A stretch of DNA of 64,000 nt from Leptolyngbya sp. NIES-3755 (GTDB taxonomy: Bacteria; Cyanobacteriota; Cyanobacteriia; Leptolyngbyales; Leptolyngbyaceae). The translations under genes and the position numbers were made by a program. Where the stretch lies: assembly GCA_001548435.1 (NCBI GenBank), contig AP017308.1, positions 2,117,030 to 2,181,029 of the forward strand, given 5' to 3'. Positions 1 to 64,000 of the stretch are shown in pieces; the first letter of the stretch is position 1; the number at the start of each line of letters is the position of its first letter. A model generated the notes under the pieces. It saw nothing but the letters and a program-made list of their open reading frames with translations. It was not told the DNA's origin and searched no databases.

Positions 1-116
1 AGGAGTCATTTCAGTAGAGCGTATACTTTTAACAATTTTTATTCACCCAAATCCTAGAGCAATTTTCTTGGTCGCGATAGAGGGCAAAGCAAAAAAGTAA
101 CAACCGCTGTTAGAGT

Positions 117-1037
117 TCAGGTTGTGAGCGATTTTGTGATGTTTCTCGGTCGATCGACATCTATCTTGCGTAGGATTGCGAGTTCATACGCTAAAAGTTG
201 GAGCGGAATAATAGTTAAGAATGGGGTAAAAAGTTCGGGGATCGCTGGCGTGGGAATTTCAATGACCCAATTTTGATTGGTACGAATACGATCGATAGTT
301 TTTTTCACGTTCCCGATCGCAATCGTGGGAATCTGTGGATCTAAAAGCGCGATCGGTCCATGCAAAAATTCTCCTGCTGCATATCCTTCGGCATGGGTAT
401 AAGTAGCTTCCTTCAGTTTCAATGCGCCTTCAAATGCGATCGCAGTATTGATCCCGCTCCCAATCAGAATCAGATTGCGAGTGTTTTCTAAGGATCTAGC
501 AGTTTGTGCGATCGTATTGTCTTTCAAAATGAGTTCAATCTGATGCGGAATTTCTTCAAGCCATTGAGCTTTTTGATTTGCCAGTTGAAATGCGAGTTGA
601 TACAAAACCACTAACTGCGCTGTAAAAGTTTTCGTTGCTGCAACACTTTTTTCTTCTCCTGCTTCGGTGTAAATCGTCTGATCGACGAGCTTTGTAATCG
701 TGCTATCAATCCCGTTTGTGATTGCGATCCGTTTAGATTGAACTGTTTTTAATGCTGCGATCGTATCTGCCGTTTCACCCGATTGAGTAATCGCGATCGT
801 CAAAGTATTCGGAGTTTCAATCATCGGAGCAAAAATCGATTCCGAAGACGATCGTACTTGTGTTGGAATTTTCGCTACTTGCTCGAATAGAAATTGCCCG
901 ATCAAACCTGCATTCAAACTGGTTCCACACGCGAGAATATTAATGTGATCGAACTTTCCAACAGAGATCGAACGATCGAGCAAACGACGAATTACATCCG
1001 GTTGCTCGTGGATTTCTTTCAGCATGAAATGAGTCAT
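117..1037 (-). CDS. Stand-alone GlmS-type SIS isomerase domain protein
   Basis: Predicted sugar-phosphate isomerase of 306 residues matching only the C-terminal half of glucosamine-6-phosphate synthase (GlmS). Seen: the GlmS linker-like start MTHFMLKEI, a first SIS domain with ACGTS (about 36-40) and SGETADT (about 86-92), a second with LIGSG, the GlmS active-site stretch HAEGYAAGEFLHGP, and the GlmS-like end DVDRPRNITKSLT. The roughly 240-residue N-terminal glutaminase is missing; the gene upstream is an HNH protein. I chose the ATG at 1037 because it overlaps the HNH stop as ATGA, and the 15 extra residues upstream do not match the family. It may use free ammonia, run in the deaminating direction, or act on another sugar phosphate. 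Confidence is high for the domain and low for the reaction. Confidence 0.85.
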   Translation of the reverse strand: MTHFMLKEIHEQPDVIRRLLDRSISVGKFDHINILACGTSLNAGLIGQFLFEQVAKIPTQVRSSSESIFAPMIETPNTLTIAITQSGETADTIAALKTVQSKRIAITNGIDSTITKLVDQTIYTEAGEEKSVAATKTFTAQLVVLYQLAFQLANQKAQWLEEIPHQIELILKDNTIAQTARSLENTRNLILIGSGINTAIAFEGALKLKEATYTHAEGYAAGEFLHGPIALLDPQIPTIAIGNVKKTIDRIRTNQNWVIEIPTPAIPELFTPFLTIIPLQLLAYELAILRKIDVDRPRNITKSLTT

Positions 1038-1306
1038 CGTTTCACTCTCACTTTGCGATCGGGATTTTGCTTCCGTACCCAAGCGAGAAATTTCGCCATT
1101 TCAGGATTTGCTTTTAATCGATCGACAGTATTCAATTCCTGTGCAAGACAACGATTATCGAACAGAACATGAATTTGGCGATGACAAGCGGGGCAAATCT
1201 CGATCGTTTCACCCGGATCGAGTTTTTTGCGTTTGGTCTGTTGGCGAGGAGTTAAATGATGTTCGGTGAGGGTGGGAACATCGCGATCGCAAAGCTGACA
1301 AGGCAT
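1034..1306 (-). CDS. Small HNH-motif zinc protein
   Basis: A 90-residue protein with the layout of an HNH endonuclease fold: CQLC near the N-terminus, an EHH motif at about 15-17, then CPACHRQIH at about 37-45, which supplies a second CxxC and the histidines of the beta-beta-alpha metal site. The tail is basic (KVRVKR). Such short HNH proteins are widespread in cyanobacteria, mostly without a proven role; a DNA nicking or cleaving activity is inferred from the fold only. Its stop overlaps the start of the downstream SIS isomerase gene by four bases, so the two are probably co-translated. Confidence 0.8.
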   Translation of the reverse strand: MPCQLCDRDVPTLTEHHLTPRQQTKRKKLDPGETIEICPACHRQIHVLFDNRCLAQELNTVDRLKANPEMAKFLAWVRKQNPDRKVRVKR

Positions 1307-1352
1307 ATCTAGAAGCGTTCAATTTCTTCTAGGGTAACGTGCGAAACCAATA

Positions 1353-1937
1353 TCATCGTCCAGCCTTGAGAATCTGTTCGGCTGTAAGTTGCAAATTCGG
1401 GAAAGTGTGAGATGCGATCGGATCATTCCCACGAAAATCTCTCGATTGATAAGCTTCACCGTTTAAACTTAGCACCGTGACTACGGCTCGACCTGGATCA
1501 ATTCGCCAAAATTCAGGAATGCCCCGTGCTGCGTATTCTTGTGGCTTTTCGATGTAATCTCGATCGTAGTTCTTGTCACCCGGAGAAACAATTTCAATCA
1601 CCAATTCAGGCGTTGGCATTTCGTGAGTTACGCTCGATCGTTTCGCACCGTCTAACGCTGTTGCGCCTTCCTCATTCAGCACCATTAGATCTGGGAAACG
1701 ACTGGTCACAGAGCGGCTACTTACAAAAATCTCCGTTCCACGTCGAATCAAATAATGCGGTGTGAATTGCAAGAATACGGAGAAAAGAAACCCAGCAATT
1801 ACGACATTCAGATCACATTCAGGCGGCAATTCGATAATCTCCCCATCAACCAATTCATAGTGACCCTCTGGCAGTTCTGAGGAATCGAGCGCAGCATATT
1901 CTTCGAGTGTTCTGAATCGAGGTTTAGCTTGGGTCAT
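1353..1937 (-). CDS. Uma2 family (DUF820) protein, copy 1
   Basis: A 194-residue Uma2/DUF820 protein with a PD-(D/E)XK nuclease-like fold, a family heavily expanded in cyanobacteria whose function is not established. Seen: HYELVDGEIIELPPE (about 26-40), SRFPDLMVL carrying the conserved Asp, PELVIEIVSPGD with the Glu of the core, then DYIEKPQEYAARGIPEFWRIDP. A good ribosome binding site (AGGAAAG) precedes the ATG. It lies 51 bp downstream of a second, clearly related copy on the same strand, and the two share nearly identical C-terminal residues, so a tandem duplication is likely. Confidence 0.88.
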   Translation of the reverse strand: MTQAKPRFRTLEEYAALDSSELPEGHYELVDGEIIELPPECDLNVVIAGFLFSVFLQFTPHYLIRRGTEIFVSSRSVTSRFPDLMVLNEEGATALDGAKRSSVTHEMPTPELVIEIVSPGDKNYDRDYIEKPQEYAARGIPEFWRIDPGRAVVTVLSLNGEAYQSRDFRGNDPIASHTFPNLQLTAEQILKAGR

Positions 1938-1988
1938 GTGCGACTTTCCTACCCAGTTCTATGAACCATTATCGAACCATTCTACGAA

Positions 1989-2579
1989 TTATCGTCCCGC
2001 CTTTAGAATTTGTTCGGCTGTAAGTTGCAAGTTTGGAAATGTTTGAGACACGATCGCATCATTCCCACGAAAATCTCTCGATTGATAAGCTCCATCTTCG
2101 AGCTTCATTGTCGTGACTATCGATCGTTCTGGATCAATTCGCCAAAACTCAGGAATGCCTCGCGCTGCGTATTCCTGCGGCTTTTCTAAATAATCCCGGT
2201 TGTAGTTAGCACTGCCTGAATTACCTGGAGAAACAATCTCAATCACGGCTAATGGTGCGGGCGCTTCTGCTGAAATCAATGCTTGAGGCAAACCCTCGAT
2301 CGCGGCGAACGATCCTTCCGAATGCACCATCAAATCAGGATCACGCGCTGTCACTCTCGAACTGCTAACCGCAATCATCTGTTTAAACCCGATGCGATAA
2401 GCTGGAATCCCCAACTGAAGAAAAGTAGCAAATAAAAAGCCAGCGATGATCGTATTCGTTGTACTCTCTGTTCCCATGTCAACTAATACCCCATCCACCA
2501 ATTCGTAGCGGGTATTAGTACCGTCGTCATACGCTAGAAATTCCTCGATACTTGCAAATCTTGTCTTTGTTTGGGTCAT
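1989..2579 (-). CDS. Uma2 family (DUF820) protein, copy 2
   Basis: Tandem paralogue of the neighbouring Uma2 gene, 196 residues. Shared landmarks are YELVDGVLVDMG, ARDPDLMVHSE, LAVIEIVSPG and DYLEKPQEYAARGIPEFWRIDP, with the same ending FPNLQLTAEQILKAGR. I start it at the ATG at 2579 because GGAG lies 9 bases upstream and the copy-1 protein starts at the matching MTQ; the upstream GTG at 2594 overlaps that ribosome binding site. N-terminal halves of the two copies differ far more than the C-terminal halves, suggesting either uneven selection or gene conversion. Function unknown. Confidence 0.87.
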   Translation of the reverse strand: MTQTKTRFASIEEFLAYDDGTNTRYELVDGVLVDMGTESTTNTIIAGFLFATFLQLGIPAYRIGFKQMIAVSSSRVTARDPDLMVHSEGSFAAIEGLPQALISAEAPAPLAVIEIVSPGNSGSANYNRDYLEKPQEYAARGIPEFWRIDPERSIVTTMKLEDGAYQSRDFRGNDAIVSQTFPNLQLTAEQILKAGR

Positions 2580-2663
2580 ATGCGATCGCTCCACCCGATA
2601 CTCTCATTATCGCGTCATTTCATCGACTAGAACAATTTAACGGGTAACTGAAAAGAAACAAAG

Positions 2664-2897
2664 CTAGAGAAGTTCAATTTCTTCTAACGTAGCGGTATCA
2701 ATCTGTGTTTCTTGAGGTGAGTTACCACTATCAAACACAATCTCATAATAGCCAGACTTAAAGCGACGTAATACTTTCAAACATTCTTCTGCGGCGCTGC
2801 GACTGCGGAAACGGTAGAGAATCGATCGCTGTAAATTCGGTAATAGCTCGATAATGCACCACGGAGAAAGACGATCGCGATAAGTCATATTCATCAT
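2664..2897 (-). CDS. Small conserved-type hypothetical protein
   Basis: A 77-residue protein I cannot assign. It starts with closely spaced methionines (MMNM), is basic in the middle (YRFRSRSAAEECLKVLRRF) and acidic at the end (DTATLEEIELL). The central helix followed by GYYEIVFD resembles a small alpha-beta domain. It lies between the Uma2 pair and a divergently transcribed XRE regulator, in an accessory patch. Codon use looks like that of its neighbours, so I take it as real. Confidence 0.6.
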   Translation of the reverse strand: MMNMTYRDRLSPWCIIELLPNLQRSILYRFRSRSAAEECLKVLRRFKSGYYEIVFDSGNSPQETQIDTATLEEIELL

Positions 2898-3000
2898 TAG
2901 GTGGTAATTTGGACAGGAAAAACTAGCTCAAGGTGCAGTCTGTGTAGGTTGCGCCTTAAGCGATCATGTGACTTGTGAAATGGGAAAACTAGCTTACTCG

Positions 3001-3065
3001 GTCAACTTACCTAAGCAAGTTGATTAGCTAAATCGTATGGTGAAACGCAAAAAACGTCAACTTAC
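3001..3065. promoter_or_regulatory. Candidate operator repeats of the XRE regulator
   Basis: The 10-mer GTCAACTTAC occurs exactly at 3001-3010 and again at 3056-3065, the second copy inside the first codons of the XRE gene. An inverted arm AAGTTGA at 3017-3023 pairs with TCAACTT at 3002-3008, giving a 7-bp dyad with an 8-bp spacer. Repeated dyads flanking the start of an XRE-type regulator are what autoregulatory operators look like; binding is inferred. Confidence 0.4.
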
Positions 3066-3288
3066 AGAGACAAACTCGCCGATTAAAAAGATGCGCGAAG
3101 CGGTAAACCTCTCTCAGGAAGAGCTTGCGCGGCTGATGGATATTTCTGTTTCAACAGTCAGCCGATGGGAGCGGGGATTGGCAGAACCGACGATGACAGT
3201 GGCGCAGATGAAAGCCTTTTGTCGGGCGATCGGGAAAACGCTTGAAGAGCTTCCGAACTCATTGCTTGCGCCAGAGAAACTAGAGTAG
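3037..3288 (+). CDS. XRE family transcriptional regulator
   Basis: An 83-residue Cro/C1-type DNA-binding protein, essentially a single helix-turn-helix domain: basic N-terminus (VKRKKRQ), then IKKMREAVNLSQEELARLMDI and SVSTVSRWERGLAEPTM (about 17-54), the classic recognition-helix pattern. It probably represses its own promoter through the repeats around its start. Its last 9 bases overlap, tail to tail, the end of the antitoxin gene on the other strand, so the two transcripts are antisense at their 3' ends. It could be a third component of the adjacent toxin-antitoxin locus. Confidence 0.85.
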   Translation: MVKRKKRQLTETNSPIKKMREAVNLSQEELARLMDISVSTVSRWERGLAEPTMTVAQMKAFCRAIGKTLEELPNSLLAPEKLE

Positions 3289-3522
3289 CCGTTGCTCAAT
3301 GTCTTCTAGGCTAAGATTGCCAGGTTCTTGAGCACGATCAGCAAGAAACGCCATAAATTTTTCGCTTTGTCCCAGTTCTGAAACTTCTTGCTCAAAATCA
3401 TCAGCGGCTTCCAAAATAAACTTGCTGCCGTCTTCTCCCAAGATAATTAGCGCTTCTTCACGGGCTGCCTGCAACAGCTCCGCCACGCTGATCGCATTCT
3501 GGCGCAAATCCAAAGTTCTCAT
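3280..3522 (-). CDS. Antitoxin of type II toxin-antitoxin pair
   Basis: An 80-residue Phd-like antitoxin candidate. The N-terminus (MRTLDLRQNAISVAELLQAAREEALIIL read in parts) has the strand-helix pattern of a small DNA-binding antitoxin, and the acidic C-terminus (EDIEQRLL) fits a disordered toxin-neutralising tail. The ATG overlaps the stop of the toxin gene as ATGA, so the order is toxin first, antitoxin second, as in HigBA-type operons. The assignment rests on size, overlap and partner as much as on sequence. Confidence 0.7.
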   Translation of the reverse strand: MRTLDLRQNAISVAELLQAAREEALIILGEDGSKFILEAADDFEQEVSELGQSEKFMAFLADRAQEPGNLSLEDIEQRLL

Positions 3523-3812
3523 AGTTCAACCTTCTCACCTTGAATGTATAGATCGTTGTGATCCTTATATCCGATTGATACAATCTTAACGATTGTCTCG
3601 TTTTCAAACTCGTAAAAAACGCGGTAGATTCCGACTCTCAACTCCCAAGGCGCAAGTTCGTTCTCTCGTAATTGTTTACGTCGCTTCGTCGGTACGTTCG
3701 CATCAACTGTCAAGTACTTCTTGATCGCATCAACGATTACACGCCGTACTGAAGTTTCAAAATACGCCAAATCTAACTCTGCGCTTTGCGTAAATGTTAA
3801 TTGGTACTTCAT
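3519..3812 (-). CDS. RelE/ParE-superfamily toxin
   Basis: A 97-residue toxin candidate with the RelE/ParE layout: N-terminal strand MKYQLTF, the helical hairpin SAELDLAYFETSVRRVIVDAIKKYL, then the beta-sheet core ELRVGIYRVFYEFENETIVKIVSIGYKD, which matches the family signature (LR.G.YR..Y......V..IG.R..). RelE members cleave mRNA at the ribosome and ParE members poison gyrase; the sequence does not settle which. It is first in the operon, directly upstream of the antitoxin, and divergent from a small hydrophobic protein. Confidence 0.8.
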   Translation of the reverse strand: MKYQLTFTQSAELDLAYFETSVRRVIVDAIKKYLTVDANVPTKRRKQLRENELAPWELRVGIYRVFYEFENETIVKIVSIGYKDHNDLYIQGEKVEL

Positions 3813-3863
3813 TCAGATTAACTTCGCTCAATCAGGCGTTCTAAACACTCGATACTCAAATAA

Positions 3864-3888
3864 ACTAAGGTATAAAATATAACTTAGT
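3864..3888. promoter_or_regulatory. AT-rich dyad in toxin/hydrophobic-protein divergent promoter
   Basis: Inverted arms ACTAAG (3864-3869) and CTTAGT (3883-3888) flank an AT-only centre containing TATAAAATATAA, inside the 101-bp gap between the toxin gene and the divergent small gene at 3914. It could be the operator of the toxin-antitoxin pair overlapping a -10 element. This is positional inference only. Confidence 0.35.
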
Positions 3889-3913
3889 ATACTCAGATTG
3901 GAGTCTTAATTGA

Positions 3914-4165
3914 ATGCCGAATCAGTACGATCCTCAGAAAGAGCTTTCCGCTGCTTTGACAGAATTTGGTTCACTTGCAATGTTAGTGTCATCTGCTTCA
4001 ACGCTTTCTGGCTCTGCTATTGGTAGTATCACTGTAGCAACACTTACCGGAGCAGCAGGAGTAACTACAATTGCAGTCTCTCTGCCCGCTGTTGCTGCGG
4101 TGGGAGTCGCTCTCTATTTGGGCACATCTCTTGCTAGAAGAGGTATCAAAGCAATGAACGAATAA
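3914..4165 (+). CDS. Small Gly/Ala/Ser-rich hydrophobic protein
   Basis: An 83-residue protein I do not recognise. Residues about 1-18 are polar. Residues 19-75 are almost wholly A, G, S, T, V, L and I, with regularly spaced glycines (SGSAIG, TGAAGV, VGVALYLGTS) like a glycine-zipper membrane hairpin, followed by a basic end (ARRGIKAMNE). It is preceded by GGAG at a usable distance. Comparable proteins include pore-forming bacteriocins, holins and small membrane toxins, but no signature decides. It is divergent from the toxin-antitoxin operon and shares its promoter gap. Confidence 0.6.
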   Translation: MPNQYDPQKELSAALTEFGSLAMLVSSASTLSGSAIGSITVATLTGAAGVTTIAVSLPAVAAVGVALYLGTSLARRGIKAMNE

Positions 4166-4191
4166 ATAATCAGCAAGGCTAAAATTCTTCC

Positions 4192-4509
4192 TTAAAAATC
4201 TTCCAACAACCATTCCGAAGCTCGATCGCCTAAATCGATCGGAATACTCACCGCTTTTCCTTGTCTCGGACGTTCGCGAGTTTTTTGAATATAAGACTGG
4301 ACTTGCTCGATCGCGCCCCAACCCGCCAAATATTCCGCCACTTGATCCATGTGTTCCACGTACTCTGTCTCAGACAGCGGAAACGACACCTGTTCCAGAT
4401 ACCGCCACATCACCTGGACAAAAAACTTTCCCTGAGTGCGACGCACCTGAATGTCATACGATCGCCCCCACTTATTCAAAAGAAGTTGTCTCAATTCTTG
4501 TCCCGTCAT
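4192..4509 (-). CDS. DUF3067 family protein
   Basis: A 105-residue protein of the DUF3067 family, found in cyanobacteria and plastid-bearing eukaryotes. Seen: MTGQELRQLLLNKWGRSYDIQ at the start, GKFFVQVMWRYLEQ in the centre, and IPIDLGDRASEWLLEDF at the end. The molecular function is unproven. It is transcribed away from petC, sharing a 246-bp divergent promoter region with the cytochrome b6f operon; that neighbourhood makes a role in photosynthetic electron transfer or Rieske handling a reasonable guess, no more. Confidence 0.85.
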   Translation of the reverse strand: MTGQELRQLLLNKWGRSYDIQVRRTQGKFFVQVMWRYLEQVSFPLSETEYVEHMDQVAEYLAGWGAIEQVQSYIQKTRERPRQGKAVSIPIDLGDRASEWLLEDF

Positions 4510-4755
4510 AATGGAGCCATCGTAATTTGTAACATTTCGTTAATTGACTCACTCGTAAATGTGAATGTCAAGAAATGTATAATACACCTAAGAAACGCTA
4601 CGAATGGCGGACTCTAAGGGATCTCTGGACATTCAGTTTAGACAAACTTGGAGCGTCAAAGTGTAGCACCTCCATGTAAATTGATTTAAACACAGGGCTT
4701 TCAAATCAGTTCTGCGCGAAATCTTTTGTCATCCGCAATCCCTAGAGAAGAAGTC

Positions 4756-5295
4756 ATGGCTCAATTATCTGAATCTTCTGATGTCCCAAGCATGGGTCGT
4801 CGCCAATTTATGAACGCCTTGATGTTTGGCTCTGAAGCGTTGGTCGCGCTCGGTGCTTTATATCCCGTCGTCAAATACTTTATTCCACCCTCAGCAGGTG
4901 GCGCATCCGGTGGAGTCACGGCAAAAGATGCTCTCGGTAATGATATCGTCGTCAGCGAATATCTCAAGTCGCATCCCGCAGGCGATCGTAATCTCGCTCA
5001 AGGTCTGAAAGGCGATCCGACCTATGTGGTTGTGACGAATGAAGGATCAGTCGAGAACTACGGCATCAATGCGGTTTGTACTCACCTCGGCTGTGTTGTG
5101 CCCTGGAACGCAAACGAAAACAAATTTATGTGTCCGTGTCACGGTTCGCAGTACGACAACACTGGAAAAGTTGTACGCGGTCCGGCTCCGTTGTCGCTGG
5201 CATTGGTTCACGCGAACGTGGAAAACGACAAAATTTCCTTTACCCCTTGGACAGAAACCGACTTCCGTACCGGCGACGATCCTTGGTGGGCTTAA
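4756..5295 (+). CDS. petC: Cytochrome b6f Rieske iron-sulfur subunit
   Basis: The 2Fe-2S Rieske protein of the cytochrome b6f complex, which takes electrons from plastoquinol and passes them to cytochrome f. It has 179 residues, the usual family length. Seen: GRRQFMN at the start of an uncleaved membrane anchor (about 14-42), then the soluble domain with both cluster-binding boxes, CTHLGC and CPCHGS (Cys and His ligands). The start is the ATG at 4756, preceded by an AGAGAAGAAG ribosome binding site and matching the family N-terminus ([17 protein letters not shown]). petA follows 38 bp downstream, forming the conserved cyanobacterial petCA operon. Confidence 0.97.
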
Positions 5296-5333
5296 TCCCG
5301 TTTAGAACCCTTGCACAACAGAGTGAACTAGAG

Positions 5334-6284
5334 ATGAGAACCAGTTTTTTACGTAAAGCGATCGTAACTCTTGCCGCGATCGCAACCCTCCTCGCCGGAA
5401 GTTTTGCCCTACCTCAAGCCGCTTTGGCTTATCCCATTTTTGCTCAGAGCCAATACGAAAATCCCCGTGAAGCAACGGGTCGAATTGTCTGCGCGAACTG
5501 TCACTTAGGTGCAAAACCGACTGAAGCAGAAATTCCGCAATCCGTTCTGCCTGACACCGTGTTTGAAGCGGTAGTGAAAATTCCTTATGACACGAGTGTT
5601 CAGCAAGTCCAAGGGGATGGAACCAAGGGACCTTTGAACGTGGGTGCAGTCCTGATGCTGCCTGATGGCTTCAAGCTGGCTCCTGAAGAGCGCATGACCG
5701 AAGAGCAGAAAGAAAAAGCCGCAGAACTGTATATCCAACCGTACAGCGATGCTCACCCGAACTGGCTCGTCGTGGGTCCAATTCCGGGCGAACAATATCA
5801 AGAAATTGCCTTCCCAGTGCTGTCTCCTGATCCGAACACCGATAAGTCTTTGCGTTTCGGAAAGTATCCGATTAACATCGGTGGCAACCGTGGACGTGGA
5901 CAAGTTTATCCAACCGGACAGAAGAGCAACAACGCGGTTTATAACGCGACGGTTTCGGGAACGATTAGCGGCATTACCAAAACCGAAGAAGGCGGCTACA
6001 ACGTCCAGATCACCGGAGAGAATGGAGCGGTTGCAACCGATGAGATTCCCGCAGGTCCCGAACTGTTAGTCGCTCAAGGTGATGTGGTGAAAGCAGGCGA
6101 TCCGTTGACCAGCAATCCGAACGTGGGCGGATTTGGTCAAATCGATAAAGAAATCGTGCTGCAAAACCCCGATCGAATCAAGGGACTGTTGGCGTTCTTC
6201 GCGATCGTCACTCTGACCCAGATTTTCCTCGTGCTGAAGAAGAAACAAGTCGAGCGCGTTCAAGCTGCCGAAATGAACTTCTAA
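5334..6284 (+). CDS. petA: Cytochrome f
   Basis: Apocytochrome f of the b6f complex, 316 residues. Seen: a Sec signal peptide (about 1-37) ending ALA before YPIFAQ, where the new N-terminal Tyr is the unusual axial haem ligand; the CANCH c-type haem site; the large lumenal domain; and a single C-terminal anchor ([17 protein letters not shown]) with a short basic stromal tail. I reject a longer reading frame starting at 5076, which overlaps petC in another frame. It is second in the petC-petA operon and is followed by a strong terminator. Confidence 0.97.
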
Positions 6285-6305
6285 GCGATTGGAATTGAAT
6301 GACTG

Positions 6306-6335
6306 AACCGGGATGGGTGATTGTCCCGGTTTTTT
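6306..6335 (+). terminator. Rho-independent terminator of petCA
   Basis: Perfect 8-bp stem AACCGGGA / TCCCGGTT with a 10-base loop, running straight into six T residues, 21 bases after the petA stop. Confidence 0.9.
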
Positions 6336-6400
6336 CATGCAAAAAAAGACGATCGCAGAAATTACGATCGTCTCATGAGGTTATTGGGGTGGGAACTTAG

Positions 6401-6589
6401 CTATGCGCGATCGACCACATCTTTCGCAGCATCTTTCACATCTTCCTTAGCATTGCGAGCTTCTGCTTCAGTTTGTTTTGCTTTTCCTTCCATCTTGTCA
6501 GCAGGATCATTGGTCACGTTACCCAACGCTTCCTGTGCTTTTCCTTCAACGTTTTTAGCAGCAGCTTTAGCTCTTTCTTCTAAGCTCAT
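6401..6589 (-). CDS. CsbD-like stress protein
   Basis: A 62-residue, highly charged, alanine- and lysine-rich helical protein of the CsbD family: EERAKAAAKNVEGKAQEALGNVTNDP, then KMEGKAKQTEAEARNAKED. CsbD proteins are general-stress-induced in Bacillus and common in cyanobacteria; their biochemical role is unknown. A good ribosome binding site (TAGGAG) precedes the ATG. It stands alone, convergent with petCA and divergent from uvrB. Confidence 0.9.
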   Translation of the reverse strand: MSLEERAKAAAKNVEGKAQEALGNVTNDPADKMEGKAKQTEAEARNAKEDVKDAAKDVVDRA

Positions 6590-6761
6590 GATTTTCTCCT
6601 AATATTTTTAGATAAGGTGCTGGTCGTTGCGACCAACTGTATTGAATGTAACGGTTTCTCAGCGAAAGCAACTCTAACAGAAGGGTGATTGCAAATTAAA
6701 ACAACCCTAACCCCGGATAGAGATAGCCGAAAGTTCTAATCGCAGTGTCCGACACACCGCC

Positions 6762-6807
6762 TCTAAATCAGAAACGTTAAAATTAAAAAACTTCTCTCTG
6801 ATTTAGA
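6762..6807. promoter_or_regulatory. Inverted repeat abutting the uvrB start codon
   Basis: A perfect 10-bp inverted repeat, TCTAAATCAG (6762-6771) and CTGATTTAGA (6798-6807), with a 26-base AT-rich loop. The second arm ends one base before the uvrB ATG and so covers the place of the ribosome binding site. It may be a protein-binding dyad or an mRNA hairpin that hides the translation start. It does not match the cyanobacterial LexA box I know. Confidence 0.45.
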
Positions 6808-6808
6808 A

Positions 6809-8812
6809 ATGGCAGAGTTTAACATTCAAGCCCCGTTTGAACCGATGGGCGATCAGCCAAGCGCGATCGCACAGTTGGTCAAAAGTATCAATGCTGGAAA
6901 TCGTTATCAAACCTTGCAAGGCGCGACCGGAACTGGGAAAACTCACACGATCGCACGAGTGATCGATAAAGTCGGAAAGCCAACATTACTCCTCGCGCAC
7001 AATAAAACACTCGCGGCACAGCTTTGTAATGAGTTGCGCGAATTTTTTCCGAACAATGCAGTCGAATACTTTATCAGTTATTACGACTATTATCAGCCTG
7101 AAGCTTACATTCCAGTGAGCGATACTTACATCGAAAAAACCGCTTCGATCAACGATGAGATTGATATGCTGCGACATTCGGCAACTCGATCGTTGTTTGA
7201 ACGCAGAGATGTGATTGTCGTGGCATCGATTAGCTGTATCTATGGTTTGGGGATTGCTTCTGAGTATCTAAATGCGTCGATTCCGCTGAGAGTTGGTGAA
7301 GAAGTCAATCAGCGACAAGTTTTACGCGATTTAGCCTCAGTGCAATATTCGCGGAATGATCTCGATCTCGGTCGCGGTAAGTTCCGAGTGAAAGGCGATG
7401 TGTTAGAAATTGGTCCTGCTTACGAAGATCGAATTATTCGAGTCGAATTCTTTGGCGATGAGATTGATGCCATTCGCTATGTTGATCCAGTCACAGGAGC
7501 GACATTGCAAAGTATGGAAGCCGTCAGTATCTATCCTGCCCGTCACTTTGTCACGCCAGAAGATCGATTACAGATTGCTTGCGATGACATCGAACTAGAG
7601 CTAAAACAACGCTTAGTCGAACTGGAAACCGAAGGAAAATTACTCGAAGCACAACGCTTAGAGCAACGCACTCGATACGATTTGGAAGTCTTGAGAGAAG
7701 TCGGTTTCTGTAACGGTGTGGAAAACTATTCGAGACATTTAGCGGGTCGCCAACCGGGTGAGCAACCTGAATGTTTATTGAATTACTTTCCCGATGATTG
7801 GTTGTTGGCGATCGATGAATCTCACGTGACTATTCCCCAAATTCGAGGCATGTACAACGGCGACCAAGCTCGTAAGAAAGTGCTGATCGATCATGGTTTC
7901 CGTTTACCGAGTGCCGCAGATAATCGCCCACTCAAAGCTGAGGAATTTTGGAACAGAGTAAATCAATGTGTGTTCATTTCTGCAACTCCAGGCGATTGGG
8001 AATTAGAAATCTCTGAAGACCGGATCGTAGAGCAAGTGATTCGACCGACTGGAGTGCTTGATCCAGAAGTCTTTGTGCGTCCGACTCAAGGACAAGTCGA
8101 TGATTTACTGCACGAGATCCAAACACGAGTCGAGAAGCGAGAAAGAACACTTGTGACAACGCTGACGAAACGGATGGCGGAAGACTTAACCGAATACTTC
8201 CAAGAGCGGGGCGTTCGGGTCAGATATTTGCACTCGGAAATTAACTCGATCGAAAGAATCGAAATCCTCCAAGAACTGAGAGAAGGCACATTCGACGTTT
8301 TGATCGGCGTGAACTTGCTCAGAGAAGGATTGGACTTACCAGAAGTCTCTCTCGTTGCCATTCTTGATGCTGACAAAGAAGGATTCTTGAGAGCGAAACG
8401 ATCGCTGATTCAAACGATGGGACGAGCGGCACGACACGTCGAAGGCAAAGCAATTCTCTACGCGGATAATCTGACCGATAGTATGGCGGCAGCGATCGAA
8501 GAAACCGAGCGACGACGTGCGATTCAAATGGAATACAACGAGAAACATGGAATCGTACCAAAACCGATCATCAAGAAATCGAACAATGCGATTTTGGCAT
8601 TCCTCGAAGTTTCGCGGCGGTTAAATTCACAGGAATTGGAGCAAGTTTATGAAAAAGCGGATGAGATTCCGTTAGAAAACATTCCTACTTTGATTACACA
8701 GCTTGAAGCGCAAATGAAAGACGCTGCGAAAAAGATGGAATTCGAGGAAGCAGCGAAGTATCGAGACAGAATTAAACATCTGCGAGATAAGATGCTGGGT
8801 CAGCGGAATTGA
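6809..8812 (+). CDS. uvrB: Excinuclease ABC subunit UvrB
   Basis: DNA-damage recognition helicase of nucleotide excision repair: it is loaded by UvrA, verifies the lesion with its beta-hairpin and recruits UvrC. It has 667 residues, full length. Seen: Walker A GATGTGKT (38-45), the beta-hairpin region [11 protein letters not shown] (about 93-103), the DESH Walker B (IDESHVT), ISATP, the helicase motif MGRAARH, and a C-terminal UVR domain (about 627-662; [13 protein letters not shown]) that docks UvrC. There is little room for a ribosome binding site because an inverted repeat ends one base before the ATG. It is monocistronic and convergent with ubiD. Confidence 0.98.
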
Positions 8813-8822
8813 TTTGTTGATC

Positions 8823-8858
8823 GTCGCCCCTAGAATTCAACACTCTGGGGGCGACTTT
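8823..8858. terminator. Shared terminator between uvrB and ubiD
   Basis: Stem GTCGCCCC (8823-8830) / GGGGCGAC (8848-8855), followed by TTTC on the plus strand. It sits between two convergent genes and probably serves uvrB mainly, since the minus side lacks a T run. Confidence 0.7.
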
Positions 8859-8877
8859 CAATCCAGTTCGCTTTTTC

Positions 8878-10392
8878 CTATTTCTCGATTTGATACCCAA
8901 ACAAATTCGGATCAACCTCACCTAATTTGAGATCCGCCAATCCATATTCCGCCCAACGTCGATCGACCATTGCTGCTACATCCGGATCAGACTTCAGCGG
9001 ATCTGCCCAAGGACGGTCTGTTTCTGGGAAAACCTTCGTGGTGGCATCAATCCCCATTCGGCTCCCCAATCCGGGCTTCTCGGTGGCAAAATCGAGCGAA
9101 TCAAACGGATTTTCAGGCAGGATGAATACATCACGAGCCGGATCAACCTTTGAGGTAATCGCCCAAACAACAGCTCTCGGATCGCGAATGTTAATGTCTT
9201 TATCTACCACAATCACAAATTTTGTATACGTGAACTGTGGAAGAGCGCTCCAGAACGCTAATGCGGCTCGTCTGGCTTGACCGGGATACGCTTTATCGAT
9301 CGACAATACCGCTGCTTTATAGCTCAACGCTTCCATCGGTAAAAAGAAATCGATAATCTCTGGAACTTGCTGTCTCAGAATTGGCGTATAGATTCGATTC
9401 AGCGCGATCGCCATCATTGCATCTTCTTTGGGTGGACGACCACTAAACGTTGTGAGGTAAATCGGATTTTTCCGATGCGTCATACAGTTGAATTTCAGCA
9501 TCGGAGCCTTTTCATTCACACCGCCGTAGTAGCCCATGTGATCACCTGCTGGACCATCGATCGCAGTCTCTCCAGGGGTAATCGTACCTTCTAAAACAAA
9601 TTCCGAATCCGCAGGCACTTCCAAATCTACGGTCTTACATTTCGCGATATGAACACCCGCACCACCATACAATCCAGCAAATAGCCATTCGGATAGATCA
9701 ACAGGCAATGGAGTTGCCGCCGCCATAATAATCAGCGGATCAACACCCAGCGCGATCGCAACTTCTAATTTTTCTCCACGCTCTGCTGCTTTTCTCAAAT
9801 GTCGAGTTGCCCCCCGCACCGAAAGCCATTGAACAGTCATTGTATTTTTCGACTGCAATTGCAAGCGATACACCCCGACATTCGGAATCTTGGTCTCTGG
9901 ATCTTTTGTAATCATCAATCCAAGGGTCAGCACCTTACCCGCATCGCCCGGATACACTCGCAACATCGGAATTTGAGTCAGATCGACCTCATCATCTTTC
10001 AACACAACCTGTTGACAAGCAGGCAGAAAATCACGAGCAGGTTTCGCTTGCACCACATCGTACAGAACTTTCCCTAACTCGATCGCTTGCGAAAACTTCT
10101 TGGGTGGACGCGGCTGATACAACAACGCCAACTTTTTCCCCAGCGTTTCGAGTTCCAAAGGCGACTCCATATTCATCGCCAAACACACCCGTTCCACCGT
10201 TCCCATCAAATTCACAGCCACCGGATGCGGCGACCCTTTAACATTTTCAAACAGCAACCCAGGTCCACCATGCTGCAACATCCGATTCGCAATTTCAGCG
10301 ATCTCTAAGTCAGGATCAACCAGCGTTTGGATGCGGCGCAACTGTCCGCGTTCTTCAAGCTGTCTGATAAATCCGCGCAAATCTCTCGGCAT
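8878..10392 (-). CDS. ubiD: UbiD family prenylated-FMN decarboxylase
   Basis: Decarboxylase of 504 residues of the UbiD family; in cyanobacteria this enzyme is thought to decarboxylate 4-hydroxy-3-prenylbenzoate on the way to plastoquinone, using prenylated FMN made by UbiX (not in this window). Seen: MPRDLRGFIRQLEERGQLRRI at the start, NMESPLELE, the AIDGPAGDHMGYYGG active-site region (about 280-300), and the E-x-x-R-x-type catalytic surroundings PREDAM-like PPKEDAMM. I moved the start to the ATG at 10392, since the first 28 residues of the longer frame do not resemble the family. It is divergent from the unknown gene at 10506. Confidence 0.93.
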   Translation of the reverse strand: MPRDLRGFIRQLEERGQLRRIQTLVDPDLEIAEIANRMLQHGGPGLLFENVKGSPHPVAVNLMGTVERVCLAMNMESPLELETLGKKLALLYQPRPPKKFSQAIELGKVLYDVVQAKPARDFLPACQQVVLKDDEVDLTQIPMLRVYPGDAGKVLTLGLMITKDPETKIPNVGVYRLQLQSKNTMTVQWLSVRGATRHLRKAAERGEKLEVAIALGVDPLIIMAAATPLPVDLSEWLFAGLYGGAGVHIAKCKTVDLEVPADSEFVLEGTITPGETAIDGPAGDHMGYYGGVNEKAPMLKFNCMTHRKNPIYLTTFSGRPPKEDAMMAIALNRIYTPILRQQVPEIIDFFLPMEALSYKAAVLSIDKAYPGQARRAALAFWSALPQFTYTKFVIVVDKDINIRDPRAVVWAITSKVDPARDVFILPENPFDSLDFATEKPGLGSRMGIDATTKVFPETDRPWADPLKSDPDVAAMVDRRWAEYGLADLKLGEVDPNLFGYQIEK

Positions 10393-10505
10393 AGCTCGGC
10401 AACATAAAGGACTGATTCTATTATGAAGGCGCAATAGTACGAATTTCAGCCTCGATCGAGGGCACTTTAGAAGCACAGATTTAAATATTCCGCCCCTTTT
10501 GGCTC

Positions 10506-11312
10506 ATGTCTACTCAAAGAGTCCCACTCGAAGCGCTCCAAAAAATCAGACAACACTTCAAGACCGCACTGCTCGCTCCGGAAGCAGAGAATCATCCGGA
10601 AATGTACCTCGATCGAGAAGAACCCCCAGCCCCCACTTCACTCGAAGATTTGGGCAGTTTGTTTCACTTCGGTGGCTCTTTGGAAGATGCGCTGCAAATG
10701 CCAAATTGTCAGGGGCAATGGTTCATCAGTTCAGCCAATCCTGGAACCGCCTTGATGAAATTACCCGGTCTGAAACTCAAACCAAAATTTCGACTCGTGA
10801 GCTATCTGTATCGAATGGGCGACGATGGCATGGGAGTAACTTGGGCAGTTCCAGAACAGTTCAGCACAACAGCACATTTGGAAGAGGCATTACTCACCGC
10901 TGAAGGTCGCGATCGACCCCCCAAACCCGAACATGCCCTATCCGATTTCATGGATGCGATCGACGGTGATCATTCCTCGATGTCTTATGTGATTGCCTCT
11001 CTACTTCGTCGTGAACTGCTCGAATTCGGCAAGATGGGACGCATTGCCACCTGGAGCCATCATCGTTTGATCAACAGCCTTCCAAATCTCCCCAATTGGC
11101 AATGGCGCTCTGAAGCTCCAAAAGATTACTCTCCAAAGGTTCGAGTGTTCCCAGATGGGCGAGTTGCAGTTGAATTTTTTAGCTGTCGAACCGTTGCCCC
11201 GATCGCAGTTTTTCAACACGTTGATCATTACTTAGCAGGACAATATCGATCGCAACACCTGGATCGAGCGATTGCACTGTCTCAACTCACCAATGGAGCC
11301 GTCAAACACTAA
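10506..11312 (+). CDS. Conserved cyanobacterial protein of unknown function
   Basis: A soluble protein of 268 residues that I recognise only as a cyanobacterial conserved hypothetical. There is no signal peptide and no membrane segment. Notable stretches are LLAPEAENHPEMYLDREEPP near the N-terminus, MGDDGMGVTWAVPEQ in the centre and FMDAIDGDHSSMSYVIASLLRRELLEFG, which looks like an amphipathic helical bundle. Its stop overlaps by four bases, tail to tail, the end of the RodZ-like gene. It is divergent from ubiD across a 113-bp gap. No function is proposed. Confidence 0.75.
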   Translation: MSTQRVPLEALQKIRQHFKTALLAPEAENHPEMYLDREEPPAPTSLEDLGSLFHFGGSLEDALQMPNCQGQWFISSANPGTALMKLPGLKLKPKFRLVSYLYRMGDDGMGVTWAVPEQFSTTAHLEEALLTAEGRDRPPKPEHALSDFMDAIDGDHSSMSYVIASLLRRELLEFGKMGRIATWSHHRLINSLPNLPNWQWRSEAPKDYSPKVRVFPDGRVAVEFFSCRTVAPIAVFQHVDHYLAGQYRSQHLDRAIALSQLTNGAVKH

Positions 11313-12262
11313 GGAGCAGGCGGAAAACTTGCACTCAAGACTTCTCCAGCCGCACCCATGGGTTTGAAGGGTGCATTGTTATAAGACAGCGATACGCCTC
11401 CTGCATTTCCCGCATTGACGACGACAGTTTGCTTGCCGCTCCACGTCCGCTGAGTTCCTTTAGGCAGGTTTCCTTCAAACGCTGGAGTCCCATCGACCAC
11501 AACTTCGACCCAGCTATCCTCGGTGACATTCATCTTCACGCCAATCGCACCTGCTGGAGACGGACTCGGAGACGGTTTTGGAGAAGCTTGGATCGCACTT
11601 GGACTAGGAGGAGCGATCGACGGCTGCGAGGCTTGAGGAGTTGTGGCAGCCACCGGAGTCGATCGCTCTGCGGGACGATTAAAGACCGTTGCCGCTAGAA
11701 CCCCGATGACACCGAGTGCGATCGCGCCTCCTAAAGCATACAAGGGCAATCGAGACGAAGAGTCATTCCCCGTTAATTTCGGCTCACTGAGCTTTACTTT
11801 CGGCACATCGCGAACGAGTTCAGGCTCTTGAGGTTTCGGAGTCGGGAGCGGCGTAACCGGTTTGGGCGGTGCCGTGTTTTGGACAGGTTTTAGCGGGACA
11901 GGGTTTTGTGCAGATTTCAGCGGCGTGGTATTTTGCACCACAGGCTTCAGAGGCGGTTCAGGAGTCGAAGAAATCAACGTTGCCGTAGTGCTTGCAGGAA
12001 GTGGGGAGAGATCGACCGTGAACTCTTTAGACATGGCTGTGCCGTCTAGCCCGATCGCATCAGCATACCGACGAATAAACCCTTGAACGAAGACGGGTTC
12101 TGGAAGTCGATCGAGGTTCGCATCTTCGATCGCGCTCAAAAGTCGCTGCGGAATGTAGGTTTTCGCGGCAATTTCTTCGAGCGAAATCGATTTTTTCTGG
12201 CGTTCTTCGCCGAGCCGAGTGCCGATCGCTTTGAGTTGTTCTTTCTGTGCCGAGTTGCCCAT
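11309..12262 (-). CDS. RodZ-like membrane protein with HTH domain
   Basis: A 317-residue protein with RodZ domain order. RodZ links the MreB cytoskeleton to the cell-wall elongation machinery. Seen: an N-terminal Cro/C1-type HTH (about 8-72; EEIAAKTYIPQRLLSAIE, VFVQGFIRRYADAIGLD), a proline-rich linker with imperfect LKP-Q-N repeats (about 100-150), one membrane segment (about 177-196; YALGGAIALGVIGVLAAT), a second Pro/Ser-rich stretch, and a C-terminal DUF4115 beta domain (VTEDSWVEVVVDG, about 240-315). Bitopic type II topology is inferred, with the HTH in the cytoplasm. Confidence 0.87.
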   Translation of the reverse strand: MGNSAQKEQLKAIGTRLGEERQKKSISLEEIAAKTYIPQRLLSAIEDANLDRLPEPVFVQGFIRRYADAIGLDGTAMSKEFTVDLSPLPASTTATLISSTPEPPLKPVVQNTTPLKSAQNPVPLKPVQNTAPPKPVTPLPTPKPQEPELVRDVPKVKLSEPKLTGNDSSSRLPLYALGGAIALGVIGVLAATVFNRPAERSTPVAATTPQASQPSIAPPSPSAIQASPKPSPSPSPAGAIGVKMNVTEDSWVEVVVDGTPAFEGNLPKGTQRTWSGKQTVVVNAGNAGGVSLSYNNAPFKPMGAAGEVLSASFPPAP

Positions 12263-12423
12263 AATCTTTTTGACTGTCCCTTAGCCTTACCGTCACGACA
12301 AGAGCACTTTAAATCAAGCCTGTCCGGTTGAGTCAAGCGTATCGCAGCTTGTTTTAGTGTACAAAATTGCGATCGCCTTTCAGTATGATGAGGAACTTGC
12401 CCGCAATTGTAAAGAGAACAACG

Positions 12424-12891
12424 ATGCCACGAAGACCAGATATTGCCTTCATTCCCATGCCCGAACTCGCGATCGAGGTTCTACTAAAGGAATTACAGGT
12501 AAGGGACACCGATGTAATTTATGATCTCGGCTGCGGAAATGGTCAAGTTTTGGTAACAGCGGCAGTTCAATCTGGGATTCGAGGCGTAGGAATCGATATT
12601 GATCCGGTGCGAATTCAGGAAGCGCGATCGAATGCAGAACAGGCAGGAGTCAGCGATCGACTCTCTTTTCGCGAAGCCGATTTATTTGAAAGTCGATTTG
12701 AAGAGGCTTCGATCGTCATTCTTTATTTGTTGCCGCATTTGAATTTGAGATTACGACCTGCATTGTTCGAGCAGCTTAAATCGGGAACGCGAATTGTCTC
12801 GATCGATTTTGATATGGGCGATTGGCAACCGGAAAAAACAATTAAACTCGACATTGAGGAAGAAACAACGTTGTATTTTTGGACAATCTAA
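12424..12891 (+). CDS. SAM-dependent methyltransferase, small
   Basis: A 155-residue class I methyltransferase. Seen: PRRPDIAFIPMP at the N-terminus, motif I YDLGCGNG, motif II GVGIDIDP, and an IVILYLLPHLNLRLRP stretch in the position of post-motif III. Substrate unknown. Short proteins of this type in bacteria are often annotated as lysine or general methyltransferases. I place the start at ATG 12424 (family-like MPRRPD) rather than at ATG 12385/12388 or the TTG at 12367; the upstream AAAGAGA is a modest ribosome binding site. It is divergent from the RodZ-like gene. Confidence 0.82.
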   Translation: MPRRPDIAFIPMPELAIEVLLKELQVRDTDVIYDLGCGNGQVLVTAAVQSGIRGVGIDIDPVRIQEARSNAEQAGVSDRLSFREADLFESRFEEASIVILYLLPHLNLRLRPALFEQLKSGTRIVSIDFDMGDWQPEKTIKLDIEEETTLYFWTI

Positions 12892-12896
12892 TAAAC

Positions 12897-13476
12897 ATTG
12901 TCACGCTCGATCTCAGTGCGATCGCTCACGTCACCAATGAGCAGTTCTATTAACTGTGCCAAACCAATCCGGATGTCCCACTAGAGCGAAGTCGCAAAGG
13001 AGAATTAATCATCGTGCCACCCGTCGGAGCAGAAAGTCGTGAAGCAGACTATATTGCTGATCTAGTCTTTTGGAATCGCCAAACTGGTTTAGGAAAAGTC
13101 TTTAGTTCTTCAACAATTTTCAGCTTACCCAATGGCGGAGATCGTTCTCCGGATGCAGCTTGGGTGAGACTCGATCGATGGAATGCACTCACACCAGAAC
13201 AGCAAGAACGGTTTCCGCCGATCTGCCCAGATTTCGTGATTGAACTGCGATCTCGTACCGTTCGCTCTTGGCGCAGCGAAGCTGACCGACTCAAACCGCT
13301 ACAGGAAAAAATGCAGGAGTATCTCGATAGTGGTTTGAGATTGGGGTGGCTGATCGATCCGCAAAATGAACAGGTGGAAATTTATCGATCGATTGTCTCG
13401 ATCGATCGATCTGGTGAAATTCCCAGTTCAGCTTTCAGGCGAGGACGTGCTACCTGGTTTCGTTCTGAATTTGTAA
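12897..13476 (+). pseudogene. Decayed Uma2 (DUF820) gene, third copy
   Basis: Remnant of a Uma2 gene with three visible lesions. In frame with the main reading frame, codons 12897-13013 read VTLDLSAIAHVTNEQFY, stop, LCQTNPDVPLERSRKGELIIV, which is a normal Uma2 N-terminus broken by TAA at 12951-12953 and starting at ATT where ATG is expected. The centre is intact (LPNGGDRSPDAAWVRLDRW, CPDFVIELRS, LRLGWLIDPQNEQVEIY). After about 13390, in a run of CGATCGAT repeats, the frame is lost: the expected end (PVQLSGEDVLPGFVLNL then TAA at 13474) lies in the +1 frame. A GTG at 13014 could still express a fragment. Confidence 0.85.
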
Positions 13477-13477
13477 G

Positions 13478-13511
13478 AAAAAAGCAGCCGATCGATAACT
13501 CGATCGACTGC
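13478..13511 (-). terminator. Rho-independent terminator of groL
   Basis: On the minus strand the stem GCAGTCGATCG / CGATCGGCTGC has one mismatch and a 6-base loop, followed by six T residues (plus-strand A run 13478-13483). It lies 22 bases downstream of the groL stop. Confidence 0.85.
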
Positions 13512-13532
13512 CCAAACTAAACGGGTGGAGAA

Positions 13533-15194
<1,662 letters not shown>

Positions 15195-15220
15195 TTATAG
15201 CCAGTTCTCCACCTAGAAAT

Positions 15221-15247
15221 TTAGCACTCACTGGAGCAGAGTGCTAA
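15221..15247. promoter_or_regulatory. CIRCE operator (HrcA site) of groL
   Basis: Perfect CIRCE: TTAGCACTC (15221-15229), a 9-base spacer, GAGTGCTAA (15239-15247), 30 bases upstream of the groL start. CIRCE is the binding site of the heat-shock repressor HrcA, so groL should be derepressed on heat or protein stress. The site lies 70 bases before the divergent antitoxin-like gene and could affect it too. Confidence 0.97.
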
Positions 15248-15316
15248 AGAATGGGGAGATCGGAAAACCGTATGAAGGGGACAGATAGAATTAGAGGAGT
15301 TCTTCTAATTGCCGAT

Positions 15317-15550
15317 ATGGTGACGATCAAACAGCGATTGCTTGATGCGATCGAACAAACGCCCGAACCTTTGCTTGAGGAGACTCTTGCCTTCCTTGAA
15401 TCTCGCAAAGCGGCTTCTGATTCTGAAGATTCGCCTGTTCGTCCTGCTTCGGGTCGTTCTCTTTCACGTCATGCCGGAAAATGGGCAGGAGATGATCTTA
15501 GAGAATGTTTAGATGCCATTTATGATTCTCGTGGCGGTTCTAGATTCTAA
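15317..15550 (+). CDS. Small antitoxin-like protein
   Basis: A 77-residue protein reading MVTIKQRLLDAIEQTPEPLLEE at the start and ending RHAGKWAGDDLRECLDAIYDSRGG. Short cyanobacterial proteins with this helix plus a late RHAG-W-GDDL-ECL motif are commonly found as DUF2281-like antitoxin candidates; I recall the pattern but cannot confirm it. I use the ATG at 15317, since the first 22 residues of the longer frame are atypical. AATTAGA...TCTAATT forms a small dyad around the GAGGAG upstream. Its stop overlaps the next start as TAATG, so it is coupled to the DUF6883 gene. Confidence 0.65.
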   Translation: MVTIKQRLLDAIEQTPEPLLEETLAFLESRKAASDSEDSPVRPASGRSLSRHAGKWAGDDLRECLDAIYDSRGGSRF

Positions 15551-15882
15551 TGCTAGTACCGTATGCCGAAAATGCCATTGTTGATATTCGCAAGCTCCGT
15601 AATTATTGCCTCAATCCAGAACATGATGATGGCAAACATAAAGCACGGCTGTTTCTGTCAATTCTTGAAATGACAGATGAAGATGCCGAAGCACTCAGGC
15701 AAATTCTGTTAGAAGTAATCACAACTCAGGATGCTCGATTGGGCAGAAAGGATGAATTTGGGCAGCGCTACACATTGGATTTTGTGCTTGAGTGGAAAGG
15801 AAAGAGCGCGATCGTTCGGAGTGGTTGGATTCTTGAAGATGGCTCTGAAATTCCCCGGTTAACAACTTGCTTTCCTTTGTAA
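15550..15882 (+). CDS. DUF6883-like protein
   Basis: A 110-residue protein resembling the DUF6883 family: NAIVDIRKLRNYCLNPEH, then DDGKHKARLFLSIL, and a C-terminal half TLDFVLEWKGKSAIVRSGWILEDGSEIPRLTTCF with the alternating strands and late Trp typical of the family. Related domains occur both free and at the ends of larger proteins, sometimes near toxin or immunity genes. It is translationally coupled to the antitoxin-like gene before it and followed after 18 bp by a DUF4926 gene. No activity is known to me. Confidence 0.72.
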   Translation: MLVPYAENAIVDIRKLRNYCLNPEHDDGKHKARLFLSILEMTDEDAEALRQILLEVITTQDARLGRKDEFGQRYTLDFVLEWKGKSAIVRSGWILEDGSEIPRLTTCFPL

Positions 15883-15900
15883 GTCGCTGGAGGTGGAGAA

Positions 15901-16140
15901 ATGGCAAATACAATCAAACTACTGGATGTCGTTGCGCTTACGGTCGATCTTCCTGAATACAATCTCTTGCGTGGACAAGTTGGAACAGTGGTTGACATTT
16001 TGGCGAATGGAGCGGCGTTTGAAGTTGAATTTAGCGATCGTTCAGGACGAACTTATGAATCGATCGGAATCCGTCCCGAAAATTTAATGCAACTCCACTT
16101 TGAGCCGATATCACGAGAACCTGAAATGGCAAAGGTATGA
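15901..16140 (+). CDS. DUF4926-like protein
   Basis: A 79-residue protein of DUF4926 type: IKLLDVVALTVDLPEYNLLRGQVGTVV followed by AAFEVEFSDRSGRTYESIGIRPENLM, which predicts a small SH3-like beta-barrel. A strong ribosome binding site (GGAGGTGGAG) lies just upstream. Pairing with the DUF6883 gene is the typical context for this family as I recall it, which suggests the two proteins work together, perhaps as a neutraliser or partner. It ends one base before the convergent gene at 16142. Confidence 0.78.
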   Translation: MANTIKLLDVVALTVDLPEYNLLRGQVGTVVDILANGAAFEVEFSDRSGRTYESIGIRPENLMQLHFEPISREPEMAKV

Positions 16141-16141
16141 T

Positions 16142-16534
16142 TTACGCAGATTGACTTCTTAGATATTGCTTCAAACTCAATATCGTTGCCGTTTGACCGA
16201 GACTAATCGGTAACAGTGAAATTCCTTCGATGCGGGATTGTACCCAACCGTTGCCCCATGCCCATTCGTGGAAGCCGTCAATACCTTGGCTGAGGAGAAA
16301 TCGAATTCGATTCGGTTCTGCGAGTTCCACCTCATGCTGAATCGTGATCAGTCCGATCCGTCCGGTTAGTTTCGTACCCGGAATGAGCGTATCGGAAATA
16401 CCAATGGAAAACCGCTCGAACCAGAGCCAGTTTTGTAATTCTTTTACCTGAGTCAAACTTTTTGCCAGCGTTTCTTCTGGGGCTTCAACCTCGATGCGGA
16501 GGCTACTTTGCTGAAATGTTCCGAACATAAACAC
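16142..16534 (-). CDS. SRPBCC-like protein
   Basis: A 130-residue protein with a probable START/SRPBCC helix-grip fold: an N-terminal strand SLRIEVEAPEETLAKSLTQVKELQNWLWF, TLIPGTKLTGRIGLITIQHEVELAEPNRIRFLL as paired strands, then a C-terminal helix region ending LSLKQYLRSQSA. The family usually binds lipids or other hydrophobic ligands; no ligand can be named. Several starts are possible (MFMFG). It stands alone between convergent DUF4926 and divergent thioredoxin genes. Confidence 0.65.
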   Translation of the reverse strand: MFMFGTFQQSSLRIEVEAPEETLAKSLTQVKELQNWLWFERFSIGISDTLIPGTKLTGRIGLITIQHEVELAEPNRIRFLLSQGIDGFHEWAWGNGWVQSRIEGISLLPISLGQTATILSLKQYLRSQSA

Positions 16535-16623
16535 GACTCAATCCTTTCTGTTTCAGTATGGCAGATCCACAGAGGGAGCGATGGGCTTTAAAATCAGAAA
16601 GCCGTTAATTTGAGACATCGACT

Positions 16624-16956
16624 ATGAGTAGCGTTCTTGTGATTGGAGACGCAGAGTTTGAAACTGAGGTGATGAACGCGACTCAGCCTGTTTTGGTCTA
16701 TTTTTGGGCGACGTGGTGCGGTCCTTGTCGGTTGTTGCCGCCGGTCATGGACGCGATCGCAACAAATTACGCCGATCGATTAAAAGTCGTGAAAATGGAA
16801 GTCGATCCAAATCCAGAAAGTGTCGCGAAATTTCAGGTCGAAGGAGTGCCTGCTTTTCGATTAATTAAAGACGGCGAAATTGTTCAGTCGGCAGAAGGCG
16901 TGATGACGAGACAAAAACTTGAAGCCTTTTTGAATGAGAACTTAGTGACAGCTTGA
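16624..16956 (+). CDS. Thioredoxin-like protein
   Basis: A 110-residue single-domain thioredoxin with the active site WCGPC at 31-35 and the cis-proline in EGVPAFRL (about 76-83). It reduces protein disulfides in the cytoplasm, fed by thioredoxin reductase. The start follows the family pattern. The aminotransferase gene begins 8 bp after the stop with its own GAGGA, so the two form an operon. The sequence does not show which of the several cyanobacterial thioredoxin types this is. Confidence 0.93.
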   Translation: MSSVLVIGDAEFETEVMNATQPVLVYFWATWCGPCRLLPPVMDAIATNYADRLKVVKMEVDPNPESVAKFQVEGVPAFRLIKDGEIVQSAEGVMTRQKLEAFLNENLVTA

Positions 16957-16964
16957 GGAATAAT

Positions 16965-18128
16965 ATGCAGTTTGCCAAACGCTTAGAGCCACTTCAAGTC
17001 AATGTGTTTGCAGATATGGATCGTGCAAAATCAAAAGCGATCGCATCTGGACAAGACATCATTGATTTATCGCTGGGATCATCAGATTTGCCCACAGAAC
17101 CGCATGTGATTGATGCGATCGAACAATCACTGCATGATCCCTCGACGCATGGGTATCTCTTGTTTCATGGCACGAAAGCGTTTCGGCAAGCGGCAGCCCG
17201 TTGGTATACCGATAAGTTTGGGGTAGCGGTTGATCCTGAAACTGAAGTGTTACCGCTGATCGGATCGCAAGAAGGCACAGCACATTTACCTTTAGCAGTG
17301 TTAAATCCAGGTGATTTTGCCTTGTTGCTTGATCCGGGTTATCCGTCTCATGCGGGTGGAGTTTATTTAGCAAGTGGGCAAATCTACCCGATGCCGCTCC
17401 GGGCTGAGAATGGCTTTCTTCCTGTGTTTGAGGAGATTCCTGAAGCCGTTCTCGCGCAGTCACGCATGATGGTGTTGAGCTATCCGCACAATCCAACCAC
17501 TGCGATCGCGCCTTTATCTTTTTTCAAAAAAGCGGTTGAATTCTGCCAAGTTCATGATTTGGTGTTAGTTCACGATTTTCCTTACGCTGATTTTTACCTC
17601 GGTTCAGAACCCATGCCTTCAGTGTTGCAAGCTGATCCAGAGAAAACGATATCGATCGAGTTTTTCACGTTCTCAAAGTCCTACAAAATGGGTGGCTTTC
17701 GAGTGGGATATGCGATCGGGAATTCAGAGTTAATTCGGGCACTGAGACAGATCAAAGCGGCAGTCGATTTCAATCAATATCGCGGCATTTTGAATGGTGC
17801 GATCGCAGCCCTGACAGGCGATCAATCAAGTGTTCAAAAAGCAGTAGAAATCTATCGGCATAGACGGGATGTGTTTGTCGATCGATTACATCAAATCGGT
17901 TGGAAAGTTCCGACTCCTGAAGCAGCAATGTATGTTTGGGCAAAGTTACCCCAACCTTGGAGCAATGATTCGATCGACTTTGCAGCAAAGCTTGTAGAAA
18001 CGACGGGTGTTGCAGTTTCTCCGGGTGCAGGGTTTGGAAAATCAGGCGAAGGTTATGTACGATTTGCGCTGGTACATGAACCCGAAATCTTAGTAGAAGC
18101 AGTCGATCGAATGTCAAAGTTTTTATAA
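16965..18128 (+). CDS. Class I/II PLP-dependent aminotransferase
   Basis: A 387-residue fold-type I aminotransferase. Seen: DLSLGSSDLPTEPHVIDAI at the substrate entrance, GSQEGTAHLPLAVLNPGD for cofactor phosphate contacts, the SYPHNPTTA box, and the Schiff-base lysine in TFSKSYKMGGFRVGY (about 238). The overall pattern resembles cyanobacterial aspartate/LL-diaminopimelate-type aminotransferases, but substrate is undecided. I start at ATG 16965 (GAGGA 7 bases upstream) rather than the TTG at 16953. Its last 76 bases are shared, tail to tail, with the glycosyltransferase gene on the other strand. Confidence 0.92.
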   Translation: MQFAKRLEPLQVNVFADMDRAKSKAIASGQDIIDLSLGSSDLPTEPHVIDAIEQSLHDPSTHGYLLFHGTKAFRQAAARWYTDKFGVAVDPETEVLPLIGSQEGTAHLPLAVLNPGDFALLLDPGYPSHAGGVYLASGQIYPMPLRAENGFLPVFEEIPEAVLAQSRMMVLSYPHNPTTAIAPLSFFKKAVEFCQVHDLVLVHDFPYADFYLGSEPMPSVLQADPEKTISIEFFTFSKSYKMGGFRVGYAIGNSELIRALRQIKAAVDFNQYRGILNGAIAALTGDQSSVQKAVEIYRHRRDVFVDRLHQIGWKVPTPEAAMYVWAKLPQPWSNDSIDFAAKLVETTGVAVSPGAGFGKSGEGYVRFALVHEPEILVEAVDRMSKFL

Positions 18129-19267
18129 ACCTGCCAAAGTTCAGTTCCGAATCGGTCGGTGTTAAATCGCTCGATCGCAGTTCTTCGAGCATTGCGTCCT
18201 AACCTCGATCGTTTCTCTGGCTGTTGAATCAATTCAATCATTGCTTGTGTGAGAGCTTGAGTGTCTTTGGGAGGGATAGCGATCGCATTTTCATTATGTA
18301 CGACCAATTCCGCTGCACCTCCCGCATTTGAAACAATTACCGCTTTTCCAAATGACATCGCTTCTGCAATCACTAATCCAAACGGTTCGGGTTGAGTACT
18401 CGCATGAACCACAATATCTAAAGATTGATAGATAGCGGTTGGATCGGATTGAAAACCGAGAAATTGAACATATCGATCGAGCTTCAATCGTTGGACTTCG
18501 GCTTGAAGTTCTGCCATTGAAAACTGTGATCCCTGGGTTTTATAAATCGGCGCACCAACAATCAAAAACTGAATCGGAGCATGAGGAATTTCAGCGACCA
18601 CCTTTGAAGCGGCTTGCAAAAATACATCATGTCCTTTCCAACGTGCAAAGGTCGCCACTAAACCGATTTGAACGACTGGATTGTGAGTTGCACGAATTAC
18701 AGGAATCGGCACTGCATTGTAGATAGTCTGAATCGGTAAGTTAGGAAGTAACTGTCTTGCGTCTTTTGCAACAGAATTGGAAACCGCGATCGCAGAAGTC
18801 GCCGAAGATTGCGCCCATTGCAAAATCCGCGCTACCAAAGAACGAGACTGATAAAAATCATGAATATGCCAGACGATCGGAATCCGAACAGTCCGAAGCG
18901 CAGCCAGTAAAAGATGCGTCTTAATACTATTCGAGTGAATGAAGTCCGGTTGAATGCGCTGAATCATTCGACGTAACTGTTTCAAATAGCCTAAAAACTC
19001 TGGTAATACCAATCCTGCTTTGAGCAAGAGTTTGAACTTTGAAAAGCGCGATCGTACTCCACTATCTCCAAATCGATTAATCGACTGTGGTAGAGCCAAA
19101 CAAATTACTGTTACGCCTAATTTTTCCGCCGCTTCGATCAGTCCTCCTGATGTCCCAACAATTAAAAAAACCTCTAAATCAAACTGTTGCAAGCTCTCAA
19201 TCATCGTGAGCAATACTCGCTCTGCTCCTCCGATCGCGCCCACTGCATTAAAAAACAAAAGCCTCAT
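18053..19267 (-). CDS. GT4 family glycosyltransferase
   Basis: A GT-B fold retaining glycosyltransferase, 404 residues, for surface polysaccharide assembly. Seen: the N-terminal acceptor lobe with GAIGGAERVLLTMIESL (about 10-26), then the donor lobe GLVATFARWKGHDVFLQAA and the EX7E motif in QPEPFGLVIAEAMSFGKAVIVS. It ends the minus-strand operon of four genes, three bases after the previous stop. The C-terminal 25 or so residues (after LWQVYKNF) are unusual because they are encoded antisense to the aminotransferase 3' end. Sugar donor unknown. Confidence 0.9.
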   Translation of the reverse strand: MRLLFFNAVGAIGGAERVLLTMIESLQQFDLEVFLIVGTSGGLIEAAEKLGVTVICLALPQSINRFGDSGVRSRFSKFKLLLKAGLVLPEFLGYLKQLRRMIQRIQPDFIHSNSIKTHLLLAALRTVRIPIVWHIHDFYQSRSLVARILQWAQSSATSAIAVSNSVAKDARQLLPNLPIQTIYNAVPIPVIRATHNPVVQIGLVATFARWKGHDVFLQAASKVVAEIPHAPIQFLIVGAPIYKTQGSQFSMAELQAEVQRLKLDRYVQFLGFQSDPTAIYQSLDIVVHASTQPEPFGLVIAEAMSFGKAVIVSNAGGAAELVVHNENAIAIPPKDTQALTQAMIELIQQPEKRSRLGRNARRTAIERFNTDRFGTELWQVYKNFDIRSTASTKISGSCTSANRT

Positions 19268-19270
19268 GTT

Positions 19271-20371
19271 CTAAGCTCCAAGCTGAAGATAAGCCTGCTG
19301 AATAATTTCTGCATGTTTTTGCCAAGAGTATTGACTGACTTGTTCTAGTCGTCTTGATCGTGCAGGTGCTTGATTCGGATCAGTCAAAACAGTCTCGATC
19401 GTATTCACCCAAGCAGCAATATCACCCACTGGACAATAAATCGCTGCATCTTGAGCCACTTCTCGAAACACAGGAAGATCGCTTACAACCGCGATCGCGC
19501 CACATGCTAATGATTCAATCAGCGGCAATCCAAATCCTTCTGCTTCACTGGTTAGTAACACCGCTTCAGCTTGTCGATACAGTTCTGCGATCGTAGAAGT
19601 TGAAAGATTTCGCAAATGAACAATTTTTGATCGAATCTTTAATCGATCGAGTTGCTGATTTTGCTCCTCTGTCCACTCGCCACTAACTTTCACAAGCTTC
19701 AGTTCAGAATAAGACCGACTTAGTTCTGCAAATACATTCAGCAACACATCAATTCGTTTACGGGAAATACAACTGCCAACATGCAAAATAAACGGAGCTT
19801 GAACTGGCAGAGAGATATGACTCTCGATCAAGAACTCAGGCGCAATTCCCAAAGGAGCATGAACCAAGCGACTAGAATCGACTAACTGATAATGTTCTAA
19901 TTGCTGCCGAACCGTCTGAGTCGAATAAAAGACGATCGCTGCTTTCTGTAATCCATCTAAAATCCGCTGAGACATTGCCCGATACCAACGAGGGCGCGGT
20001 TCTTGGTCGGATATAATCAGCGATCGGAACGCATCAATATCATGACAATAAACTCCAGTACGATTCGTAGGTAGCTCATGAACTAATTGAGCATAAGTAT
20101 GATCACAAACATGAAACACATCAAACTGAGCCGAGACCTTTTTCAAATAACTTGGATAGTCCCAGAAGCGATTCAGTAAGCGATCGACATTAAAAGCAGT
20201 TTTACGAGTGCCGATCACAGGGAGGTGTGACAAACGGTGATGAAACATCGGGCGAATCTGATCAAGCGGCTCATCTGGGTCAGTTTGCCAATGCTCCAGC
20301 AGCATCTCAGAACACAAATTCATGCTGTGCCAGTGTTCTTCTAGATAATCACAAATTAATGCTGTTCGCAT
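19271..20371 (-). CDS. GT4 family glycosyltransferase
   Basis: A 366-residue GT-B glycosyltransferase. Seen: CDYLEEHWHSMNLCSEML in the N-terminal lobe, then ILHVGSCISRKRIDVLLNVF as the start of the donor-binding domain, and the EX7E motif in SEAEGFGLPLIESLACGAIAVVS. The first residues match family members such as those that extend cyanobacterial surface glycans. Its start lies inside the 3' end of the FkbM methyltransferase gene (23-base overlap), so the two are coupled. Confidence 0.9.
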   Translation of the reverse strand: MRTALICDYLEEHWHSMNLCSEMLLEHWQTDPDEPLDQIRPMFHHRLSHLPVIGTRKTAFNVDRLLNRFWDYPSYLKKVSAQFDVFHVCDHTYAQLVHELPTNRTGVYCHDIDAFRSLIISDQEPRPRWYRAMSQRILDGLQKAAIVFYSTQTVRQQLEHYQLVDSSRLVHAPLGIAPEFLIESHISLPVQAPFILHVGSCISRKRIDVLLNVFAELSRSYSELKLVKVSGEWTEEQNQQLDRLKIRSKIVHLRNLSTSTIAELYRQAEAVLLTSEAEGFGLPLIESLACGAIAVVSDLPVFREVAQDAAIYCPVGDIAAWVNTIETVLTDPNQAPARSRRLEQVSQYSWQKHAEIIQQAYLQLGA

Positions 20372-21293
20372 AAGCTGGTCTATCTAAGGTCGATCGCAGA
20401 AATTCAGGCTTAATAAACAGTCCGTCGTGCTGATATCCAGGAATCTCAATGGTTCGCTTAATACCAAAAGTATTCGGAGAAGTTTTGCAAATCGTATAAG
20501 CCTCAAATCCCACTGCTTCCATCATCTGATAAATGTCGCTTACTGACACTCCCATCTCTGTTAACCAACCACTGGTAATCTCAACCAATACTGCAACCTT
20601 CTCTCGACTTAGTAAATTTTGCAATCCCTTCAATGCCTTAAACTCGAAGCCCTCTACATCAATCTTGATCACAATCCGTGCAGTTGCAGAAATATCCGAC
20701 AATACATCATCAGCCCGAACAACCTGCACTCGTCCAACCTCGATCGCATCTTCAGCCATCGCTCTCAGAGTCGCTGTACCCGTATGCGCCAACAATGGAT
20801 TTCGCAGCGAGAGTTCAGCTTGCTCATCTCCCACCGCAAGATTATGAACAATCACATTGCTCATGTCATTTAAAACAGCTTGAGCGCGAATAAGGTCTGC
20901 TAACCTTTTTTGAGGTTCAAACGCATAAACTTGACCTTCAGATCCAACCCTACGAGCCGCAAGCAGCGTATGAATACCAAAATTTGCACCAATATCAACA
21001 AAGACATCGCTGGGGTTCAGTAGCTGTTTGAGAATGAACTGATTTTGCTTGTCGTAGTAGCGCCCAGTAAAGTAGTGATCGCGCCTTGTAAAATCCGCCA
21101 TATCGATCCAAACACTCGCTTGAATTGTGCGATCGTAAAAAGTTCGATACTGCTGTTCTCCTTGCCAAGCTCGATCATCGGATAGATAAGTCTGACCCCC
21201 CAAGAGTTTCATCGCAATCCCATGTCCAAACGGAAGTTGACGAACCAAAGGTTTGCAAAGCTCACAAATATAAGGAACAATTGTTTTAGCCAT
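20349..21293 (-). CDS. FkbM family methyltransferase
   Basis: A 314-residue SAM-dependent methyltransferase of the FkbM family, which typically O-methylates sugars of glycans or natural products. Seen: VFVDIGANFGIHTLLAARRVG (motif I), VYAFEPQKRLADLI, then the FkbM hallmark IVIKIDVEGFEFKALKG, and AVLVEIT. A non-conserved N-terminal region of about 100 residues precedes the domain. I start at ATG 21293, which has GGAGAG at a good distance; the TTG at 21317 has none. It lies in an operon with a GT2 gene upstream and two GT4 genes downstream, so it probably methylates the polysaccharide they make. Confidence 0.9.
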   Translation of the reverse strand: MAKTIVPYICELCKPLVRQLPFGHGIAMKLLGGQTYLSDDRAWQGEQQYRTFYDRTIQASVWIDMADFTRRDHYFTGRYYDKQNQFILKQLLNPSDVFVDIGANFGIHTLLAARRVGSEGQVYAFEPQKRLADLIRAQAVLNDMSNVIVHNLAVGDEQAELSLRNPLLAHTGTATLRAMAEDAIEVGRVQVVRADDVLSDISATARIVIKIDVEGFEFKALKGLQNLLSREKVAVLVEITSGWLTEMGVSVSDIYQMMEAVGFEAYTICKTSPNTFGIKRTIEIPGYQHDGLFIKPEFLRSTLDRPAYANSINL

Positions 21294-21344
21294 TAGTTCT
21301 CTCCAAAACGGTAGCAATTTTCACTGGGTTACACTCGTCTGTCT

Positions 21345-22319
21345 CTAGAACTGCTCCCGTAGTTCTCGTAATCTGTCCAAAAGTTGCTGACTCCAAGGAT
21401 GCGGACAAGCGATCAGTAAGAGTTGCAGTAATCCTTTCAGAGAGAGTCGCTGAGTCCATGAGTAAGAGTCAGATAAAAAGATATCTAAAGCATCTCGCTT
21501 CTCTCCAAGCTGAATCCATCGCTGAATTGCAGGTGCAGCATAGCGATGCAAAACAGCTTGTCGGGTTGGCTCTAATTCTTCTGGAAGCTTGATCGATCGA
21601 ACTAAATCATAAGCTAAGTGCTGGCAATTGCGACCCTGACCTACAGAAACATCGGTTAATCGGTACTTCGCTGTGTATTCATCCAAAAAAAATAAATGAG
21701 AATTGTGCGAGGCAAGCCGTAAGCCAAAATCAAAGTCGCAAGCATCCCCAACCCGACGCTCATCCCGCGTATGATTGCGGTAGCCAACCTGCTTTGCTGC
21801 CTTTGTGGTGATCAGATAACCATCATTGGGAAATTGTGATGTCAGTGCTGACCATAAACTCGATGCTTGATATCCAGCATACTTCGCAGTGCGGTAGTAC
21901 CGTTGATTCAGTTGTTCTGAGGCTTCCATCAACGAATTACCAGCCATATCAATCAGATATTGCTTCCCAAATGCCGCTGTTAAATCGGGAACGGTATCCC
22001 AGCAGCGGGCAAGAGCGGCAACCGCATCAGGAAGCAATAAATCATCATCGTGCAACAGTACCAAACGATCGCCAAGAGCGAGATTGAACAATCGATCGAC
22101 GTTTTTTGCTTGTTTTAGTGGGGTTTGATTGTGGTAGTACCGAATTTTTTCAGGCTGATGAAACGATCGAACCATTTGCTGAGTGAGTTGATCCGGTGAA
22201 TCATCAGAAACAATAATCTCAATCTCTGAATAAGTTTGGCGAAGACAAGATTCTATCGCTTCTTGAACCAGACTCGGACGCTGATAAGTAGGAATACAAA
22301 TAGAGATAAGCGGGTTCAT
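21345..22319 (-). CDS. GT2 family glycosyltransferase
   Basis: A GT-A fold inverting glycosyltransferase of 324 residues. Seen: LISICIPTYQRPSLVQEAIESCLRQ at the N-terminus, IIVSDDSPD for the nucleotide, and the metal-binding HDDDLLLPDAVAAL (about 94-107). No membrane segments, so it is soluble or peripheral. First gene of the minus-strand sugar operon, divergent from the plus operon at 22516 across a 196-bp gap. Confidence 0.92.
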   Translation of the reverse strand: MNPLISICIPTYQRPSLVQEAIESCLRQTYSEIEIIVSDDSPDQLTQQMVRSFHQPEKIRYYHNQTPLKQAKNVDRLFNLALGDRLVLLHDDDLLLPDAVAALARCWDTVPDLTAAFGKQYLIDMAGNSLMEASEQLNQRYYRTAKYAGYQASSLWSALTSQFPNDGYLITTKAAKQVGYRNHTRDERRVGDACDFDFGLRLASHNSHLFFLDEYTAKYRLTDVSVGQGRNCQHLAYDLVRSIKLPEELEPTRQAVLHRYAAPAIQRWIQLGEKRDALDIFLSDSYSWTQRLSLKGLLQLLLIACPHPWSQQLLDRLRELREQF

Positions 22320-22367
22320 GCTTGCTAAATCGCTAGATTTGAGAAAATCAGTAAAATACTAAGAGCG

Positions 22368-22484
22368 ATGGTTGAATACAAAAGCGCGATCGACCAAATT
22401 GCGGAAGAATTCTTTAGAACTGTCCTTGTTTCACGAGATTTTACCAAACGTGAAATTACGGAAATCCCAAGCTCACTGAGTTGA
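22368..22484 (+). other. Possible 38-codon ORF in divergent promoter region
   Basis: An ATG-initiated frame of 38 codons (MVEYKSAIDQIAEEFF at the start) in the gap between divergent sugar operons. Composition is protein-like, but the ribosome binding site is poor (AAGAG) and I know no homologue. The region must hold two promoters, so a chance frame is as likely. Confidence 0.2.
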
Positions 22485-22515
22485 AGTTACTGAAGACTAC
22501 GGAGATTCGGATTAA

Positions 22516-23586
22516 ATGACGCATTCCTCAGAAATCGTAATGATCGTTCCCAAGCTCCCACCCGCGATCGATGGTCTTGGAGATTATGGAGTTCAGCTTG
22601 CTCAACAGCTTGATCAGGCTCACGGATGGAGAACTCGGTTTATTGTGGGTGATCCGACTTGGAAATCGTCTGAGGGAGCTTTTCAGGTCAAACCCGTTGC
22701 AGCACGATCGCCAGAAGCTCTCATCAAGCTACTTCCACCAACCGATACTCCACTGTTGCTACAGTATGCAGGACATGGATATGCAAAACGAGGTTGTCCG
22801 GTCTGGCTCGTACAGGCACTCACACAATGGTGTAATGCTGGCGGTCGTTTAATCACTGTGTTTCACGAACTTTACGCCACTCGTCCGATTTTTAGTAGTG
22901 CGACGCTAACACGCCATCTTCAGAAGCGATTAGCCGTACAGTTAATGAAGTTAAGCGATCGAACATTCACGAGCCGCGAATCCTACGCAGAAAAGATTCG
23001 TCACCTTAGCCAGAAATCTACGATCGTGCTACCTGTGTTTTCAAATGTGGGAGAGTGCTTGTATCCGAAACCCTTAACTGCACGATCGCGCAATCTGGTG
23101 ATTTTTGGCAGTCCTCGCTCACGACAAGATATTTATCAGCGATCGCAACTCGAACAGATTTGTCGCGACCTCAAAATCGACACCATCCTTGATGTTGGAG
23201 CCGCCCTTAGTTTTGAATTAAACCAAGTTGGAACCGTTCCCGTTCAATCCCTGGGAGTACAGACCACAGAGCAAATTAGTGCAATTTTGAGTGATGCGAT
23301 CGCGGGAGTTGTGAGCTATCCCACCGCCTTTTTAGCGAAATCAAGCATCTTTTCGGCTTATTGTTCGCATGGTGTTCTCCCGATCGTCATCTCATCGGAA
23401 ATCGATCACCAAGATGGACTGATTGCGAATCAACACTACTGGTGGATGCAGTCTTCAGTTCCAAATTCAATTCAAGCGATCGCAACTTCTGCTCACGAAT
23501 GGTATCTAGAACATTCACTCAAAATTCAAGCAGAACAGTTTGCCCAATGTTTTGAGGTGGATTCGGTAATCTTGACCAGACCGTAA
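22516..23586 (+). CDS. Divergent glycosyltransferase-like protein
   Basis: A 356-residue protein that starts like a GT-B glycosyltransferase (IVMIVPKLPPAIDGLGDYGVQLA, about 8-30) and has LLLQYAGHGYAKRGCPVWLV plus ITVFHELYATRP, features of GT4-type enzymes that sit in capsule loci. The usual C-terminal EX7E motif is not visible; the corresponding area reads VVSYPTAFLAKSSIFSAYCSHGVLPIV. It may be an enzyme with a changed donor site or one that has lost catalysis. First gene of the plus operon that includes the ABC exporter. Confidence 0.7.
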   Translation: MTHSSEIVMIVPKLPPAIDGLGDYGVQLAQQLDQAHGWRTRFIVGDPTWKSSEGAFQVKPVAARSPEALIKLLPPTDTPLLLQYAGHGYAKRGCPVWLVQALTQWCNAGGRLITVFHELYATRPIFSSATLTRHLQKRLAVQLMKLSDRTFTSRESYAEKIRHLSQKSTIVLPVFSNVGECLYPKPLTARSRNLVIFGSPRSRQDIYQRSQLEQICRDLKIDTILDVGAALSFELNQVGTVPVQSLGVQTTEQISAILSDAIAGVVSYPTAFLAKSSIFSAYCSHGVLPIVISSEIDHQDGLIANQHYWWMQSSVPNSIQAIATSAHEWYLEHSLKIQAEQFAQCFEVDSVILTRP

Positions 23587-23597
23587 ACCAGACGCGA

Positions 23598-23640
23598 AGC
23601 CGATCCGTAATCTCACTGGCGATTTTTCACGGATTCGGCT
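23598..23640. repeat. Intercistronic hairpin before wzm
   Basis: AGCCGATCCGT (23598-23608) pairs with ACGGATTCGGCT (23629-23640), one bulged base, 20-base loop including TTTTT. It fills the 92-bp gap between the glycosyltransferase and the ABC permease. It lacks a T run after the stem, so it is more likely an RNA-processing or attenuation structure than a terminator. Confidence 0.5.
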
Positions 23641-23678
23641 CTAAGCTTCTCGTGGCTCGATTCCGTAGTTTTGCCGTC

Positions 23679-24503
23679 ATGAACACCAAAGAACTCACCC
23701 TTGAAGCGGGTCGCCTCGATCGACAATATTGGAAAGATCTCTGGAGATACCGAGAATTACTGTATTTCCTAGCTTGGCGAGACATCTTAGTTCGATACAA
23801 GCAAACTGCGATCGGGATTGCTTGGGCGTTGATTCGTCCCTTTCTCACAATGGTGATCTTCTCAGTCCTGTTCGGTGGATTGGCAAAGCTCCCGTCTGAA
23901 GGTGTCCCCTATCCGATTCTGGTGTTCTCGGCGATGCTACCCTGGCAGTTTTTTGCAGGAGCACTGAGCGATTGTAGTAGTAGCTTGATTGCCAACTCTA
24001 ACTTACTCTCTAAGGTTTATTTTCCTCGATTAATTGTTCCGGTTAGCAGCGTCATTGTCAGCTTTGTTGACTTTATGATTTCTGGAATGATTCTTCTGGG
24101 CTTAATGGCTTGGTATAACTTCGTTCCAGACTGGCGAATTCTTACCTTACCTTTGTTTATTGCGATCGCATTTGGAGCCGCGATCGGAGCAGGATTATGG
24201 CTTGCTGCACTGAATGTCGAATACCGAGATTTTCGCTATATCGTTCCATTTCTGGTGCAGTTTGGATTGTATGTTTCACCCGTTGGATTTAGCAGTAGTA
24301 TTGTTCCAGAACAATGGCGCTGGTTGTATTCGCTCAATCCGATGGTGAGCGTGATTGATGGATTTCGCTGGGCGATCTTAGGTGGAAAAACCTCGATCGA
24401 TCTCACCGGATTTATGATGTCCTTTGCGCTGGTGGTGCTGCTATTTTTGAGTGGGATTTGGTACTTCCGCAGAATGGAAGAATCCTTTGCGGATGTGATC
24501 TAA
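23679..24503 (+). CDS. ABC-2 polysaccharide export permease (Wzm-like)
   Basis: Membrane subunit of an ABC-2 exporter that moves finished lipid-linked polysaccharide across the inner membrane. It has 274 residues and about six membrane helices, after an amphipathic N-terminus (WKDLWRYRELLYFLAWRDILVRYKQT), the hallmark of this family. I use ATG 23679, whose product MNTKELTLEAG matches family starts; a GTG at 23652 would add nine residues. The partner ATPase follows 13 bp downstream. It is located with sugar-modifying methyltransferases, as in ABC-dependent O-antigen loci. Confidence 0.93.
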   Translation: MNTKELTLEAGRLDRQYWKDLWRYRELLYFLAWRDILVRYKQTAIGIAWALIRPFLTMVIFSVLFGGLAKLPSEGVPYPILVFSAMLPWQFFAGALSDCSSSLIANSNLLSKVYFPRLIVPVSSVIVSFVDFMISGMILLGLMAWYNFVPDWRILTLPLFIAIAFGAAIGAGLWLAALNVEYRDFRYIVPFLVQFGLYVSPVGFSSSIVPEQWRWLYSLNPMVSVIDGFRWAILGGKTSIDLTGFMMSFALVVLLFLSGIWYFRRMEESFADVI

Positions 24504-24516
24504 GGAGTTGCTGTGA

Positions 24517-25803
24517 ATGTCTAACCCTGTGATTCGAGTTGAAAATTTAGGCAAGAAATATACTCTGGGACATCAGCAAGAAGGGCGGCAATATAAGGCT
24601 CTGCGCGATGTATTAATGAATCGGCTGCGAATGAAACCGCGATCGCACCATCAAGAGGAATTTTGGGCGCTACAAGAGATATCGTTTGAGATTCAACAAG
24701 GCGATCGAGTTGGAATCATCGGGCGCAATGGTGCTGGAAAATCCACACTGCTGAAGATCTTAAGCCGAATCACAAAGCCAACGACAGGTAGAGTTCGGCT
24801 CAGAGGACGGATTGCTAGTCTACTCGAAGTTGGAACCGGATTTCACCCAGAGCTAACCGGGCGAGAGAACATCTTTCTCAATGGTGCCATTCTGGGAATG
24901 AGCAGAGCCGAGATCCAGCAAAAATTTGATGAAATTGTTGCCTTTGCAGAAGTTGAAAAATTTCTAGATACACCGATCAAACGCTACTCGTCTGGGATGT
25001 ATGTTCGGCTTGCCTTTGCAGTCGCGGCTCACTTAGAACCAGAAATCTTGATTGTTGATGAAGTCTTGGCGGTTGGAGATGCCCAATTTCAAGAAAAATG
25101 TCTTGGCAAAATGAAAGACGTGGCTAAACAAGGAAGAACCGTGATATTTGTCAGCCACAGTATGCAAGCGATTTCGCAACTCACGGAACACTGTGTGTTG
25201 TTAGATCAAGGAAGAGTTGCATTTCACGGAAACACAGAGCAAGCTGTTATGCTCTACCTCAGAGCTAATCAGACCTCAACCGATCAGTCTAGTCACTATC
25301 AAGCACCCGTTGGAAAGCGCGGGAACTCTGTTTCTTGGATAAAAGTTCATACATCGAATGCGAATGGATTACATTGTTGGGGACAACCGATTACGTTTGA
25401 ATTTGCAATCTCGATCGACGAACCACAGCGAGGGTTAGCCTTCTCTTTTCAAGTCGTCAATCATCTTCAGCAACCCGTCTGCCATCAATGGATTTTTGAT
25501 TCTCAGACTCAGTTCGGTCGGCAAGCAGGCACATTCATCCTACGATGTACATTTCCAAAGTTCAGGCTTTACATGGGTCAATATACGGTAGCAACTTGGC
25601 TTGCTGAGCGCAGAAGTAGCTCTCTTCTAGAATCTCTATCTAACATCTGTGCATTTGAAGTCACAATGCAAGGAACCTACCGCAGCGAATATCCGTGGCA
25701 ATCAGGCGATTGTGTGTATTTGGAGGATGCAGTGTGGCAAGCACAACCACTAGAAGAATTCACAGCGCTTCCAGAGTCAGTTACGACGATCCAGTCCTGT
25801 TGA
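24517..25803 (+). CDS. ABC export ATPase with C-terminal glycan-binding domain (Wzt-like)
   Basis: ATPase partner of the Wzm-like permease, 428 residues. Seen: Walker A GRNGAGKS (about 74-81), the ABC signature YSSGMYVRLAFA, Walker B ILIVDEVLAVGD, and the switch SHS (residues about 75-215). The extra C-terminal region from about 265 to 415 (beta-rich, with FEFAISI, FSFQVVNHL, YTVATWLAE) matches the Wzt C-terminal domain that in known systems recognises the modified end of the glycan before export. AGGAG lies nine bases before the ATG. Methyltransferase genes directly downstream are candidates for making that end mark. Confidence 0.93.
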   Translation: MSNPVIRVENLGKKYTLGHQQEGRQYKALRDVLMNRLRMKPRSHHQEEFWALQEISFEIQQGDRVGIIGRNGAGKSTLLKILSRITKPTTGRVRLRGRIASLLEVGTGFHPELTGRENIFLNGAILGMSRAEIQQKFDEIVAFAEVEKFLDTPIKRYSSGMYVRLAFAVAAHLEPEILIVDEVLAVGDAQFQEKCLGKMKDVAKQGRTVIFVSHSMQAISQLTEHCVLLDQGRVAFHGNTEQAVMLYLRANQTSTDQSSHYQAPVGKRGNSVSWIKVHTSNANGLHCWGQPITFEFAISIDEPQRGLAFSFQVVNHLQQPVCHQWIFDSQTQFGRQAGTFILRCTFPKFRLYMGQYTVATWLAERRSSSLLESLSNICAFEVTMQGTYRSEYPWQSGDCVYLEDAVWQAQPLEEFTALPESVTTIQSC

Positions 25804-25821
25804 AATGAAAGGAAATCAATC

Positions 25822-26598
25822 ATGACGTACGCCATTAATACACTTCGGAAAGTGATCCACCTGACTGGTCTTAGAAAACCGAGGCATGAGCAACAAAGTC
25901 CGTTTCCTCCGGATTTTGATGAGGAAGCGATCGAGATAATCCAGGCGGTTCAGCCTTACACCATGACAAGCATAGAACGCATATTCTCGCTGATTCATGC
26001 TGTGAGATATGTGGTGCAACACAACATCAAAGGCGACATCGTGGAGTGCGGGGTTTGGAAGGGAGGAAGTATGCTGGCGATCGCAAAAACGCTTGCTCAA
26101 CTCAATGATTACAGCAGAGATCTTTATCTCTTTGATACTTTTGAGGGCATGACACCCCCGACTGAAAAGGATGTTATTTATAACGGGGAAGTTGCTTCTA
26201 CTCTGCTTGAAAACAGTACTAAGACAGATGAAAATTCGATCTGGTGCTATGCTCCGCTTGAATCCGTCAAAGCTACTCTGAATACTGCACAGTACGATTC
26301 AGAGAAACTCCATTTTATCCAGGGAAGTGTGGAAGAAACCTTGCCGGAACAAGCACCAGCAACAATCTCAATTCTGCGTTTGGACACGGACTGGTATGAG
26401 TCAACCCGTCATGAATTAGTTCACTTGTTCCCCAGAGTGTCGGTTGGGGGAGTGATTATTATTGATGACTACGGCTATTGGCAAGGTTCACGTTTAGCAA
26501 CAGATGAATATTTGAAACAGAACAACATCAAGCTTTTTCTCAGCCGGATCGATGATTCGGGCAGGATCGGAATCAAATTGCCGAGTCATTCGGATTAG
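25822..26598 (+). CDS. TylF/MycF family sugar O-methyltransferase
   Basis: A 258-residue methyltransferase of the TylF/MycF family, metal-dependent enzymes that methylate sugar hydroxyls. Seen: TMTSIERIFSLIHAVRYVV, the motif I equivalent GDIVECGVWKGGSMLAIAKTL, YLFDTFEGM, the metal-binding RLDTDWYEST and VIIIDDYGYWQGSRLATDEYL. It lies 18 bp after the Wzt-like gene; the likely role is methylating the exported polysaccharide. Mg2+ use is by family. Confidence 0.92.
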   Translation: MTYAINTLRKVIHLTGLRKPRHEQQSPFPPDFDEEAIEIIQAVQPYTMTSIERIFSLIHAVRYVVQHNIKGDIVECGVWKGGSMLAIAKTLAQLNDYSRDLYLFDTFEGMTPPTEKDVIYNGEVASTLLENSTKTDENSIWCYAPLESVKATLNTAQYDSEKLHFIQGSVEETLPEQAPATISILRLDTDWYESTRHELVHLFPRVSVGGVIIIDDYGYWQGSRLATDEYLKQNNIKLFLSRIDDSGRIGIKLPSHSD

Positions 26599-26659
26599 CT
26601 CGATCAATTTACCCCTCATGTGAACAATCCGTTGAGATTCGAGTAGGAGATTTAAGACG

Positions 26660-27598
26660 ATGCCAGAGACATGCACAGCGATCACAAGTCCGATAACGGG
26701 AACTACTGCCGTTGTCGTTGAAGAGGAGCTTAATGCTCAAACTGTGATCGATCGATATGCACGAGAGTACAACATTGATGTTGCCCATTATTTTGCGCGA
26801 TTAAACTCGATTAAAATTTGTCGATGTTTAGAGACAGGATATCGCTTTTACTATCCATTCAGCTTAATCGGACAGAGTGAGCTTTATCACCAGTTGCAGG
26901 ACTACCCCTGGTATTACGCGGATTGGAAATGGGAATATCAGATTGCAGCAGAAGTCATTCAAGCAAATCAAAAGGTTCTCGAAATTGGCTGCGGGCGCGG
27001 GAAATTTCTAAAATTTCTGCAAAATCAGGGTGCAGTCTGTGTAGGGTGTGAACTGAATGACGATGCAGTTCTTGTTGCTAAAGCGAATGGTTTAGAAGTG
27101 CGAAAGCAAACGATTCAAGATCTTTCTCGCACTCAGGCAGCACTGTATGATGTTGTATGTTCTTTTCAAGTACTTGAACATGTGGTTGAGGTGCAGAGCT
27201 TTTTGCAGGCTGCGATCGCTGCTCTCAAACCTGGAGGAAAATTAATCGTGGGCGTACCTAACTCCAATCCTTTCCTATATGAGCATGATAAGTACGATAC
27301 ATTGAATCTTCCGCCGCATCACATGGGACTTTGGAGATCAGAGGCTTTGAGCAATCTAGCACCAGTCTTTAACCTTAAAGTAGATAACATCTACACTGAA
27401 CCCTTGCACCCAGCGGATTATGAGCGTTATCTTCGGTTGAAACTGGCTCATCTACCATCGAGTGCAGAGTTATTAGTTCCACTGCTCGAATTCATTCTAT
27501 TGAAATTGAGACCTTACAGGCTGCGAAGTCGATTACAGCGGTGGAGCATTGGGAGTGCACCAGGGCGGAATTTAGTTGCGGTCTACACCAAGCTCTAG
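26660..27598 (+). CDS. Class I SAM methyltransferase, glycan locus
   Basis: A 312-residue methyltransferase. Residues about 1-95 are a family-specific lead-in (CRCLETGYRFYYPF, WYYADWKWEYQ); motif I is KVLEIGCGRGKFLKFL (about 108-123), then VGCELNDDAV, CSFQVLEHVVE and LKPGGKLIVGVPNSNP. The pattern is that of the UbiE/Methyltransf_11-12 group common in sugar clusters, often C-methyltransferases or O-methyltransferases. TAGGAGA precedes the ATG. Substrate unknown. Confidence 0.88.
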   Translation: MPETCTAITSPITGTTAVVVEEELNAQTVIDRYAREYNIDVAHYFARLNSIKICRCLETGYRFYYPFSLIGQSELYHQLQDYPWYYADWKWEYQIAAEVIQANQKVLEIGCGRGKFLKFLQNQGAVCVGCELNDDAVLVAKANGLEVRKQTIQDLSRTQAALYDVVCSFQVLEHVVEVQSFLQAAIAALKPGGKLIVGVPNSNPFLYEHDKYDTLNLPPHHMGLWRSEALSNLAPVFNLKVDNIYTEPLHPADYERYLRLKLAHLPSSAELLVPLLEFILLKLRPYRLRSRLQRWSIGSAPGRNLVAVYTKL

Positions 27599-27643
27599 GT
27601 TTAAAGGTTAGCGGTTTGTATCCAATCTCATTGTGTTTGAAGA

Positions 27644-28870
27644 ATGACACACATTGCCTTCATCTCTTCCATGTCTGGCTTTCCCTGGGGAGGCAGTGAA
27701 TATCTTTGGTCGATGACTGCAATTGAAGCACTGCACGATCGTCATTCTGTCTCATTTTCTATGCCAGATTGGGCAGAACAATCCCATCCCACTGTTAATC
27801 AGCTTGTACAGCAAGGAGCGCAATTTTTTCCGCGTTCTCGGCAACCTCAGTCTCTAGTCGATCGAGCACTGAATAAAGTGCGGCAAATTCGACCGATAAA
27901 AGTGTTAGAAGCTTGTTTTCCTGAATCTTTAGACGCAGTACGATCGACCTATCGCCCGATTTTTGCAAACCAGCCTGATATCATCTGTGTCAGTCAGGGA
28001 ACGAGTTACGAAGCTGCCGCGATTCCTGAATTAGCTGAATTGTTGCTAACCACAACGATTCCCTACGTCCTGGTTTGTCACTTTAATTCTGATGTGTGGC
28101 TTTTGGATGAGCAGTGGCGATCGACGGCTCGAAAGTTGTTTGAAAAAGCAACCGCGATCGCGTTTGTATCTGAGCATAATTTGAAATCAGCAGAACGCCA
28201 CTTAGCATATCGATTAAACGATGCAGTCGTGCTACAGAATCCCGTAAATCTTTCACACGATGAAATCGTTCCTTGGGTGGAAACAACCCCAATCTCGTTT
28301 GCAACTGTAGCTCGACTAGAAACATTTTTCAAAGGGCAGGATGTTCTCTTTGAAGCACTAAGCGCACCGGAATGGCGATCGCGATTGTGGCAATGTCAGC
28401 TCTATGGAGCAGGTCCAGATCGAGCTTATCTAGAATCTCTCGCTGACTGTTATGGAATTCGCGATCGCATTTGCTTTAAGGGACACGTTGCTGATGTTCG
28501 ATCAATTTGGGCTGACAATCAAATGCTAGTTCTCCCCTCGAAAGGCGAAGGCACTCCGTTGGCATTAATTGAAGCCATGATTTGTGGTCGTCCTGCTATT
28601 GTGACGAATGTGGGCGGAAATGCCGAATGGATTGAAGAAGGAAAAACGGGATTTGTTGCTGAAGCACCCACAGCAATCGCTTTAAAAGCTGCACTCGAAC
28701 GAGCTTGGCAGCATCAGCAACACTGGCAAACAATGGGAATGAAAGCGCATCAGATTGCACTCCAACGCCGCGATCGTACTCCAGCTCAAAGTCTGCTCAA
28801 TTTCATCCTAGAAGCCATGCCCCACCGTTTTGCACTCTCTGATTCTCAATTCACTTTATCAAAGCCATGA
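27644..28870 (+). CDS. GT4 family glycosyltransferase
   Basis: A 408-residue GT-B glycosyltransferase. Seen: SSMSGFPWGGSEYLWSMTAIEAL as the N-terminal glycine-rich loop, ISFATVARLETFFKGQDVLFEAL opening the donor domain, and the EX7E motif in SKGEGTPLALIEAMICGRPAIVT. Its stop overlaps the start of the GT2 gene as ATGA, so translation is coupled. Donor and acceptor unknown. Confidence 0.92.
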   Translation: MTHIAFISSMSGFPWGGSEYLWSMTAIEALHDRHSVSFSMPDWAEQSHPTVNQLVQQGAQFFPRSRQPQSLVDRALNKVRQIRPIKVLEACFPESLDAVRSTYRPIFANQPDIICVSQGTSYEAAAIPELAELLLTTTIPYVLVCHFNSDVWLLDEQWRSTARKLFEKATAIAFVSEHNLKSAERHLAYRLNDAVVLQNPVNLSHDEIVPWVETTPISFATVARLETFFKGQDVLFEALSAPEWRSRLWQCQLYGAGPDRAYLESLADCYGIRDRICFKGHVADVRSIWADNQMLVLPSKGEGTPLALIEAMICGRPAIVTNVGGNAEWIEEGKTGFVAEAPTAIALKAALERAWQHQQHWQTMGMKAHQIALQRRDRTPAQSLLNFILEAMPHRFALSDSQFTLSKP

Positions 28871-29781
28871 AACTCTCGGTCAGCGTCATCATCTGCACTC
28901 ATAATCCACGTCGGGATTATCTCGATCGAGTCTTGAGTGCTTTAGAACAGCAAACTTTGCCCAAAGAACAATGGGAACTGCTTTTAATTGACAATGCCAG
29001 CGATCGTGTTCTTGCCGATGAAACGAATTTATCCTGGCATCCTCATGCAATGCAGATTCGAGAACAACAACTTGGGCTAACTCCCGCTCGATTACGAGGA
29101 ATGCAAGACTCGCAAGCTGATCTGTTAATCTTTGTCGATGACGATAATGTATTAGCACCGAACTATCTTGAAACCGCCCTAGAACTTTCTCGTCAATGGA
29201 CAATGATCGGGGCTTGGGGTGGACAAGTTTTACCAGAGTTCGAGGAACCTTCGCCCGAATGGACAAAGCCTTACTGGGGAAATTTAGCACTAAAAGAATT
29301 CGAGGTCGATCGTTGGGGCAATGTCCCGATTAGCGACATTCTGCCTTGTGGAGCAGGAATGTGTTTACGTCGAGTCGTCGCGCAGCACTATGTAGAACTG
29401 GTGAAAGCTCAAACTACACGGCTAAACCTCGATCGCAAAGGGAAGTCATTGATCTCTGGGGGAGATACAGATATTGCCTTAACTGCCTGTGATCTGGGGT
29501 TAGGAATTGGATTATTCAAAGCGCTCACGCTGGTTCATCTCATCCCAGCATTTCGACTGCAAGAAGACTATCTGCTGCGGCTACAAGAGGCAATGTACTA
29601 TTCTGGCATTATGATTCAGGCAAGCTGGGGAAATTTGCCTGTGAGAACCTGGCGATCGCGATTTGCAGCTTATGGTCGTCGCTGGTGGATGGATCAGCGA
29701 TCGCGCCGGTTTCATGATGCGGCTCAGCGAGGGATCAATGCGGCTCTGAAAGATTTAGCTCAAATGCAGCTTAATTCGTAG
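28867..29781 (+). CDS. GT2 family glycosyltransferase
   Basis: A GT-A enzyme of 304 residues. Seen: LSVSVIICTHNPRRDYLDRVLSAL, LLIDNASD for the nucleotide, and the DXD-like LIFVDDDNVLAPNYLETAL. A CGAGMCLRR motif further on is typical of this family's acceptor side. Last gene of the plus operon; its final 22 bases overlap tail to tail with the glycosyltransferase gene on the minus strand. Confidence 0.92.
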   Translation: MKLSVSVIICTHNPRRDYLDRVLSALEQQTLPKEQWELLLIDNASDRVLADETNLSWHPHAMQIREQQLGLTPARLRGMQDSQADLLIFVDDDNVLAPNYLETALELSRQWTMIGAWGGQVLPEFEEPSPEWTKPYWGNLALKEFEVDRWGNVPISDILPCGAGMCLRRVVAQHYVELVKAQTTRLNLDRKGKSLISGGDTDIALTACDLGLGIGLFKALTLVHLIPAFRLQEDYLLRLQEAMYYSGIMIQASWGNLPVRTWRSRFAAYGRRWWMDQRSRRFHDAAQRGINAALKDLAQMQLNS

Positions 29782-30920
29782 TTAGATTGGGCAAGCTGTT
29801 GATAGATCTGCATCAATTGAGCAAGATGATGATCGAGGCTGAATTGATCGATCGCCAATGCTTGCCCAGTTTCCCCCAGTTGTTTCGCCAACCGCCAATT
29901 TGTTGCTAAGCGCTCCAGACAATGAGCAAGCTGATTTACATCATTCGGATCAACTAAAAGTCCATTGACTTCATCTTGCACAACCTCGGGCATTCCACCG
30001 ACGCGACTCATGATCAAGGCTCTCGATTGCGCCATCGCTTCAAAAGCAACCGTTCCACCAGGTTCATGCCAAATCGAAGGATAAACAACTGCCCGCGCTT
30101 GAGCAATCAACTGTTCAGTTTTAGCTTCATTGATCCAACCGTGTAACGTCACTCGATCGTGCAATCCCAAGCTTTGAATGTGCTGCTGAATCTGAGCTTC
30201 TTGATTGCCTTGTCCAGCAATATCGACCTGAATTGGAACCGTCACTTGAGCGATCGCATTAAGTAACCAAATCAAGCCCTTTTCCGGTGTGAATCGTCCC
30301 AAGAACACAAATCTTGGAACTCCAGTCTTAGGAGGTGGACTCGGCTGAAACACCTTGGGAGCAAAGAGATACAATCGATGAATTGATGCTTCTGGGTATC
30401 CTGCTTCAATCAGTCGGTCTTTTAGAAACTGACTCACAACAATTACGGGCATTCGTGGCAAGATTGTCCGAATCTTTTCGGTCATTTGGAAATTCTGAAT
30501 CAGTTGAGCGGGACGAATGCTCCCACATCGATCGAACAAGTGCCCCTGTAAACAGCCCAGAACACTGTAAGCGCGATCGCAAGGCTGATTCGATTGTTTC
30601 AGAAACTTACTCCCACTCGGACAGTAGGGGAGATGTCCTTGAAGAGTGCGAACTGTAGCAAGCTGGCGAGGCGGCGGAGTCGTTACTTCACCATGAAGAT
30701 GTAGAACATCGAGCTTGAGCCGTTTTGCCTGATGGTATAAGTCTTCTTCGCTCTCGACCCGAATGGGATGAAACTGCTCATCATCCGAGATCGCACTGGC
30801 ATACTTTGAAAAGTAAACCACAGTGTGACCCCTCGATCGCTGAGCTTGTCCAATCCGACGAATATAGGCAGCCAGTCCACCCGCTGCCCAAATGTCCTGC
30901 TCATAATGACCGATGATCAT
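29760..30920 (-). CDS. GT4 family glycosyltransferase
   Basis: A 386-residue GT-B enzyme. Seen: HYEQDIWAAGGLAAYIRRIGQAQ at the N-terminus, RFVFLGRFTPEKGLIWLLNAIAQV, and the EX7E motif in WHEPGGTVAFEAMAQSRALIMS. A cysteine-bearing insert (PYCPSGSKFLKQSNQPCDRAYSVLGCLQG read in parts) resembles the four-cysteine segment of some GT4 members. Last gene of the minus operon headed by the Wzc-like gene; its start overlaps the stop before it as TGATG. Confidence 0.92.
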   Translation of the reverse strand: MIIGHYEQDIWAAGGLAAYIRRIGQAQRSRGHTVVYFSKYASAISDDEQFHPIRVESEEDLYHQAKRLKLDVLHLHGEVTTPPPRQLATVRTLQGHLPYCPSGSKFLKQSNQPCDRAYSVLGCLQGHLFDRCGSIRPAQLIQNFQMTEKIRTILPRMPVIVVSQFLKDRLIEAGYPEASIHRLYLFAPKVFQPSPPPKTGVPRFVFLGRFTPEKGLIWLLNAIAQVTVPIQVDIAGQGNQEAQIQQHIQSLGLHDRVTLHGWINEAKTEQLIAQARAVVYPSIWHEPGGTVAFEAMAQSRALIMSRVGGMPEVVQDEVNGLLVDPNDVNQLAHCLERLATNWRLAKQLGETGQALAIDQFSLDHHLAQLMQIYQQLAQSNYELSCI

Positions 30921-31978
30921 CAGACACCTACCGACTGCTGCAAAGATTGATAAAGTTTTAGTCGATCGAGAATCGCTTCCCAGTCTCCCGTGGGCACAAC
31001 ATAGCCATTTTTGCCTTCTTGCACAAAGGTTTTCATGCCTGTATGTTCAGTCACGATCACTGGAACCCCACACGCTAAAGCTTCCATAGGTGCATAAGCA
31101 AATCCATCGTCGTAGGAAGGATGTACACAGACACTCGCCTGCTGGAAATGAGGCAGCGGATCGCCCGGACTAATCCGAATGCGCGAGTCTCGTTGTTTCC
31201 AAGCTTCCAGATACTGTCGCATTCCACGAGTTGTTGAGCCACCGATCAGAATCAGTTCACAGTGACGACCCGGAAGGCGCGAAAATGCTTCGAGCAGCAC
31301 TGGAATTCCCTTAAATACCGTGAGTGTTCCACAGTAAACCACGCGAAACATTCCATCCTCTTGTTTTTTCAACGGTGGAACAAATCGAGGATGAACCGTC
31401 AGTTGGCGCTTCCTCAGCTTTGATTCTGGGATTCCTGCCTTGAGAAATGAGTGATAGGTATAGTCCGAAGCGACATGAATGATATCTGCGGCTTCATAAG
31501 CTTGTAGAGTTTTACGTCGCTGAGCTTCATTGAGCCAACTCGATTCAATCCCAAATTCACGAATTGCTTTGAGATGTTGAGTTGCCACATTGTTGACATG
31601 GCTATTATCGGCTTGGAGCGATAGAATGCTGTACCCTAACTGACGAGCGCGTTTAAATGAGTGAAATGCTTGCCCAGCACACCCTGTCTCAAATTCATCT
31701 CCTGGAGACATCACAGCCGCGATCGCTCGATCGAACCAGTCATTGCTGAAGTAGTTCAACCAGCCCGGACTGTACCGAATCGGAGAATACCGCATTAAAA
31801 GCTGTTTGCGATGTGAAATCTGAACGGTTCGCCCGCAAGAGTCGCCTAATTTGGGGCGAGGTGTATAGTATTCGAGCAGCGTATTTTGCGATCGCGCTTC
31901 TTCAACAATGAAGGCAAAATTTCGTCCTAATCCTCCTGAATCATAAGGTGCAGAACAAGCAATTGTTTTTCTCATCAT
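30920..31978 (-). CDS. GT4 family glycosyltransferase with variant catalytic motif
   Basis: A 352-residue GT-B enzyme. Seen: CSAPYDSGGLGRNFAFIVEEA, FRVVYCGTLTVFKGIPVLLEAF and the donor-site segment PSYDDGFAYAPMEALACGVPVIVT, where Asp replaces the first Glu of the usual EX7E. The change is conservative and may be tolerated. I start at ATG 31978, with GGGAA just upstream; the next codon is also ATG (31975). A TTG at 31990 would add four residues. It lies in the middle of the three-GT tail of the operon. Confidence 0.9.
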   Translation of the reverse strand: MMRKTIACSAPYDSGGLGRNFAFIVEEARSQNTLLEYYTPRPKLGDSCGRTVQISHRKQLLMRYSPIRYSPGWLNYFSNDWFDRAIAAVMSPGDEFETGCAGQAFHSFKRARQLGYSILSLQADNSHVNNVATQHLKAIREFGIESSWLNEAQRRKTLQAYEAADIIHVASDYTYHSFLKAGIPESKLRKRQLTVHPRFVPPLKKQEDGMFRVVYCGTLTVFKGIPVLLEAFSRLPGRHCELILIGGSTTRGMRQYLEAWKQRDSRIRISPGDPLPHFQQASVCVHPSYDDGFAYAPMEALACGVPVIVTEHTGMKTFVQEGKNGYVVPTGDWEAILDRLKLYQSLQQSVGV

Positions 31979-32002
31979 GATTTCCCACAACAGCTAAGAT
32001 GC

Positions 32003-33142
32003 TTAGATTAACAACGGAACTCGGTTTTCTATCGCATTAAGAATTTGCCGCGCCATGTCATCCCAAGTTACACGTCGCAGGATCGGAGTAACTTGAGAAT
32101 GAATCAGCGATCGGTAGTGTGTTTGGTGGCTGTTCCAGTCAGAGAGTTTTTGGACTAATTCATCAACATTCTCTGCATCGGAGAGCAATAGATTTTGGCA
32201 CTCTGTGGGGTAACGTTCCGCAACTCCCGCCGTCTTTGTTACGATCGCGGGAATTCCACAACAAAGTGCTTCATGCACTCCCAAACCATAAGCTTCATAT
32301 CGAGTGGGAGCAATTAAACAATCAGAAGCTCGTAGTAAATCTGGAACATCAGAGCGAAATCCCAGAAATTGAATACGATCGACGAATCCCGTCTCATTTA
32401 ATCGCTGTTTCCAGATTGGAACTTCTGCACCTTGTCCAATCACTAATAATTGAACAGTCCAAGCTGGATCTTGGCAGAGATGTTTCCAAGCTTCAAATAG
32501 AACATCAAATCCTTTTCGTCGATCGCTTAATGCTCCAATAAACACAGCGATCGGACACTCTGGTAACTTTAATCGTTGTCTTAGCGATCGAACTTCCTCA
32601 GTCGTTGCAGGATAGAACGTTTCAGGATCAATTCCGTAATAAACAACTTTAGATTGAGCAGTCAGGTTATGTTCAATCAAGTCTGCTTGAGTCCGTTCAG
32701 AATTGGCAATTACAATCTGTGCCTGTTGTAAATTTCGTTGTTCCGTCCGTCGAAAATAAGCATGTGTGATTGCAATCTTAGCGCGTTGTAATCGATTCAC
32801 TTTCGACTCTGGTTGATAAGCCGCATGAACATAATGCACCCAGTTCACATCTGCCCAATCACAGTTCCCACCATTCACTAGCACCCGTCCACCGCGCTGT
32901 GAAATCCTTTGCGCCCAATGTCTTCCCACTCGATCGAGCAAAAACTCGCCCAAAAAATTCGAGTTCGCAACTTTCGGAACCCGATGCCAAATTGTAGACT
33001 GTTGCAGTTCAGGTTCAACTCGATGCGACACTAAATGAACTTCTGCACCTTGACGAACGAGATAATCCGCCAGCGCATAGTTCGCTCGATCCATTCCACC
33101 TGTTTTAATAAAGTCGGCTGCAATCAACAGAAAAGGCTTCAT
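32003..33142 (-). CDS. GT4 family glycosyltransferase
   Basis: A 379-residue GT-B enzyme. Seen: LLIAADFIKTGGMDRANYALADYLV, a conserved NWVHYVHAAY segment, IAVFIGALSDRRKGFDVLFEAW and the EX7E motif in RYEAYGLGVHEALCCGIPAIVT. Its start overlaps the stop of the Wzy-like polymerase by four bases (ATGA), so polymerase and transferase are coupled. Donor unknown. Confidence 0.92.
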   Translation of the reverse strand: MKPFLLIAADFIKTGGMDRANYALADYLVRQGAEVHLVSHRVEPELQQSTIWHRVPKVANSNFLGEFLLDRVGRHWAQRISQRGGRVLVNGGNCDWADVNWVHYVHAAYQPESKVNRLQRAKIAITHAYFRRTEQRNLQQAQIVIANSERTQADLIEHNLTAQSKVVYYGIDPETFYPATTEEVRSLRQRLKLPECPIAVFIGALSDRRKGFDVLFEAWKHLCQDPAWTVQLLVIGQGAEVPIWKQRLNETGFVDRIQFLGFRSDVPDLLRASDCLIAPTRYEAYGLGVHEALCCGIPAIVTKTAGVAERYPTECQNLLLSDAENVDELVQKLSDWNSHQTHYRSLIHSQVTPILRRVTWDDMARQILNAIENRVPLLI

Positions 33143-34515
33143 TTTTCCCAGCTTGAAAGAACAGTGTGAGACCGACGCGCTGCCACAAATAACGCAGTAT
33201 TAATCAACCAAAATTCCATTCCCGCCTGACTCATAAACAAGGGATAGCTAAAGGTAATCGCGATCGCACCCATGTTATACGCAAAGATAATTCCCGCCCA
33301 AAGTTGCAGTGAAGAAAAGCGATCGCTAATCACTCGCCAAACTCCACAACACGTGGCGATGATTGCTCCCGAATAAGCAATTAATAAAGGAATGCCACCA
33401 TCATACGCCCAGCCTGTCCATTGAATTTCGACCCAAACCGGAAACGTAATGGGATTATAGTTATTGCCAAAATAGTCATTCATCATTCCCCAGCGTCCTA
33501 AACCCGCACCAAAGGGATATTTGGGAATGATGTCTACGATCGTTTCTTCGAGAAACATCCCTCGACTTTGATAAACAACCGTATCAGGAGATTCAGTCAA
33601 CAACGTCAGAAAGCGATCGCTCATCATCTCGCCCCCCACGCCTACTGCCCAATGCGTTGTGACCACGGCTAGAACAATCATCGTTCCAAACATCACTGCA
33701 ACTTGCCAAAACCGCTTTAATTGCAGCAGAACCAGCCCGATGACCAGTAAGCAGAGCAATGAAACAATGAATGTCGATCGAACTTGAGAAAGATAAATAC
33801 AAAATAACCCGAGCGGCACACTGGTAATACTGAGCAATCGAACAATCAAATTTCGAGTTTGCAATGCCATTCCAGTGCCAAGCAGTAGTGCATAAAATCC
33901 AGAAGTTGCTGCACTACCTGGAACATCACTTAATCCCGATGGACGATAAATATAAGCTCCATTTGCCAGCGTAATTTTTAGCTGATCACCGCCGTATTTC
34001 CCTTCTTCAATCACAGAGGAAATAGCAAACTGGAAGACTTCAGGATAGTAAACCTGGAGCACACCGACGATCGAACTGAGTGCGTGAAATCCCCAGAGCA
34101 GATAAACCAGCCAGCGAAATCCTTCATCCGTAAGATTCAAGCGACTCACCCAAAACAATGGAGCAAGAATCGCGAGATACATCAAACACTGTGCCAATCC
34201 CGCTGAAATACTACTGATATGAGGATGCCAAAAAAGCTGAAGCGCCATGATACAAAGAATCGCGATCGCCCATCGTTTTGCAGGATGAGCGATTCCCGTT
34301 TTAGGAACTTTCCACAACAATCCCAGACTGAGCGCAAATGCCCCGGCTCTAAAGAAAATCCTGAACGTTGAGATCTCAGGAAACAACAACAGAATCTGTA
34401 GCAAGAACTGAATTAAAACAAAACAGTGAAGCCATGAGAACTGAGGAAGTGAAAGTCGCCAAGACGAGGCAACAGGAGAATGGATCGATCGCTCTAGTAA
34501 ATCTCGGTGTCTCAT
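33139..34515 (-). CDS. O-antigen ligase/polymerase-like membrane protein (Wzy/WaaL)
   Basis: A 458-residue polytopic membrane protein with roughly ten to twelve helices (for example HCFVLIQFLLQILLLFP, VAVMFGTMIVLAVVT) and one large extracytoplasmic loop between about 290 and 370. That loop holds PKYPFGAGLGRWG, similar to the active loop of Wzy polymerases and WaaL ligases. It probably joins repeat units of the polysaccharide or attaches the chain. Sequence alone does not tell polymerase from ligase; placement next to Wzc favours polymerase. Confidence 0.82.
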   Translation of the reverse strand: MRHRDLLERSIHSPVASSWRLSLPQFSWLHCFVLIQFLLQILLLFPEISTFRIFFRAGAFALSLGLLWKVPKTGIAHPAKRWAIAILCIMALQLFWHPHISSISAGLAQCLMYLAILAPLFWVSRLNLTDEGFRWLVYLLWGFHALSSIVGVLQVYYPEVFQFAISSVIEEGKYGGDQLKITLANGAYIYRPSGLSDVPGSAATSGFYALLLGTGMALQTRNLIVRLLSITSVPLGLFCIYLSQVRSTFIVSLLCLLVIGLVLLQLKRFWQVAVMFGTMIVLAVVTTHWAVGVGGEMMSDRFLTLLTESPDTVVYQSRGMFLEETIVDIIPKYPFGAGLGRWGMMNDYFGNNYNPITFPVWVEIQWTGWAYDGGIPLLIAYSGAIIATCCGVWRVISDRFSSLQLWAGIIFAYNMGAIAITFSYPLFMSQAGMEFWLINTALFVAARRSHTVLSSWEK

Positions 34516-34533
34516 CGCTTGAAATAGATAAAA

Positions 34534-35235
34534 CTAAGCAGTCAAAATTGCAAATAAACTATCGCTCCAAGCTTTCCCCTGCAAATTTGGCAGAAGAGCT
34601 TGCCATCTCACGGAGAGTCCAGGAATCTGACCAGGCAAAGGATAGAAGAAACAAATATCAGAAAATCTTGCCTCTGTCGCCATGCGTTGCAAATCAACTT
34701 CGAGAATGGGCGTAATATGACCTGCAACCTGGTAATCATGGTCGCAAAATGCTGGATAGTAGCCTCTCAGTAAAAGAGAAATTCGCGATCGCAAACTATC
34801 ATTATTCGGAGTCGTAATCACAAGCTTTCCACCCGGTTTCAGACTGCGTTTTGCTTCCTGAATAAAGTGTCTTGGATTTGCCAAATGTTCCATTACCTCG
34901 ATCGCAAACATCCAGTCGATCGAGTAATCTTCACAAGGTAGCCCTGTCGTGGAGAGGTCGCGGATGTGGAATTCTACTGCCTCGATTTGGCTTGCCCCAT
35001 CATCGACAATATCAACACTGATCAGTTTATCGATGCTCGATCGCTGTTGTAATCGTTTGAGCCAACCTCCAGAGCCTGAACCTGCATCTAGAACAGTTCC
35101 CGTGACTTGATCGCCGACCAAGTTCCATAAGCGATCGCGAATTGGCTCTGGTGAATAGCCATTTTCTCGTTGGCGGTAAGCTTCGGCACTATAGCCAACA
35201 ACATTAGATCGTGTTGAATTCGATGATAACTGCAT
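34534..35235 (-). CDS. Class I SAM methyltransferase, Wzc operon
   Basis: A 233-residue methyltransferase. Seen: VTGTVLDAGSGSGGWLKRL (motif I, about 39-57), LISVDIVDD, MFAIEVMEHLANPRHFI and LKPGGKLVITTPNN (post-motif III). It is of the Methyltransf_11/23 type seen in many glycan clusters. It lies between the Wzc-like and Wzy-like genes, 26 and 18 bp away, in the same operon. Likely target: a sugar or lipid-linked intermediate, by context only. Confidence 0.88.
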   Translation of the reverse strand: MQLSSNSTRSNVVGYSAEAYRQRENGYSPEPIRDRLWNLVGDQVTGTVLDAGSGSGGWLKRLQQRSSIDKLISVDIVDDGASQIEAVEFHIRDLSTTGLPCEDYSIDWMFAIEVMEHLANPRHFIQEAKRSLKPGGKLVITTPNNDSLRSRISLLLRGYYPAFCDHDYQVAGHITPILEVDLQRMATEARFSDICFFYPLPGQIPGLSVRWQALLPNLQGKAWSDSLFAILTA

Positions 35236-35261
35236 AAGTAAGACTCGATCGCTCTTGTGAA

Positions 35262-37535
35262 TTAAACCGTTTCCACAACATCTGAGTTATAGTTCCGCCG
35301 CACGTATTCATGATACTTGTGTGCCAGATGTGTTCCAGGCTTGAGACAGTTCGCCACAATTCCTAAAACCGGACTACCAGACAGTTGCAAACCTCGCAGA
35401 GATTCAAGCAGCGCAGTTCGTCCAGTGTTTCCAAGTCCGACCACTAAAACACTCCCATCGGTTTGACCGGACAGAATCAAGCTATCGGAAAACCCTAAAA
35501 CTGGAGGAGCATCATAGATCACCAAATCATAATGTTCTTTCAGTTCTTCCATGAGTTTCTTCATCTTGGCAGAAGAGAGCAATCGACTCGCATCCATCTG
35601 AGGTTTTCCAGCCGTTAGCACAAAGAGATTTTGTTCCATTGGCGATTGTTGAACCAAGTGATGCACAGAAACATCCGAAGTGAGGTATTGACTCAATCCC
35701 TGCTCATTCGTTACTTTCGCGTAGGTATGCAACTTAGAGCGATACAAATCCGCATCGACAATCAGAACACGCTGCCCCATTGTTGCGGCTGCAAGTCCCA
35801 TATTTAGAGCAACCGTAGATTTTCCATCACTTGCGAGCGCAGAAGCAACCACGATCGATTGCAAGGAGTTCTGCAAGTTCGCCATCGACAGACTGAGATT
35901 CAAGGTGCGGAAGGCTTCGCGGAAAATTGCAGCATCTTCGCTTAAGTCGATCGAGAAGGTTTGCGCTGTTTGAGTTGAACCTTCTGAAGCAGCAGGTAGA
36001 TTCCGCAGGGATGCCATCGCAGGTAAGCTCAGTTCGCCCAAGTTTTTGTAGAACGGAATGACACTCAGCAGCGGGAATTTACTATCCTGCTTCAAGTCTT
36101 CGGCTGAGTAGAGCACATCATCAAGCTTGTCTACTAACAATCCAGCTAGGACACCGAGGAATACGCTACCGATAAAACCAAGAGCCGCACTTTGAGGAAT
36201 CGACGGAAACACAGGAGCGGGACGCTGAGCAGGAGAGGCGATAATTTGCCAGGGTTGAGTATTTTGAGCCGCTTCGATTTGTAGACTTTCGCGATTGGCA
36301 AGAAAGCGATCGAGACTATCATTGGCGACCTTCAATTCCCGCTGTAAATCGACATTCTGACGCACGAGAGAGGGAATGGTCGTTAAACTCGCTTGAAGTT
36401 GTTGAGCCGTTCCAAGTAACGATTGATTTCTCGCTTCTAGCGCTTTAATCTCATTGCTCACCGTTACCAGTTGGCGATTGAGTTCGATCAGCGTTCCGCT
36501 TAGATTCCCTTGTGCTTGTTGGGTTCCAGTCGTACTCAGGGTTCGTTTTGCTTCGAGTTGCATCTGAGCGAGTACGCCGTCTCGTCGCTTCATCAAAGCT
36601 TTTACGGGAGGTGCATCAGGAGTTAACCGTTCGGTATTAATGGAAATCTGAGTTTCTAGCTGTTGGAGTTGTTCGCGCAATGCCTGGAAGGTTTTCGACT
36701 CACTGAGAGCGGAAGATGCGATCGCGACTTCAGGACTACTTCCCACTTGCTTGCTAAGCGTCGCATAGAGCGCTTTGGATTCTGCTAATCGCGCTTGAGT
36801 TGCTTTCTGCTGAGCTTCAATGTCTCCACTCATCTTGATCAAATAGGCAGCCCGATCTTCAGGATTCACAATCTTATTGGATTCCCGAAACGATTCGAGT
36901 TGGCTCTGAATCTGATTCACTCGACGATACAGAGTTGGCAACTGTTTCTCGACGAATTTGATTCCTTGCTGCAAATTGCGGCTTCTCAGTTGCTCACCAT
37001 AGTTCAAATAAGTGTCAGCCAGCTTTTCCACCACAGACAAGCTCTGATTCGCATCATTATCTAAATAGCTAACTTCAATAATCTCAGTCTCTTTTAACCG
37101 ATTGATTGAAAGATTGCCGAGAAACTTGTCATACGTCAAAGACGGATATTCCTTTTGCAGCGACTTGAACGCAGGTTCTAGAATCTGTGAACTTCTCAGA
37201 ACTTGAGTCAGCGTAGTGTAGTTTGTTCCCGCCGCTTGCTCGTCTAGTGCAACTCCAAGCTGCTGTCCAGGATTAGATTTGCTCGGTTCAATCAACAATC
37301 GGAACACACTCATATAAACGGGTTTCCGAGTCGTTGACCATGCCATCGTTGCCGTAAACAAAATCAGGGCAACCGTGCTCACAAAGATTTTCCGCCGTCG
37401 CACTACGTCCCAAACTTTTTTAAGATCGAGTTCCGATCGACTTTCTGTGCCTTTAAAGCTAAGAAAATTCTGGGAATTTCTAGTCTCTTGACCTAGCTCA
37501 GATTGATACAATTTTGATAAGGGATTGATACTCAT
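35262..37535 (-). CDS. Wzc-like polysaccharide copolymerase with BY-kinase domain
   Basis: A 757-residue inner-membrane protein that controls chain length and export through tyrosine phosphorylation in related systems. Seen: Wzz domain with first membrane helix (about 50-70; VSTVALILFTATMAW), a long coiled-coil periplasmic part (about 170-430), second helix (SAALGFIGSVFLGVLAGLLV), then the CpsD/BY-kinase domain with ASDGKSTVALNMG (Walker A), VLIVDADLYRSK (A') and LVIYDAPPV (B). The tail carries three tyrosines (KYHEYVRRNY), fewer than many homologues. I start at ATG 37535; the longer frame begins at a GTG with no ribosome binding site. Heads the minus operon. Confidence 0.93.
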   Translation of the reverse strand: MSINPLSKLYQSELGQETRNSQNFLSFKGTESRSELDLKKVWDVVRRRKIFVSTVALILFTATMAWSTTRKPVYMSVFRLLIEPSKSNPGQQLGVALDEQAAGTNYTTLTQVLRSSQILEPAFKSLQKEYPSLTYDKFLGNLSINRLKETEIIEVSYLDNDANQSLSVVEKLADTYLNYGEQLRSRNLQQGIKFVEKQLPTLYRRVNQIQSQLESFRESNKIVNPEDRAAYLIKMSGDIEAQQKATQARLAESKALYATLSKQVGSSPEVAIASSALSESKTFQALREQLQQLETQISINTERLTPDAPPVKALMKRRDGVLAQMQLEAKRTLSTTGTQQAQGNLSGTLIELNRQLVTVSNEIKALEARNQSLLGTAQQLQASLTTIPSLVRQNVDLQRELKVANDSLDRFLANRESLQIEAAQNTQPWQIIASPAQRPAPVFPSIPQSAALGFIGSVFLGVLAGLLVDKLDDVLYSAEDLKQDSKFPLLSVIPFYKNLGELSLPAMASLRNLPAASEGSTQTAQTFSIDLSEDAAIFREAFRTLNLSLSMANLQNSLQSIVVASALASDGKSTVALNMGLAAATMGQRVLIVDADLYRSKLHTYAKVTNEQGLSQYLTSDVSVHHLVQQSPMEQNLFVLTAGKPQMDASRLLSSAKMKKLMEELKEHYDLVIYDAPPVLGFSDSLILSGQTDGSVLVVGLGNTGRTALLESLRGLQLSGSPVLGIVANCLKPGTHLAHKYHEYVRRNYNSDVVETV

Positions 37536-37761
37536 GCAACTTAAAGGGTAATCCGTAGTGCCACTCGCGCAAATTTGCTGAAACACCACAACTTGATGGA
37601 GTTGCGCTCAGTATTTCATGCTCTTTATATTCGAGAGTCCGTGAGAGTACTGAACCTAGTCTCTCGGCAAATACTGAGATTCTAGGGAATTCACAGAGTG
37701 TGATTTTGAGAGAATCGCCTACCTTAAATCTGCCTGCCCGTAGAGTTTAGTTCCCTTGTTT

Positions 37762-38886
37762 ATGAAAGCTTTCAAACGTTTTGCATTTCGGTTGGGTCTT
37801 GCTCTCAGCATGACGGCTACTCAATCTTTAGCGGTGTTGGCACAGTCTCCAATGCTTCCTTCTCGTGCTCTACCTGTATTAGAGCCGCAACCGCCCGAAC
37901 CGGACAATGCACCGGTTGATAGTCGCTACAAGCTCGGTGCTGGAGATTTAGTCCGGCTAGATATGTTTGATGTTCCTGAGTTGACGTTTGAGCCGCGATA
38001 TACCGTGCTACTCGATGGAACGCTGAATTTACCTTGGATTGGTGGCATTTCAGTGCAAGGATTGACGCTGGCTCAAGCTTCTGAACAACTGAAAGAGCGC
38101 TATAAAAAGTATGTGCAAAATCCGGTAATTACAGTGAGCTTGATTGCACCGCGCCCGTTGAAGGTTGGGATTATCGGAGCGGTGAATCGTCCAGGGTCTT
38201 ACATTGTCAATACGATCGGGAGCGAGATCACACAATCGAGTCTGAGTCAGCGGAGTACCGCAGAAAGTGGGAGTCAATGGCCCACCGTCTCTAAAGCGAT
38301 TCAAACAGCGGGTGGAATTGCACAGTTAGCAAACATTCGTGAAATCGAGGTGCGCCGTCCTCAAACCGATGGCACAACTGAGAAAATCAAAGTGGATTTG
38401 TGGAAGTATTTGCAAGCAGGTGAACTATCGCAGGATATTCCGCTGCAAGACGGCGATACGATTTTTGTTCCGGCTGCAACCGCGATCGATCCAACTCAAG
38501 CGAATCAAGTGGCTCTGAGCAATTTCTCTCCTGAGCAGATTCAGGTCAATGTCGTCGGTGAAGTGACTCGACCGGGTGGCGTTGCTGTTCGTCCAAATTC
38601 CACTTTAATGCAGGCTGTTCTGGCAGCGGGCGGAATCACACCCGGACGAGGAAATCGCGCCAAGGTAGAACTGGTTCGATTGTTACCAGATGGAAAGGTC
38701 GATCGACGAGAGTTCAAATTCGATGTGACACGCGGACTCGATGAAAACTCCAATCCTGCGATTCACCAGAATGATGTGATTATCGTCAATCGGAGCAGTA
38801 CTGCAAAAGTTTCTGATCTCTTGGGATCGATCGTCAGTCCAATTACAGGAGCCTTTGGATTGTTGCGCTTGTTGATTGGGAACTAA
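37762..38886 (+). CDS. Wza-like outer-membrane polysaccharide export protein
   Basis: A 374-residue OPX protein for secretion of polysaccharide across the outer membrane. Seen: signal peptide (about 1-27, ending VLAQ), a Poly_export domain starting YKLGAGDLVRLDMFDVPEL, and two SLBB domains (about 130 onward: KVGIIGAVNRPGSY and VNVVGEVTRPGGVAV). There is no lipobox cysteine, so unlike E. coli Wza it is not a lipoprotein. The start is ATG 37762, two codons inside a TTG-initiated frame. Divergent from the Wzc-like gene, its usual partner. Confidence 0.93.
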   Translation: MKAFKRFAFRLGLALSMTATQSLAVLAQSPMLPSRALPVLEPQPPEPDNAPVDSRYKLGAGDLVRLDMFDVPELTFEPRYTVLLDGTLNLPWIGGISVQGLTLAQASEQLKERYKKYVQNPVITVSLIAPRPLKVGIIGAVNRPGSYIVNTIGSEITQSSLSQRSTAESGSQWPTVSKAIQTAGGIAQLANIREIEVRRPQTDGTTEKIKVDLWKYLQAGELSQDIPLQDGDTIFVPAATAIDPTQANQVALSNFSPEQIQVNVVGEVTRPGGVAVRPNSTLMQAVLAAGGITPGRGNRAKVELVRLLPDGKVDRREFKFDVTRGLDENSNPAIHQNDVIIVNRSSTAKVSDLLGSIVSPITGAFGLLRLLIGN

Positions 38887-39190
38887 TCCTAGATTCAGTT
38901 AAGGCAGAACTCCGGTTTAATGCGATCGGAGTTTTTTTATTGTTCATGTTCGAGCCACACACTGACATAACTATCTAAAATTACGCACACCGCTTCAGCA
39001 AACGATCCTAATACCCGCACATCCACGTAGCTCCCAAAAAAATAGTTCTCAGTACAATCCAAACATCAGCATTCAACCGCTCTCAAGCTGCAATGTTCCC
39101 ACAGTAGTTTTTGCTGTGTCTGTCCTGTCGCTCTTTCCTGTTTCCACAACCTGACCGCCTGTGAACACGTTGTGATACCGTTCTTTCACC
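38887..39190. other. Gap between Wza-like and GT4 genes
   Basis: It holds the Wza-like terminator (38908-38938). Beyond it, the minus strand from 39062 to 38937 is an open frame of 41 codons from a TTG (residues FFGSYVDVRVLGSFAEAV and SVWLEHEQ), protein-like but without a ribosome binding site; it could be a gene remnant. The remaining DNA up to 39190 presumably carries the promoter of the downstream glycosyltransferase pair. Confidence 0.4.
38908..38938 (+). terminator. Rho-independent terminator of the Wza-like gene
   Basis: Stem AACTCCG (38908-38914) / CGGAGTT (38927-38933) with a 12-base loop, followed by a run of T residues to 38938, 22 bases after the stop. Confidence 0.88.
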
Positions 39191-40441
39191 ATGTCGTATA
39201 CTCAAACCTCAGATCGTCTTGTCTCTTCCAGCCTTCGTAGAGCTACAACACGAGATCCCAATGCTCCACTGCGAATCTGTCATTTATCCAAGTACTATCC
39301 TCCGCAACCTGGAGGAATCGAAACACACGTCAGAGCATTAGCAACTTCGCAAGCGGAACTGGGTGCAGCAGTAGATGTCATCTGTGTGAATGCGTCTGAT
39401 GAAGAAGGCAAAGAAGCCAAGCGAACGGTAACGGTTGAAGAACTCGATCGTAATGTGCGGGTGATTCGATTAGGACGGATGGGAACGGTTGCCCGATTTG
39501 ATATTTTTACTGCATTTTCTGAGTACTTCGGAGTAAAAGGATTGAGTTATGACATTGCTCATCTCCATGCTCCCAATCCTGCAATGGCGCTTCACTGGGC
39601 ATTATCAAGTTCTAATATTCCATTAGTGGTGACGCATCATAGCGACATCGTCAAGCAAAAAGTTCTCAAGCAGTTTGTAAGTCCATTGTTGCATCATCTC
39701 TATCGCCACGCTGCAAAAATTCTCATTGCTAGTCCAACCTATTTAGCAGGATCAGATTTCCTTCGCCCTTATCGTTCTCAGGCACAAGTCCTACCCTTTG
39801 GAATTGATCTCTCGCTCTATCGGCAACCGAGTGCAACCGCGATCGCTTACGAAAAACGTCTAAGATTTATGCACCCCGGTCCAATCTGGCTGTCTGTTGG
39901 ACGCTTAGTTTATTATAAAGCTCTCCACGTGGCGATTTCAGCCCTTAGAACTGTTCCAGGAACATTGATCATTGTCGGGAAAGGAGAGCTTGCAGATTCA
40001 CTCAGGCAACATGCGATCGACATCGGAGTCAGCGATCGTGTCGTGTTCAAATGGCAAGTCAGCCAGGATGAACTCATCGGAGCTTATCGAGCCGCAACTG
40101 CCCTTTGGTTTCCTTCAAATGCTCGGAGCGAAGCTTTTGGACTCGTGCAAGTGGAAGCAATGGCAAGTGGTTGTCCTGTGATTAATGCTGCAATTCCGAA
40201 TAGTGGAGTGACTTGGGTGAGCCGAGATGGAATTGAAGGATTTACAGTTCCAATCAATGATCCGTGGGCATTATCAGATGCCGCAAATCGATTGTTACGG
40301 GAGCCGCATCTTCGAGGAAAATTCTCGATCGCATCTCAAGCTCGATCTTTACAGTTTGATCAAATGTTGATGGCTCAGGAAAGCTTACGGATCTATGAGC
40401 AAGTCATTTATCAAAATAATGTGCAACCTGTTTTAGTGTAG
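39191..40441 (+). CDS. GT4 family glycosyltransferase
   Basis: A 416-residue GT-B enzyme with a polar extension of about 25 residues before the domain. Seen: RICHLSKYYPPQPGGIETHVRALA, the acceptor-side VVTHHSDIVKQK, WLSVGRLVYYKALHVAISAL and the EX7E motif in ARSEAFGLVQVEAMASGCPVIN. The HHSDIV-K pattern is frequent in mannosyltransferase-like GT4 enzymes, but this does not fix the donor. It forms a pair with the GT4 gene 8 bp downstream. Confidence 0.92.
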   Translation: MSYTQTSDRLVSSSLRRATTRDPNAPLRICHLSKYYPPQPGGIETHVRALATSQAELGAAVDVICVNASDEEGKEAKRTVTVEELDRNVRVIRLGRMGTVARFDIFTAFSEYFGVKGLSYDIAHLHAPNPAMALHWALSSSNIPLVVTHHSDIVKQKVLKQFVSPLLHHLYRHAAKILIASPTYLAGSDFLRPYRSQAQVLPFGIDLSLYRQPSATAIAYEKRLRFMHPGPIWLSVGRLVYYKALHVAISALRTVPGTLIIVGKGELADSLRQHAIDIGVSDRVVFKWQVSQDELIGAYRAATALWFPSNARSEAFGLVQVEAMASGCPVINAAIPNSGVTWVSRDGIEGFTVPINDPWALSDAANRLLREPHLRGKFSIASQARSLQFDQMLMAQESLRIYEQVIYQNNVQPVLV

Positions 40442-40449
40442 GAGCCGCA

Positions 40450-41583
40450 ATGAGAGTTCTGCATCTGTATGCTGGAAATTTGTTCGGGGGAATTGAAACT
40501 TATTTGATGACTCTGGCAAAGACTCCTGTGCCACAGATTCAACATGAATTCGCACTCTGTTTTCAAGGTCGATTAGCTTCAGAACTGCAACAAGCAGGCG
40601 CGATCGTACATTCACTCGGAGCAGTAAAGCTTCGGAATCCGTGGTCAGTGTGGAAAGCGCGATCGCATCTCAAAGCACTCCTACAGAAGAGGTCATTCGA
40701 TCTCGTGATTGCTCATGCCTGTTGGGTGCAGGCGATTTTCGGAGCAGTCGTGAAAGCTCAAAATCTTCCATTGGTATTCTATGCTCATAACATTGTTTCA
40801 GGGCAGGGATGGTTAGAGAGGCTGGCAAGAAGAACTGTACCTGATTTGGTGTTAGCTAACAGTCGGTATACGGCGACAACACTAAAGCATCTTTATCCAA
40901 ACACTCGGAACCGTACCGTCTATTTTCCAGTGTTGAGTTCGGCGTGTTCGGATCAACGATTCATTCGTCAGAAAATACGATCGCAGTTTCAAACGCCTCC
41001 GGATCGAATGGTGATGATTCAAGTTAGCCGTTTAGAAGAATGCAAAGGACATCGATCGTTATTCTCTGCATTAAGTGAACTAAAGGCAGTTCCGAACTGG
41101 GAGGTCTGGATTGCTGGTGGAGCGCAGCGTTTTCAAGAACAGGTTTATTTGACTTCAATTCAGCAACAAGTCGAGGAATTAGGACTCATCGATCGCGTTA
41201 AATTTCTAGGAGAGCGAACCGATGTGCCACAACTTTTAGCAGCGGCAGATCTCTACTGTCAGCCAAATTGCAGTGCAGAATCATTTGGAATTTCGTTAGT
41301 TGAAGCATTGTACGCAGGATTGCCGATCGTAACCACTGCGATCGGGGCTGCACCAGAAATTGTTAATCACGCTTGTGGCTATTTGGTAGCTGCTGGAGAT
41401 CATTCTGCGATTGCACAAGCTCTAGAGCGATTGATTACGGATGCAAGAGAACGCGATCGACTTTCGCAAGCATGTCTCGATCGAGCGATCAAACTCTGTG
41501 ATCCGGTGCAACAACTCACTAAGCTCCATGAAATTCTCAATCAGGAACTCTTTGAAAAATCTTCAAAGCTCTCAACTTGCTAA
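40450..41583 (+). CDS. GT4 family glycosyltransferase
   Basis: A 377-residue GT-B enzyme. Seen: MRVLHLYAGNLFGGIETYLMTLA at the start, VFYAHNIVSGQGWLERLARR, MVMIQVSRLEECKGHRSLFSAL and the EX7E motif in SAESFGISLVEALYAGLPIVTT. It has GGAG immediately upstream. Last glycosyltransferase of the locus, followed after 42 bp by the anchored surface protein gene. Confidence 0.92.
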   Translation: MRVLHLYAGNLFGGIETYLMTLAKTPVPQIQHEFALCFQGRLASELQQAGAIVHSLGAVKLRNPWSVWKARSHLKALLQKRSFDLVIAHACWVQAIFGAVVKAQNLPLVFYAHNIVSGQGWLERLARRTVPDLVLANSRYTATTLKHLYPNTRNRTVYFPVLSSACSDQRFIRQKIRSQFQTPPDRMVMIQVSRLEECKGHRSLFSALSELKAVPNWEVWIAGGAQRFQEQVYLTSIQQQVEELGLIDRVKFLGERTDVPQLLAAADLYCQPNCSAESFGISLVEALYAGLPIVTTAIGAAPEIVNHACGYLVAAGDHSAIAQALERLITDARERDRLSQACLDRAIKLCDPVQQLTKLHEILNQELFEKSSKLSTC

Positions 41584-41625
41584 AAGATTGGGAAAACTAC
41601 GATCGACCTCTATGCCCCCGAAATC

Positions 41626-42468
41626 ATGAAACATTTACTAACTGCGACTCTAACAAGCACTTTTCTACTGGTCGGTTCTGCGAGTGCTTCCGCTCTAGTC
41701 CTCTACGATGGCACATTAAATTCGACTCCCGATGCTCAAAGCTGGGGAAGACCTAGCCCTTCTGGTTCCCAAAGTTTAAACGGCGGTGGAACACTGCTCA
41801 ACACTACCGCAGACTTCAGTATTCGAGATGGTTACAGTCGAACCGATACCAGTCTGAATCGATCGACAGGCTTCAACATTCGATTCGATCTGCAACTTCT
41901 CAATGAATTTCGGAATAGTTCTGCTTCAAACAACACTGGAACAGACAGCATCGACGATCGAGCAGGTTTAAGTATCATTGTTCTCAGTTCTGATACCAGA
42001 GGAATTGAGCTTGGATTCTGGACAAATCGCATTTGGGCACAAGAGGACGGAGTGGTGAAAGCTGATCCGGTTACTCGATCGAGTCCACCCACAAGTCCAA
42101 CAGGAACTCGGTTCTCTCAAGCAGAGGGAGCTACGTTTGATACGCAGTCAAGTCTGAATCAGTATGATTTGACTATTTTGGGCAATACTTATGCTCTTTA
42201 CGCAAATGGTAACTATAGTTTGCCTCTACTGACAGGACGGTTGCGGGATTATAGCCCAGAATTTGCTGCTTTTGGAGTAGCAGGTGTTCCATACGTAACT
42301 CCTAATCTCGTCTTTATCGGTGACAATACCACGTCTGCAAGCGGAAGTTTTCAACTCAATCAGGTCGCGTATTCATCAACACCCATTCCTTTTGCGTTTA
42401 ATCCGTTGTTTGGATTTGGGGTGTTTGGATTGTCTCGATTGCGGAAAGCGATCGCCAAGAAGAAGTAA
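41626..42468 (+). CDS. Secreted protein with PEP/PFE-CTERM-like sorting tail
   Basis: A 280-residue exported protein. Seen: Sec signal peptide (about 1-23; LTSTFLLVGSASASA), a Ser/Thr/Asn-rich beta-type body (about 25-245) with DRAGLSIIVLSSDTRGIELGFWT, and a C-terminal tripartite tail: the PIPFAFNP motif, a glycine/phenylalanine hydrophobic helix (LFGFGVFGL), then basic SRLRKAIAKKK. Such tails are recognised by exosortase/cyanoexosortase systems, which go with exopolysaccharide production. No exosortase gene lies in the window. The body domain is not assigned. Confidence 0.8.
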   Translation: MKHLLTATLTSTFLLVGSASASALVLYDGTLNSTPDAQSWGRPSPSGSQSLNGGGTLLNTTADFSIRDGYSRTDTSLNRSTGFNIRFDLQLLNEFRNSSASNNTGTDSIDDRAGLSIIVLSSDTRGIELGFWTNRIWAQEDGVVKADPVTRSSPPTSPTGTRFSQAEGATFDTQSSLNQYDLTILGNTYALYANGNYSLPLLTGRLRDYSPEFAAFGVAGVPYVTPNLVFIGDNTTSASGSFQLNQVAYSSTPIPFAFNPLFGFGVFGLSRLRKAIAKKK

Positions 42469-42476
42469 CAGCAAAA

Positions 42477-42498
42477 GAGGCGCAATCTCTCGCGCCTC
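42477..42498 (-). terminator. Hairpin between convergent genes
   Basis: Stem GAGGCGC (42477-42483) / GCGCCTC (42492-42498), 8-base loop. On the minus strand it is followed by TTTT, so it ends the YkvA transcript; it may also stop transcription from the surface-protein gene. Confidence 0.75.
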
Positions 42499-42524
42499 CC
42501 ATACTTATTTAATTTAATCAAAAA

Positions 42525-42836
42525 CTATCGAACTGTCGTCGCTTCAACCTCGACCGCATCCTCAGCAGGCTTACCATCCACGGTCGCAGTCGTCGTATCC
42601 TTCTGTGCTTTCAAGCGATCCATCAGCATCGAAGACACTTCAGCCACCAAAAGACCCAAAATCACCGTATCATCAATCTGTCCGATCAGCGGGATCATAT
42701 CCGGTAAAAGGTCGATCGGGCTAAACAGATAGAGAAACGTTCCAGCAATGATCAGCCAACGGTATTTGGAATTGCGAACGAGATTGCGATACCAGTCGTA
42801 AAATGGGAGCTTCATAGGTTTATTTCCTTCACTCAT
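42525..42836 (-). CDS. YkvA family (DUF1232) membrane protein
   Basis: A 103-residue protein with the DUF1232 core: YDWYRNLVRNSKYRWLIIAGTFLYLFSPIDLLPDMIPLIGQIDDTVILGLLV read in segments, including the signature SPIDLLPD and one to two membrane helices (about 27-80). The C-terminal tail is polar. DUF1232 proteins are widespread; function unknown. It starts only six bases from the ATG of the divergent transporter frame, which casts doubt on that gene's N-terminus rather than this one. Confidence 0.9.
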   Translation of the reverse strand: MSEGNKPMKLPFYDWYRNLVRNSKYRWLIIAGTFLYLFSPIDLLPDMIPLIGQIDDTVILGLLVAEVSSMLMDRLKAQKDTTTATVDGKPAEDAVEVEATTVR

Positions 42837-42842
42837 GCTCTT

Positions 42843-44093
42843 ATGATGTCAGATCCTAAAGGCACTGTCTTGGGGGGAAAACTGTCTGAAGAAGGGGGAG
42901 AAACCGTCATTCGGGTAGAATATATTGTTATCACGATCGCATATTTCGGTCTAGCACTCGGCTACCTTCCAGGGTTGCGAATGACTCGCGCCTCGATCGC
43001 GCTGGTGAGTGCAGGGTTGCTCATTGCACTTAAAGTTCTAACCCTACAACAAGCTTGGGATGCAATCGATAGTCAAACGATCGTCTTTTTGCTTAGCTCA
43101 ATGATTGTGAATGCGAGTCTAGCTCAAGCAGGATTTTTCCAAATCGCGATCGCTAGATTACTCAGTCTGACTCGCAGTCCATTCGGTTTAATGGTGATGT
43201 TAACTGTCGGGAGTGGGATTCTTTCGGCAGTGGTTTTGAATGATACGATCGCGCTGATTTTCACACCGCTAATTTTGGATTTGACAAGTACTTTAGGGTT
43301 GAATCCAATTCCGTATCTATTAGCAATGGCAGGTGCAACGAATCTGGGATCAGTGGCAACTTTAAGTGGCAATCCGCAGAATATCTTGATTGGATCATTC
43401 TCGAAGATTAGTTATTTGGATTTTGCCCGATCGCTACTCCCGATCGCAATTGCAGGTCTAATCATTCAAATTGGATTAATTTGGCTGTTGTACCCAGAAG
43501 TACGATCAACCACTCCATTAGAAGCTTTCTCGCTTCCGAAACCCCGAATCTACAAGCCCTTATTGATCAAAACAGTTGTAATCACCGCAGCATTATTTAT
43601 TGCCTTTATTTTGGGATTTCCTCTAGCAGAATCAGCATTGTTCGCAGCAAGTTTACTATTAATCTCTCGACGAATTAAGCCCGATCGATTACTCCAACCG
43701 ATCGATTGGAACTTGTTAATGATGTTCTCAGGCTTATTTATTCTCACTAAAGCAACTCAGCAATTGAACTTAACTGCACCTTTGACAAATGCGATCGACA
43801 CTCCGGAGAAACTAATTGGGATTACTGCAATTCTGTCTAACTTAGTCTCGAATGTGCCCGCCGTCTTACTGATTCATCCATTGATTCAACAGTCTGATAC
43901 TCAATCTTGGCTAAGACTTGCGGCATCTTCGACACTAGCAGGCAATCTCACATTTTTTGGATCAGTGGCAAATTTAATTATGATTGAAGCAGCGAACCGC
44001 CTTGGCTATCGGCTTTCTTTCTTTGAACATCTCCGCTTCGGGGTTCCACTCACCCTCATCACATTGCTTTTAACTTACCTTTGGATTCGCTGA
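42843..44093 (+). CDS. SLC13/ArsB-type anion transporter
   Basis: A 416-residue polytopic transporter with about ten to eleven helices. Seen: the duplicated family motifs ATNLGSVATLSGNPQNILIG (about 167-186) and SNVPAVLLIHP with AGNLTFFGSVANLIM later, typical of the ion-transporter superfamily (SLC13, CitM, ArsB, NhaD). Likely substrate: an anion or dicarboxylate, undecided. The first 25 residues are polar and poorly family-like; with the divergent gene six bases away, the true start may be further in. No good ATG/GTG is available; a GGGGGAG sits eight bases before an ATT at about 42909. Confidence 0.85.
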   Translation: MMSDPKGTVLGGKLSEEGGETVIRVEYIVITIAYFGLALGYLPGLRMTRASIALVSAGLLIALKVLTLQQAWDAIDSQTIVFLLSSMIVNASLAQAGFFQIAIARLLSLTRSPFGLMVMLTVGSGILSAVVLNDTIALIFTPLILDLTSTLGLNPIPYLLAMAGATNLGSVATLSGNPQNILIGSFSKISYLDFARSLLPIAIAGLIIQIGLIWLLYPEVRSTTPLEAFSLPKPRIYKPLLIKTVVITAALFIAFILGFPLAESALFAASLLLISRRIKPDRLLQPIDWNLLMMFSGLFILTKATQQLNLTAPLTNAIDTPEKLIGITAILSNLVSNVPAVLLIHPLIQQSDTQSWLRLAASSTLAGNLTFFGSVANLIMIEAANRLGYRLSFFEHLRFGVPLTLITLLLTYLWIR

Positions 44094-46304
44094 TACTTTT
44101 TCTGGAATCTGAACAATAAACTGGGTTCCTTCTCCAACGGTCGAGTGACAGATTAACCGTCCATGATGCGTTTCAGTTACAATCTGATAGCTCACAGCAA
44201 GACCCAGACCCGTTCCCTTACCGACAGGCTTTGTGGTGTAAAACGGATTAAAAATCTGCTGTTTCACAGTTTCGCACATTCCAATACCGTTGTCTTCGAT
44301 GATCACTTGCACTTGATCATTTGGAATTGTCCTTGTCGAAATCGTGATGCAGTTTGAAATCTCGTGAAATGTCTTACCGCGATTCGATTGTTCTAGAGCA
44401 TCGATCGCATTCGCCAACAGATTCATAAACACTTGATTGATCTGCCCTGCATAACATTCCACTTTCGGCAGTTCACCATAGTTCCGCACAATCTCAATCC
44501 CCGGTCGATCGACAGTAGCTCTGAATCGATGCTGAAACAACATCAAGGTGCTTTCTATTCCTTCATGCAAATCGATTGTTTTCACTGCTGATTCATCCAG
44601 CCTTGAGAAGCTACGCAAAGAGAGCACGATCGCAGAAATTCGATCGGCTCCAACTCGCATCGATTGAAGCAGTTTCGAGAGATCTTCACGAATAAAATCG
44701 AGATCAACCGACTCGATCGCGGTTTGAATCTCCGCTGAAGGTTGCGGATAAGCTTGCTGGTAAAGACTCAAAAGCCAGAGTAAATCCTCTGCGTAATGTT
44801 TTGCAGGCTGCACATTTCCCTGAATAAAACTGACTGGATTATTGATTTCATGAGCAATTCCAGCAACCATCTGCCCCAACGCTGACATCTTTTCACTTTG
44901 AATCATTTGAGCTTGTGTTTGATGCAATTCTGCTAAGGTCGATCGTAAAGCCTCGGTACGCTGCTCAATCCGTTCCTCCAGTTGATCATTCGCATCTTCT
45001 AGCTCAATAAAAGACTGTTCCAATTTCTTCGCCATTTGATTAAAAGACAGTCCCAGATCATTCAGTTCAGCGACAAACGATTCAGCACTCTGATGATCAA
45101 AATCTCCCTGTGCAAGTGAGTAACTCGCTTCCCTTAACTGCAAAATCGGTTGAGCAATCCAGCGAGACGTATACAAACCCAAAAGAGTCGCGATCGCTAA
45201 CGCCATCAAACACAGCAACACCGTATTCTGAGTATTCTCGTGAATCTGAGCCATAAAAGTTGATTCTGGAACCACGACCACGACCAGCCAATCGAGTCCC
45301 CATTCATCTTTCCAAGGCACAATTCGCAAATATTGTTTCTCTCCCGCGTGATCAAAGCTTTTTTGTTTTGAAGTCTCGATCGTATTAAGAGACTCATTCT
45401 GAAGATACTGGGCAGCAGCACGAATCAGCGGATCAGGACTCTCTTTGCCCTTCATGCGCTTAGGAAGATTATTCTCAATGGTAAACGGATCAGACGCATC
45501 AGAATTCGCCACCAAATCCCCCGATCGTTCTAAGATAAACACCCGTCCAGATCGGCTAAACGAAAGCTTCCTCAGAAAGTGACTAATCTGAGAAAGACGA
45601 CTCTCCGCTGCAATGCTGGCAACGACTTCACCCTGTTGATTTTTCAGGGGAATGCTTGCAGCGACCGCCAGTGGATAAGGTTGTGCTTGCCAGTTGTAGA
45701 TACTACTCCAGTTCGGGAGACCAATTTTTAGCGTTTTTGCAAACCAATCTTCTACCTGAAACTTATAATCTTTGACGTGTTCAGTTTGGGTTTTAGGATA
45801 TCCCTGAGCATCGGTAGCATACGCATAAAGATCCAAATTCTTATATTTTCTAGGATTAATCTCTGTAATCGTTCTGTAGTTATTGTTAGAGTCAAATCCT
45901 GCTCCTAGAAGCATTCCACTGTTATCGCCGTACAGTAAATATCCAACATCTTGATTTTCCGCTTGCTGCCATAGAAAGCTCAGCATCGATCGGCTATCTG
46001 TTGGACGAATTCTTCCCACTTCGATTTCACGTTGAACCATCGTAGCAGTTCGACGAGAACTCAGTGCAAACGTATCAAGGTGTTGCAGAACTCGATCGCT
46101 GACTTCTTGATTCAGTTTCGTGACCAATTCATTGACTGCTCTCTGTCCATTCTGAAGTGAGAGATAGCCCGTCAATCCTACGGTTGCTGATAGTTGGAAT
46201 ACGAAAGGAACAACTAAAACCCAACGCAGCGGGAGACGACGGACAGTTCTGAGCGGAATTTGAAGAAATTTAACCACGAATCGGCTTCCAGAGAGGCTTT
46301 TCAC
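44070..46304 (-). CDS. Sensor histidine kinase with dCache and HAMP domains
   Basis: A 744-residue membrane sensor kinase. Seen: first membrane helix (about 28-50), extracytoplasmic double-Cache sensor (about 55-350; LYGDNSGMLLGAGFDSN, GRVFILERSGDLVA), second helix (about 358-380), HAMP, a coiled coil (EELEERIEQRTEAL-like), the HisKA phosphorylation box VAGIAHEINNPVSFIQGN, then the ATPase boxes LANAIDALEQ, IIEDNGIGM and GTGLGLAVSYQIV. It probably senses a small molecule outside the membrane. It follows a receiver gene by 47 bp and overlaps the transporter gene tail to tail by 24 bases. Confidence 0.95.
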   Translation of the reverse strand: MKSLSGSRFVVKFLQIPLRTVRRLPLRWVLVVPFVFQLSATVGLTGYLSLQNGQRAVNELVTKLNQEVSDRVLQHLDTFALSSRRTATMVQREIEVGRIRPTDSRSMLSFLWQQAENQDVGYLLYGDNSGMLLGAGFDSNNNYRTITEINPRKYKNLDLYAYATDAQGYPKTQTEHVKDYKFQVEDWFAKTLKIGLPNWSSIYNWQAQPYPLAVAASIPLKNQQGEVVASIAAESRLSQISHFLRKLSFSRSGRVFILERSGDLVANSDASDPFTIENNLPKRMKGKESPDPLIRAAAQYLQNESLNTIETSKQKSFDHAGEKQYLRIVPWKDEWGLDWLVVVVVPESTFMAQIHENTQNTVLLCLMALAIATLLGLYTSRWIAQPILQLREASYSLAQGDFDHQSAESFVAELNDLGLSFNQMAKKLEQSFIELEDANDQLEERIEQRTEALRSTLAELHQTQAQMIQSEKMSALGQMVAGIAHEINNPVSFIQGNVQPAKHYAEDLLWLLSLYQQAYPQPSAEIQTAIESVDLDFIREDLSKLLQSMRVGADRISAIVLSLRSFSRLDESAVKTIDLHEGIESTLMLFQHRFRATVDRPGIEIVRNYGELPKVECYAGQINQVFMNLLANAIDALEQSNRGKTFHEISNCITISTRTIPNDQVQVIIEDNGIGMCETVKQQIFNPFYTTKPVGKGTGLGLAVSYQIVTETHHGRLICHSTVGEGTQFIVQIPEKVSANPKVS

Positions 46305-46351
46305 TCTCTGTAGTTTTCCCTAGTTCGAGTTAATTTGCGATAAATTGCTAT

Positions 46352-46759
46352 CTAGCAACCGCGACGAGAATCAGATTCCTTCCCTAGCTGGTTGACGATC
46401 GCAATCAGGTCTTGTATTGCTGTTTCCTTCTTACAAAAAGCGTCTACTTTCGCCGTTTGCAGCATCACTTCAGTTTGCGGGTCTTCCAGCGAAGAGTATG
46501 CCAGGATCTTGATTTGTGGGTGAACGCTCTTAATCTGGGTTGATGCACTCAGCCCATCCATCACAGGCATTTGCAAATCCAAAACGATGACATCTGGACA
46601 ATGCTGATCCGCCATTTCGACGGCTTCGCGCCCATTTGAGGCAAGACCCACCAATTCGATTCCTTCTTGACGTTGGAGCGCCAATTTCAAGCTAAAGCGG
46701 GTCAATTCATGGTCATCGACAATTAAAACACGCAACACTTTGCACTCACTAAACAGCAT
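46352..46759 (-). CDS. Stand-alone response regulator receiver
   Basis: A 135-residue single receiver domain: RVLIVDDHELTRFSLKLALQ with the acidic pair, the phospho-acceptor Asp in VIVLDLQMPVMDG (about 58), and the Thr/Ser plus Lys positions LAYSSLED and FCKKE. The domain looks like the NarL/LuxR subgroup (DDHELTR) but no HTH follows; the protein ends at SDSRRGC. It is probably a phosphorelay or protein-protein output partner of the kinase downstream. Start is uncertain, with no ribosome binding site before the ATG and GTG/TTG codons at residues 8-9. Confidence 0.9.
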   Translation of the reverse strand: MLFSECKVLRVLIVDDHELTRFSLKLALQRQEGIELVGLASNGREAVEMADQHCPDVIVLDLQMPVMDGLSASTQIKSVHPQIKILAYSSLEDPQTEVMLQTAKVDAFCKKETAIQDLIAIVNQLGKESDSRRGC

Positions 46760-46888
46760 GGGGTAGGCAGAAGGGTCAATGTGATCAAGAGTGTAACGAT
46801 GCGTACATTCAGTAGTCCTCTACCGCAGGGATTAACCGCAGGAACTTCATGGTAGAAATGGAATTGGTGAAGGTTGGATAGAGCAAGC

Positions 46889-46932
46889 AAAAAAAATCAG
46901 CGATCCATTCCCATCAAAAGGTGAATCGCTGA
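46889..46932 (-). terminator. Rho-independent terminator of the sigma factor gene
   Basis: On the minus strand TCAGCGAT / ATCGCTGA (plus-strand arms 46925-46932 and 46897-46904) with a long loop that can also pair partly, followed by eight T residues. It is 21 bases after the stop. Confidence 0.88.
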
Positions 46933-46952
46933 CAGCAACCGACAGACTTTAA

Positions 46953-47942
46953 TTACATCCAATCTTTCAATAATGCTTGCCGACGGGGATGACGCAATTT
47001 TCTCATCGCTTTCGCTTGAATTTGGCGCACTCGTTCCCGCGACAAATCATAAATCTGTCCAATCTCACTCAGCGTGTAGTGCTGACCATCGGTTAAACCA
47101 AATCGCAATTTGATAATTTCGCGTTCTCGATCGCTTAAATGATCCAACACCGAATTGAGTCGATCGATGAGCAATTTATGATCCAGGTTATCGTTCGGTG
47201 CAACGTTATCTGCATCTTCGATCAGTTGCATGAGTTCAGTATCTTCATCGCGTCCGACCCAAGCATGAAGCGATAGAGTGCGCTGGCTCACGTCTAGAAC
47301 CTGCTCTAACTTATCTTCTTCCATGTCGAGCGCACCCGCTAACTCTTGCTTCGTCGGCTTACGACCGAGTTCTTGAGAGAGCATTTGACGCACTTTACGG
47401 ACTTGATTGAGCTTTTCAACCATGTGAACGGGTAGGCGAACCGTTCTAGATTGCGATGCGATCGCTCTTGTAATCCCCTGACGAATCCACCAGTAAGCGT
47501 AAGTTGAGAACTTATAACCGCGTTCGTAGTCGAATTTTTCAGCGGCTCTCATCAAGCCCATTGCCCCTTCTTGAATCAAATCTAAGAACGGAACACCCCG
47601 GTTTAAATACTTTTTCGCGATCGACACGACTAATCGTAAGTTAGCGCGAACTAATTTCCGTTTTGCTCGTTCTCCAGCAACTCCACCTTTCGCAATCTCA
47701 CGTGCTAATTCAATCTCTTGTGCTTGAGTCAGGAGCGGATACCTTGCCATTTCCCTCAAGAACATTCCAACCGAATCATCAGAAAGTCCAAGGTATTCGC
47801 TCGTCTTCCCTTTGAATGACTTCGCTAAACCTTCGGGAGACAAATCCTCAGCTTCGAGTGATTCGAGTTCAGAAAGATCGATATCGCCTTCAGTTACAAC
47901 AGCATCGATCGGAAAGGAATCAGTGGGTAATTTGGTTGCCAT
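46953..47942 (-). CDS. Group 2 sigma-70 factor (RpoD-like)
   Basis: A 329-residue non-essential-type (group 2) sigma factor of cyanobacteria. Seen: region 1.2 [28 protein letters not shown] (read in parts), region 2 [41 protein letters not shown] containing the -10 recognition helix, region 3, and region 4.2 [28 protein letters not shown]. The long region 1.1 of the principal sigma is absent. Such factors adjust transcription to light, nitrogen, carbon or stress; which subtype (SigB-E) is not clear. It has an unusually long 838-bp upstream gap. Confidence 0.95.
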
Positions 47943-48533
47943 TTTTGAATTACGTTGGAGGGTCTTTAGTTCTTGTTAACGTCGTTTCTTCAACTGCAAC
48001 TTACTGTAATCGAAATGCTCAGATTTGTTACATCGTTTCTGATGTTTTTTGATTGGTTTTTATGAGGTTTATCAGAGCTTAGTTTATGAATTGAAATACG
48101 TCCATTTTTTTGCTGAAATTCAGTAGGCTCACGGAAGCGAGAATACGGTACGAAAGCGGTATAGTAATCGGTTTTTGCTGAATTAACGACCCAGAAATTC
48201 TACTGAGTTGTATGCTTAGATTAACTCATTTTAGAAGTCAGATCCGGGGAATTGCAGTAGATTTTTGCAGCGATTTGAAATTTTGATCGTTTCTCCGAAA
48301 TATTGCGGAGATACCTAAGAAAACCTGATCAATTCAACTGAAATTCCAGCGGTTTATCTTTTGTAGAGTAGCCGCTAATACAAAAAATGGCTCAATAAGT
48401 TGAGGATTAGATTGAAAATATGAAAGAAAAGGTTGCAGTATTCAATAGTTTTGACAAATGAATTGCGGTTTGCACGATCGATGCGTCAGATGTTGGGTTA
48501 ACTCGATGCGTAAGAACAAATTAATCTGTAAAT

Positions 48534-48666
48534 GCTACAGATCCTCGCCCCCTAAATCCCCCATTCTGGGGGACTTTGAAACTTGAAAATTTCTTTGGTT
48601 TGAATCGCTTTCACACTCAAAGTCCCCCACTCGTGGGGGATTTAGGGGGCTGCCAGGATCTGTAGC
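48534..48666. repeat. Nested palindromic element (MITE/REP-like)
   Basis: Outer arms GCTACAGATCCT (48534-48545) and AGGATCTGTAGC (48655-48666) are perfect. Inside, GCCCCCTAAATCCCCCA (48547-48563) pairs with its complement at 48634-48650, and GGGGGACTTT (48568-48577) with AAAGTCCCCC (48619-48628). All fold into one long imperfect cruciform of 133 bp. The CCCCCTAAATCCCCC core is familiar from repeats scattered in filamentous cyanobacteria. No target duplication is evident. Confidence 0.85.
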
Positions 48667-48728
48667 AATGAAAAATCAATTTGGTATAAGAACAATAAAC
48701 CTCCGATTTGATTTCACCAAGAACGCAC

Positions 48729-48761
48729 AAAAAAGAGGCGAATGCCGAAACACCCGCCTCT
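48729..48761 (-). terminator. Rho-independent terminator of ppk
   Basis: On the minus strand AGAGGCG / CGCCTCT (plus arms 48755-48761 and 48734-48740) followed by six T residues, 20 bases downstream of the stop. Confidence 0.88.
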
Positions 48762-48780
48762 CACATTTCAATTCACTGTC

Positions 48781-50937
48781 CTAACCCTGCTGTGCCATCT
48801 CCATAAAAATCCGCTGCGAACTCTGTTCCGGTTGGTCGCCTTGCGGTTGACGCTGCACATACTTGCCATCAGGCTGCAACTCCCAAGCATGTCGATTGTC
48901 CGCCAGCATAATCCCCAGAATCTCTTGCAAGTCTTGAGCAAGGTTCGGTTCTTCGACCAGCACCACCGCTTCAACTCGTCGATCGAGGTTTCGTGGCATC
49001 CAATCGGCACTCCCGATATAAACCTCAGATTCCCCGCCATTGTTAAAGTAGAAAATCCGAGCATGTTCAAGAAAGCGCCCCACAATGCTGATGACTCGAA
49101 TGTTCTCGCTAATGTCTTTCAAGCCCGGACGCAAACAACAAATGCCCCGAATAATCAGATCAATCTGCACTCCCGCTTGAGAGGCTTCATACAGGGCTGT
49201 GATTAGTTTTGGATCGACCAACGCATTCATCTTGGCAACAATGCGCCCCTGTCCGCCATTGCGCTGAAGTTCAATTTCTCGATCGATAAAACTCAACATG
49301 CGATCGCGCAGATTCACCGGCGCAACCAACAATTTTCGATAAGACTGTTGCCGAGAATATCCGGTGAGATAGTTAAACAAATCGGTTAGATCGGCTCCCA
49401 ATTCTTCTCGACTGCTAAAGATTCCTAAATCCGTGTAAAGTCGTGCTGTCTTTGGATTGTAGTTACCTGTGCCAATATGCACATATCTTCGGATACGTCC
49501 CTCTTCACGTCGCACCACTAATACTAATTTAGTATGGGTCTTAAGTCCGACTAACCCATAAACGACGTGAACGCCTGCATTCTCCAGCTTCTTCGCCCAA
49601 TTGATATTGTTTGCTTCATCAAATCGAGCTTTTAACTCTACTAATACAGCCACTTGAATGCCGTTTTCTGCCGCAGCAATCAGAGCTTGAACGATCGGCG
49701 AATCTCCCGATGTGCGATACAGCGTCATCTTAATGGCAAGCACATTCGGATCATGAGCCGCTTCTTCGATAAATCGCTGAACACTGCGTGAAAATGAATG
49801 ATAAGGATGATGCACTAAAAGATCCTGACGACGAACGACAGAAAAAAAGTTCTCATCATGCGTTAATGCTTCAGTCACAGGAACTTCTGCAACTCGTCTC
49901 AGCTTCGGATGTATGACAGGACTCCAATGCGGATCTTTCAAGTCTGGTAACGGTAAGCTTGTGAGCGTGAACAAATCCTTCAAGCACAACAATCCATCAA
50001 TTTCGTAAACGTCTTCAGGTTCAACTTCCATCTCTTCGATCAACATCGATCGAATATGTTCTGGCATGGATGGATTCATCTCGACGCGAACCACAGAGCC
50101 GCCAACTCGACGCTTTTTCAATTCTTCTTCGATCGCAGACATCAAATCTTCTGCTTCGTCTTCTTCAACATCCAGATCGCCATTGCGTGTGACTCGGAAC
50201 GGATGATACTCCTGAATGTTCATTCCTGGGAATAGCGCTTCAAGATTGTGAGCAATCACTTGTTCGAGGGGAACACCTGCCCAGACGGGCGCACGACTTT
50301 TCGCGATCGGCGTTGGTAAATCTTGAGTGTTAATCGGTAGCTGAATAAATCTGGGTAGCACTTTCGGAACTTTCACTCGTGCGAATAGTTCCTCATCGGT
50401 GACACTATCTTTAATCACGACTGCTAGGTTCAGACTGAGATTGGAAATATATGGAAAAGGATGTCCAGGATCGATCGCCAATGGAGTCAGAACCGGAAAG
50501 ACTTGCGATTCAAAATAATCATGCAAATACGATCGCTGTTCTTGATTCAAATCAATATAGTCCAGCACATACACCCCTTGAGAAGCTAACTGAGGACGCA
50601 CTGCCTCTTCAAAGTGTCGATGTTGTTTTGCAACTAACGGACGCAACCGCTCATTGATCAATCCCAATTGTTCTTGAGGAGTACGACCATCTGGACTGAG
50701 CTTACTGACTTTCGCTTCAACTTGCTCTTTCAGTGCCGCCACCCGCACCATGAAATATTCATCAAGATTCGAGCTAAAGATTGCAAGAAATTTCAGACGT
50801 TCAATCAAAGGAGTACGCGGATCGAATGCTTCATGCAGCACCCGACAGTTAAACTCAATCCAACTTAGTTCACGATTGAAATAGTACTGCGGATCGTTCA
50901 AGTTTATTTCCACGGGTGCAGGTTTCCGTCGTCGCAT
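48781..50937 (-). CDS. ppk1: Polyphosphate kinase 1
   Basis: Makes inorganic polyphosphate from ATP, reversibly; 718 residues, full length. Seen: the N-terminal domain YYFNRELSWIEFNCRVL and FLAIFSSNLDEYFMVRVA, the phospholipase-D-like catalytic domains with VHIGTGNYNPKTARLYTDLG (phospho-histidine region, about 462-480) and HARIFYFNNGGESEVYIGSADWMPRNLDRRVE. The start is the ATG whose A... end overlaps the stop of the small upstream gene by one base (TAATG), indicating coupling. It has its own terminator. Confidence 0.97.
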   Translation of the reverse strand: MRRRKPAPVEINLNDPQYYFNRELSWIEFNCRVLHEAFDPRTPLIERLKFLAIFSSNLDEYFMVRVAALKEQVEAKVSKLSPDGRTPQEQLGLINERLRPLVAKQHRHFEEAVRPQLASQGVYVLDYIDLNQEQRSYLHDYFESQVFPVLTPLAIDPGHPFPYISNLSLNLAVVIKDSVTDEELFARVKVPKVLPRFIQLPINTQDLPTPIAKSRAPVWAGVPLEQVIAHNLEALFPGMNIQEYHPFRVTRNGDLDVEEDEAEDLMSAIEEELKKRRVGGSVVRVEMNPSMPEHIRSMLIEEMEVEPEDVYEIDGLLCLKDLFTLTSLPLPDLKDPHWSPVIHPKLRRVAEVPVTEALTHDENFFSVVRRQDLLVHHPYHSFSRSVQRFIEEAAHDPNVLAIKMTLYRTSGDSPIVQALIAAAENGIQVAVLVELKARFDEANNINWAKKLENAGVHVVYGLVGLKTHTKLVLVVRREEGRIRRYVHIGTGNYNPKTARLYTDLGIFSSREELGADLTDLFNYLTGYSRQQSYRKLLVAPVNLRDRMLSFIDREIELQRNGGQGRIVAKMNALVDPKLITALYEASQAGVQIDLIIRGICCLRPGLKDISENIRVISIVGRFLEHARIFYFNNGGESEVYIGSADWMPRNLDRRVEAVVLVEEPNLAQDLQEILGIMLADNRHAWELQPDGKYVQRQPQGDQPEQSSQRIFMEMAQQG

Positions 50938-51143
50938 TAGAACACCTCATCTTCAATGCCAACCCACCATTCACCCAAGTTCATCACATCCTGATGGATA
51001 TCGGCAAGTCGTTTTTCGTACTCAGCGGGAGAAAGCGTCGATCGTTGTTCCTCTAATTTCAGCAATCTTAATTGAGCTAGCAACCAAGGTTTGGTCACAC
51101 TATCGGTTTGTTCTAAATATTTTGCGAGTTCGTTGCTATTCAT
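50937..51143 (-). CDS. Small conserved-type protein upstream of ppk
   Basis: A 68-residue soluble helical protein, MNSNELAKYLEQTDSVTKPWLLAQLRLLKLEEQ in parts, ending NLGEWWVGIEDEVF with an unusual WW pair. I have no family name. It overlaps the polyphosphate kinase start by one base, so it is translated together with it and might be a regulator or partner; this is inference from coupling only. Confidence 0.7.
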   Translation of the reverse strand: MNSNELAKYLEQTDSVTKPWLLAQLRLLKLEEQRSTLSPAEYEKRLADIHQDVMNLGEWWVGIEDEVF

Positions 51144-51294
51144 TGAGTGATATTAAAGTCCGTGGGTTAGTTTCATTGTTGCGTTATTTGCGGCATTGTT
51201 GCGCGATCGACCAAAGATTTTTGTTATTCTCCCGATGCGTGTAATCTAGCCGACACAAGGTTTGTAATCTCGCAAACACTGAAACGATGAGAGT

Positions 51295-51422
51295 GCTTGG
51301 CGGTTAGAAACCGCAGCTATACAAACAAAGTGCGCCGTCGCGCACTCGCAGCCCTTGTTAAAGGATCAGTCCACGAAGGTGGACTTCGTTTGTTTAGCCG
51401 CGAATTCCATTCGCCCAGGTGC
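51295..51422. repeat. Palindrome-rich repeat element (MITE-like)
   Basis: About 128 bp made of four short hairpins in a row: GCGGTT-AGA-AACCGC, GTGCGC-CGTC-GCGCAC, GTCCACGAAGGTGGAC, and CGCGAATTCCATTCGCCC. Its ends are imperfect inverted copies (ACAAACAAAGT on the left against ACTTCGTTTGT on the right; both followed outward by a GCGGNT-type hairpin). I recall similar elements in many cyanobacterial intergenic regions. There is no coding capacity. Confidence 0.75.
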
Positions 51423-51435
51423 AAAAATCAGACAT

Positions 51436-51464
51436 AAAAAAAGTGAGGCAGTTGTCTACCTCAC
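51436..51464 (-). terminator. Rho-independent terminator of sodB
   Basis: On the minus strand GTGAGG / CCTCAC (plus arms 51459-51464 and 51443-51448), extended by a wobble pair, 10-base loop, then seven T residues; 25 bases after the sodB stop. Confidence 0.85.
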
Positions 51465-51488
51465 CTCAATTGATGAAATCTCTAGAAG

Positions 51489-52088
51489 TTACGCGGCTAA
51501 ATTCTGAGCCACAAAATCCCAGTTCACCAAATTCTCCAAATAGTTCTTGATGAATGCTGGACGAGCATTTTGGAAATCCAGATAGTAAGCATGTTCCCAA
51601 ACATCCAGCGTTAACAGGGGTTTTTGACCATGAACCAGCGGATTTTCTGCATTCGGAGTCTTCGTCACTTTTAGCGTACCGCCATCATCGACAAGCCATG
51701 CCCAACCGCTCCCAAACTGAGTGGCTGCCGCATTACTGAATTCTTCTTTGAACTTGTCAAAGCTTCCAAAAGCCGCATCAATCTTCGCTGCTAATTCTCC
51801 GGTCGGTGCACCACCGCCACCCGCTTTGAGCGAGTTCCAAAAGAAAGTATGATTCCAAACCTGTGCCGCATTGTTGAAAACGCCAGTCTTCGACGAATCG
51901 CCATACGACTGTTTGATCACGTCTTCGAGTGCCAGATTTTCCATCTCAGTGCCTTCCACCAGCTTGTTCAAGTTGGCGACATAAGCAGCGTGATGTTTGC
52001 CGTAGTGATAATCGAACGTTTCCGCCTTCATGCCATACGATTCAAGGGCATCTTTCGCAAAAGGTAAAGGCGCTTGTGTAAATGCCAT
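51489..52088 (-). CDS. sodB: Superoxide dismutase, iron type
   Basis: Converts superoxide to oxygen and hydrogen peroxide in the cytoplasm. It has 199 residues, the usual length. Seen: PLPFAKDALESYGMKAETFDYHYGKHHAAYV with the first metal His (about 27), HTFFWNSLKAGGGGAPTG with the second, and DVWEHAYYLDFQNARPAFI with Asp and the last His. The GGGGAPTG and AQVWNHTFFW patterns favour iron over manganese. Probably monocistronic, with its own terminator. Confidence 0.95.
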   Translation of the reverse strand: MAFTQAPLPFAKDALESYGMKAETFDYHYGKHHAAYVANLNKLVEGTEMENLALEDVIKQSYGDSSKTGVFNNAAQVWNHTFFWNSLKAGGGGAPTGELAAKIDAAFGSFDKFKEEFSNAAATQFGSGWAWLVDDGGTLKVTKTPNAENPLVHGQKPLLTLDVWEHAYYLDFQNARPAFIKNYLENLVNWDFVAQNLAA

Positions 52089-52559
52089 GTGTTCAATCCT
52101 CTCTATAGTGTGTCTGCTGAGTGATTGGCAGAAACATAACTTAACCGTGAAAATTCTATCTTAAAAGGGATGGTACAGTCGCTCAACCAGAGAACACAAA
52201 TAAAAAACCTCCATCCACTAGGCATGAACGGAGGTGATAAATCAGGGTGCATCTACCATTCCCTTTTCCTGAGAAATACGCTGGTACTCCGGATGCTCTG
52301 AGTGGGAATACTTAAAGCTATGACAAAGTTTTCTTGAACTTTACGTAATTTTTGAGTAAAGAATGCGTCGATTGATGGAGGTAATTGCGTCTCAAATCCT
52401 AGCCTTGAATCGGTTTTGCATGGTCGATCGAGGCAAAAATTTGTAATGCTATTAGACGGGCGATCGATTGCCGTTTTTCCCTGACCGAGAGGGATCGGTG
52501 GCGGTAATAGAAAGAAGTGGGCGAGGAGTGCAGCGAGTCAGGTTTTTGGAGGGTGTTCA
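52089..52559. other. Gap between sodB and the CHAT gene
   Basis: 471 bp. It carries the sodB promoter next to 52088, an orphan minus-strand terminator at 52202-52235, and upstream of it on the minus strand a 32-codon open frame (52338 back to 52242) with no usable start. The right part is the leader of the CHAT gene. Confidence 0.6.
52202..52235 (-). terminator. Orphan minus-strand terminator (candidate small RNA end)
   Basis: On the minus strand ACCTCC / GGAGGT (plus arms 52230-52235 and 52207-52212), with extra inner pairing CAT-CC/GG-ATG, then six T residues. No minus-strand gene lies upstream within 6 kb, so it would end an unannotated transcript: a small RNA or a very small gene. Confidence 0.65.
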
Positions 52560-55172
52560 GTGGATCAAGAGTTCTTTATTTCCGTCACGCCTGTACGCGG
52601 TGATGAATATTGGGTGAGAACCGAACGAGTCTCGCCAGGGGTTCCTTTAGCTGAAGAACTGGTCACTTGGCACGTCGATGAATGGCTCGAACAAGCCCGC
52701 CAATTGATGCACGATCCGCTACTTGGAATTTTGCGCGGCAGAATGCGATCGCTGGGTTCTTCGACAGCCGGAACCGATGCGCTGTCTCCAAACCTGGTGG
52801 AATTGGGACAGAAACTCTACAATGCGCTGTTTCAAGGCACGATTCGCGATAGCTGGATGACAGCACAGGGAATCGCTCAGAATCGACGCGAAGGCTTACG
52901 GTTGCGATTGGGATTAAAAGGCGATCGCTTACCTCGTTTGCCCTGGGAAGTGCTTTATGCGGGAGCGCGACCGTTAGCGACTGGAACGGATGTCGTGTTC
53001 TCGCGCTATCAAGCGAATTTTGCGCCGATGGGAACGATTTTGCAGCCTCATCGACCTGCGATCGAGCTTGATCCATCCCAGCCGTTGAGAATTTTAATGG
53101 TATTAGCTGCCCCCACGGATCAGGAAGTTCTTGAACTCCGACGGGAAGCGAACCATTTACGAGATGAATTATTAAGAGATGGACAGTCTGACGGCAAGAT
53201 CGATTTAACGATTTTGGATCAACCGGGACGTGAAGAGTTAACTCAAGAATTGGAGCAAGGACACTATCAAGTCTTGCACTACGCTGGACACAGCAATTTA
53301 GGTCTGTCTGGTGGCGATTTGTATTTAGTCAGCGATCGGACTGGATTAACTGAAGTCCTGAGTGGCGATGATCTCGCTGGACTGCTGGTCAATAATGGCG
53401 TGAGAATGGCGGTCTTCAATTCTTGCCGAGGAGTTTATACCGCGACGGCTGATCCCGCTGATGAAACGGAATCGAGCAATCTCACAGATGCGCTGCTAAA
53501 ACGAGGAATTCCGGCTGTCTTAGCGATGGCAGAACGAATTCCCGATGATGTAGCGTTGACGCTGAGCCGATTGTTTTATCGCAATCTCAAGCAACGTTAT
53601 CCGATCGATTTAAGTCTAAGTCGTGCACGTCAGGGATTACTCTCTTCCTACGGCTCGAATCAGTTGTATTGGGCATTGCCCATTCTCTATTTGCATCCTG
53701 ATTTTGATGGCTATCTTCAACCCACTGCACTTCCCGAATCGAATTATTCGCTGCCAGATCCCCAGCTTGCCCTCTCAAGTTTTGCGATCGATCCTGACAT
53801 GATTACGGATGATTCCCTTGCCCTCGAAGAAGCGGCGGCGCTATTTCCCGATCTGGAATTTGAAGATCCCGAAGATAGCGATCGACAAGCCATTCTCGAA
53901 ATGTTGCAAGAGATTCGCGATCCTGAAGATAATCCCTTCTCAAAATCAAAGCCAGATGTTGGGCAATTCTTCGAGCCGATCACTGCCAATACTGATGAAA
54001 CTCAGCTTCAAGCCGCAGAAGATTGTTTAACAGTGGGCAGACTGCGATCGCAAAATCAAGATTTCAACGGAGCGATCGTAGCCTACGGTCGAGCGATCGA
54101 GCTTGATCCCCACTGTGCTGAAGCCTTCAGTGAAATGGGTAGCGCCTTGGAAACTCTGGGCAGTCCGAATGAAGCGATCGTCGCTTATAAAATGGCATTG
54201 CAGTATGAACCGAGTCTGAGTCAAGCCCGTCGTCATCTTCATCGCCTAGAAACCGCTCACAATCTCACGCCTGCTCAGAATTCAACTCCGATTCAAGAGC
54301 CAGCCATCACACCGAATTTGCATGTCGAGGAAGTGAGACTCGAAGAACCCGTCACCGATCGTATTTTTGGCGATCGTAAAAAAGCGGCTCCTTCTCGCCG
54401 TCGTCGTCCTTGGTTAGCAGCAGGAATTCTCGGAACTGCGGTTGCTGCCGTCTTAGGAGTCTGGGGTTTTTCAACTTGGAAAGCTTCGACTACGCCTTCT
54501 CCGAACGATCTTGTAGACACAGTTAGCCAACTCGGTCCCCCTCCAGGCGTGAATCCGAGTCGATCGAGTACCTTAGTCGCGACAGCAACGACTAGCTTTG
54601 CTCAAGGAAATCTGCGCGTTGGACAAGACGCGATCGAGGAACTTCTAGAGAATGGTGAAGTCGTTGCGGCTGAGAGTGCCATACAAAACGTTCCACCCGA
54701 CAAATTGAACAATGGGACGGTGAGCTTTTTGCGGGGTCGAATTGCCTGGCAAGCACTCCAGCAAAAACGAGGAAACTACAGCCTCAATGATGCTCAAGGT
54801 TTCTTTGAAGAAGCACTGAAATCGAATCGTACCCCGAAAGTGCTCAACGCATTGGGATTTGTGTACTACGCTCAAAACACTCGAAATAGTCTCGATCGAG
54901 CCAGAAGAACCTGGCAGGAAGCGGCGGAACTGGCTGACAGCACCGGAGCAAAACAAGAAGCGCTTACGGCTCGTGCTGGATTAGCGCTAGTTCTGAATAA
55001 ATTCGCGCGATCGCGAACCGGCAATCAACGCAATCAACTTCGACAGCAAGCGACCACCCTGCGCGATCAAGTGCTGCAAAATAAAGCCTTTCAGATCGAC
55101 GAGTTGAGCAAAAACTGGTATTGGAATGAAATGGCGATCGCGGATTGGAGAGCATTACTCGCTGTCAAGTAA
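52560..55172 (+). CDS. CHAT-domain protease-like protein with TPR and membrane anchor
   Basis: An 870-residue multidomain protein. Seen: an unassigned N-terminal region (about 1-165), a CHAT (caspase-like) domain (about 170-385) with the His-Cys pair in HYAGHSN (His about 244) and FNSCRG (Cys about 289), an acidic stretch (about 400-470), TPR repeats (about 485-555; NQDFNGAIVAYGRAIELDP, GSPNEAIVAYKMALQYEP), one membrane helix (about 605-625), and a TPR-like C-terminal part. The start is GTG with GGAGGG seven bases upstream. Catalytic residues are present, so it is probably an active protease. Target unknown. Confidence 0.9.
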   Translation: MDQEFFISVTPVRGDEYWVRTERVSPGVPLAEELVTWHVDEWLEQARQLMHDPLLGILRGRMRSLGSSTAGTDALSPNLVELGQKLYNALFQGTIRDSWMTAQGIAQNRREGLRLRLGLKGDRLPRLPWEVLYAGARPLATGTDVVFSRYQANFAPMGTILQPHRPAIELDPSQPLRILMVLAAPTDQEVLELRREANHLRDELLRDGQSDGKIDLTILDQPGREELTQELEQGHYQVLHYAGHSNLGLSGGDLYLVSDRTGLTEVLSGDDLAGLLVNNGVRMAVFNSCRGVYTATADPADETESSNLTDALLKRGIPAVLAMAERIPDDVALTLSRLFYRNLKQRYPIDLSLSRARQGLLSSYGSNQLYWALPILYLHPDFDGYLQPTALPESNYSLPDPQLALSSFAIDPDMITDDSLALEEAAALFPDLEFEDPEDSDRQAILEMLQEIRDPEDNPFSKSKPDVGQFFEPITANTDETQLQAAEDCLTVGRLRSQNQDFNGAIVAYGRAIELDPHCAEAFSEMGSALETLGSPNEAIVAYKMALQYEPSLSQARRHLHRLETAHNLTPAQNSTPIQEPAITPNLHVEEVRLEEPVTDRIFGDRKKAAPSRRRRPWLAAGILGTAVAAVLGVWGFSTWKASTTPSPNDLVDTVSQLGPPPGVNPSRSSTLVATATTSFAQGNLRVGQDAIEELLENGEVVAAESAIQNVPPDKLNNGTVSFLRGRIAWQALQQKRGNYSLNDAQGFFEEALKSNRTPKVLNALGFVYYAQNTRNSLDRARRTWQEAAELADSTGAKQEALTARAGLALVLNKFARSRTGNQRNQLRQQATTLRDQVLQNKAFQIDELSKNWYWNEMAIADWRALLAVK

Positions 55173-55242
55173 TACTGCAAAATCGCGGTTGCCAAAATTC
55201 GATAGAGTAGAATCGAATCATTGAGTTGCACGGTCTGAATCT

Positions 55243-55623
55243 ATGAATTCTGATACTGTTGTTCGCATCTTACAAAAAAGCTTTCGCGTGACGCTCGGAG
55301 CCACTGCTGCTTTGGTTGAAATTCTCCAAGATCCTCAGAAGCGAGAATCGAATCTGCACAAAATCAAAGTTGAACTCGATCAACTCACTCGCGAATGGGC
55401 GGAAAAAGGTGAAGTGACTGAGCAAGAAGCTCGAACTTATGTGGATCAGTTTATTGCTCAACGTCGGGGTGAGATGAATTCTGGTACGACGGTCACGACG
55501 ACTGCAACTACGGTTCAAGCTCCGCCTCCAGAGGTTCAGCTTGAATTGCAAGAGCTAACGGCACAATTAGCAGCTATCCGAGCAGAAATTGAACGCTTGA
55601 GAACTGAAGAGAATCGATCGTGA
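55243..55623 (+). CDS. Phasin-like coiled-coil protein
   Basis: A 126-residue protein with an N-terminal helical segment (VVRILQKSFRVTLGATAALVEILQDP), a charged helix EWAEKGEVTEQEARTYVDQFIAQRR, a Thr-rich linker (TTVTTTATTVQ) and a C-terminal coiled coil (LQELTAQLAAIRAEIERLRTEE). This layout resembles phasin-type and related polymer-granule or scaffold proteins of cyanobacteria; I am not certain. Its stop overlaps the GTG start of the DUF429 gene. Confidence 0.7.
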   Translation: MNSDTVVRILQKSFRVTLGATAALVEILQDPQKRESNLHKIKVELDQLTREWAEKGEVTEQEARTYVDQFIAQRRGEMNSGTTVTTTATTVQAPPPEVQLELQELTAQLAAIRAEIERLRTEENRS

Positions 55624-56336
55624 AGTGTCTCGGTATTGATTTAGGCTGGAGTTCAAATCCCAGTGGTTTGTGCTGTTTAGAGCTTGATCATGGAGTGTTA
55701 ACGCTGCGAGATCTGCGGCGGGAAAGCTCGATCGATGAAGTGCTCTCTTGGGTCGATCGATATGCGCCTGATTCTGCGATCGTGGCGGTTGATGCTCCGA
55801 CAATTATTCCAAATCAAACCGGAATGCGATTGCCGGATCGCCTAGCTCACAAACATTTTGGACGTTATCATGCCGGATGCTATCCTGCGAACTTAGGATT
55901 GCCATTTGCCGATCGTACTGTCGGTTTAGGACTGAATTTGGAAGCACGAGGATTTGAACACGCGCCTACGATTGAAGCTCAACATCCAGGACGCTATCAA
56001 ATCGAAGTGTTTCCACATCCGGCAATGGTGCATTTATTCGGATTGAATCAGATTTTGAAATACAAAAAAGGCACGATCGCACAACGCAAACCAGAATTAG
56101 AAAAATTGCGCCAATTCATACTGGAGCGATTACCTCAAATCGAGCCGAGATTAAAGTTAGAAACACTCCCAGAAATTCCCAATAAAGGCGTTGATCTCAA
56201 AGCAGTTGAAGATCAGTTGGATAGTTTGATTTGTGCTTATGTCGCGGCGTATTGGTGGTATTGGGGAGCAGAAAAAAACTTAGTATTAGGCGATCGAGCA
56301 TCAGGGTATATTGTGGTTCCATCCCCTTTGACTTAA
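55620..56336 (+). CDS. DUF429 family protein
   Basis: A 238-residue protein of the DUF429 family, whose fold is RNase H/actin-like: LGIDLGWSSNPSGLCCLEL (first strands with the Asp), VAVDAPTIIPNQTGMRLPDRLAHKHFG, then IEVFPHPAMVHLFGL and the C-terminal DQLDSLICAYVAAYW. Some relatives are called predicted nucleases; function unproven. It starts at GTG overlapping the previous stop and is followed by DUF2752 two bases later. Confidence 0.85.
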   Translation: MKCLGIDLGWSSNPSGLCCLELDHGVLTLRDLRRESSIDEVLSWVDRYAPDSAIVAVDAPTIIPNQTGMRLPDRLAHKHFGRYHAGCYPANLGLPFADRTVGLGLNLEARGFEHAPTIEAQHPGRYQIEVFPHPAMVHLFGLNQILKYKKGTIAQRKPELEKLRQFILERLPQIEPRLKLETLPEIPNKGVDLKAVEDQLDSLICAYVAAYWWYWGAEKNLVLGDRASGYIVVPSPLT

Positions 56337-56338
56337 CG

Positions 56339-56752
56339 ATGCTGGCTTCATTAATTCGATCGCGAAAACTTTGTCTGATTCTCGTTGCTGCCGCGATCGT
56401 GCATTTTGGGCTGATTCTGCTCGGTTTACCCAGTTGGCAATGTCCGATTCGAGAAGTGTTGAGAGTGCCTTGTCCGGGGTGTGGAGTTTCTCGCGCCACG
56501 ATCGAACTTCTACAAGGTCATTTTGATCATGCTTTCAGAATTCACGCTTTTGCTCCGATTGTCGTTCTCGTGGGTGGATTGGTGTTGAGTGCGATCGTGT
56601 TGCCAAAATCGCGCCGACTTAAACTTGCTGGAATTGTCGATCGGATTGAACAGCGCACCGGAATCACAATTGTGATCCTGATTAGTTTCTTAATCTATTG
56701 GTTAATCCGATTGTTCTTTTTTACGAAGGAAATCTATGACTGGGTGATGTGA
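56339..56752 (+). CDS. DUF2752 membrane protein
   Basis: A 137-residue membrane protein with about three helices (CLILVAAAIVHFGLILLGL, FAPIVVLVGGLVLSAIVL, TIVILISFLIYWLIRLFFF) and the DUF2752 signature CPGCGVSRA followed by a helix. The family occurs in many bacteria; function unknown. I use the ATG at 56339, two bases after the DUF429 stop region; a longer frame from 56231 is antisense-free but overlaps DUF429 and lacks family similarity. Confidence 0.87.
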   Translation: MLASLIRSRKLCLILVAAAIVHFGLILLGLPSWQCPIREVLRVPCPGCGVSRATIELLQGHFDHAFRIHAFAPIVVLVGGLVLSAIVLPKSRRLKLAGIVDRIEQRTGITIVILISFLIYWLIRLFFFTKEIYDWVM

Positions 56753-56789
56753 TGTGTTTTCATAGCTACAGGTTATTGAGGATTTGTTC

Positions 56790-57059
56790 ATGGACGCTTT
56801 GCTTGGATTAATCATTCTAGCAGCAGCAATCACGAGCTTTGTGTGTTTCATTCTCGTGTTAATTAAGCTTTTTGGAGATAAAGGAGTTGGCTGGGGAATC
56901 TTCGGGATTTTCTGTAGTATTTATACCTTCATCTGGGGTTGGCAGAACATCGATCGATACAACATCAAAAACATCATGGTGCTTTGGTCAGCGATGATCG
57001 GTGTCAATCTCGTGCTGCGAATTTTGGCGATCGTGGCGGTGAACAGTCAAGGAAGTTAA
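56790..57059 (+). CDS. Small three-helix membrane protein
   Basis: An 89-residue hydrophobic protein: helices at about 2-24, 35-53 (GWGIFGIFCSIYTFIWGW) and 62-86, with a short polar NIDRYNIKN loop. GAGGA precedes the ATG at 56790 by eight bases; a TTG at 56784 would add two residues. I cannot assign a family. It follows the DUF2752 gene in the same direction and may be in its operon. Confidence 0.75.
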   Translation: MDALLGLIILAAAITSFVCFILVLIKLFGDKGVGWGIFGIFCSIYTFIWGWQNIDRYNIKNIMVLWSAMIGVNLVLRILAIVAVNSQGS

Positions 57060-57093
57060 GCATCAACAGGGGGAGCGTCTTTCCCTTCAAGAC

Positions 57094-58293
57094 TTACCGC
57101 TTCGCAAAATTCGCTGGGTCTTGATCGCGTCGGTGTTTGAGCGGAATCGGTGCACCTTGACCATTTCCCACGAATGCGGCTGTTTCTTCTAACGCAGTTC
57201 TAAACCGTTTTGCAGCATAAATCGACATATCACGCGGCACACTAATACGATCGCGTAAATATCGCAACGCCACATCTGATCCTGCTGGTGGGACACAAAT
57301 TTCACCCGTCATCATCCGAGTTAAGGCACAGCGTAACGCTTCATCGATCACTCGATCGTTTGCGGGATTGACTCGGATAATGTTCGATCGATGTTTGATC
57401 ACTCGATACAAGGCTTCCTTGCGAGAGGTTTCTGGTTCTGGATAGCTCACATCCGGTAGCTCAAACCAATCCCCCTGATCGACTCGTGCTTTATTCATCA
57501 ACATTTGCGGTTCGCCATTCTCCCAACATCCACCCATCTGAGGCGGCAAATCGTGAGCGTGAGTGTGAAAATCGCTTTGAGTGCCACGATACGTCGATCG
57601 AGTTTCCATCGCATCGAACCAAGCCTTGAAACGCGGATTCTCTTCACGCATCGAATAGCCTTTGTAGTAGTACAAACTCGCATTCATCCGCTCAACATAC
57701 GGCGTAAAAACCACGTCCACCGTACTGAACTCTTCTAAAAAGTAATCTCCAGGAGTTTGGCTCAATGCCTCTTCAACCCTCGATACAACTTCGATAAATT
57801 TCTTGCGCTTCTGTTGCTCATCGCGGGCAGAGTACGACGGATAGCAGAGCCAATTACACCAAGCTCGAAACAGAAGCCGCTCCAGCCATCGAAGCGGGTT
57901 GACTCGCGGATCTTCCATTCCAAACTTCAGCACCCCAAACGATCGCTCAAGTGCAATCAGAATGTCATCGCTTTCGGTAATGATTCGACCATCAATCTCG
58001 ATCGCAGGCAGCATTCCTGATGGGATTTTCCGCTTATACCAAGCTTCTTTTTCCCCATAGCAGAACATTGTCACTTTCTGAATCCGATACGGAATTTGCT
58101 TCTCTTCCAGCCACAGCCAGATCTTCTGACAGTACGGACACCAAGCATGATGGTCCCGATACAGCGTCACTCGCACATCCGATTCTGAATGTCCAAAGAG
58201 CCGTAACCAGGACTGAGCATTCGTGGAACCATTGACTGGATCGATTTGGTAATCGGTAAGAGCTTCGAGTTCAGTCCAGCTTAGAACGGGCAT
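57094..58293 (-). CDS. Glutathione S-transferase family protein
   Basis: A 399-residue protein with an N-terminal thioredoxin-fold GST domain: [28 protein letters not shown] (CPYC at about 52-55), [21 protein letters not shown], then an all-helical GST C domain to about 240, and an extra C-terminal region (about 250-399) with [18 protein letters not shown] and [15 protein letters not shown]. The CPYC pair suggests glutaredoxin-like or reductive chemistry rather than simple conjugation. The long C-terminal extension is characteristic of a cyanobacterial/plant-type subgroup. Substrate unknown. Confidence 0.88.
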
Positions 58294-58348
58294 AAGAGAT
58301 ACGATCGCAACGAGTTCTATCGTGACGGGTTTCGCATCTCTGCGTCAA

Positions 58349-58840
58349 CTAGAATCGTAATCCGACTCCACCTTGCAAAGTCGCAGCGGCTCCTCCATTT
58401 CGGTAGCCATCAAACGCAATCACGGCATTTCCAAACACGACAAGATTGCTATTCGGCAGGACGTAATCGATTCCAGGCTGAATCGCGAAGCTGGTCCGAT
58501 TCCCGACAACAGAATCGCCACCGAGCGGAATTGAAGCCCCTGCACCAATGTAGATATCGGTCTGCCAATTCAGCGGATAATCGTATGAAACAGTCGGAAC
58601 GATCGCGGTTCCGCTGCCTAAAAATGCCTGTGCACGTAGCGAAATTGGTGCTCTGAGAAACTTATAGCGTCCAGCCACCACAGCCGAAATGCCACTTCCA
58701 TCACCATTATCACCGCTGGTTAGACCGACCGCAGGACCCACGCCAATATAGCTTCCATAAGCGGCTTGAGCAGAAGCGGGGGCTTGATACGCGATCAATC
58801 CAATGGCTGCGGCTCCAAATAAACTGGTTAAAACTTTCAT
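58349..58840 (-). CDS. Secreted outer-membrane beta-barrel-like protein
   Basis: A 163-residue exported protein. Seen: Sec signal peptide (about 1-24; ending SAQA), then repeated amphipathic strands rich in Gly and aromatic residues (YIGVGPAVGLTSG, PISLRAQAFLGSG, TSFAIQPGIDYVLP, LQGGVGLRF) and the terminal Phe typical of outer-membrane barrels. Probably an eight-stranded small barrel; function unknown. Upstream is a gap shared with the divergent TPR gene. Confidence 0.78.
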   Translation of the reverse strand: MKVLTSLFGAAAIGLIAYQAPASAQAAYGSYIGVGPAVGLTSGDNGDGSGISAVVAGRYKFLRAPISLRAQAFLGSGTAIVPTVSYDYPLNWQTDIYIGAGASIPLGGDSVVGNRTSFAIQPGIDYVLPNSNLVVFGNAVIAFDGYRNGGAAATLQGGVGLRF

Positions 58841-59004
58841 TGCTCAACTCCTCACAGCGAATCGGCTGAATTATTTTTAATCATATACAAGTTTGCCCGA
58901 TTCTCAAGTGCAATAAGTCGATTTTTCTTTGAATTTCGATTGAAAAATGAATGAGAATCAGTAGAACTTTTAGAATAAGAGAAACCTCTATCGTTGAGTT
59001 TTAT

Positions 59005-60867
59005 ATGTCTGATTCTGCATTGGGCGATCGCTATTCCGATTTGATCGAACAAATTATCCAAATGACGCTAAAAGGCAATATTCGATCGAAAGAACAGGTC
59101 TATCAAATGTTGGCGCAGGAGATTGAACCGGATAGTGGCGAAATTTTTGAAGTGAAGTTTCGCGATCGCTACATGAAAACGGAAAGTCAGGCAAATGATA
59201 AAACTGATGAGCTAAAACAAGCGAAAGCAATGCGGGCAATGCGGGCACTTAAAACTCTCGATGGAGAATGGAACCGCTGGCAATCTGAAAACCGAAACAG
59301 AAGCGCGATCGCCACTTCAGTTCGCCGCTTAAATCAGGCAGATAAAAGCGATCGATTACTCATTCTTCTCGAACTGAGCGATCCGAATCAACCCGATAGT
59401 TTAAATGCTGACCAACTCAAACAAGTTGCACTCACACTCAGACAACAACCGATTTCTGATCCGGAAACTCAGCAAGAACTTGCACAATTGAGCGATGGAA
59501 TTGTCCGGGGGTTTCAATCTTGGGACATCTTACAGCCGCATTTAGTCAGTTGGATTTATGATCCAGAACAACTCGGATTTGAAAATACATCACGAGGCTT
59601 GAACCCTTGGGAAGTGTGGGCAAAACAACCGCTTGGAACCCGACTACGATCCTTTTTCGCAGTGCTCGATCGCAATGATCCAGTCCGATATTGGGCGCAA
59701 GATCAAACCGATTTGACCGTTACGGATTGGGTAGAATTCGCGATCGTCATTCAAACTCTACAACGCGGTTTAGTCAGTTGGGCTGAAAATCAAAGCTACA
59801 GTTCCAAAGCGGGACGAAACTTGTGTGTCTCGCTGTTTCTAACGTTTGCACTAATTTGGTCAGAGTTAGCGAATGGATTTGCCCAGTCTTCGTCTTTGAA
59901 TTCGATCAATCGATCGCGTTTTTCTGATGCGTCTTTCCGGGTCACTCTGCAAATTCTCCGAATCTTTGCTCAACGAGACTATTTCCCCTTATATGGAACT
60001 ATCTATACTCCTTTCTCAGGTGGGCATTTCCGAGAAGCAATGAACTATCTGAGCGAACCGCTAAAACAAGCGGAAGGCACTCAGGAGAAAGCTCGGATTC
60101 TAACTTTGATTGGGGCTGCACAGCGAGTCTTTGGAGCATTTGACCTTGCAAAAGAGATTCACGATATTGCAAAAGACATTGCTCAAGAAGCAGGCGATTT
60201 CAGATGCGAGATTGCTAACTTGAATCATCTCAGCCGCATTAGCATCAATCAGAAACAATATGCAGAAGCAATTAGTACCAGCCAACGCGCTTTAATCCTG
60301 AGTCGGCAGAGGGGCGATCGTATGGGTGAAGCCAACGCACTCGCGAATCTTGGCTATGCGGAAGTGTTCCAAGCTCAGCTCCTTGAATCTGATCCCGATG
60401 CGTATGAATTAGCGATCGGGTATCTAGAACAAGGTTTAGCACTCTCAGTGAAGCTGAAAGATCTACAAAGTCAAGCGCTCTGTGCTCTGAGTTTAGGAAG
60501 TGCTTATGTGACTTTGAATGATATTGATCAAGCGTTGAAATATTTAGAGCAAGCGAGTTATGCGGCGGCGGATGCGGGCGATCGCTATCTTCACGCTCTA
60601 TGCTTAGTCAACTTTGGAGAAGCATTCTACCAAGAGAAAGACTACGGAAAAGTCGTGTACGCATCGACGATCGCAATGTACAAACTCGAACAGATGGGGA
60701 CGACCGATTGGCGCTCTCCAGCAGGGTTATTGACGATTCTGCGGGGACAACTTGGAGAGCGGTTTGACCAAATCATGGAAGAACAGCGATCGCGCTTAAT
60801 TGTCGAAATTGGAGTGGATGGCTTTGATTATCTGACGGAATTGCTCGATCGATACCGCCAAGGATAG
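59005..60867 (+). CDS. TPR repeat protein
   Basis: A 620-residue soluble protein. The N-terminal third (about 1-110) has DLIEQIIQMTLKGNIRSKEQVYQML, then charged helices; the middle is unassigned; residues about 340-600 form at least five tetratricopeptide repeats (EKARILTLIGAAQRVFG, GDFRCEIANLNHLSRISINQKQYAEAISTSQRAL, GEANALANLGYAEVF, LQSQALCALSLGSAYV, LHALCLVNFGEAFYQ). Such arrays bind proteins. Start ATG 59005; the 18 upstream residues of the longer frame are atypical. It is followed after 4 bases by the next gene, so the two are coupled. Confidence 0.85.
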   Translation: MSDSALGDRYSDLIEQIIQMTLKGNIRSKEQVYQMLAQEIEPDSGEIFEVKFRDRYMKTESQANDKTDELKQAKAMRAMRALKTLDGEWNRWQSENRNRSAIATSVRRLNQADKSDRLLILLELSDPNQPDSLNADQLKQVALTLRQQPISDPETQQELAQLSDGIVRGFQSWDILQPHLVSWIYDPEQLGFENTSRGLNPWEVWAKQPLGTRLRSFFAVLDRNDPVRYWAQDQTDLTVTDWVEFAIVIQTLQRGLVSWAENQSYSSKAGRNLCVSLFLTFALIWSELANGFAQSSSLNSINRSRFSDASFRVTLQILRIFAQRDYFPLYGTIYTPFSGGHFREAMNYLSEPLKQAEGTQEKARILTLIGAAQRVFGAFDLAKEIHDIAKDIAQEAGDFRCEIANLNHLSRISINQKQYAEAISTSQRALILSRQRGDRMGEANALANLGYAEVFQAQLLESDPDAYELAIGYLEQGLALSVKLKDLQSQALCALSLGSAYVTLNDIDQALKYLEQASYAAADAGDRYLHALCLVNFGEAFYQEKDYGKVVYASTIAMYKLEQMGTTDWRSPAGLLTILRGQLGERFDQIMEEQRSRLIVEIGVDGFDYLTELLDRYRQG

Positions 60868-60871
60868 TTCA

Positions 60872-61702
60872 ATGGCTCAAAACCCTTTTGATCAACTCTC
60901 CAAGCAATATCTAGAAGAGTTTCTAGCTCCACTCGGAACCGTTCAGCGACAATACGAAATTCCAGGCGAATCGAAGTTTGTGGACGTTTGGTTTGTGCCT
61001 AATCCTGAGAGGGTGCAATCAGGCGATTTGGGACTGTTGGGACGAATGGTTCAAAAACCCTGCTTGCTCGAACCTTATCGCAATGTGCCCGCTCGTACTG
61101 ACATTCGAGTTGCGGTGATGAAATTGGTATGGATTCAGGAAGATGAACGGCGTAAATCACAGCAAGATGCAGTTTCTGAAGATGAGTTGCCGATGCTCTG
61201 GATTTTAGCGGCAACCACTTCTCGACCTTTGCTGGAAGAAGCGGGTTGTGTCACTAAAACAGATTGGATGCCTGGAGTTTATTTTGTTCCATCAATCTTC
61301 AAAACCGCGATTGTGGCGATCGATCAACTTCCCGAAACAGAAGAAACGTTATGGTTAAGAATTTTAGGGCGGGATGCAACCCAGGAAAGGGCAATTCGAG
61401 AGGTTTTGGCGTTACCTCCAGGTCATCCACGACGCAATGGGATTTTAAGATTGTTATCCAGTTGGAAAGTTAGAATTGACTTAAGTGAAATTCGGGATTT
61501 TAGCGAACGGGAGGCGGTTATGGCATTGTCCGAAGCTTTCTTAGAATGGGAACGGCAGCACGAGGAACTTGTTGAGCAGAGGGTTAAGCAAGGAATTGCG
61601 CTTAAACTTTTAGCTCAGGGATTGCCGATCGAAGTCATCGCGCAAACAACAGAGTTATCGATCGAAGATCTTCAACGCCTGCAAGCCCAATCTAACTCCT
61701 GA
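60872..61702 (+). CDS. Conserved cyanobacterial protein, PD-(D/E)XK-like N-terminus
   Basis: A 276-residue protein. The N-terminal part FDQLSKQYLEEFLAPLGTVQRQYEIPGESKFVDVWFVP has the spacing of a PD-(D/E)XK nuclease-like core (E..., VDVWF), as in the Rpn/transposase-related proteins common in cyanobacteria. The C-terminal part is helical with EQRVKQGIALKLLAQGLPIEVIAQTTELSIEDLQRLQ, a tail often found in this group. Activity is uncertain and the catalytic Lys is not clear. It lies 4 bp after the TPR gene. Confidence 0.7.
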   Translation: MAQNPFDQLSKQYLEEFLAPLGTVQRQYEIPGESKFVDVWFVPNPERVQSGDLGLLGRMVQKPCLLEPYRNVPARTDIRVAVMKLVWIQEDERRKSQQDAVSEDELPMLWILAATTSRPLLEEAGCVTKTDWMPGVYFVPSIFKTAIVAIDQLPETEETLWLRILGRDATQERAIREVLALPPGHPRRNGILRLLSSWKVRIDLSEIRDFSEREAVMALSEAFLEWERQHEELVEQRVKQGIALKLLAQGLPIEVIAQTTELSIEDLQRLQAQSNS

Positions 61703-61828
61703 GAAGCTTTATGACTGCACGTGATTTTTACCAGCAAGCTTTTAATTAGGAACAGTCTCAAACTTCGGAGAGACGATTTGAACGATCGAAATTAGCACGA
61801 TCGACAAGTTGTATTGCTGAATCTCATC

Positions 61829-62158
61829 ATGGCAAACGTTGATCAAGCAAATATTGATACTACGATCGGGCTATTACAAGAAGGAGTCACTGCGATTCCG
61901 GTTGAACAAGCAATGGAAATTATCGAAGCTTGGGAGCAGCAACTTCGAGGACTCGCGATCGCAGATGATTTGAAAGAATTGAAAGATGCTCTGCGGAAAG
62001 GGAAAAGTGCAGAAGCGATCGCCAATTTGCTCATGAGTTTGGGAGGCGATACGTCAGGTGAATTGAACATTGAAACTTCTAGTGATGTTGCAGATAAGAT
62101 TCAACATCTGTCTAGATTGCTGACTGAAGCCAGTACGGAGATGCGAAGCCTAGCGTAA
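61829..62158 (+). CDS. Small helical hypothetical protein
   Basis: A 109-residue soluble, mostly helical protein: VDQANIDTTIGLLQEGVTAIPVEQAMEIIEAWEQQLRG, then DDLKELKDALRKGKSAEAIANLLMSLGGDT, ending in a third helix HLSRLLTEASTEMRSLA. No family recognised. ATG 61829 is preceded by no clear ribosome binding site; an alternative TTG is at 61814. Convergent with the substrate-binding protein gene and separated from it by a 12-bp stem hairpin. Confidence 0.65.
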   Translation: MANVDQANIDTTIGLLQEGVTAIPVEQAMEIIEAWEQQLRGLAIADDLKELKDALRKGKSAEAIANLLMSLGGDTSGELNIETSSDVADKIQHLSRLLTEASTEMRSLA

Positions 62159-62165
62159 ATTTTGG

Positions 62166-62205
62166 GATGCTATCTCGATCGAGCGTTTCGGGACGAGATA
62201 GCATC
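62166..62205. terminator. Long hairpin between convergent genes
   Basis: GATGCTATCTCG (62166-62177) pairs perfectly with CGAGATAGCATC (62194-62205), 16-base loop. No T run on either side, so it may act as a bidirectional transcription stop or 3'-end RNA protector rather than a standard terminator. Confidence 0.55.
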
Positions 62206-62220
62206 AAACTCACCTAAAAC

Positions 62221-63588
62221 TTATACTCGCTTAATTTTCAAGCTCTTGAAGTACTCAGAAGGTTGATCTGGATCGTACTTAATTCCGTCAAAGAAGGTTT
62301 CTACACCGCGTGAAGTCCCTTGGGGGATCTCAGCACTCGCCACGTTCAACGCTTTTGCCGCTTCACGCCAGATGTCCTGACGATTCACTGCTTTGACCAC
62401 TCGATCGATATCAAAGGTATCCGGCAAATAACCCCAGCGAATGTTCTCCAACAAGAACCAGCGATCCAAACTCTGATAGGGATACGAGAAAGATACGTTA
62501 TCACCGAACCAGAACTTCAACGCTAAGTCAGGATTATCGAACTTACGTCCGCTGCCGAACTCGAAGTTACCTTTTAATCGATCGATCATCAAATCCGGTT
62601 CCACGCCCACATATTCCCGTTTTGCCAAAATTTGCGCCAATTCAGCCTTGTTCTCTGGTTTATCACCCCATTGCTGAGCTTCGATCAATGCCATTACTAC
62701 AGCTTGCGCGGCTTTCGGATGCTTATCCACCCAATCTGCCCGAACAGTGAGAACTTTCTCAGCATGGTTTTTCCACATTTCTGAAACGAGAACCGCAGTA
62801 TAGCCCACTCCATCTTTGAGTGCCCGTTTCGAGGAAGGCTCACCGCCTGCAAATAAATCCATGTCACCCGTTTTCAGCTTGGCAACAATCTGGGGTGTCG
62901 GAATCACTTGCGTATCTAACAGTTCATCCGGGTCGATTCCACCCGCTGCAAGCCAGTAACGCGCCCAGAGATCTTGATTGGTCTGTCTAGCGGCAAATGC
63001 CATCTGTGCTTTCTTCCCGCTGGCTTTCGTGCGCTCGAATCCACTCATGAGCGGGGAGCTATCTTTTCCAAGAGCTAGATCTTGGTACTTTCTAGCGACC
63101 GTAATCGCATTCCCATGTGTGTTCAATCGCATCAAGGTATACATCGGGAGCTTGATGTTGTTCTTTGTACCAATGCCTTCACTGAAGGTTTCAGGATAAG
63201 GATTAACATAGTGCGCTCCATCAATCCCACCCCCTGCTGAACCGATCTCTAAGTTGTCGCGAGTTTGTGCCCAACCCGGTTGTTTGATCAGTTCAACCTC
63301 GCCCATACCGTGTTTTGCGAAGAAGCCTTTCTCTTTCGCGATCGCGAATGGAGCCATGTCAGTAATCCCAAGAAATCCGAGCCGAATTTTCGGAGTTTCA
63401 GGACTGATTCCGGTACTGACATTCACCGCAGCAGGCGAAGCAGTAGAAGTAGATGTTTGTGGAGGATTTCCAGTACAGCTTTTGAGCAGAATGCTTGCAA
63501 CAGAAGTCGCTCCAGCAGTCAGCAAAAATTTTCGTCGAGAAATCTGCCGAGTCAGCAGAATGCGATCGGGGTTCTTTGGCATGGTCAT
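62221..63588 (-). CDS. NrtA/CmpA-like ABC substrate-binding lipoprotein
   Basis: A 455-residue exported solute-binding protein of the nitrate/bicarbonate (NrtA/CmpA) family. Seen: an N-terminal export signal with SRRKFLLTAG (twin Arg, possible Tat) and lipobox LLKSC (Cys about 38), a Ser/Thr/Ala linker, then KIRLGFLGITDMAPFAIAKEKGFFAKHG, GWAQTRDNLEIGSAGGGIDGAH and DLFAGGEPSSKRALKDGVGYT. The ligand (nitrate, nitrite, bicarbonate or other) is not resolved. No permease or ATPase gene follows it, and downstream is a convergent gene, so it is an orphan here. Confidence 0.9.
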   Translation of the reverse strand: MTMPKNPDRILLTRQISRRKFLLTAGATSVASILLKSCTGNPPQTSTSTASPAAVNVSTGISPETPKIRLGFLGITDMAPFAIAKEKGFFAKHGMGEVELIKQPGWAQTRDNLEIGSAGGGIDGAHYVNPYPETFSEGIGTKNNIKLPMYTLMRLNTHGNAITVARKYQDLALGKDSSPLMSGFERTKASGKKAQMAFAARQTNQDLWARYWLAAGGIDPDELLDTQVIPTPQIVAKLKTGDMDLFAGGEPSSKRALKDGVGYTAVLVSEMWKNHAEKVLTVRADWVDKHPKAAQAVVMALIEAQQWGDKPENKAELAQILAKREYVGVEPDLMIDRLKGNFEFGSGRKFDNPDLALKFWFGDNVSFSYPYQSLDRWFLLENIRWGYLPDTFDIDRVVKAVNRQDIWREAAKALNVASAEIPQGTSRGVETFFDGIKYDPDQPSEYFKSLKIKRV

Positions 63589-64000
63589 TTACCGAAGTTC
63601 AAATGGGTTAAGGGAAAAGATTCGGACTGGGAAAGATGTCGCTAATTCCAGCAATCCTAATGCCCAACATTTGAGAAGATCAAATGCAAATTTGTTATTG
63701 CTTTGATAGAAGTTTTAGTTCAGTTCAAATTGTTATAGATGACCCACGATTCACTCAATCAGGCAGTTGAACAATAAGCAAAAGATCATTCAAATTAAAC
63801 GCCATCCAGAAACTTGTCGAATATACGATCGACTTCTATCACGATCTCCTCAAGAGACAGGAGCGATATCGTCAGGAAACTTCCCAGCAACGAAAAGCAG
63901 AGCAAGCCTGGATCGCCCAGCAGCGTGAACAATTGCATCGTCTTCTCGCAGATTTAGATCAGGTTTCTTGCGATCGCTAATCGTCACTTTGTCGCGATCG
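63589..64000. other. Right-edge gap upstream of the lipoprotein gene
   Basis: 412 bp. The left part must hold the promoter of the substrate-binding protein gene (minus strand). From 63739 to 63980 on the plus strand there is a probable frameshifted small gene, listed separately. Nothing else is seen. Confidence 0.6.
63739..63980 (+). pseudogene. Probable frameshifted small helical gene
   Basis: An ATG at 63739 reads MTHDSLNQAVEQ and then stops at TAA 63775-63777. In the +2 frame, open from 63771 to TAA at 63978, the sequence continues as a clearly protein-like helical segment: LNAIQKLVEYTIDFYHDLL, then QERYRQETSQQRKAEQAWIA, then REQLHRLLADLDQVSCDR. The second frame has no ATG, GTG or TTG before it. 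The simplest reading is one gene of about 80 codons with a one-base deletion near 63770. A chance open frame is the alternative. Confidence 0.5.

Follow-up and report, generated by a model that had tools for sequence, protein, structure and literature searches.

The minus-strand segment between a sodB homologue and a divergent hetF homologue in Leptolyngbya sp. NIES-3755 is, almost certainly, a gene for the small RNA NsiR1. The overall explanation that we favour, with a probability of roughly 0.9, is an NsiR1 gene that is driven by a DIF1 promoter and has the hetF mRNA as its most likely target. The locus adds a member to an RNA family that is already known, in a setting that is known too. What surprised us was to find NsiR1, known from nitrogen-fixing cells, in a filamentous cyanobacterium with no detected nifH. 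Positions below refer to the window, the whole 64-kb stretch of DNA that was analysed.

The Rfam scan of the window gave a single hit at the gathering score (39 bits). This was RF02399, NsiR1, which cmscan placed at 52200–52258 on the minus strand, about 59 nt, over the full length of the model (1–60 of 60; 56.5 bits, E 1.9e-8). The whole-genome search also scored this copy at 56.5 bits, and RF02399 gave a match in the E. coli control that was below the cut-off. The earlier note had reported a strong minus-strand terminator without a minus-strand gene directly upstream of it, and both observations hold: a 12-pair stem with a loop of 5 (52235–52207, minus) is found in the terminator scan and the fold prediction and is followed by TTTTTT (52206–52201); on the upstream side the next gene begins at 52560 and is the hetF homologue, divergent and on the plus strand. 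This terminator forms the 3' end of NsiR1, and the small regulatory RNA that the note had listed among its options proved to be the right one. Six terminator-like sites occur between 51000 and 53600, compared with a mean of 2.7 (sd 1.6) in shuffled sequences, and the NsiR1 stem is one of the two longest among them. The RNA from 52258 to 52202 has a predicted fold of -22.4 kcal/mol (z -3.9). Two-sided changes are seen in at least one of 17 sequences at 6 of the 10 consensus pairs of the stem; most of its pairs are also broken in some sequences (up to 5 of the 17). At the other end of the RNA, comparison of copies shows a conserved 5' end, TGGTAGATGCACCCTGA (52242–52258, minus), the likely pairing region. 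All 17 of its positions are identical in 17 selected copies, and some array copies of family f32 differ, with AAG, CAG or TAG for TGG in some and CCTTG for CCCTG in others. A search of plasmids with the segment found nothing.

A palindromic TCCGGA (52288–52293, minus) begins 35 nt ahead of the RNA. PMC6133370 describes this hexamer at -35 as the DIF1 box, found in promoters linked to heterocyst-specific expression, with that of nsiR1 as a well-studied example. We consider it very probable that NsiR1 is transcribed from a DIF1 promoter here too. In the 60 nt upstream of NsiR1-like sites, the exact hexamer occurs only at offsets -34, -35 and -36. Among 156 distinct sites of this kind the box is exact in 112 and has at most one mismatch in 148; the remaining eight consist of four sites from the one-mismatch search with the 5' end, among them L081, which may be a decayed copy, and four NsiR1-like sites of other genomes (L009, L010, L015 and L021). 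In the genus subset, a drawn-up list of loci without L070–L083 that counts distinct copies and not all 43 genus matches, the box is exact in 26 of 36 sites and within one mismatch in all 36. It is exact at -35 in all eight hetF-linked genus orthologues, and the six copies of this genome include four with an exact box and two with one mismatch. There is also one TCCGGA near hetR, some 640–810 nt upstream depending on the hetR start taken (L007:116).

The presumed -10 region, AGGAAAAGGGAA (52259–52270, minus), does not follow the sigma-70 consensus and is assigned by its position and by a weak pattern shared among the genus copies. In an alignment of the intergenic regions of eight genus genomes, conserved blocks cover the NsiR1 5' end and DIF1, and further ones lie directly upstream of DIF1 and before sodB. 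The block just upstream of DIF1 (52298–52343; GGGAATACTTAAAG, AAAGTTTTCTTGAACTTT) may belong to the promoter of NsiR1 or to one of hetF, and the one between sodB and the NsiR1 terminator (52131–52164) is possibly the sodB promoter. The former block contains an inverted repeat, AAAGTT-N6-AACTTT, that is exact in five of the eight genomes.

The gene divergent from NsiR1 (52560–55172, plus) encodes 870 aa and matches NF045509, CellDiv_HetF, over residues 1–869 (E 2.2e-230); we call it a hetF homologue because its 767.3 bits fall short of the 1200 set as curated cut-off. On the same strand as NsiR1, sodB (51489–52088, minus) follows downstream of the terminator and is a homologue of Fe superoxide dismutase (NF007832, E 1e-73, 247 bits, below the cut-off of 348). 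The order sodB, NsiR1, divergent hetF is kept in all eight genus genomes. It was also found on contigs, identified by hetF similarity, of Pseudanabaenaceae cyanobacterium LEGE 13415, Phormidium tanganyikae FI6-MK23 and Leptolyngbya sp. Prado105, which equal the loci L052, L053 and L055 over the compared stretch and so are not independent cases. Outside the genus, a divergent hetF lies within the flank of 15 of 30 NsiR1 loci (L008–L037), a set of the top-scoring loci in which family f32 is over-represented. Four of these 15 hetF-linked loci (L023, L031, L033 and L034) have a single NsiR1 copy and the rest have several.

Elsewhere in the genome NsiR1 recurs, with six copies over the cut-off at five places: besides the copy in the window there are three that stand singly and two in tandem. 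All six have the same 17-nt 5' end; going by ORFs alone, their neighbours are of various kinds. At L002:1501–1531 the 3' part of one copy and the end of a convergent ORF of 417 aa overlap, so that this copy might also be antisense to the mRNA of that ORF. At L081:1500 (C1 of this genome, near 5778488), AAGTAGATGCACCCTGATGA resembles the NsiR1 5' end; it is without a DIF1 box and not among the six Rfam matches, and is perhaps a decayed seventh copy or perhaps a chance likeness. Each of the eight genus genomes has 2 to 7 NsiR1 matches, 42 of the 43 being over the cut-off. We found one hetR in the genome and one hetP-family gene (L070, about 1692–1342, minus; NF037966, 112.9 bits, cut-off 45). 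No nifH over the cut-off was found in this genome, which is rated 99.99% complete (best match 229.5 bits, cut-off 394), so a heterocyst role for NsiR1 cannot be assumed. Three of the eight genus genomes have nifH over the cut-off.

Two other readings of the segment were weighed. In the first, the sequence before the terminator would code for a micro-protein, or belong to a gene with an odd start, whose last residues are MVDAP; alternatively, it would be what is left of the 3' end of a decayed gene. The earlier note had raised these options on the strength of a 32-codon open frame, which is indeed present (SSRKLCHSFKYSHSEHPEYQRISQEKGMVDAP followed by a stop, 52340–52245, minus) and has no ATG, GTG or TTG before codon 28, itself an ATG. 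Seven of the eight genus orthologues keep the frame open through all 32 codons, and all eight have ATG or GTG as codon 28. Its resemblance to a real protein C-terminus does not survive comparison, however: over codons 1–28 of the eight hetF-linked genus orthologues, codon differences are 34 synonymous versus 308 non-synonymous, and the variable columns at codon positions 1, 2 and 3 number 16, 14 and 9 of 28. An earlier count over codons 8–28 of seven sequences gave 20 synonymous versus 183 non-synonymous differences, with 10, 10 and 7 variable columns of 21. This is not a coding pattern. Together with the missing start before codon 28 and an in-frame TAG in one orthologue (G197), it speaks against a protein with an odd start. 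The invariant bases are those of the promoter box and the RNA 5' end, wobble positions included, and NTG is absent from the place of codon 28 in some f32 array copies. By position, the frame (52245–52340) is the non-coding promoter region plus the first 14 nt of NsiR1, and the peptide SEHPEYQRISQEKGMVDAP is therefore a chance codon reading of both. The decayed gene end we reject because the same bases form a positioned promoter, with a box whose place is kept in NsiR1 copies across the class. A protein-coding origin of either kind thus seems to us extremely improbable.

The second reading takes the segment as a leader or attenuator of sodB, with transcription starting near 52258 and either stopping at the hairpin or reading through into sodB. 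NsiR1 and sodB do lie on the same strand, 111 nt apart from RNA end to sodB start, and keep their order throughout the genus, as noted above. Against this, sodB is absent from the flanks of the other NsiR1 places in this genome and from those of the 15 hetF-linked loci outside the genus, and the conserved block after the terminator and before sodB fits a separate promoter. We regard a sodB leader as very unlikely, and return to NsiR1 as an RNA gene in its own right.

How NsiR1 might act is suggested by Nostoc sp. PCC 7120, where it is reported to be transcribed from DIF1 promoters in a HetR-dependent manner and to inhibit hetF translation as an antisense RNA (PMC9045159). By analogy, under nitrogen stress the HetR/HetZ pathway would act at DIF1 and raise NsiR1 transcription, and the RNA would pair through its conserved 5' end with target mRNAs and block their translation. 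The adjoining hetF mRNA would be the most likely target, so that hetF translation would be limited; pairing would be in cis, as antisense, given a hetF transcription start upstream of about 52200, and in trans otherwise. On this analogy the window copy is most likely a DIF1-driven antisense or trans regulator of hetF, and we would put the chance that hetF is a target in this organism at about even. The RNA begins 302 nt ahead of the start codon of hetF and may or may not overlap the hetF mRNA. Predicted duplex energies provide modest support for hetF as a target. In this crude test, which covered five of the six copies and was uncorrected for multiple tests, 1 to 4 of 38 control gene starts were as good as the hetF start or better with the full RNA, and 2 to 7 were with its first 26 nt. 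The hetP start was also tried as a target and found no support, as 8 to 23 of the 38 controls equalled or bettered it with the full RNA and 5 to 16 with the first 26 nt. The Shine-Dalgarno sequence of hetF, GGAGGGTG (52548–52555, plus), extends beyond the usual GGAGG and is present in all eight genus genomes. It could pair over about 7 nt with CACCCU of NsiR1, which we take as a lead only; its core AGGGTG occurs in none of the 15 hetF starts outside the genus and in none of the 46 ORF starts of the window.

NsiR1 may instead act mainly in trans on other mRNAs, with the adjacency to hetF inherited and hetF not the main target in this lineage. The copies outside the window, five of the six, sit at four places whose examined flanks contain no hetF, and all six share the 17-nt 5' end. 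In Nostoc, NsiR1.4 is reported to repress alr3234, a hetP-like gene, in trans (PMC9045159), and replacing or removing the -10 box of nsiR1.1 is reported to have changed hetF-gfp fluorescence little (PMC8406250). The linkage to hetF in the whole genus sample and in half of the loci sampled outside it argues the other way. A search of the genome for perfect 13-nt complements of the 5' end returned nothing beyond the six copies, and so no strong trans target emerged. Of seven sites with one mismatch, four met no ORF by the rule of our script; two others fall within longer ORFs (L078 and L079), and the last spans a possible GTG start of a 163-aa ORF that is unconfirmed (L077). We judge action mainly on other mRNAs to be a serious possibility, at somewhat under even odds, and keep hetF as the most likely target of the window copy.

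Across 388 sampled genomes of the class, NsiR1 tracks hetR almost one to one, and more closely than it tracks nitrogen fixation, which was judged by nifH alone. NsiR1 was over the cut-off in 200 genomes and HetR_C in 194: both were present in 192, NsiR1 only in eight, hetR only in two and neither in 186. The 200 NsiR1 genomes are the 211 matches less 11 with E above 1e-4, and we infer from the equal number that they are the 200 over the cut-off. The class-wide search had stricter filters, by which weak matches were lost, and both hetR-only genomes (G164 and G238) are among the 11, each with a weak NsiR1 match. nifH was over the cut-off in 110 genomes; 76 of the 200 NsiR1 genomes have it, 124 do not, and 34 genomes have nifH without NsiR1. 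The odds ratio with NsiR1 is 2.8 for nifH versus 2232 for hetR, and the association with nifH is present but weak beside that with hetR. Because the genomes are related, the Fisher value for hetR (8e-98) makes the evidence look stronger than it is; 54 of the 388 fail a filter of 90% completeness and 5% contamination. According to PMC7377430, hetR is said to belong to the core gene set of filamentous species. We propose, tentatively and as a view that we hold to be rather less likely than its opposite, that NsiR1 is not at root a heterocyst RNA but a standing output of a HetR/HetZ-DIF1 circuit common to filamentous cyanobacteria. It would have been kept in lineages without nitrogenase, where it would adjust HetF, a cell-division protein, and through it some behaviour of the filament that is patterned or linked to stress, and tandem arrays would be a later expansion in heterocyst formers. 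As a short transcript with a marked promoter, NsiR1 would offer a direct handle on the role of the HetR pathway outside heterocysts.

The gene described here shares with NsiR1 of Nostoc (Anabaena) sp. PCC 7120 (RF02399) its length of about 60 nt and its end-to-end fit to the covariance model. Also in common, as far as the Nostoc locus is described, are a DIF1 box at -35, several copies and transcription away from hetF. The two differ in that the present genome is without nifH over the cut-off and in the arrangement of copies: Nostoc is described as having 12 tandem copies upstream of hetF, whereas here a single copy adjoins hetF and the one tandem pair lies elsewhere in the genome. We do not take the array to be required for the family, because L023, L031, L033 and L034 likewise have one copy by hetF. 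Our literature search, judged mostly from titles, found none that deals with NsiR1 in organisms of the Leptolyngbya type. A similar case is already mentioned for Limnospira indica PCC 8005, a filamentous cyanobacterium for which PMC8400943 reports an NsiR1-like RNA and which it describes as forming no heterocysts and fixing no N2, yet carrying hetR. That RNA, RNA162, is 57 nt long, and we liken it to the present one by its description only and not by sequence, promoter or neighbours.
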